From: a virus
Direction: 5' to 3' (one strand)
DNA length: 23,501 nucleotides
Virus record (IMG/VR): IMGVR_UViG_3300022150_000002
Span: 1 to 23,501 of that record
Shown: in pieces, positions 1 to 23,501 of the stretch
Layout: each line of letters starts with the position of its first letter
Position numbering within the stretch: the first letter of the stretch is position 1
Program-made: the position numbers and the translations under genes
The notes under the pieces: generated by a model
What the model was told of the DNA's origin: nothing
What the model saw: the letters and a program-made list of their open reading frames with translations, nothing else
The model's database searches: none

Positions 1-1846
1 GGGATTCCGCTTTGCTTATTACTTCTTGTGTTTCGGTTGTGCTGGTATCGATACCCGGCAACCAAGACAGTTTGTTTTTCAGCCAGTCGACTTTTTCGCC
101 AAGAAACGCGAACGGATCAAGCGCAGACAGCCAGCCTTTAAAATCCGTCCACCACTGTTTGATCGATTCAAATGCATCAATATTTAACTCCCACGTTGGC
201 ATGAGTGAAAGACCGCTAATCCACACTTGGAAGTCACCCCACCACTGTTTGATCGGCTCGAATAGAGAGACGTCAATAAAGCTGCCAATGCTTGAGAAAA
301 ATCGACTAACTGCCGCACTCACTTCATCCCAATAAACCACCAAGGCAACTAATGCCGCGATCAATGCGACTACGCCAACCACAATCCACGTTAGTGGGTT
401 GGCAAGCAATGCGGCGGTAAATGCCCAGATAGCCGGTAAGCTACTTAGTATTCCGGCTTTCATTGTTACAAAAAACGCGGACACGGCAGGGCCGTACAAT
501 ACGAAGGCAAGCAGCGCTGTTTTTAGCAACCAAATCACAGCGGTATAAGCCACTACAGCAAGACGAACCGCCCAAATAATGGGCCTAACGATGATAAAGC
601 GCATAGTAAAACCGACCATGGCGAACCGTGCCATGCCGATGGCAATGTTCATCACGCCCGCAATGGCAACAAAGGCAATAAACGCGGTAATCGCTAAGCC
701 AATCATTTTTGTTAGATGCGGGTATTTATCTGCCCATTCGACAATGATCGACGCGGCGTCGGTCATCATGTTTATGTATGGCTCAATGGATGGCAGGGCT
801 TTTTGCCAAATCGCAATCGATACCGCCGTAACGGCAGATGTCAATCGTGTAAAATTATTCTGCATTTGCTTGGCCATCCATGTGGCCTTATCCATGCCTT
901 TGACTTGACCAAGCTTGTCTATATCGCCCGCTAATTTACCTACGTCGTTTGACATTAACTTGATAAATCCCACCGCTTCATCAGACCCAAACGAATCGCT
1001 TAACACGTCGTTCATTTGTAATGCGCTAAGGCCATTTGTTTTGGTTTTTATCATGTCTAAAATTTCGACTACGGGTAGCAATGCGCCACTTTCGTCCTCA
1101 AAATCTAAGCCCAATTTTCCGCCCGCGCCCGATAGCCCGCCTAAAAACGCCCTATATTTCGTTCCTGCCTCGGACCCGCTCATAGTCGATTGCAACGTGC
1201 CCAATACGGCCATTTGTTCATTGAGTTTTACGCCCATTGTTGTGGCGTCAGCACCAATCGAACCAAACGCGGCGGACATTTCTGGCCCCGTCGTTTTAAA
1301 CATTTGCACGGCGGTAGCGGTTTGACCCGCGAGCATTTCCACCCACGTGCCTTTGCCCATTTCGTTGGCTTGGCTTTTGAATATGCCGTACATGGTGCCG
1401 AAATAGGACGTTATATCGGTCACATTAGCTTTAGTGGCTTTCGCTAACGTGCCCGCCGCCGTCGTAAAGCGCGGCAAGTCGTTATCTACTAGACCATCGA
1501 TAGCAGATTGAATGTCGTAAGCAGAGCGCACGTAATTGGACGCCTGGTCACCAAATTCTATGGAATATTTAAGACCGGCTTGATTCAGCGCAGCCAAAGT
1601 ATTGTCGGCTACTTCTAATGATTTCACTTCGCCCAACGCCATGTTCATGTCGTTGGCAGGGTTGACCGTGGCAGCAAATGTACCGCTGGCAGCGATTAAT
1701 GCCGCCACCCCCGCCGCCGTGTTCATAAAGGCTTTTCGAGAGTTATTCGTCACTTGCTGGATTGTTTTTTGAATACCTTTCATTGGCCCCGTAATTTTGT
1801 CCAACAGACCAACCGTTAACATTAGTTTGTCTAGTGATCCGGCCAT
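1..1846 (-). CDS. Phage tail tape measure protein (partial, C-terminus beyond window)
   Basis: The open frame runs from an ATG at 1846 to the left edge without a stop, giving at least 615 residues. The start (MAGSLDKLMLTVGLLDKI) has a good ribosome site, AAGG, nine bases upstream. The N-terminal part resembles the TP901-type tape measure core: alanine- and glycine-rich helices, then segments such as FGSIGADATTMGVKLNEQMA and SGSEAGTKYRAFL. From about residue 385 to 515 there is a cluster of hydrophobic stretches, including ANPLTWIVVGVVALIAALVA, usual for tape measures that reach the host inner membrane. The protein sets tail length, acts as the scaffold for tube assembly and helps DNA entry. 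It lies directly after the tail chaperone frames, as expected. Family identity is secure; exact length and C-terminal domains cannot be seen. Confidence 0.93.
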   Translation of the reverse strand, partial: MAGSLDKLMLTVGLLDKITGPMKGIQKTIQQVTNNSRKAFMNTAAGVAALIAASGTFAATVNPANDMNMALGEVKSLEVADNTLAALNQAGLKYSIEFGDQASNYVRSAYDIQSAIDGLVDNDLPRFTTAAGTLAKATKANVTDITSYFGTMYGIFKSQANEMGKGTWVEMLAGQTATAVQMFKTTGPEMSAAFGSIGADATTMGVKLNEQMAVLGTLQSTMSGSEAGTKYRAFLGGLSGAGGKLGLDFEDESGALLPVVEILDMIKTKTNGLSALQMNDVLSDSFGSDEAVGFIKLMSNDVGKLAGDIDKLGQVKGMDKATWMAKQMQNNFTRLTSAVTAVSIAIWQKALPSIEPYINMMTDAASIIVEWADKYPHLTKMIGLAITAFIAFVAIAGVMNIAIGMARFAMVGFTMRFIIVRPIIWAVRLAVVAYTAVIWLLKTALLAFVLYGPAVSAFFVTMKAGILSSLPAIWAFTAALLANPLTWIVVGVVALIAALVALVVYWDEVSAAVSRFFSSIGSFIDVSLFEPIKQWWGDFQVWISGLSLMPTWELNIDAFESIKQWWTDFKGWLSALDPFAFLGEKVDWLKNKLSWLPGIDTSTTETQEVISKAES

Positions 1847-1858
1847 GCTGATACCTTT

Positions 1859-1987
1859 TTATCCCGAAAATGCCTTACTAATGCCATTAGCAATAGCAGC
1901 GGTTTGTCTTTCTAACTCGCGCCCTTCTAACCACAACGCCCGCCCTAGATTTTCGGACGAGTTGTCTTCATTCGGTAGATGACGCAT
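1859..1987 (-). CDS. Second frame of tail assembly chaperone (probable -1 frameshift extension)
   Basis: This frame from ATG 1987 to TAA at 1859 encodes 42 residues (MRHLPNEDNSSENLGRALWL...), but it has no ribosome site. The same frame is open back to a stop at 2069-2071 and reads as sensible protein there (FRDFIERNGFEQLVTLRMRH), overlapping the tail of the preceding chaperone gene. It is therefore most likely the C-terminal part of a fusion made by -1 ribosomal frameshifting, as in lambda G/GT and P2 E/E'. The extension would be 66 residues, helical and charged, ending ISKAFSG. Its position between chaperone and tape measure is the classic one. It could instead be a separate small protein. 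The sequence shows the frame; the frameshift is inferred. Confidence 0.7.
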   Translation of the reverse strand: MRHLPNEDNSSENLGRALWLEGRELERQTAAIANGISKAFSG

Positions 1988-1995
1988 ACGTAATG

Positions 1996-2322
1996 TTACG
2001 AGTTGCTCGAAGCCATTTCTTTCGATGAAGTCGCGGAACTCGCTGGCGTCTTTACCAATTTTGGCAAATCACTGGTGAACTCTTCCGCGATCATGCCTAC
2101 CGCCTCTAGCACTAATGTCGCGCGCGGGTTATTTTGCCCATCGGAAAATGTACTCACAAATTTCGCGTGCTGCTCTTGTTCTACAGCATTCGATAGCATG
2201 TTATAAGCTGGCAGAACCGCGCCGCCTTTCGTCATCCCGTCCACGAATTTGTTGTACATTTTGTCGTCTACGGTAAAGCCGAAATCCACGGAACCCGCGG
2301 TGATTAAAACTAATTTAGCCAT
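1996..2322 (-). CDS. Putative phage tail assembly chaperone (P2 gpE-like position)
   Basis: A 108-residue protein, MAKLVLITAGSVDFGFTVDD..., starting at ATG 2322 just after the upstream holin-like gene's stop, with AGGGG as ribosome site. A longer reading from 2436 would run back through the holin gene in another frame and is rejected. The N-terminal 88 residues are acidic and amphipathic and look like the small tail assembly chaperones that bind tape measure protein before tube polymerisation. The last 20 residues in this frame (TPASSATSSKEMASSNS) are low complexity, unlike the well-formed protein in the -1 frame over the same bases, which argues that some ribosomes leave this frame near 2059. 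Assignment rests mainly on position, size and the frame overlap. Confidence 0.8.
   Translation of the reverse strand: MAKLVLITAGSVDFGFTVDDKMYNKFVDGMTKGGAVLPAYNMLSNAVEQEQHAKFVSTFSDGQNNPRATLVLEAVGMIAEEFTSDLPKLVKTPASSATSSKEMASSNS
2056..2066 (-). other. Candidate -1 frameshift site, CCA-AAA-T
   Basis: On the minus strand the chaperone reads TTG CCA AAA TTG. Slipping back one base at AAA gives AAA ATT GGT AAA GAC, which enters the second open frame and yields an 88+66 = 154-residue fusion. The run of four A lets the A-site tRNA re-pair, but the P-site codon CCA does not fit a canonical XXXYYYZ heptamer. The exact site is therefore uncertain anywhere in the 1999-2068 overlap. Confidence 0.4.
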
Positions 2323-2324
2323 TC

Positions 2325-2513
2325 TTATTCCCCTAAAAGTATATTTTGACGCGCTATCTTTAGATGCTCGCGCTTGAACCATAAATTCGTTAAAAACGTC
2401 GCAACACCGATCATCAAACCACCGATTGCCACCCATTCATTAATGGATAGGCCGTTTACTGTCGTGATTAATGACGCCCAGTACGCCGTGGCAACCGTCG
2501 ATTTTTCCATCAC
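2325..2513 (-). CDS. Small membrane protein, likely holin component
   Basis: A 62-residue protein. The frame opens with GTG at 2513 followed at once by ATG at 2510; AAGGA lies seven bases before the GTG, so GTG is the better-placed start. One clear transmembrane segment is visible (WVAIGGLMIGVATFLTNLWF), followed by a basic tail (KREHLKIARQ). This shape and its place beside the other membrane protein and the amidase fit a small phage holin, inner-membrane, letting endolysin out or collapsing the membrane. No spanin pair is recognised next to it. The downstream chaperone starts two bases after its stop, so the two are translationally close. Confidence 0.72.
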   Translation of the reverse strand: MMEKSTVATAYWASLITTVNGLSINEWVAIGGLMIGVATFLTNLWFKREHLKIARQNILLGE

Positions 2514-2525
2514 CTATCTATCCTT

Positions 2526-3086
2526 TTACTTTTTAAACATCTGCATAATGCCACCCATCGCACCCGCGATAGGCTGACCCGTCGCGGCGGCGTACCTTGC
2601 ATGTTTTTCTTTTGTTCGCATACCGAAATAGGCTCGTAAAAGCGCGGTGGGCGTGCCCAGCAAAACCAATACTAACTCCCAACTTTCTGCGATCTGTTTC
2701 AGCATTTCACCGTTTTTTAAACACACCGCTATAGCCCATATGACCATCATTCCGATTACAGCAATAACCACAGTCCAAGCCATCATGTAGGCAATTTTAG
2801 GGCGCATATTAGCCGTTGGCGTCTCTGCCGAAACCATCGCTTGCAACTTATCTACTGACCCGTTTATTTCTGCTATTTCAACATCAAACTGCTTTTCAAT
2901 CGCTGCACGCTGATTGTCGTCTAAACCGTTATAAGCGTTTAAAACATCTTTCCCCGTGGCGGTTTTAAGATCTAATTTTTTATCTTCTGGCAAAAGCGCG
3001 TTCACTGTTTTTGCCGCCGCCGCTACACCTGGAACAAAAGCACCAACCACATCTAAAGCGCCACTTAGAAAAGATTTAATACTCAT
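2526..3086 (-). CDS. Membrane protein, GTA_holin_3TM-like (lysis module)
   Basis: A 186-residue protein. The frame opens with TTG at 3089, but ATG at 3086 overlaps the amidase stop (TGATG), so ATG is chosen and the two are translationally coupled. The N-terminus (MSIKSFLSGALDVVGAFVPG) is mildly hydrophobic. A soluble helical middle (about 30-95) is followed by two strong membrane segments, MMAWTVVIAVIGMMVIWAIA and a second around WELVLVLLGTPTALLRAYFG, then the motif RTKEKHARYAAATGQP. This arrangement is that of the 3TM holins of gene-transfer agents and P2-like phages of marine bacteria. Its role is probably timing of lysis. That it is a holin rather than a regulator or pinholin partner is inferred from the neighbours. 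Confidence 0.75.
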   Translation of the reverse strand: MSIKSFLSGALDVVGAFVPGVAAAAKTVNALLPEDKKLDLKTATGKDVLNAYNGLDDNQRAAIEKQFDVEIAEINGSVDKLQAMVSAETPTANMRPKIAYMMAWTVVIAVIGMMVIWAIAVCLKNGEMLKQIAESWELVLVLLGTPTALLRAYFGMRTKEKHARYAAATGQPIAGAMGGIMQMFKK

Positions 3087-3487
3087 CAATCAATGCTCCG
3101 TTTTTGCACGTCTGCCCACCACGTTTTTACGTCGAAATTTGGGCACGTTTTGTGTGTGTTCAAATCGCAATGGCCGACTATTTGCGCGTCTGGATACTCA
3201 GCGTGTAGCGCCAAAAATAAGCCTTCTAATGAACGCATTTGCTCATCCGTGAATTTGTCTTTTCCGACCAAACAAACACCCAGTGATTCATGATTGTATG
3301 GATCAGCGTGGGCACCTTGCCAATACATAGGGCGACCCGCTTCAATATTTCCGTCCAACTTGATTACCGCGTGGTATCCGATCCCATCCCAACCGCGCTC
3401 CAAATGCCAACGATGAATATCCGCCGCCGTTGTTTCTCGCCCATTGGGCGTGTCAGAACAGTGAACCACTAGGTATTTAATGTTCAT
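3086..3487 (-). CDS. N-acetylmuramoyl-L-alanine amidase (endolysin)
   Basis: A 133-residue, T7-lysozyme-sized Amidase_2/PGRP-fold enzyme that cuts the amide bond between MurNAc and L-alanine of peptidoglycan at the end of infection. Zinc ligands are visible: His9 in LVVHCSDTP, His106 in VGHCDLN and Cys115 in KTCPNF, with Lys113 near the position of the T7 catalytic lysine. The core motifs WDGIGYHAVI and HESLGVCLVG are intact. There is no signal peptide, so release needs a holin, which the two membrane-protein genes immediately downstream can supply. Being placed between the tail tube and chaperone genes is typical of HP1/K139-like phages and differs from P2 itself. Confidence 0.95.
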   Translation of the reverse strand: MNIKYLVVHCSDTPNGRETTAADIHRWHLERGWDGIGYHAVIKLDGNIEAGRPMYWQGAHADPYNHESLGVCLVGKDKFTDEQMRSLEGLFLALHAEYPDAQIVGHCDLNTHKTCPNFDVKTWWADVQKRSID

Positions 3488-3490
3488 AAA

Positions 3491-3943
3491 TTACCCCAGC
3501 GTGTCTAAAAATTGCTGATCGAGATACGGCACACCGTTGATTTCAACAAAGCGCGAATCTGTGACGACATACGGAAGGGTGTGCTCCATTTTGTCGCCGC
3601 CTTCTGCCGCTGCATCCAGTATTTTCGTTATCGACAATTTGCAGCCGTAGGCCGCTGTTTTGAACGATTGATCTACTGTTTTACCTATCGCGATAATGTC
3701 GAACACGGGCATTTGCTGAATTGATCCTGCCTTGCGTCCCTGTTCAACAATCAAATTGAAATTAGCGGTATCCACGGTAATTTCACCGCTTGCCCCAACT
3801 GCACCACGTACGTGGCCGTCTGGCACACCGCGTGTACTCGTTGCTTTGACGCCGTCTTCGACGTTTAGCGTGTACTGCTTGACGTTGATTAGTGCCGTAC
3901 CCAAACCAATGTTTACGTCTGCACCAGATATATGCTGTGGCAT
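3491..3943 (-). CDS. Phage tail tube protein (DUF2597-like, FII position)
   Basis: A 150-residue protein, MPQHISGADVNIGLGTALIN..., starting at ATG 3943 with an excellent site, GAGGTG. It is beta-rich (ITVDTANFNLIVEQGRKAGS; FKTAAYGCKLSITKILDAAA), without membrane segments. Size and position directly after the sheath gene match the tail tube, which polymerises as hexameric rings around the tape measure. The sequence recalls the DUF2597 family that fills this slot in K139-like vibriophages. Function is inferred largely from gene order; family recall is from memory. Confidence 0.83.
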   Translation of the reverse strand: MPQHISGADVNIGLGTALINVKQYTLNVEDGVKATSTRGVPDGHVRGAVGASGEITVDTANFNLIVEQGRKAGSIQQMPVFDIIAIGKTVDQSFKTAAYGCKLSITKILDAAAEGGDKMEHTLPYVVTDSRFVEINGVPYLDQQFLDTLG

Positions 3944-3945
3944 TT

Positions 3946-5046
3946 TTACACCTCGTTACTTAGTACTAATGCCACGGTGGCCGCGATGGCTTTTGGGCAG
4001 TTGTATGGGCGAATTAACAGCGGAATGGCAACGTTAGTTCGCGTTGTCCACACCACATCAACATCACCGTCTTGTGGTTTTTTTACTGTGCCTGGCTGTT
4101 CGCCTACACTGACACTTCGATTAATCATCGGGCGCATAAAGTAGGTTTTGTGCGCTTCAACCGAAGCTGGCGTACTATTCATTGAGCGGTCACCAATCTT
4201 TTTGATGGCCAATACCAGTACTTCACTTTTCACCGCGTTAACCACGCGACAATTTTCAATCACGGCAAAGTCACTGGCTTCCACCGCCAGCGTCATTCCG
4301 TCACTGCAATAAATTCCATCTTGTCCCGCGTAAACCTGCGGCACTGTGCCGCGTGCGTCGTTTAGCGCTTTTGCGTGGCCCATGTTGAAAGTAATACCGT
4401 CTTTATCCACGGGTAATGTAGATAAGCCCACAATGGCACCCGACGCCACGCGCATCGGCGTGTCCGCAATAGAACGTGCTTCATGACATAAACGGCCGCA
4501 ATACGTACCGAGCCAACCCGCGAACACTTGCGGAACGAGCGACAATAAAGGCGCCGCAACACCGTCTTGAATAGCTTCAAAATCGGTGATGAAATCACCC
4601 CACTCCTCTGTTGCCAAATCAATCACCGCTGTCACTGCGATCATGTGCATGTAACGACCAAATTCGTTTTCAGCGCCCACGATTGCCACATTCATGGCAT
4701 CTAGTTCCGCCGTGGTTGCTACGGGGTCTGTTACCACCACCATTTCGCACACTAAGTTTTGCGCCATCGCCGTATCGAACGCGGGCGACCATGTCCCCGC
4801 CGCCGCTTGCGGCATGGCAATACACGTCCAGTTTGGGCCCGCGTTTTGTCGCGCCCACTGGATTGTGGTTTTTAGTTTGCTGACAGGCACTCCCAATACC
4901 TCGTCCAAATCTGTCGTTTGGTCAATGTCTTGAATGGTTCCCGCGTTTTTACCGCCCTGCCCAATGAATAAAAACTGGTTTTCAGCGCGGGTGAAATCAC
5001 CGCTTCCGGTGTCTTTGCTGCTGACGCTTACCTTTCCTAATGCCAT
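3946..5046 (-). CDS. Phage tail sheath protein (DUF2586-like, FI position)
   Basis: A 366-residue protein starting at ATG 5046 after AAGGCAGG. It builds the contractile outer sheath of the myovirus tail. It resembles the DUF2586 proteins that act as sheath in K139-like phages: an N-terminal beta region (GKVSVSSKDTGSGDFTRAEN), a central alpha/beta domain with GTYCGRLCHEARSIADTPMR, and a C-terminal interlocking region (KTYFMRPMINRSVSVGEQPG ... LLIRPYNCPKAIAATVALVL). The stop is two bases before the tube gene, so both should be made from the same message. It is shorter than P2 sheath (about 396 residues), as expected for this subgroup. Family assignment is from pattern recall plus gene order. 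Confidence 0.87.
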   Translation of the reverse strand: MALGKVSVSSKDTGSGDFTRAENQFLFIGQGGKNAGTIQDIDQTTDLDEVLGVPVSKLKTTIQWARQNAGPNWTCIAMPQAAAGTWSPAFDTAMAQNLVCEMVVVTDPVATTAELDAMNVAIVGAENEFGRYMHMIAVTAVIDLATEEWGDFITDFEAIQDGVAAPLLSLVPQVFAGWLGTYCGRLCHEARSIADTPMRVASGAIVGLSTLPVDKDGITFNMGHAKALNDARGTVPQVYAGQDGIYCSDGMTLAVEASDFAVIENCRVVNAVKSEVLVLAIKKIGDRSMNSTPASVEAHKTYFMRPMINRSVSVGEQPGTVKKPQDGDVDVVWTTRTNVAIPLLIRPYNCPKAIAATVALVLSNEV

Positions 5047-5049
5047 GTG

Positions 5050-5727
5050 TTACCTGCCTTTTTTCAATTCGTTAATCACTACGTCATGAGCCATTTGTTT
5101 TACCCATTGCGTGTCGTTAGGGAAGAATTCACGGGCAGGTAATTTGACTTGCCAGCTCTGTTTGCCCTTTCGATTACCCTTTAATTTGTACAACATGCCC
5201 AGCGCTTGGAGCTTTGTTAAATTCTCCATAATGTATTTACGGCTTATTTTTTTACGCTTACCGTCTCGTCTTCTTGATGACGCCCACCCTAGCCTTAATA
5301 TGGCGTTGGCTTGCGCCTGTGTTGCTGGCTCGTCTCGCCAATCGCTTTTCTGTTGGCTCGTCATTTCTCTGGCTTTCATGTTTTGCGTTTGGCCTTCTTG
5401 ATGCGCCCGCGCCATCTTTCCCATTGGCGCGTTTCTAAAATCAACCGTGACAGAAAGCCCTTTTGTTCTTTGTCGAATGTTCCGGCCCTTTACGAAGCCG
5501 CTTAACATGTCGCCTTTTTTAGTTCGTTTTTTCCGACGCTCTTTGAACGATTCGCCCTTCACGTTGCGCTGGTTCTTTACGTTCTTACGAGCCTGTTTTT
5601 TTATCTCTCTGCCCATTTGCCCAAGCGCTCGTTTTCGGCGTTCTTTTGGCAACATGAACAGTTCTAATTCTGCATTGAGTGCCGTTTCACCGCGCCAAAA
5701 CGCGCGTACACCGCTGGCGCTGTTCAT
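5050..5727 (-). CDS. Phage virion morphogenesis / tail completion protein (gpS-like)
   Basis: A 225-residue, very basic protein. The region around residues 30-110, with REIKKQARKNVKNQRNVKGE and MLSGFVKGRNIRQRTKGLSV followed by APMGKMARAHQEGQ, matches the layout of the P2 gpS family, where a basic helix is followed by a small beta domain. These proteins cap or complete the tail so that it can join the head. It is longer than P2 gpS (about 150 residues); the extra C-terminal part (SRKYIMENLTKLQALGMLYK) looks like a small added helical domain. It lies five bases after gpR and three before the sheath gene. Confidence 0.85.
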   Translation of the reverse strand: MNSASGVRAFWRGETALNAELELFMLPKERRKRALGQMGREIKKQARKNVKNQRNVKGESFKERRKKRTKKGDMLSGFVKGRNIRQRTKGLSVTVDFRNAPMGKMARAHQEGQTQNMKAREMTSQQKSDWRDEPATQAQANAILRLGWASSRRRDGKRKKISRKYIMENLTKLQALGMLYKLKGNRKGKQSWQVKLPAREFFPNDTQWVKQMAHDVVINELKKGR

Positions 5728-5732
5728 TCTGG

Positions 5733-6194
5733 CTACTCATTCTGATTAATTAGGTCAAACGATTCGGCAATATCGTGCTCTGGTTTTTCCAGTTTCCAAC
5801 GCCTGCCCGCGTATTCAATGCCTCCGCTCTCGTCTTCGACTATGTACACGTCTTCTTCAAACGTCAGCGTTATTTCTACGTCCGCTGTGTGCTTGTCCCA
5901 CACATCGACGTTTATTTCTGGCGTTCTATCGCCTTCGCTCATGTCGCTGCGTTTGTCGTTGTCTGCTAGCCACGTTATTAGTCGTGCGCTTAGCAAATCA
6001 ATCGAGTTTTTTTGGTATTCGTAATGCTCAATCGAGAACACGGCGCGATAAGTCATGCGATGCAGAGAGACGCGATTGCCTTCCATTTTTCCGCGCATTT
6101 GCAAACTTAAATTCTCTGCCCATACATCGAGTTTTTCATGATGGAACATGTGACAACCGACCAAAAAAGACCGCAACGCGCCCATCTTTTTCAT
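5733..6194 (-). CDS. Phage tail completion protein gpR-like
   Basis: A 153-residue protein, MKKMGALRSFLVGCHMFHHE..., starting at ATG 6194 in an ATGA overlap with the stop of gpL, indicating translational coupling. It resembles the P2 gpR family (tail completion): N-terminal short helix, a beta sandwich with RMTYRAVFSIEHYEYQKNSI, then LITWLADND and a strand-rich end (INVDVWDKHTADVEITLTFE). P2 gpR is of about the same length. With gpS it finishes the tail end that joins the head. No membrane or signal segments are present. Assignment combines sequence resemblance with perfect R-S order. Confidence 0.83.
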   Translation of the reverse strand: MKKMGALRSFLVGCHMFHHEKLDVWAENLSLQMRGKMEGNRVSLHRMTYRAVFSIEHYEYQKNSIDLLSARLITWLADNDKRSDMSEGDRTPEINVDVWDKHTADVEITLTFEEDVYIVEDESGGIEYAGRRWKLEKPEHDIAESFDLINQNE

Positions 6195-6697
6195 ATGATC
6201 GACGCCCTAAAACCGTTCGCAAATTTTGAACCCGCTGGTAACGCGCCATTCTGTTCGGCCACTTTCATAATGCGGTTGTTTAGCTGATCAATGGCTTTGT
6301 AAGCTGACCCTTTAAATTCATCCACTAACACATCACCGCGCTCGCCCTGTATTTCGGCGGCGGCTTTACGATTGATGGTTTCGAAAAACTTGATCAATCC
6401 AGACCGCGCCCAACTCATGACAGCACGCTGATAAACGTCCACTAATTCGGCCTGAAACGCTTCCAATGTTTCCGCGACAATCACGCTTTGTAATATCAAT
6501 ACGCCGTCTATCAGTTCTTCATTAACGTGCCGCAACGCGCCTTTTAATTCGTAAATAAGCGGCGCTTCTTCGTATTCACCTGGCAAACGATAAATGTCTT
6601 TAAACGCTTGCAGTTCAATATCAGGAAAAAACGGACGGCTGTTTTTAATGACGGTTTCCGTGCTTTGTTCTGGGTATGTCATGCCGTTTAAACTCAC
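6191..6697 (-). CDS. Head completion/stabilization protein gpL-like
   Basis: The frame is open from 6736 but the only good ribosome site, AGGAG, lies eight bases before a GTG at 6697, so translation most likely starts there (GTG AGT TTA AAC GGC ATG), giving 168 residues, as in P2 gpL (169). It belongs to the gpL family that plugs filled heads before tail joining. Typical features are the N-terminal proline-rich arm (PFFPDIELQAFKDIYRLPGE), the helical bundle (GALRHVNEELIDGVLILQ) and the C-terminal helix (YKAIDQLNNRIMKVAEQ). It overlaps gpR by four bases. An ATG at 6682 is an alternative start without a good site. Confidence 0.87.
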   Translation of the reverse strand: MSLNGMTYPEQSTETVIKNSRPFFPDIELQAFKDIYRLPGEYEEAPLIYELKGALRHVNEELIDGVLILQSVIVAETLEAFQAELVDVYQRAVMSWARSGLIKFFETINRKAAAEIQGERGDVLVDEFKGSAYKAIDQLNNRIMKVAEQNGALPAGSKFANGFRASII

Positions 6698-6805
6698 GTT
6701 TTTTACTCCTGCTATTTGTTGTGGAACACATCGCAAGCGGTTTTGGTCATCGCCATAAAATGACTACGCCAAAGCCGTTGCGTGTGCCGCTTGGGGAGCC
6801 CGTTA

Positions 6806-7840
6806 CTATTCTTTAACCTGTTTTGCTAACCTTGCCGTTAGTCTTTCTATTTTCTTTTTCACGCCTGCACGTTCGTTCAATGTCATAGCCCTTTCAAAGG
6901 CATTTAATGCCGCTTCGTCTTCGCCTAATGCTTCCAAATGCTTGCCGTGTATCGCGTACATTTTTCCGTGAACAATGTCGGACAATTGCCATTTGTCTGA
7001 CTCAATCGCGTCAATAACCTGTTCTAAATACGGCCCAGCGCTTTTGTTCGCTTCAAGCTGCTTTGCCGCCCAGTCGTAAACATAATCACCAATGAATTGG
7101 TAAATGCTGGAATTAAAACGTGTCGGCATACGGTGAGTTTTTTGCTTGGCGAGGTGCAACGCCAATGGCACAGCCTTCGCAATATCACCCAAGTCGAAAA
7201 GGAAGATCATCATCCAGACCGCCACGATGTTTGGATACTTTGCAGCGCTCTGCACATAACCAATCACAAAGTCTTCAGCCCGCTTAATAGCCTCGGCCTT
7301 GTATGACGCACGATCTTCAAGGTCTTCTAGTTTTTTCATTTCATCAATGGCATTCGCCATAGTGACTTTATGCGTTTCAAGCTCTGGGTTGCCGATGTAT
7401 TCGCTATCGTCTTGCAACTTTTCTTTGATTTTTTGAACGTCGTTTTCGACCCAATCTAAGCGGCCGTCTAGGTCGCTAACGTCGTCCTTTACGTTGTCCA
7501 AATCGTTACTTAATTCGTCAACGGTTCCAGCCAGCTCATCGGTTTTTTCGCCTTGCTTTTCCAAGTCTGTTTTTAGTTCATCAACCGACCCTTCCACGCC
7601 ATCGACTTGGTTTTCTAAGTCGTCTGTTTTTTCGCTTTTTAGTTTTTCAGCCGCATCCTTAGCCACCAATTTTTCAGCCGCTCGCGTCTCCGACGCTGCT
7701 TTTTGTTCTTGCAGCTTTTGGCGCATTTTCGAAACAACCGGCTTATTGCCTTTGTCGTCTTTATTGGCTGGTTTGGCCGCTTCTTTTTGTGCGTTTTGCT
7801 TTGCTATTTTTGCAAGGCGTCGCTGCTGTATTAGGTTCAT
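6806..7840 (-). CDS. Terminase small (endonuclease) subunit, gpM-like, with coiled-coil insert
   Basis: The C-terminal 200 residues match P2 gpM, the terminase subunit that cuts cos: a helical core with VAVWMMIFLFDLGDIAKAVP, RMPTRFNSSIYQFIGDYVYD and a repeat-like end, MYAIHGKHLEALGEDEAALN. ATG 7840 (MNLIQQRRLAK) is preferred over ATG 7852 because GGA lies closer to it; neither site is strong. At 344 residues it is about 100 longer than P2 gpM. The excess is a charged linker and a long heptad-like stretch at about residues 75-150 (VDELKTDLEKQGEKTDELAG, LDNVKDDVSDLDGRLDWVEN), a likely coiled coil that could make the subunit an oligomer. It follows the capsid gene as in P2. Confidence 0.88.
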   Translation of the reverse strand: MNLIQQRRLAKIAKQNAQKEAAKPANKDDKGNKPVVSKMRQKLQEQKAASETRAAEKLVAKDAAEKLKSEKTDDLENQVDGVEGSVDELKTDLEKQGEKTDELAGTVDELSNDLDNVKDDVSDLDGRLDWVENDVQKIKEKLQDDSEYIGNPELETHKVTMANAIDEMKKLEDLEDRASYKAEAIKRAEDFVIGYVQSAAKYPNIVAVWMMIFLFDLGDIAKAVPLALHLAKQKTHRMPTRFNSSIYQFIGDYVYDWAAKQLEANKSAGPYLEQVIDAIESDKWQLSDIVHGKMYAIHGKHLEALGEDEAALNAFERAMTLNERAGVKKKIERLTARLAKQVKE

Positions 7841-7899
7841 GTCTTGTTCCATTTATATGGGTTTAATCAATGACACTCGCACTAACGAATGCCATTTGT

Positions 7900-7917
7900 T
7901 AAACCTAGATAGGTTTA
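7900..7917 (-). other. Inverted repeat overlapping capsid stop codon
   Basis: TAAACCTA and TAGGTTTA form 8-bp arms around a 2-base centre, covering the capsid TAA stop at 7915-7917. There is no following U-run, so it is not a standard terminator. It may be a short hairpin that protects or sets the end of the abundant capsid message. Confidence 0.4.
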
Positions 7918-8943
7918 TTCAACAGGCGGTACGAATTTCGTAATGCCTTTGATGATGCCGATTGCGTCGGTTTCTTCGACGATGTAATCCACGTTTTCAG
8001 AGTTATAGTCTTCCACGCGTGAACGCTTCGGCTCGTCTTTGATGTGGCGACGCAACGACCCTTCTTGCAGATAGATAGACAAGTTTTCTGGGTAAGTCAC
8101 AATCACAGTGCCAGACGGGAAAAACGGCGGTGTAATGGCTTTAAGGCCAGCAAAAATACCGGTTACACGGTTATCGTTTACCTGTGTTTTTTCCGTTGCT
8201 TTGTCACCATTAGCGGCCAAACTTTCAAGGCGGTAATCGCTCATTAAGTCGGACGAAATGAACGCGACCAACTCGGAATCGTCGCGCAAATGTTCAGGGA
8301 TCATTTGCTTAGCACTTTCAACAACTACGTCTAAGTTGCGCACATCCGCATCAACATGGCCGAAGGTCAAACCGTCTTCGTCAATTTGCGCTGGCGCTTC
8401 TTCACGTACTTTTTGAATCCAACCTTTATTGACGTCTTCGCCATTCGGATTTGTCGCTTTGTTGGTTGTGGCTGCAATGGACACACCATGCCAACCAATT
8501 CGCACGCGATCATCGACCATGGCTTTACGATATAAAGCCGAATAAAAATCACCGTATTGCTGTGGCGTACGGTTGCGCCACTGATCCAATTTTGCATAGC
8601 CAATATGCACATCGGTTTCAGTGAACTGGCATTCATATCCTTTTGAATCTTCACTAACAACGCTAGACGTCTGACGGTCTGTGTTGTTGGTATTGGTTCG
8701 TTTAGTGACTAAACCCGACACCATCAGGCCAACTTTCTCGCCCTTGATCTCGTCAACCACGGCAACATTGATCATGCCTAGGAACCACGCGCCATGCTCA
8801 ACCGCTTTTTCGTACAAGCGTTGCTGCACAGACGGCGTCACGTCGAATTGTTCGCCAAGGGAAGCGCCCACCGCTGCATAAACGGTATTCAGATACGCTT
8901 TTAATTGCGTTCTGCCCTGTACTGATAACGATTTTTTAGCCAT
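7915..8943 (-). CDS. Major capsid protein, gpN-like
   Basis: A 342-residue protein close in size to P2 gpN (357). The order of motifs follows the family: the N-terminal helix cleaved or ordered during maturation (GRTQLKAYLNTVYAAVGASL), a V-rich P-domain (FLGMINVAVVDEIKGEKVGL), the E-loop area (ECQFTETDVHIGYAKLDQWR) and the C-terminal A-domain (YPENLSIYLQEGSLRRHIKD ... YIVEETDAIGIIKGITK). It forms the icosahedral shell (HK97 fold). It starts at ATG 8943 with AGGAAAAG. The gene follows gpO and precedes gpM as in P2. No truncation is seen. Confidence 0.96.
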   Translation of the reverse strand: MAKKSLSVQGRTQLKAYLNTVYAAVGASLGEQFDVTPSVQQRLYEKAVEHGAWFLGMINVAVVDEIKGEKVGLMVSGLVTKRTNTNNTDRQTSSVVSEDSKGYECQFTETDVHIGYAKLDQWRNRTPQQYGDFYSALYRKAMVDDRVRIGWHGVSIAATTNKATNPNGEDVNKGWIQKVREEAPAQIDEDGLTFGHVDADVRNLDVVVESAKQMIPEHLRDDSELVAFISSDLMSDYRLESLAANGDKATEKTQVNDNRVTGIFAGLKAITPPFFPSGTVIVTYPENLSIYLQEGSLRRHIKDEPKRSRVEDYNSENVDYIVEETDAIGIIKGITKFVPPVE

Positions 8944-9007
8944 CTTCTTTTCCTATCTAATATTCTTTTTTAAGCGGCTCCCCAGACGCTTTACGTGTAA
9001 CCCGGAC

Positions 9008-9895
9008 CTAAACTATTTCGAAAGTGGTTTCCGCTTCGCCTTTACTTTTTGGCGGTTGCTCGGTTTTTTCTTTCATCGCTTCGGTAAAGTTGCCTTGCAG
9101 AGTTGCGAAGTTTTCCGTTAGCGTTTTGAGCGTGTCAGCTTGCTCAGAAAAGGTTTTCTTTTCGTCTTCAAGTGCCGTGATTTTTTCTTTTAGCGCGGTG
9201 ATTTCCGCCGCGAATTCGCGCGGCGCTTCGTCGCCTTCTGGCTTGTCTTTTGGCGTTAGCGTTTCAAGCTTGGTTTTAAAATCAGCCAATTCGTCTTGCA
9301 GTTTTTTGAACGCTGCTTTTTCTTCATCAGTCATGGGATCGTCTTCCTTTGGGGAGGTTTGCTTGCTAAAAAAACGTTGCAAAAAATTAGGGCGTTTTTT
9401 GATTTCATCAGCCAATTCTTCGTCTGTTTGGGTTGTTTCGAATTCCAGCTCTATGCCGTCTTCGTTGATAAAAATTTCGTTGTGCTTGCCGCTTTGGCTA
9501 AAGGAAAGTTGCTCGGTGCCAAGACTGGCGGGCGTATCGGTTATAGCGAGGTGCATTAAGTAGGCTTTCCCTGTGTTCGCAAAATCTTCAATCACGCGAA
9601 TACTGGTAAACAGCTTCTGACCACCCTTGTTTTTTTCTAACAAAAGTACGTTTGGCTTCAACTTGTTAAACAAGCACCAACGCCCTTTGGTGTCTTTTTC
9701 CACCTTCACAGCAGTTACTTGCCCATAGTTTCCTTTCCACTCAGCATGGTCTTCAAAAATACTGGCGGTGTATTCGTCCATGTCGTAGGTTTCGGCCATG
9801 TCTTTAACCCACTGCTCTTTGATCTCGCGACCATCGACAGTAGGGCCAGACGTTGCCACCTTGAACCATTTCGACTCTTTCACCTTATCCGCCAT
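9008..9895 (-). CDS. Capsid scaffolding protein and maturation protease, gpO-like
   Basis: A 295-residue protein of the P2 gpO family. The N-terminal 130 residues form the serine protease: Asp21 in TVDGREI, His50 in FEDHAEW and Ser124 in DTPASLGTE sit where the P2 catalytic residues are expected. The C-terminal half is a charged coiled coil (KLQDELADFKTKLETL; ITALKEKITALEDEKKTFSE) that scaffolds assembly and is removed by self-cleavage. It is the first gene of the minus-strand late operon, starting at ATG 9895 after AAAGGG. P2 gpO is 284 residues, so this one is full length. Confidence 0.95.
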   Translation of the reverse strand: MADKVKESKWFKVATSGPTVDGREIKEQWVKDMAETYDMDEYTASIFEDHAEWKGNYGQVTAVKVEKDTKGRWCLFNKLKPNVLLLEKNKGGQKLFTSIRVIEDFANTGKAYLMHLAITDTPASLGTEQLSFSQSGKHNEIFINEDGIELEFETTQTDEELADEIKKRPNFLQRFFSKQTSPKEDDPMTDEEKAAFKKLQDELADFKTKLETLTPKDKPEGDEAPREFAAEITALKEKITALEDEKKTFSEQADTLKTLTENFATLQGNFTEAMKEKTEQPPKSKGEAETTFEIV

Positions 9896-10071
9896 TTCGT
9901 GCCCTTTTTCGCTTTCGTCAATTCGTTTTAAACACTTGATAGGGCAAAGATAAGCGCCAAACAGCGACGATTCCAGCGGGTAAAATCCACAGAATTGCGA
10001 TAATCAAATAATCACAAGTCATTGTATTTACTGACGTTATTAGTTGTTGTCGTGGCAGCTAATATGGCGGC
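9896..10071. promoter_or_regulatory. Divergent late control region between gpO and gpP
   Basis: These 176 bases separate the two divergent late operons, so by analogy with P2 they should carry the PO and PP promoters activated by an Ogr protein. An exact TGT-N12-ACA dyad like the P2 Ogr site was searched for by eye and not found. A perfect small dyad, ACAA-GTCA-TTGT, lies at 10014-10025, about 47 bases before the terminase start, and could be a variant activator site. The GGCGG before the gpP ATG is a weak ribosome site. Confidence 0.5.
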
Positions 10072-11889
10072 ATGGCACATTCTCAAGACATTATTGATCA
10101 CGCACGATTACTCTATATCCGCGCTTTTAAACCGTCGGAAATATCAACACGCCTAAATGTTTCAGAGCGCACCGTTTTTAATTGGATTGAACGTTTCAAC
10201 TGGAAGGAATTGCTGGCGTTTGATACGGCAGAAATAGAAGTCAGTCGGCGCATTAGCACGCTAACGAATCGCGAGAACAAGACGAAAGACGAAGTGCAAG
10301 AACTCGCCTCACTGTGTCGTATTTTTGGTGGGTTAAGACAGGATCTAGCGAAAGCCGAAAAGATCATGGCGGAAGCCAAAGCCATCGCCGATGGTAAATC
10401 TGACGCGGTAGAAGGCGCCATCAGTCGCGGTAATAGACGAAGCAACAGTAAGAAGAAAGCCAAGGCGAAAAACGACATCAGTGATATTGATGTATCCAAG
10501 TTTGACTCGTGGGCACACGAAAATCTTTTTGAATACCAATTACTGTGGCGCCAAGTCGCGCACGATCCAGACCTTTGCCGAAACCGTTTTATATTGAAAA
10601 GCCGCCAGATTGGCGCGACGTATTATTTCGCCTTTGAAGCGTTTGAAGACGCGGTGAAGAATGGCGAAAACCAAGTATTCCTATCCGCATCAAAAGACCA
10701 GGCGCGAATATTCAAAGGTTATATTCAAGCATTCGCCCGCAATCAGTTTGATATTGAATTAAAAGGCGCCGACAGCATTGAGCTAACGAAAGACGGCAAA
10801 TCATGGGCGACTCTGTATTTCTTATCGACCAACTCAAGCACGGCGCAGGGCTACCACGGTCATTTGTATGTGGACGAAGTGTTTTGGATTCACGGTTACG
10901 CCAAGTTACAAAAATTGGCATCCGGTATGGCTGCACATAAAAAATGGCGTCGTACCTACTTTTCTACGCCGTCCAGTTTACAACACCCTGCTTACGAACA
11001 TTGGAGCGGTGCGAAATTCAATAAGAACCGATCCCGCAAAGTCGATATTGATTTAACCGACAAGGTGCTTAAACAAGGCGCATTGGGCGGGGACAAAATA
11101 TGGCGTCATTTAGTTACCGTGGAAGACGCCGAAAAAGCCGGTTGCACACTGTTTGACATTGCAGAGCTCAAAGCGGAATACAGCAAAGCGGATTACGAAA
11201 ACCTCTTTGGTTGTAAATTTGTTGACGATAACGAAAGCGTGTTTCCGTTTAGCACACTGCAAAAATGCATGGTCGACGCGTTTAGTAAATGGACAGATGT
11301 TGATTTTGACAGTGATAACCCAACCCGCAATAGACCCGTGGCGATTGGGTACGATCCTTCACGAATCCGAGACAACGCCGCGTTGGTGGTGTTGGAAATT
11401 CCGCCAACGCTGGCACAAAAATGGCGCGTCATTGAAACCCATCAATTCAAGGGGATCACGTCTGACTATCAAGCGGCGCGCATTGCCGAGATTTATCAAC
11501 GTTTTGATGTGAAATGGTGCGGCATCGATGTGACTGGCATCGGCCACGACACTTTTGATTGCTGTCTAGCGCTGCAACTCAGAAACCTCGTTCCTATTCA
11601 TTATTCTGTTACTGAAAAAACCGACTTGGTAACACGAGCCAAACGCCTAATTGACGGCGGACGCTTTGAATACGACATGGGCAATAAAGAACTTTCTCAG
11701 TCGCTAATGATGATTCACCAAATTACCACCCCGAACGGATCAATCACCTACGGCGCAGCCCGTAGCGGCGAAACAGGCCACGCGGATTTGGCGTGGGCAG
11801 CATTCCACGCGATGCAAGCGGAACGACAATACGAAAAATCCAAAAAACCACAAACAGGGGCGAGCAAGACCCGCCTAACGATTGGATAA
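10072..11889 (+). CDS. Terminase large (ATPase) subunit, gpP-like
   Basis: A 605-residue protein, close to P2 gpP (590). An N-terminal helix-turn-helix (KPSEISTRLNVSERTVFNWI, about 15-36) probably recognises cos or gpM. The ATPase has a degenerate Walker A, LKSRQIGAT (about 175-183), usual for this family, and Walker B LYVDE (265-269). The C-terminal RNase-H-like region shows AIGYDPSR with Asp428 and CGIDVTG with Asp486, the usual positions of metal-binding acids. It translocates DNA into the prohead at the portal. It is transcribed away from gpO, and portal follows 13 bases later, with AGGA before it, so the two share an operon. Its own ribosome site is weak. Confidence 0.96.
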   Translation: MAHSQDIIDHARLLYIRAFKPSEISTRLNVSERTVFNWIERFNWKELLAFDTAEIEVSRRISTLTNRENKTKDEVQELASLCRIFGGLRQDLAKAEKIMAEAKAIADGKSDAVEGAISRGNRRSNSKKKAKAKNDISDIDVSKFDSWAHENLFEYQLLWRQVAHDPDLCRNRFILKSRQIGATYYFAFEAFEDAVKNGENQVFLSASKDQARIFKGYIQAFARNQFDIELKGADSIELTKDGKSWATLYFLSTNSSTAQGYHGHLYVDEVFWIHGYAKLQKLASGMAAHKKWRRTYFSTPSSLQHPAYEHWSGAKFNKNRSRKVDIDLTDKVLKQGALGGDKIWRHLVTVEDAEKAGCTLFDIAELKAEYSKADYENLFGCKFVDDNESVFPFSTLQKCMVDAFSKWTDVDFDSDNPTRNRPVAIGYDPSRIRDNAALVVLEIPPTLAQKWRVIETHQFKGITSDYQAARIAEIYQRFDVKWCGIDVTGIGHDTFDCCLALQLRNLVPIHYSVTEKTDLVTRAKRLIDGGRFEYDMGNKELSQSLMMIHQITTPNGSITYGAARSGETGHADLAWAAFHAMQAERQYEKSKKPQTGASKTRLTIG

Positions 11890-11902
11890 AGGACAGTAAA
11901 TT

Positions 11903-12988
11903 ATGAGCGCAACAAAACCCCGTCAACGATTAGACAGTTCATACACCAGTACGGCGTCCGGCGTGCTCATGCCCGCTGATCCGCCGCGCAAAAGCAATCC
12001 ACGGGCGTTTACGTTTGGCGACCCTGAACCGGTATTGGCTAGCCACATGAGTGATTATTTGGGCGTGTTCGCGGATTCGAATAGCCTTTGGTATGTTCCG
12101 CCCGTGAGTTTACCGGGCTTGGCAAAAACTATGTATGCCAACGGTACCCATGCCAGCGTGTTGGAGTTTAAACAAAATCAGCTTCTTGCGAGCTGGAAAG
12201 ACAATCCCATGATTCAAGCGAAAGAAGCCCACGCGGCGTTTAAAGATTTCGAGGTGTTCGACAATGCGTATTTTCTCGCAATTCGTAACTTCTTGGGCGG
12301 CATTAATCGTTATGTGTGGTTGCCCGCCATTAATGTGCGCGTCGGCACAGATAACAATTATTTTTTACTTCAATCAGATGGCAGTTTCACAGAATACGCG
12401 GCGTCGGATATTGTCCATTTGAACGGCGGCGATATTCGCCAAGCGCTGTATGGCGTACCGACCTATTTTAGCGGCATTCAGAGTATTTTATTGGGTGAAG
12501 CCGCTACATTATTTAGACGTAAATACTACTTGAACGGCGCCCACTCTGGGTATGTCATGGTGACGTTTGACCTAGAAGACGCCCAAGCCGACGTACTAGA
12601 AGACGCGATGAAGCAAACAAAAGGACCAGGTAACCACCGCAGCATGTATTTGAACATGCAATCGACCATCGGCGGCAAACCTGGCTACACGAAAGACCGT
12701 GTTCAAATCATTCCTGTTGGTGACTTTGGTAATAAAGACGAATACGACAAGATCAAAGAAGTCACTCAACAAGACATTCTGAACATGCACCGCGTGCCCG
12801 CTGGCTTAGCATCAATCATGGCAAACAATGCAGCAGGCCACGGGGATTTAAAAAACGTGCGCGAAGTGTATTACGACTGCGAAACCGTGCCCAAACAAGC
12901 GATTTGGAAGCAAATTAATGACCAGTTGCTAGGCCGCGCGAAAATCGATTTTAACGAGCCGCGCTGGTTAACTCAAACAACACAATAG
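11903..12988 (+). CDS. Portal protein, gpQ-like
   Basis: A 361-residue protein of the P2 gpQ type (344 in P2). Family motifs include AFTFGDPEPVLASHMSDYLG near the start, LWYVPPVSLPGLAKTM, FLAIRNFLGGINRYVWLPA, IVHLNGGDIRQALYGVPTYF and the C-terminal VTQQDILNMHRVPAGLASIM. The dodecameric portal is the DNA gate at one capsid vertex and the docking site for terminase and head-completion proteins. The start ATG 11903 has AGGA eleven bases upstream. Order P then Q on one strand is that of P2 in reverse orientation. Confidence 0.96.
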   Translation: MSATKPRQRLDSSYTSTASGVLMPADPPRKSNPRAFTFGDPEPVLASHMSDYLGVFADSNSLWYVPPVSLPGLAKTMYANGTHASVLEFKQNQLLASWKDNPMIQAKEAHAAFKDFEVFDNAYFLAIRNFLGGINRYVWLPAINVRVGTDNNYFLLQSDGSFTEYAASDIVHLNGGDIRQALYGVPTYFSGIQSILLGEAATLFRRKYYLNGAHSGYVMVTFDLEDAQADVLEDAMKQTKGPGNHRSMYLNMQSTIGGKPGYTKDRVQIIPVGDFGNKDEYDKIKEVTQQDILNMHRVPAGLASIMANNAAGHGDLKNVREVYYDCETVPKQAIWKQINDQLLGRAKIDFNEPRWLTQTTQ

Positions 12989-12995
12989 GTGCCGT

Positions 12996-13712
12996 ATGAA
13001 TTTTAATAAAAACCTGTTTAATGCGTTTGGTTCTAGCAGTGTGCTATCTAGCCCAACAACGGGCAAGGCGACGGCCACGAATACTCAGTCCGCGCAATTA
13101 CGCTTGCGGCTCGATACGCTGTTACCCGTGGAGGGCGCGGTAGTTGTCGATCCCACTTTGCCAGATTCTGTGAAAGTAATGAATTGCCAAGCGGCGCTAC
13201 TAAACTACGGACTAGGTGCGAACAATTTAAACGCCCATGTGCAAACGCGCCTTGCGTCGTTCATGGACGATATGCAAGTGGCCAGCGCTGTAAAAGAGAT
13301 AGACGGTTACATTAACGACGCATCTAGTTGTGCGAACATCAATACGATTGCGGGCACCATGGCGGGCGCAACGGACAGTATTCTGGATGCCACAACCGAT
13401 ATTTTGAACGAACTAGACGCAGGCATTACCGCGTTTGATGCGGGCACAATGGAAAAACCAGATTTTGAAGACTTGCTTGATAGAGTCACCGCCGAACTGG
13501 GTAACAACGTGGTGGCCATGTTGGGAATGATTGCCAACGAAGTGGCCATGGTCCAGAACATGTACGCCACGCACATGCAAATGGCGAAATCGTTTCAAGT
13601 GGAAGCATTGATCAATGATCCGTGTGTAAGACCGTTTTTGGTACAGCTTGCAGGACCAGAACTTAGCCAAGTATTAGTCGATGATTTTGGGGTTGAGGAT
13701 TTTGGGCTTTAA
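12996..13712 (+). CDS. Unknown protein of the terminase-portal operon
   Basis: A 238-residue protein, MNFNKNLFNAFGSSSVLSSP..., beginning seven bases after the portal stop with AGGTG overlapping that stop, so it belongs to the P-Q operon. P2 has no gene here. The N-terminus (1-40) is serine/threonine-rich and disordered. The rest is almost entirely helical with low charge, including NNVVAMLGMIANEVAMVQNM and a C-terminal acidic end (VLVDDFGVEDFGL). No enzyme motif or membrane segment is evident. Similar unnamed genes follow portal in several marine P2-like phages (recall, not checked). A minor head protein, an internal protein or a cos-end factor are all possible. Confidence 0.75.
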   Translation: MNFNKNLFNAFGSSSVLSSPTTGKATATNTQSAQLRLRLDTLLPVEGAVVVDPTLPDSVKVMNCQAALLNYGLGANNLNAHVQTRLASFMDDMQVASAVKEIDGYINDASSCANINTIAGTMAGATDSILDATTDILNELDAGITAFDAGTMEKPDFEDLLDRVTAELGNNVVAMLGMIANEVAMVQNMYATHMQMAKSFQVEALINDPCVRPFLVQLAGPELSQVLVDDFGVEDFGL

Positions 13713-13723
13713 AGATAAGAAAC

Positions 13724-14224
13724 TCATTCCTTCATTCCATATCTCACTAATATTCTTTTAAACCGCGCTTTGTACTGTTCTTGATTTTTAGGCGGTAGCC
13801 ATTCATCTAAGCCTTTTGCACCTTTTTGTCTGTTTAACCTGGCTTCGACGGCGACGAGGTTTATTGGGTCGTTAGCAAACTGTTTTCGCTTTTCCTTGCT
13901 CCATTTATCCGCGCCATGATCCCATGCCCATTTCAGTGGCACTATGTGGTCTATGTCTATCTTTGACGCATCAAATATTACTTCACCGGAATACATAGAA
14001 ATCCAACGACCAAAGACTACACGGCACTGCTTGTCGGTATTAAAACGAACAGGTGCTGTTGATAATGAAATAAGAAGCTCTTGTCGTGTGTTCTGACAAT
14101 CTCGGTCAATATCTGCCCAGCCGCTACCAAACTCACTTCGTTTGTATTTCGCCCCGTCCGCAAGCGCATTACCCGCCAGCAACAACGACACAAATAGACA
14201 AAAAACACACCATATCTTCATCAT
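13724..14224 (-). CDS. Exported HNH-family (DUF1524-like) nuclease, accessory gene
   Basis: A 166-residue protein with a clear signal peptide: MMKIW, the hydrophobic stretch CVFCLFVSLLLAG and an AxA cleavage site ending at Ala22. The mature part has the His-Me finger pattern: IDHIVPLKWAWDHGA with Asp92-His93, then DPINLVAVEARLNRQKG with Asn122 and Asn131, as in the small secreted DUF1524/HNH nucleases. Cys43 and Cys67 may form a disulfide outside the cytoplasm. It should cut DNA in the periplasm or medium. It is convergent with the portal operon (11 bases apart) and stands alone, so it looks like a moron. The signal peptide makes it unlikely to be the packaging HNH protein found beside some terminases. 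Possible roles: degrading incoming phage DNA or free DNA. Confidence 0.88.
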   Translation of the reverse strand: MMKIWCVFCLFVSLLLAGNALADGAKYKRSEFGSGWADIDRDCQNTRQELLISLSTAPVRFNTDKQCRVVFGRWISMYSGEVIFDASKIDIDHIVPLKWAWDHGADKWSKEKRKQFANDPINLVAVEARLNRQKGAKGLDEWLPPKNQEQYKARFKRILVRYGMKE

Positions 14225-14242
14225 GGAACAAACCTTATAACG

Positions 14243-14273
14243 GTTAAAACTTAAAAACGTGACGTGTCACGCT
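14243..14273 (-). repeat. 31-bp repeat copy 1, with dyad CGTGAC-GT-GTCACG
   Basis: This copy differs by one base from 16851-16881. It contains an AT-rich half (GTTAAAACTTAAAAA) and a perfect 6-bp-arm dyad at 14258-14271. It sits 33 bases upstream of the HNH gene start and also upstream of the divergent PH-SHOCT gene. A -10-like TATAAG lies between dyad and gene, 18 bases from GTCACG. It is most simply an operator or activator site. Confidence 0.75.
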
Positions 14274-14281
14274 TGGCGAAA

Positions 14282-14311
14282 TTGTTTATAGTGCCCTTTT
14301 CACATTATGTA
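14282..14311 (+). promoter_or_regulatory. Possible promoter of PH-SHOCT gene
   Basis: TTGTTT at 14282-14287 and TATGTA at 14306-14311 are separated by 18 bases. The gene follows 19 bases later with AAGGA as ribosome site. The match is moderate, and no other promoter is seen for this isolated plus-strand gene. Confidence 0.4.
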
Positions 14312-14330
14312 AACTTAAGGATAAGGAACG

Positions 14331-14885
14331 ATGTTCGATTATAAAAATGCTTCTAAAGACCAGTTAAAAAATCAATTCAAGACGATTGCTCACGAAATGG
14401 GAGACGATCAGTTTTTCACTAAGAAAGAGCTCTATTACCTCCCTGAAGTATTAATGAACAACGAGCAAGTACTTGGTTTCACTTCCGGCATGATGGATAA
14501 CAATACTTGGTTAATTACTCTGACTGACCGTCGAATTATTTTCTTAGACAAAGGTATGCTCTATGGCCTAAGACAATCCTCCACAAACCTAGACAAGATA
14601 AATGCTATATCAGGCGAAACAGGCATGCTATTTGGCACCATTCTGATTACCGATGGCTCGACGACAAGCACGATAAAGCAGGTTTTAAAGAAAACGGTAA
14701 AGAATTTCACAAATAAAGCTCAAGATGCAATCGAAGCCCACCGCGTACAATCGCACCAACAACCGCCACAAAAAGAACAAGCCGCCGATCCATACGAAAA
14801 ACTGGAAAAGCTCGCAGGACTAAGAGACAAAGGCATTATTTCCGAAGAAGAATTTAATGCTGAAAAGAAAAAGATCCTCTCCTAA
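14331..14885 (+). CDS. PH-domain plus SHOCT-domain protein, accessory gene
   Basis: A 184-residue cytoplasmic protein. Residues about 38-125 look like a bacterial PH domain of the YokE type: EQVLGFTSGMMDNNTWLITL, then TDRRIIFLDKGMLYG and ITDGSTT strands, ending in a long helix. Residues about 153-184 are a SHOCT motif, KLEKLAGLRDKGIISEEEF, a short domain usually found at protein ends and thought to mediate oligomerisation. A glutamine-rich linker joins them. It is the only plus-strand gene here, with its own ribosome site and terminator and AT-richer DNA than the morphogenesis genes, all marks of a moron expressed in the lysogen. The biochemical role is unknown; a stress or membrane-exclusion function is only a guess. 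Confidence 0.82.
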   Translation: MFDYKNASKDQLKNQFKTIAHEMGDDQFFTKKELYYLPEVLMNNEQVLGFTSGMMDNNTWLITLTDRRIIFLDKGMLYGLRQSSTNLDKINAISGETGMLFGTILITDGSTTSTIKQVLKKTVKNFTNKAQDAIEAHRVQSHQQPPQKEQAADPYEKLEKLAGLRDKGIISEEEFNAEKKKILS

Positions 14886-14888
14886 CCA

Positions 14889-14914
14889 AAACGCCCCATC
14901 ATTGGGGCGTTTTC
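14889..14914. terminator. Rho-independent terminator after PH-SHOCT gene
   Basis: A perfect 10-bp stem, AAACGCCCCA (14889-14898) with TGGGGCGTTT (14903-14912), has loop TCAT and a T-rich tail. It begins four bases after the stop. The A-run on its left side makes it usable in both directions, and it overlaps the stop of the minus-strand gene at 14899. Confidence 0.92.
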
Positions 14915-15087
14915 TTATCCTTGTCACCAACAACCCAATGCCGATTTGATAATATCGGTTTTCGCTCGCCGCAGCTTGGGCAGTCTTTTAATGTCGCGGT
15001 ATGTGCACCTTGGTCTTTTCGCTTATAACCATTTTTCAGCATGCATTGATGGCACAACTCCAAAACACTTTCATTTTCTTGTTTCAT
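14899..15087 (-). CDS. Small zinc-ribbon protein
   Basis: A 62-residue protein, MKQENESVLELCHQCMLKNG..., starting at ATG 15087 in an ATGA overlap with the gene upstream. Two CxxC knuckles, CHQC (12-15) and CPSC (36-39), with a basic stretch between them, make a four-cysteine zinc ribbon likely. Such small proteins are common in phage early or accessory regions and often bind nucleic acid or an RNA-polymerase-associated partner, but no family is recognised. Its stop lies inside the shared terminator hairpin, so it is the last gene of this minus-strand group. Confidence 0.68.
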   Translation of the reverse strand: MKQENESVLELCHQCMLKNGYKRKDQGAHTATLKDCPSCGERKPILSNRHWVVGDKDKKTPQ

Positions 15088-15545
15088 AAATCGCCCGCAT
15101 ATTTCAGCCCAAAGAAGTCCATTATAAATTCGTCCATTTCCTCTTTTATCGGTATACCGTTTTCGTCACAGCGCTTATTTTCGCCCTGGCTACTCACCAG
15201 CACGCGAAAGCCATAGCCGTAAAACAGAAAATATTCCGGTCTATACAGGCCCACATTTTCATCATCTTTTGTGTACCGTAAAGCCGGCTCATTATGCCGA
15301 CTAACCAAAACCCTTTCTTTTCTTTCTAACATCACACTTTTGTGAGAGTCATGCACTTCAAAGAAATTAAATTCGCTTTTACCTTGGCCGTGAAATTTAC
15401 CGTCAAACAGTTTAGGGATTTTTATAAAATCCTCTTTTTCAATCTCGCCTTTTTTAAACTGGCAATGCATGCATTTTTCAATCTCATATAGACCACCAAG
15501 CCCTTTTCTAAAGCCATGATCTATGCATATTAGTTTCTGCCTCAT
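15084..15545 (-). CDS. Hypothetical phage protein with N-terminal Cys motif
   Basis: A 153-residue protein, not recognised. The first 30 residues contain CIDHGFRKGLGGLY and CMHC (Cys25, Cys28), with Cys7 and His9, which could hold a zinc ion. The rest is a mixed alpha/beta, charged sequence including RPEYFLFYGYGFRVLVSSQG and the acidic end EEMDEFIMDFFGLKYAG. It is coupled by ATGA overlaps at both ends: to the downstream zinc-ribbon gene and to a 15-codon mini-frame upstream. Codon use and tight packing support a real gene. It could be a small host-takeover or defence gene; nothing in the sequence decides. Confidence 0.68.
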   Translation of the reverse strand: MRQKLICIDHGFRKGLGGLYEIEKCMHCQFKKGEIEKEDFIKIPKLFDGKFHGQGKSEFNFFEVHDSHKSVMLERKERVLVSRHNEPALRYTKDDENVGLYRPEYFLFYGYGFRVLVSSQGENKRCDENGIPIKEEMDEFIMDFFGLKYAGDL

Positions 15546-15589
15546 AAGCCACCCATTTTTTTCATTTGTGCGATCAAATCATTATGCAT
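15542..15589 (-). CDS. 15-residue leader-like mini-ORF bridging two genes
   Basis: The frame MHNDLIAQMKKMGGL starts in a TGATG overlap with the stop of the gene at 15589-16149 and ends in an ATGA overlap with the start at 15545. It would carry ribosomes without a break between two genes otherwise separated by 43 bases. It may be a coupling device or the remains of a larger gene. Confidence 0.4.
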   Translation of the reverse strand: MHNDLIAQMKKMGGL

Positions 15590-16149
15590 CAAAGTTTCGA
15601 CCTGTCATGGTTTTTAACAGGCATACGCCGTGCACCCATAATCACTGCGTTCCTAGCCCTAGCCAAATGACGATCAAACAAGCAATGTTCGTCACGCTGA
15701 CAATTTGGATCTAAGCAGTATCGGCAATAGGGTGTTTGTTCTGGTTTGCTCATCCTTGCTGCGGCCCTTCCTATTTTATCAATAGCCTTATCGATTGCCT
15801 TTCTATCATGCCTAAAATCATGAAAGTAACGGCCTGCTGGCATATCACATGACGTTACCGCGTTCATATCGATCTTGAAATCATGGTTAAAAAAGTGGCT
15901 TTTCGGCACGGGTATAGATTCCGCGACGCGTTCGCCTAGTAGCCGTTTGTTGTCGCACTCCACGACGGCCACTTTCAAAAGTAGTTCGTCTATCAAGTGC
16001 TTTGGTATCACGTAGCTCTCTACACGTCCATGACGGGCAATAGCAATGATATCAGCACAATTTACTGCCGTGGCGAGCGTTCCGTTATCTATCTGTCCGA
16101 GGGTGATTTTCTTGGCGTGTTCGATGGTGGTTTCTAGGTTGTTGCTCAT
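15589..16149 (-). CDS. Hypothetical phage protein with C-terminal Cys cluster
   Basis: A 186-residue protein, MSNNLETTIEHAKKITLGQI..., starting at ATG 16149, five bases after the exonuclease stop. The N-terminal half is helical. The middle is rich in His and Asp (GRYFHDFRHDRKAIDKAIDK). Near the end is a cluster, YCRYCLDPNCQRDEHCLFDR, with four cysteines and a histidine that could form a small zinc site, followed by a basic tail (ARNAVIMGARRMPVKNHDRS). No family is recognised. Its place next to the exonuclease suggests a shared nucleic-acid role, which is only an inference. Confidence 0.68.
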   Translation of the reverse strand: MSNNLETTIEHAKKITLGQIDNGTLATAVNCADIIAIARHGRVESYVIPKHLIDELLLKVAVVECDNKRLLGERVAESIPVPKSHFFNHDFKIDMNAVTSCDMPAGRYFHDFRHDRKAIDKAIDKIGRAAARMSKPEQTPYCRYCLDPNCQRDEHCLFDRHLARARNAVIMGARRMPVKNHDRSKL

Positions 16150-16154
16150 TCTGC

Positions 16155-16823
16155 TTACTCCTCTTCCTTTTCAGCATCAACCCAACCCACCACTTTACCT
16201 CTGCTTGTTACCGCCACTTTCTTTATCTCTTGCTCTGCCGTTTTTATATCTTCACTTAATGCCAACGCCCCTTTGAATTGCTTTAGCACTTCAATGAGTA
16301 TTTTCGCTTCGTGTCTCGCGTCGTCTAGCGCCCTGTGTTGAACGCCCTCGAACGGTAGGTCTTTCTTTGGATCGATATCCAACAACATACGGCCAAATAA
16401 CACAGCGGTGCGTATGGATTGATTCGAACCAAAATCCCACGGCGCGGATCGTCCTAGCTCTGTTTTGAAGGCGTGTTCTAAAATCGTGTTGTCGAATTCA
16501 GGACCATTGCCGAACACTTGGGGGCGCTTGATGCCCGTCTGCTCTATCCATTCCCCAAACAATTCTAAACCGTCTTTTAACGCTCCATCATTGAAAGGCT
16601 TAAACACCTCTTCCCAAGCTTCAAAATTTTCATTTCTCTGCTTTTCCCACCACGCCATTGTTGATTCGCTTACCGTTCGTCCTGGCTGATTTTGACCCAT
16701 AACGCAATTAAACGTTTCCCCAATAGTTAGCGTGTCGGTATCTACGACCACGGCACCAATCGACAGAATAACCGCTGTTTGTAGTGTGTCTTTTGTTTCA
16801 ATGTCTGTAACGATGACTTTCAT
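16155..16823 (-). CDS. DEDDh-type 3'-5' exonuclease
   Basis: A 222-residue nuclease of the RNase T/DnaQ superfamily, close to phage DexA-like and Rv2179c-like exonucleases. Motif Exo I is VTDIETKD (Asp6, Glu8), Exo II is FGNGPEFDNTILEHAF with Asp at about 110, and Exo III is HRALDDARHEAKIL with the His and Asp at about 163 and 167, so the metal-binding set is complete. It should remove 3' ends of single-stranded DNA or RNA with two metal ions. ATG 16823 has AGGA nine bases upstream. A repeat with a dyad (16851-16881) lies just before it, suggesting its own promoter distinct from the early operon. The C-terminus is an acidic tail. Confidence 0.9.
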   Translation of the reverse strand: MKVIVTDIETKDTLQTAVILSIGAVVVDTDTLTIGETFNCVMGQNQPGRTVSESTMAWWEKQRNENFEAWEEVFKPFNDGALKDGLELFGEWIEQTGIKRPQVFGNGPEFDNTILEHAFKTELGRSAPWDFGSNQSIRTAVLFGRMLLDIDPKKDLPFEGVQHRALDDARHEAKILIEVLKQFKGALALSEDIKTAEQEIKKVAVTSRGKVVGWVDAEKEEE

Positions 16824-16850
16824 AATGTGTTTTCCTGTTTACTTTACAGT

Positions 16851-16881
16851 GTTAAAAATTAAAAACGTGACGTGTCACGCT
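16851..16881 (-). repeat. 31-bp repeat copy 2, with dyad CGTGAC-GT-GTCACG
   Basis: 30 of 31 bases match the copy at 14243-14273. The dyad is at 16866-16879, 42 bases upstream of the exonuclease ATG and 4 bases after the stop of the small gene ending at 16884. In the minus direction the dyad is followed by TTTTT, so here it could also act as a terminator; the other copy has no gene in a position to need one. Confidence 0.75.
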
Positions 16882-16883
16882 AT

Positions 16884-17270
16884 TTATAATCTCAGTTTCT
16901 TTTCTTCTCGCGTGTACCAGCATTCCGCCACGCCTTTTAGCCTTGGCAGGCCAAGGCCATTTTTGCAGCCCATCGGTAAGGGCTCGCCACAAAAGTCGCA
17001 TTGTCCTAAATGCTGCTTTTCCGCTTCCATCCTCTCCTTGTCGCGGCGGATCAGTGTGGCTATGTATTCGTTGGCCTCGTATGGTTCAGCACCGCCGCGA
17101 TAAGCGCACAGCTCGGCCAGTGTTTCGGACTCGGTTTGTGATAATGGAACTCGGTATTCATGAATACCGAGTTCCGATTTTTTTTCAGCGTCTCGTGCAC
17201 GCTTGGCGCGCTGGCGCTCTTTGTCTTGCTGGCGCTTTTGGTCGGCTTTGGCTTGGTCGTTGTTTTTCAT
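16884..17270 (-). CDS. Small basic phage protein with Cys motif, last gene of early operon
   Basis: A 128-residue protein, not recognised, starting in an ATGA overlap with the methylase stop. The first 35 residues are lysine/arginine-rich and helical (QKRQQDKERQRAKRARDAEK). A central part (SQTESETLAELCAYRGGAEP, then EANEYIATLIRRDKERM) looks like the helices of a small DNA-binding or ribbon-helix-helix-like fold. The C-terminal part has CDFCGEPLPMGC and a later Cys (AECWYTREEK), a probable zinc site. Its coding sequence contains a perfect 30-bp palindrome (17146-17175), which encodes ELGIHEYRV. Related small proteins follow methylase or Rep genes in other P2-like prophages (recall). Confidence 0.72.
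   Translation of the reverse strand: MKNNDQAKADQKRQQDKERQRAKRARDAEKKSELGIHEYRVPLSQTESETLAELCAYRGGAEPYEANEYIATLIRRDKERMEAEKQHLGQCDFCGEPLPMGCKNGLGLPRLKGVAECWYTREEKKLRL
17146..17185 (+). repeat. Perfect 30-bp palindrome followed by T8
   Basis: GGAACTCGGTATTCA (17146-17160) is followed directly by its exact reverse complement (17161-17175), with no spacer. On the plus strand GA and eight T follow (17178-17185), so transcription in that direction would meet a terminator-like stem with a T-run. It lies inside the 128-residue gene, antisense to it. No other inverted repeat of this length was seen in the window. Confidence 0.9.
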
Positions 17271-18649
17271 GCCGCTATCTCGACGCGCAATGGTTTATAG
17301 TTAGACGCTGCCAATGCTTGTGCTAATGGCGGGCAAACGGCATTGCCACAGCGCGCCACTTGGTTTGCCTTTGTTAATTTCTTGCCTTGGCTGTCATGAC
17401 TTATTTTGTAATCCGCTGGAAAGCCCATACCTTTGAAAAGCTCGTATGGCTCCAGCATGCGCAAGCCAATATCAATAATTTGGTAAGCCGTCCCCTTCAC
17501 CATGACCAATCCGAAACGATCCCGCGTGGTAATGGTGTGCAAAGGTTTATCTATCTCTTGAGCGCCACCCGTTCCGTAGTACTCGATAAGAAACGCGCGC
17601 ACTTCGCCAAGATGAAAACCGCCGGCTGAAATAGTGTGCAAAGGCTCGTTGGTGCCGTGGCCTATGTTGTCACCGCGAAACTTCACGATGTGGCTAGTGA
17701 CCAAAGCAAAATGACCGCCTTTAACTTGCGCGCAAATCGTGCGTAATGGTTCGTCTATCGCCATATTTCTTTGATGGCTTGCATTCGCGTATTCGGTAAT
17801 AAAACTTATCTTGGTTGGATCAGGCGCAAGAAACGGCGCTTCCGTAAAAGCAAACTTTTCCAACCCCTTGGCGATCCGTTTCAATGAGTTTTCAGCCAAA
17901 GGCTTTTTTCTTCCGAAGATCGATTTCACAGGTAAATTCCAATCGATAATTTCCGCCGCTGTTTTGTATGGCTGCAGCCCTTCTCCGTGCGTTGGTTCCG
18001 GCCATATGATTGGTTCACCGTCTTTGCGGGCAATCAAAAATAAACGGCTTCGCGTTGTGGGTACGCCATAATCACACGCTTTCATCACTCGCCATTCCAC
18101 CTGGTAACCCAAACCGCGTTCGATTTTTGATAAGTCGAATTCCTCACCTAGCGCGTGTTTTACGTCTTCAGTGCTTGGATGATTTAAAGCAAGCCCCGTT
18201 GTCAGTGCGGATATGAACGCTTTGAATGTTTCGCCTTTTCGCTTTTTGCACGGCTTGCCATCCACTACAGGGCCCCACGTCAAAAACTCTTCTACGTTTT
18301 CAAGCATGAACATACGAACAGGCACCGACGCGGCCCAACGAACGGCCACCCACGCCAAGCCACGAATATTATTGTTTACTGGCGTGGCGCCTTTGGCTTT
18401 TGAAAAATGTTTGCAGTCTGGTGAAAACCAAGCCAACCCAACGGGATGACCATTGCACGCCTCTACCGGATCAACGTCCCATACCGATTCGCAGTAATGG
18501 CGCGTTTCTGGATGATTCATTTTGTGCATATCGATGGCCGCTTGGTCGTGATTGATAGCAATATCAACATGGCGATTTAAACCCAGTTCAATGCCAGTGC
18601 TCGCACCACCACCGCCCGCAAAATTGTCGACTATGATTTCCCGTTTCAT
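17267..18649 (-). CDS. DNA (cytosine-5) methyltransferase, orphan
   Basis: A 460-residue C5 methylase that transfers methyl from SAM to cytosine. Motif I is DNFAGGGGAS (9-18), motif IV is FSPDCKHFS with the nucleophile Cys79 in SPDC instead of the usual PCQ, motif VI is ENVEEF (117-122), motif VIII is TTRSRLFLIA, and the motif IX-X region ends ARCGNAVCPP. The probable target-recognition region holds three related units: EPLRTICAQ...GGHFALV, EPLHTISAGGFHLGEV and KPLHTITTRDRFGLV. The ATG at 18649 is chosen because AGAGGTG precedes it; a GTG at 18655 lies inside that site. No restriction enzyme gene is adjacent, so it probably protects phage DNA from host restriction. It overlaps the following gene by ATGA. 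Confidence 0.94.
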   Translation of the reverse strand: MKREIIVDNFAGGGGASTGIELGLNRHVDIAINHDQAAIDMHKMNHPETRHYCESVWDVDPVEACNGHPVGLAWFSPDCKHFSKAKGATPVNNNIRGLAWVAVRWAASVPVRMFMLENVEEFLTWGPVVDGKPCKKRKGETFKAFISALTTGLALNHPSTEDVKHALGEEFDLSKIERGLGYQVEWRVMKACDYGVPTTRSRLFLIARKDGEPIIWPEPTHGEGLQPYKTAAEIIDWNLPVKSIFGRKKPLAENSLKRIAKGLEKFAFTEAPFLAPDPTKISFITEYANASHQRNMAIDEPLRTICAQVKGGHFALVTSHIVKFRGDNIGHGTNEPLHTISAGGFHLGEVRAFLIEYYGTGGAQEIDKPLHTITTRDRFGLVMVKGTAYQIIDIGLRMLEPYELFKGMGFPADYKISHDSQGKKLTKANQVARCGNAVCPPLAQALAASNYKPLRVEIAA

Positions 18650-18651
18650 GC

Positions 18652-18903
18652 TCACCTCTTCAAGTCCAATTCATTTTGTTGGTTAACCAATGCGCGGGCC
18701 ATGTCGTAGACGTCGGATTGTGGCGGGTTGATGTAGTGCTTGAATTCCATACCAAAAACCGCGCGCGCGCCGCACCCGTCCTTCTCTACGCACTGCACGT
18801 AAAGTTCTTTGTAAAACACGTCTTTTATGTCTTTTGCTAAATCGTTGCTGTTCGTGATAATCGCCTTGCCTTTACACCGTGGACATTTAACCCGTACTGA
18901 CAT
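18652..18903 (-). CDS. Ogr/Delta-like zinc-finger late activator
   Basis: An 83-residue protein from ATG 18903, which follows a strong site, GGAGGTG; the frame is open further back to a GTG at 18975 but that reading lies inside Rep. It matches the Ogr/Delta family: CPRC (Cys7, Cys10), then a helix, YVQC (Cys38) and Cys44, together one zinc, then VFGMEFKHYINPP. In P2 this protein activates late promoters by contacting RNA polymerase alpha, so it should turn on the divergent operons around 9896-10071. In P2 ogr lies near the tail genes; here it follows Rep with a 17-base overlap, making it an early-operon product. The second Cys pair has five residues between the cysteines, a slightly wider gap than usual. 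Confidence 0.88.
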   Translation of the reverse strand: MSVRVKCPRCKGKAIITNSNDLAKDIKDVFYKELYVQCVEKDGCGARAVFGMEFKHYINPPQSDVYDMARALVNQQNELDLKR

Positions 18904-20671
18904 TTGCGCCACCTCCACCGCTTCCGGTTCGCTGATTTCCGAGGCCGAAACTCGGCCCCGTACAGTTATTGACACGAGTCCAAGGGACGGCTTCGCCGTC
19001 CTCTAAAGAAGAAGACCCTTTTTTACGTACAGTCCACTCGTGAAGGCGAGTCACTAACACACTAATTTCATCAGCCACGCCTTTTACCGCCCTAACCATT
19101 TCGCCATATTGGTTCTCAACCGCTTCGCCATAATGAATTTTTAGCGCCTGATCACGACCAGCAAACACGCCGCCCATGAGTTTGATGAACCCACCATAAT
19201 CAGCACGGTTTGCCGCGTGATAAATGTCTTTGAAAAACTCTGGTGCATTGTCTTTGCCGAACTTACGCAGTTCACGCCACACAGTGACGGACGCACCCCC
19301 AACGAATTGAAACTGACGGATATGATTTAAACGCGCCCACGCAACAATTCTTTTGGCCGCATCAGACCCGCTTCGGCCAGTTTCTAGGTCGGTATCGACG
19401 TGTTTACCATGGATGTTTTTAGAAATGTATTTGACGATGTAACCCACGGCAGAGCCTTTTTCTGGGTCAATCTTTTCGACTTTAACGCGGTACTTTTTCG
19501 CGCCCGCTTCGTTGCCATCTTCTGCCAACGCGTAATCGGAAAACGCCTGTAAAAATTCCTCTGCCCTATTCGGCTCCACCCATAGCATCAAATGCCAATG
19601 CGGACTGCCATCATGATGCGGCTCTACCGTTCGCAAACCATAAAACGTTATGCCATGGCGATTGCAGTACGAACGAAAACGACGCCAAACGCCGTTTAAG
19701 TGGGCATGAGCCCCGCGAACATTTGGGCACTCAGCGCGCCAAAACTTTCTATTTCTGACACTGAAATGTTTCCCGCCTTTTTCAATGGATGTAATCGGAT
19801 GATATTTAGACGGCGCCGTAAGGGTAAGAAAGTAGCCCTCGTGCCCCTCTTCTTCCGCTAGTTCCTCCAAGCCCTTGGCACGAACCACCAATTCAGAAAA
19901 TCGATTATCAGGATTGGATACGCACTTTTCAGACAATTGGGCCAGCGTGAAAGACTGCCCCAATTCGTTAACCGCCTCCCAACTTTCTAAAAAGGCTTTG
20001 TTATTTTCCGCTTGTCTTTCTGCTTTCTTCAGCGCCCAATTAGACACATACGGCGATTTATAACGCTCTACTTCGCCACACTCTCTCAATATATCTTCGA
20101 CGATGACCCATTGCTTTTTAGCCTGCCTTACCCACCACTCCGTGGTGATCATGCGAGCCATAAAACCCAACACTCTGGCATCATCGTCCCAAGCGTCAAA
20201 CTGAATACCCACATCAACAAGCTGGGCATGAATAAAACCCTTTACCCCTTCAATGCCGCTTTCTAGGTAAATACCCATCATTTCGGTTTCGAAGTAATTG
20301 CTCTTTTTCCACGCCCACTGCTGCAATTGCTCGCCGTCTAACTCTGTGATCATCTTGTCGCAAAAGTGAAGGCGCTTAACCACACTACGCAACCACACCA
20401 TGGCAGTTCCTTTTGGCGCCCTTTTCCTCACCTCTAATTCATACAAACGATCACACTCTTTACCGACAACGCCCCGCATTACCGACACTTTCGCCAATAA
20501 CTCAAAGCGCTCAATAACGCCACGCAACCAACCGTTTGCGGCGACATAGCCTTTTTCTGGGTCTAACTCGTCAAGACGCTTTTGCAAAACGGTAGCGTCC
20601 TCACGACTTACACCCGTTAATAACTCCTCGCGCCAAACAAGACATTGTGGAGTTGGATTTGTCTCAAACAT
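18887..20671 (-). CDS. Rolling-circle replication initiator endonuclease, P2 gpA-like
   Basis: A 594-residue HUH endonuclease of the P2 gpA family. Motif 1 is FLTLTAPSKYHP, motif 2 (HUH) is SPHWHLMLW (about residue 357) and motif 3 is GYIVKYISKNI (about 410) with both tyrosines four apart, as in gpA, where they alternate in nicking and joining. It nicks the origin, becomes linked to the 5' end and starts rolling-circle synthesis with host Rep helicase. The N-terminal 250 residues are a helical domain typical of the family. The last 40 residues are low-complexity after VPWTRVNNCTG and overlie the candidate origin. P2 gpA is 761 residues, so this is a shorter version. It overlaps the upstream gene by eight bases. 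Confidence 0.95.
   Translation of the reverse strand: MFETNPTPQCLVWREELLTGVSREDATVLQKRLDELDPEKGYVAANGWLRGVIERFELLAKVSVMRGVVGKECDRLYELEVRKRAPKGTAMVWLRSVVKRLHFCDKMITELDGEQLQQWAWKKSNYFETEMMGIYLESGIEGVKGFIHAQLVDVGIQFDAWDDDARVLGFMARMITTEWWVRQAKKQWVIVEDILRECGEVERYKSPYVSNWALKKAERQAENNKAFLESWEAVNELGQSFTLAQLSEKCVSNPDNRFSELVVRAKGLEELAEEEGHEGYFLTLTAPSKYHPITSIEKGGKHFSVRNRKFWRAECPNVRGAHAHLNGVWRRFRSYCNRHGITFYGLRTVEPHHDGSPHWHLMLWVEPNRAEEFLQAFSDYALAEDGNEAGAKKYRVKVEKIDPEKGSAVGYIVKYISKNIHGKHVDTDLETGRSGSDAAKRIVAWARLNHIRQFQFVGGASVTVWRELRKFGKDNAPEFFKDIYHAANRADYGGFIKLMGGVFAGRDQALKIHYGEAVENQYGEMVRAVKGVADEISVLVTRLHEWTVRKKGSSSLEDGEAVPWTRVNNCTGPSFGLGNQRTGSGGGGANVSTG
18943..19001 (-). other. Candidate phage replication origin (gpA nick region)
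   Basis: On the minus strand CCTTGGACTCGTGTCAA (18969-18985) resembles the P2 gpA cleavage region as I remember it (CCTCGGAGTCCTGTCAA), 14 of 17 bases. It is flanked by two perfect hairpins: GGCCGA-AAC-TCGGCC (18943-18957) and GGACGGC-TTC-GCCGTCC (18985-19001). It lies in the 3' end of the Rep gene, where the protein is low complexity. P2 also keeps its origin within gene A. Confidence 0.7.
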
Positions 20672-21233
20672 TATTCACCACCTCCACACCATCCAATGCA
20701 CGGAAACTTTGCGCAATATCGCGCATAACAATCTCATGCCCTGAATGACCATCGAACAAACCCGCGACCCGCTCTAAAATAATCATCTTGTTTGCCAGGT
20801 CATGAGCAGCACCGTTCACCGTCCAAGACTGGGTAAAGTGCGTTCCTATCACGTCGCGCATCACGCCTTTTTCCAGCAATAAGAATTTATCCAATTCGCC
20901 CGTTATCGCCGCCCTTACCATGCGCATCAACATATCCAACTCAAAACAACAAAGCGGGTGCTGTATCTGATTAAAAAAACCATCAAACAGATACGGCGTT
21001 TTCTCGACTGAACTGGATAAAAAAGAAGGCTGGTCGCGCAACTTCATCAGCGTGTATTCTGGCGACCAAATACGCATAAAGGATTCACCCGCAATGCCGC
21101 CTCGGTCTATCTCGTGACAGACAAACATTTTCGACCAGTGATTACCGATCAAACGCAATACGTTTAATTCCACCACCGTGAACGTGAACAAAATGGACTG
21201 AACTTTCTGTAATGCTTTTGGTTGTGCGGTCAT
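20664..21233 (-). CDS. Hypothetical early phage protein
   Basis: A 189-residue protein, not recognised, with a strong ribosome site (AGAGGAG, seven bases before ATG 21233). It is mostly helical, with two aromatic/cysteine-rich stretches (NHWSKMFVCHEIDRGGIAGE and QIQHPLCCFELDMLMRMVRA) and ends FRALDGVEVVNNV. No membrane segment or catalytic signature is clear. It overlaps the gene upstream by 92 bases and Rep downstream by eight, so it is cotranslated with Rep in the early operon. Position before Rep suggests a replication-related accessory, but no evidence in the sequence supports a specific role. Confidence 0.72.
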   Translation of the reverse strand: MTAQPKALQKVQSILFTFTVVELNVLRLIGNHWSKMFVCHEIDRGGIAGESFMRIWSPEYTLMKLRDQPSFLSSSVEKTPYLFDGFFNQIQHPLCCFELDMLMRMVRAAITGELDKFLLLEKGVMRDVIGTHFTQSWTVNGAAHDLANKMIILERVAGLFDGHSGHEIVMRDIAQSFRALDGVEVVNNV

Positions 21234-21369
21234 GTTCTCGCTCCTCTTTCGCTTTCTTTTCAGATACCCAAGATTTATTAATTGCTTCTCGTATTGGCCT
21301 TGGCGGACGCTTACGAATAAAGGCTTTTAGCTGTTCGTATGACAGCTCAAGGGGTGTGATAATTTGCAT
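21142..21369 (-). CDS. Small basic early protein
   Basis: A 75-residue protein, MQIITPLELSYEQLKAFIRK..., with GAGGA nine bases before ATG 21369. The N-terminal half is a helix-rich sequence with a basic run (RKRPPRPIREAINKSW), and the middle is a charged helix (SEKKAKEEREHDRTTKS). No family is recognised. It overlaps the upstream gene by 43 bases and the downstream one by 92. The long overlap with the next gene makes its C-terminal 30 residues less certain than its start. Confidence 0.6.
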   Translation of the reverse strand: MQIITPLELSYEQLKAFIRKRPPRPIREAINKSWVSEKKAKEEREHDRTTKSITESSVHFVHVHGGGIKRIAFDR

Positions 21370-21608
21370 GTGTCATCCTCGCGGTTCATAGCGTCTAATT
21401 CGTCGCCACTGACTAAGAATTCAGAATGGCCGCAACTAGGGCAAAACTCCTTAGCACCCAGAAAACCTAACCAGCCACCAAGCTGGCTTTTGGTTCCTTT
21501 CCAACCACAATCAATGCAGTCGTAAGGCATGGCGCCGTCTTTGTTAATGGCTTCCAATTGCTGAATTTGCGCTTCACGCGCCTGGTGATTTATCTTTGCT
21601 GACATCAT
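21327..21608 (-). CDS. Small zinc-ribbon early protein
   Basis: A 93-residue protein starting at two adjacent ATGs (21608, 21605) after GAGG. A helical start (INHQAREAQIQQLEAINKDG) is followed by a classic four-cysteine ribbon, CIDC (about 31-34) and CPSC (about 56-59), with GWKGTKSQLGGWLGFLGAKE between. The end (LSHPLSCHTNS) is poorly structured and overlaps the next gene by 43 bases. Such ribbons commonly bind DNA or RNA. It follows CII with a gap of about 20 bases in the same operon. Confidence 0.7.
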   Translation of the reverse strand: MMSAKINHQAREAQIQQLEAINKDGAMPYDCIDCGWKGTKSQLGGWLGFLGAKEFCPSCGHSEFLVSGDELDAMNREDDTCKLSHPLSCHTNS

Positions 21609-21629
21609 AAAAACCTCGCTTTATTAGTG

Positions 21630-22094
21630 TTAAAAACGGCCATGTGCAATAACGGCAAGCTCGGTTCTGGTTAACGATTCTTTGGCTTCGTTGAGTTCGC
21701 GTAATATGTCGGAACGTTCGCGCTCGGTAAGTCGGTTATCTGCTAATGCGTTTTGCACGACGGCAAATACGTCGCCGCATTCTTTGCCGTTGCTAATCAT
21801 GGCTTCGAGAATAGAAACGGGCGCGTCTTTCAACGTGTGCAAAACAAGCTCGGATTGCATGGCGCGTAACACCACGTCGTTACCCGTGATCAGTTGAATG
21901 GCGTGGAGCTCGTTTACCGTCATCCAGTTTTTCGCGTTGTTCGGATTAGCCTTGTTGATCAAGATTTGACGATGCATGCCCAATATTTCGGCAATCTCGG
22001 TACAGCTTTTTTCCGATTTATGCACCAAGTCATAAATGGATTGTTTGAAATGGTTGAGCGATTCACCCGCTCTTTCTTCTTGTGTCATGTTCAT
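21630..22094 (-). CDS. Phage regulatory protein CII (CP76-like)
   Basis: A 154-residue protein starting at ATG 22094 after GGGGAG. It matches the CII/CP76 family of P2- and 186-like phages: a helix-turn-helix at about 29-50 (SCTEIAEILGMHRQILINKA), the conserved ANPNNAKNWMTVNELHAIQL and a C-terminal helical oligomerisation part. In phage 186 CII promotes establishment of lysogeny by activating the CI establishment promoter. Here it is the second gene after Cro in the leftward operon and could do the same for the CI gene, which is divergent. No CII half-sites were identified by eye. Confidence 0.88.
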   Translation of the reverse strand: MNMTQEERAGESLNHFKQSIYDLVHKSEKSCTEIAEILGMHRQILINKANPNNAKNWMTVNELHAIQLITGNDVVLRAMQSELVLHTLKDAPVSILEAMISNGKECGDVFAVVQNALADNRLTERERSDILRELNEAKESLTRTELAVIAHGRF

Positions 22095-22125
22095 TTACTC
22101 CCCAGTCAATGAAATGTTTTTGAAA

Positions 22126-22335
22126 CTAAGCGGATTGCTTATGCTTGGACTCATAAAGTGAAGGGTCGTATTCCAACACCCCTTCAGTGAGGCGCTCTAA
22201 CTTCATGGCCTGTAACTCTGGAATAACGTCGCCCCAGCAGGAAACTGTCTGCCTTGAAACATCAAGCTGCCGCGCGATGTCGCTCTGGTTTTGATTTTTC
22301 GCCTGAAAAAACGCGATCACCTTTTCTTTAAGCAT
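22126..22335 (-). CDS. Cro-like / Cox-like transcriptional regulator
   Basis: A 69-residue HTH protein, first gene of the early operon. The helix-turn-helix is NQSDIARQLDVSRQTVSCWG (residues about 16-35), a Cro-type arrangement, followed by a short acidic and then basic tail. It starts at ATG 22335 with a weak site (GTGAG). Its position opposite CI across an operator region and its size fit Cro; a Cox-like role in excision is also possible, as Cox in P2 phages is this size and sits here. The operator dyad at 22351-22368 lies just upstream of its start. Confidence 0.87.
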   Translation of the reverse strand: MLKEKVIAFFQAKNQNQSDIARQLDVSRQTVSCWGDVIPELQAMKLERLTEGVLEYDPSLYESKHKQSA

Positions 22336-22350
22336 TTCTCACACCCTGTT

Positions 22351-22368
22351 TGTATGTTTATACAGACA
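22351..22368. promoter_or_regulatory. CI-type operator 1
   Basis: TGTATGTTTATACAGACA, an 18-bp near-perfect dyad (one mismatch), differs from the consensus copy at 23150 by one base. It overlaps the -10 box of the promoter for Cro. Confidence 0.88.
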
Positions 22369-22394
22369 ATAAATGTTAAAAAAAACGTTGTCAA
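22366..22394 (-). promoter_or_regulatory. Early promoter driving Cro-CII-Rep operon
   Basis: On the minus strand TTGACA (22394-22389) is followed by 17 bases and TATTGT (22371-22366). The -10 overlaps operator 1, so repressor binding would block RNA polymerase. Confidence 0.83.
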
Positions 22395-22409
22395 CTTCCT
22401 TTACCATAT

Positions 22410-22427
22410 TGTTTTGATTTACAGACA
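22410..22427. promoter_or_regulatory. CI-type operator 2 (half conserved)
   Basis: TGTTTTGATTTACAGACA keeps the right half-site ACAGACA exactly and the left half poorly. It ends ten bases before the CI start codon, over its ribosome site, so CI may limit its own synthesis. Confidence 0.62.
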
Positions 22428-22437
22428 GGCTTTAAAG

Positions 22438-23091
22438 ATGGATATAGGCGAAAGAATTCTTAGAAAGCGCATGGAAATGAAATTAACAGTAAGAGCTTTA
22501 GCCAAGTTGGTAGAGGCATCACCCGCCACAGTCTCTCAATGGGAAAACAATAGAACTCAACCCAATGGCAAAAACCTAAATAATCTTGCCAAGGCTTTTA
22601 AAACTACACCAACATGGTTACTTAATGGCAAGGACTACACAGCAAACACTTCAACAGCTAGCAACGTTGCCGAAGCACCTGCCCAATACAATACAAAATC
22701 TCTTCCTGTTTTAAGCCACGTTCAAGCGGGCGGCTGGATGGAAGCCATCGATTACAGATCACTTGGTGATGATATAGAGTGGGAAGACGCCCCCACCAGA
22801 GCAAGCGATAACTCATTCTGGCTTCGCGTTGTTGGCGACAGCATGACGTCACCGATTGGAATAAGCATCCCTGAAGGCATGTTGATACTGGTGGATCCAG
22901 ACATAGCGCCCGAAAACGGTAAATTAGTAGTCGCGAAACTAGATAACACAGACGAAGCCACCTTTAAAAAATTTGTCATTGATGCTGGTATGAAATCCTT
23001 AAGACCTCTTAACACCACTTATCCCACCATTTCCATCAATGGTAACTGTCAAATTCTTGGCGTTGTAATAGAAGCAAAATTCAAACTCTAA
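22438..23091 (+). CDS. CI-type repressor, S24 self-cleaving
   Basis: A 217-residue repressor. The frame is open further upstream, but ATG 22438 fits the family and lies after the operator region. Residues about 4-60 are an XRE HTH domain (LTVRALAKLVEASPATVSQW). The C-terminal half is a LexA/S24 peptidase: cleavage bond Ala97-Gly98 in HVQAGGW, nucleophile Ser135 in VVGDSMTSP and catalytic Lys177 in ATFKKFV. It should maintain lysogeny and be destroyed after RecA activation, so the phage is probably SOS-inducible, unlike P2 itself whose C repressor is not cleaved. It is divergent from Cro and shares a flanking operator pattern. Confidence 0.95.
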   Translation: MDIGERILRKRMEMKLTVRALAKLVEASPATVSQWENNRTQPNGKNLNNLAKAFKTTPTWLLNGKDYTANTSTASNVAEAPAQYNTKSLPVLSHVQAGGWMEAIDYRSLGDDIEWEDAPTRASDNSFWLRVVGDSMTSPIGISIPEGMLILVDPDIAPENGKLVVAKLDNTDEATFKKFVIDAGMKSLRPLNTTYPTISINGNCQILGVVIEAKFKL

Positions 23092-23111
23092 TATAAAAAA
23101 GTCAAAAGCAC

Positions 23112-23129
23112 TGTCTGTTTTTATTGACA
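23112..23129. promoter_or_regulatory. CI-type operator 3
   Basis: TGTCTGTTTTTATTGACA has the left half-site identical to operator 4 and the right half altered. Its last six bases are the TTGACA of the rightward promoter, so occupancy would cover the -35. Confidence 0.72.
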
Positions 23130-23152
23130 AGTGTTTTTAATACCCCTATTGT
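23124..23152 (+). promoter_or_regulatory. Rightward promoter of the terminal gene
   Basis: TTGACA (23124-23129), 17-base spacer and TATTGT (23147-23152), the same boxes and spacing as the Cro promoter. The -35 overlaps operator 3 and the -10 overlaps operator 4. Confidence 0.82.
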
Positions 23153-23167
23153 CTGTTTATACAGACA
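23150..23167. promoter_or_regulatory. CI-type operator 4 (perfect dyad)
   Basis: TGTCTGTTTATACAGACA is a perfect dyad with a 4-base centre; with one further matching pair the dyad reads TTGTCTGT-TTAT-ACAGACAA. It is the best copy in the window and probably the strongest repressor site. Confidence 0.92.
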
Positions 23168-23191
23168 AGCGATGACAGCAGGGGACAACCA

Positions 23192-23501
23192 ATGACTACT
23201 AAAGACAACACCACCATTATCCGCGCAATGAACAACGTAGACTTTATGGACTTCGTTGAATCTCACGACAAAAACGGCCGCTTAGAATCGGCTTGCGAAG
23301 CCTTTTTCACCGAGTACCACCACACCAATGCGGCGGATCATTTGGCCGCTATTTCTGAACAACACCTCATTTGCATCTGGCGCTTTTTCGTTTCCTACAT
23401 GACAGGCTTTGAACCGTACGGCTTCAAAATGGACATGGCGTTCGACAACGGTTGCCGCCAAGCATGGGAAACCGACGCGCTTAAAAAACTCATCACCGAA
23501 C
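23192..23501 (+). CDS. Unknown CI-controlled gene (partial, C-terminus beyond window)
   Basis: An open frame from ATG 23192, with AGGGGA eight bases upstream, reaches the right edge without a stop (at least 103 residues). It reads MTTKDNTTIIRAMNNVDFMD..., with a helical N-terminal half, HTNAADHLAAISEQHLICIW, then RFFVSYMTGFEPYGFKMDMA and WETDALKKLITE. No family is recognised. It is not like an integrase N-terminus. Its promoter carries CI operators over both boxes, so it should be silent in the lysogen and expressed on induction. The next genes, probably including the integrase, lie outside the window. Confidence 0.75.
   Translation, partial: MTTKDNTTIIRAMNNVDFMDFVESHDKNGRLESACEAFFTEYHHTNAADHLAAISEQHLICIWRFFVSYMTGFEPYGFKMDMAFDNGCRQAWETDALKKLITE

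Follow-up and report, generated by a model that had tools for sequence, protein, structure and literature searches.

Introduction

In mycobacteriophages, the sites of a phage regulator known as stoperators are dispersed, often lie just past stop codons, and may block an elongating polymerase. Stoperators are asymmetric, oriented with transcription, and numerous, and they are bound by the immunity repressor. The promoter early stem-loop (PeSL) cassettes of T4-type phages combine a repeated stem-loop with promoter elements between exchangeable accessory genes, at mosaic junctions. PeSLs are structural elements, and we know of no cognate regulator for them. In the ribbon-helix-helix repressor–operator pairs (Arc, MetJ, CopG, and the antitoxin type), a small dimeric DNA-binding protein recognizes a short palindromic site.

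Here, we analyzed a repeat in a 23,501-nucleotide stretch of viral DNA (the window), whose dyad, GTGAC-NN-GTCAC, shares features with each of these systems. Comparison with them revealed that (i) in contrast to stoperators, the dyad is symmetric, is present at 1 to 4 sites per genome, and is linked to a small protein distinct from the immunity repressor; (ii) unlike PeSLs, its arms are fixed in sequence and accompany a single regulator gene (PHROG 536), with a PeSL-like promoter at only 7 copies and junctions that coincide with the repeat in individual examples; and (iii) the overlap of one copy with a −35 element resembles repressor sites of the ribbon-helix-helix type, whereas the PHROG 536 protein has a C4 zinc motif and a basic N-terminus in addition, is without a Pfam or NCBIfam model, and has its candidate site where its own gene ends instead of at the promoter of that gene. 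A literature search found no description of the dyad in a phage context.

Results

A 31-bp repeat in the accessory region of a P2-like phage

The window covers part of a P2-like Marinomonas phage: it encodes an Ogr-like protein and the replication protein GpA, and its terminase and portal genes are in the P2-type order. G005, a longer record of this phage, shares 99.99% identity with the window. The two copies of the repeat, at 14243–14273 (copy 1) and 16851–16881 (copy 2; both given on the plus strand), match at 30 of 31 bases (97% identity), as the sequence-only reading of this DNA had reported. Both contain the core CGTGACGTGTCACG (CGTGAC-GT-GTCACG) at 14258–14271 and 16866–16879, respectively. 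A motif scan of the 23.5-kb window counted 2 exact cores and no third, the next plus-oriented match having 3 mismatches.

The distances from the cores to the starts of the 2 minus-strand nuclease genes were also given correctly in that reading: 33 bases to the start (14224) of an HNH nuclease gene (13724–14224; GmrSD_C/HNH domain matches) and 42 bases to the start (16823) of an exonuclease gene (16155–16823; Rv2179c-like/DEDDh domain and profile matches), which is the first accessory gene beyond copy 2. It had missed 2 other neighbors. A plus-strand accessory gene (14331–14885) with a bacterial PH domain (PF14470) and a SHOCT domain (PF09851) begins 60 bases from copy 1, of which it is the likely target, and is followed by a strong predicted intrinsic terminator (14888–14913, plus strand; −17.9 kcal/mol). 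Copy 2 begins 4 bases past the stop codon of a minus-strand gene (16884–17270), which encodes the candidate regulator described below.

Several features of the surrounding genes are recorded here. The N-terminus of the HNH nuclease is hydrophobic and resembles a signal peptide, which is unusual for a phage nuclease, and on this prediction the enzyme may act in the periplasm. A C5 cytosine methylase gene (17267–18655) is located between the regulator gene and the Ogr-like gene in the window phage and in G030; a similar methylase end precedes the regulator homolog in G019, and the methylase is absent from most other relatives. A PADLOC analysis of the accessory genes identified no clear defence system, the only matches being the C5 methylase and generic nucleases. 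A 20-base near-palindrome, TTGT[AC]TGTTTATACAGACAA, at 22350–22369 and 23149–23168, flanks a cI-like gene (22291–23091), and these 2 sites are likely the immunity repressor's own operators. In the relative G001, a second, diverged terminase-like stretch (19129–19848; 33% identity) follows the terminase gene.

Distribution of the repeat in Marinomonas phages and hosts

When viral contigs and genomes were scanned, the extended repeat, (TT)AAAAACGTGACGTGTCACGCT, was recovered from P2-like Marinomonas phages, with 4 copies in G001, 2 each in G002/G041, G006, G009, and G030, and 1 each in G003, G004, and G008. G016 has 1 exact copy and 1 with an altered outer base, and a prophage of M. transparens (G011) has 3. 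All extended copies are confined to the variable accessory region, which separates the late block from the GpA/Ogr block. The recurrence of the repeat at equivalent locations in related phage records and prophages greatly exceeds what chance would produce.

CGTGACGNGTCACG was found in 6 of 48 Marinomonas genomes, and the extended repeat was found in prophages only. The 2 Marinomonas genomes with a dyad outside such prophages (G020, with a single dyad, and G032, with a GC-centered one) were set aside, as the flanks are unrelated. The sequence-only reading had proposed counting copies next to start codons in the whole phage and host genomes. In the whole genome of M. transparens, exact copies are confined to the prophage. 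A 20-base version of the repeat, searched against 84,980 prokaryote genomes, matched solely a Marinomonas prophage, and a nucleotide search of a phage collection returned no relative of the repeat region. The variant CGTGACG[AG]GTCACG (in G002, G005, G008, and G011), which is conserved in integrase-like coding sequence (for example, at G005 898–911), where it is translated as RD[SP]SR, was likewise set aside; it is without the AT tract.

Two placement classes and a predicted promoter

Among the copies in the phage and its relatives, 2 kinds of placement are prominent. Copy 1 belongs to a plus-gene promoter class. A sigma-70 promoter for the PH/SHOCT gene is predicted at 14264–14292 (plus strand), with a −35 element GTGTCA (14264–14269) within the dyad, a 17-base spacer, and a −10 element TATAGT (14287–14292), and the arrangement recurs in relatives: TATAGT or TATATT is located exactly 17 bases past GTGTCA in all 7 plus-gene copies and in none of the 15 others, against a background of 0.46%. 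These 7 promoter-type copies cover at least 4 unrelated plus-strand accessory genes.

Copy 2 belongs to the class located between minus-strand genes, in which the core lies 0–11 bases past the upstream stop codon and 28–42 bases (mostly 31–34) before the next start. Of the 16 copies with a close downstream minus-strand gene start, 12 have the sequence TTAAC about 10 bases past the dyad, compared with 0 of 6 copies without such a start (one-sided Fisher test, approximately 0.003), a pattern that hints at a further function in the minus direction. A sigma-70 promoter toward the minus-strand genes was considered and not adopted, the −10 at 17 bases being inconsistent (TTAAC-type in 2 of 6); at 16-base spacing, TTTAAC is present in 4 of 6 copies, so such a promoter may still exist.

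The proposal that the repeat controls the 2 nuclease genes is unsupported as it stands, because no good sigma-70 −10 was found at the standard 17-base spacing toward either nuclease and many copies are located directly past stop codons. Copy 1 instead reads as the promoter of the PH/SHOCT gene, and in relatives, most genes that adjoin a copy encode proteins other than nucleases.

A candidate regulator of the PHROG 536 family

The minus-strand gene that ends just before copy 2 (16884–17270) encodes a protein of 128 aa with a basic N-terminus, a ribbon-helix-helix-like core, and a C4 zinc motif. Residues 13–128 match positions 3–113 of the 115-position profile of PHROG 536, annotated “transcriptional regulator,” with an E-value of 2.4e-27; no Pfam or NCBIfam family matched at a usable threshold. 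The family is characterized by a conserved basic N-terminus, a central part resembling the ribbon-helix-helix fold, and a cluster of cysteines. In the models (monomers, moderate confidence), a short extended segment is followed by helices at residues 45–56 and 66–88, and the assignment as ribbon-helix-helix-like draws on the sequence pattern together with these models. Structure searches with the models gave nothing significant: all matches were weak (VIA rows: MazE-mt1 complex, Z 3.2; TCP domain, Z 3.0), and the top Foldseek rows were TCP domains with E-values above 1. A weak resemblance to TraR/DksA zinc proteins was also seen (E 0.018–0.45).

The dyad tracks with PHROG 536 genes across phages

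In the Marinomonas relatives, an exact dyad is located 4–11 bases past the stop codon in 9 of 10 regulator orthologs. We then compared 21 phage records with a PHROG 536 homolog (32–48% identity), which had been collected by protein similarity and not by motif. In 10 of them, an exact GTGACNNGTCAC overlaps the regulator's own stop codon or starts at +1 of it: Vibrio phages VPHZ6 and 10N.237.312.C11_PE002A, Pantoea phage AH07, 2 Klebsiella phages, Yersinia phage 06.16-2, Salmonella phages 66FD and SPC32H, Escherichia phage ZX5, and N15. For any one stop codon, an exact dyad is calculated to fall by chance within the 16 surrounding positions with a probability of approximately 1.5e-5. A further 3 records have a one-mismatch dyad at the regulator stop or about 13 bases beyond it, and 1 of the 21 ends inside the site. 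Over whole records with the gene, the dyad is present in 17 of 21 and missing in its exact form from 4, with 38 sites in 861 kb against 0.8 expected, and it is present in 0 of 7 P2-like records without the gene.

A second control comprised 16 IMG/VR records picked solely by one exact 14-mer. Extra dyads were found in 6 of the 7 records with the gene (11 sites) and in none of the 9 without it. Exact matches to the 14-mer in viral contigs numbered 119, of which 20 have a homolog, several of these being weak short forms; most of the 119 are probably chance or unrelated matches.

The phages that combine the dyad with PHROG 536 infect hosts of several families, and their neighboring genes are quite different. 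The arms of the dyad are constant, while the central NN varies between phages and tends to agree inside one phage: CA/TG three times in N15, AG twice in VPHZ6, mostly AT in epsilon15-like phages, and GT in the extended Marinomonas copies. A permutation test on this agreement is inflated by the relatedness of the phages. Constant arms around a variable center suit a symmetric DNA-binding dimer.

Past the stop codons of 2 PHROG 536 homologs, paired dyads are spaced 22–23 bases apart (L024, G438 8582–8616; L055, G440 27257–27290), which suggests possibly cooperative sites, as cooperative operators often are paired in this way. In N15 (AF064539), besides the dyad at the stop codon of gene 46, others are located inside replication gene 37 (33237–33248) and between genes 32 and 33 (28550–28561), and all three carry the same center. 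The dyads of epsilon15-like phages are typically preceded by a stop codon and followed by a separate terminator, which makes a role at transcript ends plausible.

Discussion

We propose, with a probability of about 0.58, that the GTGAC-NN-GTCAC dyad is the binding site of the PHROG 536 regulator (16884–17270 in the window), scattered among accessory genes. This reading, drawn from sequence comparison, agrees with one part of the sequence-only reading, that a single shared regulator acts outside the CI circuit: the association supports it well, the arms being fixed in unrelated phages and tracking with PHROG 536, and the dyad is unlike the repeat that flanks the cI gene. A PHROG 536 dimer would bind the dyad. 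At copy 1, the bound regulator would occlude the −35 element and keep the PH/SHOCT gene repressed for as long as the regulator is present and unaltered. At 3′-end copies (copy 2, for example), the hairpin and the T-run might act together with the bound protein to stop or pause RNA polymerase, and a polymerase block at copy 2 would insulate the accessory genes farther along from the early operon. That the effect runs in this direction, with repression at copy 1 and pausing at copy 2, is a guess. Three records fit the regulator reading poorly. G003 is without the regulator but keeps one exact dyad, its second dyad having decayed; G006 has the regulator but a decayed copy-1-type site; and a copy at 21716 in G001 lies between converging 3′ ends, upstream of no gene, so promoter control cannot explain it.

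Other readings were weighed against the same observations. If the repeat were an intrinsic terminator or insulator hairpin after accessory genes, acting as RNA structure rather than by protein binding, the G001 copy between converging 3′ ends would be well placed, as would the 21 of 40 copies in other phages that lie 0–12 bases past stop codons (3.4% of random positions do). The minus-strand dyad folds and is followed by TTTTTAA (−6.7 to −9.6 kcal/mol); copy 2, read on the minus strand (16864–16881), is a terminator-like weak hairpin (predicted −6.7 kcal/mol) followed by a T-run. The sequence-only reading had allowed a terminator at the second copy only, but terminator-like scoring fits both copies on the minus strand, where a G+C-rich stem with an immediate T-run is marginally present (3 G-C pairs). 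However, the regulator-stop dyads of N15, Pantoea AH07, and VPHZ6 have no T-run, that of N15 running into a ribosome-binding site, and variants at regulator stops (GTGACCGGACAC and GTGACGGGTAAC), which were found without motif bias, break pairs, none of which is compensated. The N15 site and the pair-breaking variants make recognition of the DNA by a protein more likely than a stem in the RNA. Epsilon15-like phages, moreover, have a separate strong terminator beside the dyad, and a hairpin leaves the promoter overlap unexplained; we consider this reading unlikely.

That the repeat is a recombination linker for the exchange of accessory cassettes at gene boundaries, with regulation secondary or absent, seems less plausible still. 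Its copies are restricted to the variable stretch that lies between the late and replication blocks; sequence homology of the genomes sets in or ends at the repeat, as in the G001 and G002 alignments, which begin at 16859; and G001 has 2 genes, the HNH gene and a small one, that are each flanked by 2 copies. On the other hand, about 23 shared bases are short for homologous exchange, and a linker accounts neither for the fixed 17-base spacing to the −10 nor for the association with one regulator across unrelated phages that have nothing common in the flanks. It is quite improbable that the dyad is the operator of another protein, either a host factor or another phage regulator, co-inherited with PHROG 536. 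The dyad kept in G003 without the regulator would suit such a protein, but a host regulon is unlikely given the few Marinomonas genomes with CGTGACGNGTCACG and the prophage-only extended repeat, and phages of several host families have the dyad and PHROG 536 in common although their neighboring genes differ.

Beyond the regulator–site assignment itself, PHROG 536 and GTGAC-NN-GTCAC may, more tentatively, form an undescribed regulator–operator pair of P2-like, epsilon15-like, N15-like, and lambda-like temperate phages that marks the ends and promoters of accessory genes and is located where the regulator gene itself stops. Since the arms do not vary from phage to phage, such a pair could let one prophage regulate the accessory genes of another. 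For phage accessory genes in general, an easily searched dyad with a candidate regulator in unrelated phages would offer a direct handle on the timing of expression and on possible cross-talk of prophages that share a cell. An uncharacterized regulator family, absent from Pfam and NCBIfam, also gains a concrete candidate binding site.

Follow-up and report, generated by a model that had tools for sequence, protein, structure and literature searches.

Long inverted repeats inside protein-coding genes are known from the mitochondria of Nematomorpha, where perfect coding palindromes are numerous and reach 284 bp, hydrophilic insertions beside the repeats are reported and template switching is proposed (PMC6649704). 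The phase in which the codons of the two arms face each other matters there: phase 1 constrains the protein least, and phases 1 and 2 prevail (PMC6649704). In E. coli, quasipalindromes become perfect inverted repeats by template switching, as followed in thyA and lacZ reporters (PMC7202029), and the same process has been inferred for RNA stems, multibase compensatory changes being a described footprint of it (PMC8794818). Palindromes within genes also include the Rickettsia palindromic elements, which, as far as the study citing them describes them (PMC6649704), are inserted repeats in many genes.

The palindrome reported here lies in a phage gene, in a 23,501-nucleotide stretch of viral DNA that we call the window. 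It resembles the Nematomorpha repeats in being a perfect in-gene inverted repeat whose two arms code for conserved residues, in its phase 1 pairing, in the hydrophilic residues added nearby and in the suggested role of template switching; unlike them, it is a single 30-bp copy. With the quasipalindrome hotspots it shares perfect arms and adjacent two-sided changes, but the present case is inferred from eight distinct sequences rather than from mutations being watched. It differs from the Rickettsia elements, as cited there, in being single-copy, with homologues that align without an insertion. In our preferred reading, which we rate somewhat below an even chance, this coding palindrome is specific to one lineage; template switching during replication keeps its arms alike, and constraint on the protein locks them.

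The palindrome and its gene

The original prediction had described a perfect palindrome of 30 bp without a spacer, with GA and T8 behind it, and all of these were found at the exact coordinates (Table 1). The arms of 15 nt each are 100% complementary with a spacer of 0, and GA at 17176-17177 separates them from T8. Such a structure had been called unlikely by chance, which our comparison bears out. The runner-up spacerless palindrome in the whole window has arms of only 6 bp, and the longest arm across 200 simulated order-1 Markov sequences of the window's length was 6-10 nt, a maximum of 10 against the observed 15. An assembly artefact, for which a check of the base calls had been advised, is excluded because independent records share the palindrome; at least one of these has an isolate-type IMG taxon number. 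The concern that a palindrome of 30 bp is hard to keep in cells with SbcCD does not apply, as this size is far below the problem range. SbcCD-related instability sets in at palindrome lengths of about 150 bp.

Table 1 Coordinates of features in and around the regulator gene
Feature	Position in the window	Strand	Remarks
Regulator gene, 128 aa	16884..17270	-	phrog_536 'transcriptional regulator', E=2.4e-27, residues 13-128
Perfect spacerless 30-bp palindrome, GGAACTCGGTATTCATGAATACCGAGTTCC	17146..17175	no strand	arms 17146-17160 and 17161-17175
Inner palindrome, TCGGTATTCNNGAATACCGA	17151..17170		kept in 8/8 distinct relatives, in L033 with one mismatched pair
T8, read as A8 in mRNA (codons GAA AAA AAA)	17178..17185	+	at least 7 in all relatives
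Four extra codons (AEKK) adjoining the palindrome	17178..17189	-	in palindrome-bearing relatives, absent from aligned homologues without palindrome
Invariant flank outside the palindrome, ATTATC (sense) / GATAAT (plus)	17140..17145	no strand
Candidate operator, AACGTGACGTGTCACGCT	16864..16881	no strand	directly past the regulator stop codon
Second candidate-operator copy	14256..14273	no strand	overlaps the -35 of a promoter-like site
Strong bidirectional intrinsic terminator, early-operon end	14888..14913 (scored 14892-14909)	no strand	score +29; used as yardstick

The palindrome does lie antisense within a 128-residue minus-strand ORF, and the peptide ELGIHEYRV(P) is encoded on both strands as predicted, with a plus-strand tblastn match at 17147-17179. 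The gene had also been said to end the early operon, which is wrong: more ORFs come after it on the minus strand, one of them an exonuclease-like gene at 16155-16823. The encoded regulator has a basic helical N-terminus, a ribbon-helix-helix-like segment at residues 33-86 and a C-terminal zinc-finger-like segment with a cysteine cluster (C91..C94..C102..C117). In a low-confidence AlphaFold model, helices span residues 2-31, 45-59 and 66-86, and residues 32-44 are extended. The layout of helices fits a ribbon-helix-helix protein, but the strand is unmodelled in the monomer (pLDDT 64). A profile search against solved structures gave weak matches only, to TraR/YbiI and CopG (E=0.085 for CopG). 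The palindrome codons presumably encode the DNA-contacting beta-strand (ELGIHEYRV) of this regulator.

The surroundings are P2-like and include Rep (phrog_91), terminase, scaffold, an Ogr/Delta-like zinc finger, and CII-like and CI-like regulators. A search of the phage collection for a close Rep with which to compare the origin found none, the best match having 37% identity. At 14331-14885 lies a gene for a bacterial PH and SHOCT protein, a probable moron that has the candidate operator upstream of it and ends in a strong terminator of its own (14888-14913).

Distribution and conservation among relatives

The IMG/VR set comprises a near-identical record (L004/L006), five further members of the same clade (L005, L007, L008, L009 and L010) and two more distant relatives, L033 and L044. 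Regulator proteins are 84-90% identical for these five, 78% for L033 and 61% for L044. All clade members, that is, five further distinct loci and the near-identical record, carry a palindrome of 28-30 bp, and its 28-bp core is invariant across the six distinct clade sequences. When IMG/VR was searched with a degenerate GIHEYRVP pattern that allowed any codons, all matching loci carried the palindromic codons. L033 has the sequence GTCACTCGGTATTCGTGAATATCGAGTGAC, with two adjacent pairs altered on both sides, one G-T pair and a different centre. The two-sided change, GA/TC to TC/GA, turns E33 to S and P42 to T and leaves the pairing intact. L044 retains only TCGGTATTC-GA-GAATACCGA, i.e. the inner 9 bp.

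Both the palindrome and AEKK are absent from homologues of Vibrio, Aeromonas, Yersinia, Pantoea, Marinomonas and E. coli phages, none of which exceeds 48% identity. Because these palindrome-free homologues align gaplessly through the same residues (ELGI/ALGI/QLGI...V.LS), with only the four adjoining residues extra, the palindrome arose by substitution in place. An insertion footprint, one of the origins suggested in the original prediction, is disfavoured by the same alignment. An inserted palindromic element was likewise rejected, given the gapless protein alignment, the presence of the palindrome once per genome and the lack of an exact copy in GTDB genome contigs. Other exact IMG/VR matches to the inner motif lie at unrelated places (a head protease, a Dam-like gene, a DNA polymerase and an apparently intergenic site) and are hardly more numerous than chance would give for a motif with 18 specified bases. 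A scan of GTDB proteins found no relative, phage and plasmid DNA held no related sequence covering the palindrome region well, and Rfam gave no match for window positions 14000-19000.

In the relatives, the palindrome is kept while the surrounding codons vary, and an ordinary non-palindromic sequence does not take its place. Codons 33-43, 11 in a row, never vary in the six distinct clade sequences; outside codons 33-44, silent variation occurs in 54 of the 79 amino-acid-invariant codons. The excess of silent invariance in codons 33-44 is significant (Fisher p=1e-4) and persists with L033 and L044 added (p=0.004), where fewer codons can be compared. These 11 codons form the longest codon-invariant run in the regulator gene. 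In Rep the longest such run, located at the catalytic motif, has 9 codons; fewer sequences are independent in that comparison, because the Rep of L005 and that of the window are 98.8% identical. Covariation is modest and consists of two two-sided pairs, both from L033 only, which 31-42 of 500 shuffles reach. Some invariance also spills past the palindrome, as no variation is seen in the preceding GAA AAA or in the Leu codon TTA that follows; their joint chance is ~0.03 at background rates of 3/7 for E, 5/9 for K and 1/9 for L. Chance combined with ordinary protein conservation of the beta-strand is a very improbable account of these patterns. IGI[HR]EYR[VI] is indeed conserved as protein within the palindrome-bearing clade, but 0 of 11 codons varying against 54 of 79 elsewhere exceeds what such conservation gives, and the perfect symmetry would be left unexplained.

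We note several features next to the regulator. Relative to L005, a recombination boundary lies between Rep and the regulator gene, which is 88% identical. A C5 cytosine methylase gene (17267-18655) sits between the two and is absent there in L005 and L010, marking a cargo slot. Near the C-terminus of Rep (window 18887-20671), the runs VPWTRVN and CTGPSFG are codon-invariant across relatives and may indicate a nucleotide-level element such as an in-gene origin.

A proposed lock by template switching and protein constraint

The two arms pair codon position 1 with 1 and 2 with 3, a 'phase 1' repeat as in coding palindromes. Of the single changes that are silent in one arm, 22 are possible, and each of them is missense once copied onto the other arm. 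From these patterns we infer template switching as the cause, with no separate function needed. The palindrome would have formed in place, most likely by a replication template switch that copied one arm as the reverse complement, and the same copying process, together with protein constraint, would since have kept the arms perfect. A silent change in one arm would either be copied back to the original or spread as missense and be purged. Because all 22 silent changes turn missense, copying from arm to arm would freeze the sequence under protein constraint alone. Arms unable to drift would then look ultra-conserved without a dedicated nucleotide function.

Template switching would explain the adjacent two-sided changes of L033, the least-constraining phase, the restriction to one lineage and the missing uniform strand signal. 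The signal is indeed not uniform: L033, by its G-U pair, points to the mRNA strand, and L044, by its outer stem, to the opposite one. Four mostly hydrophilic residues flank the palindrome in the regulator. Three observations count against this reading. It does not predict the invariant GAA AAA and TTA beyond the palindrome, L033 keeps an uncorrected silent change (TAC to TAT), and the hairpin, which in each of the eight relatives comes with seven or more A/T in a run, resembles a functional signal. A functional structure stays in play because the lock leaves GAA AAA and TTA unexplained, and the functional readings taken together have a chance of about one half.

The locus offers a small, clean test of what ultra-conserved silent sites say about function. 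Should template switching with protein constraint be able to freeze a coding palindrome, phage genomes would call for a third explanation of silent-site conservation and covariation, which are usually taken as proof of functional RNA. Should the structure be functional instead, the codons for the strand with which a repressor-like protein reads DNA would also spell a regulatory hairpin.

Possible RNA and DNA signals at the locus

Among functional accounts, a dual-coded regulatory hairpin is possible but doubtful. The codons of the DNA-contacting strand would double as RNA structure with an A/U tract, and the regulator's own level would be tuned by frameshifting, slippage or antisense termination. 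If the hairpin acted in the mRNA on ribosomes, the A_AAA_AAA/U run and the stem would cause -1 frameshifting or slippage, and a short truncated product would leave less regulator. We consider this unlikely, although several features are in its favour. In-frame GAA AAA AA[A/T] with a downstream hairpin is found in 8/8 relatives, with the slippery heptamer A_AAA_AAA in five and A_AAA_AAT in three. In seven of the eight, a stop codon closes the -1 frame after 1-6 codons, and the changed L033 pair is G-U on the mRNA strand only, being A-C on the other. The under-representation of A7 runs in enteric genes (PMC5009743) also counts for frameshifting. The known dnaX signal consists of AAAAAAG, a 5-nt spacer and an 11-bp stem (PMC8861025), and the phage locus has an A_AAA_AA run and a downstream stem of similar length; once ~3 bp melt, the remaining stem begins at a distance from the P site, ~11-12 nt, that is like that in dnaX. 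Unlike in dnaX-type signals, the spacer, the last slippery codon and the downstream frame are all unconserved. The main clade has a nominal spacer of 2 nt, which speaks against frameshifting, and L044 one of 7 nt; the -1 product is not conserved, with 32-37 aa in seven relatives and 126 aa in L044. In E. coli, moreover, A_AAA_AAA shifts far less readily than A_AAA_AAG (PMC5009743).

On the plus strand, the same structure could be an antisense intrinsic terminator, in which a 13-15-bp hairpin with U7-8 would halt RNA polymerase opposing the early operon. Of this proposal, already made in the original prediction, the hairpin and T7-8 stand in all eight relatives. The hairpin contains GC, has a loop of 4 and a stability of -19.1 kcal/mol, and with its U7-8 tail it is like a Rho-independent terminator. 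L044 lends support: its outer arms differ, yet its plus-strand RNA folds into a long stem that contains G-U pairs and a single bulge and directly abuts U8 (score +10), and its mRNA strand keeps the inner stem only. The proposal fares worse elsewhere, as the main clade and L033 lack a U tract directly at the stem base and score about -22 to -55 on a d'Aubenton-Carafa-type scale, the window site being borderline if a terminal U-G pair is counted. A gap of 2-3 nt between stem and T run accounts for these negative scores. This tail and the low score in all but one relative, as well as the in-gene, antisense position, set the locus apart from Rho-independent terminators. Moreover, the terminator at 14892-14909 already blocks plus-strand traffic 2.2 kb upstream of the palindrome, and a conserved plus-strand promoter was looked for in the relatives and not found. 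Two candidate promoters were rejected: an antisense one near 16885 (TATAAT) varies in spacing and lacks the -10 box in L009 and L033, and a plus-strand GATAAT beside the palindrome has no -35, its extended -10 TG being missing in L007. Antisense termination is an improbable reading in our estimate.

A DNA site within the gene, serving as a symmetric binding or nicking site for a phage or host regulator, Rep or a recombinase, appears quite improbable. The inner 20 bp are kept by sequence around a variable 2-bp centre (AT, GT or GA), as in many operators. Use of the motif as a repressor operator is weakened. Within 3 mismatches there is one copy per genome and thus none near the repressor promoters, the arms of 14-15 bp are longer than most dimers read, and presence is independent of the neighbouring methylase. 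The regulator also has a better operator candidate, GTGACNNGTCAC, and because of it we argue that the 30-bp palindrome is not the regulator's main DNA site.

GTGACNNGTCAC is likely the operator of the phrog_536 regulator, judging from its distribution. Of 21 records with phrog_536, from phages or plasmids, 20 contain it; these records include mutual relatives and are not all independent. It is found in 0/9 control phages without phrog_536. Among 20 inspected genes, 12 have the motif close to the regulator stop codon, at -21 to +9 nt. This by-product of the analysis may matter more than the palindrome. The motif is also present in L007, L008, L009, L010, L033, L044, L011, L012, L018, L019 and L022, and its distribution reaches Vibrio, Aeromonas, Pectobacterium and E. 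coli phages.
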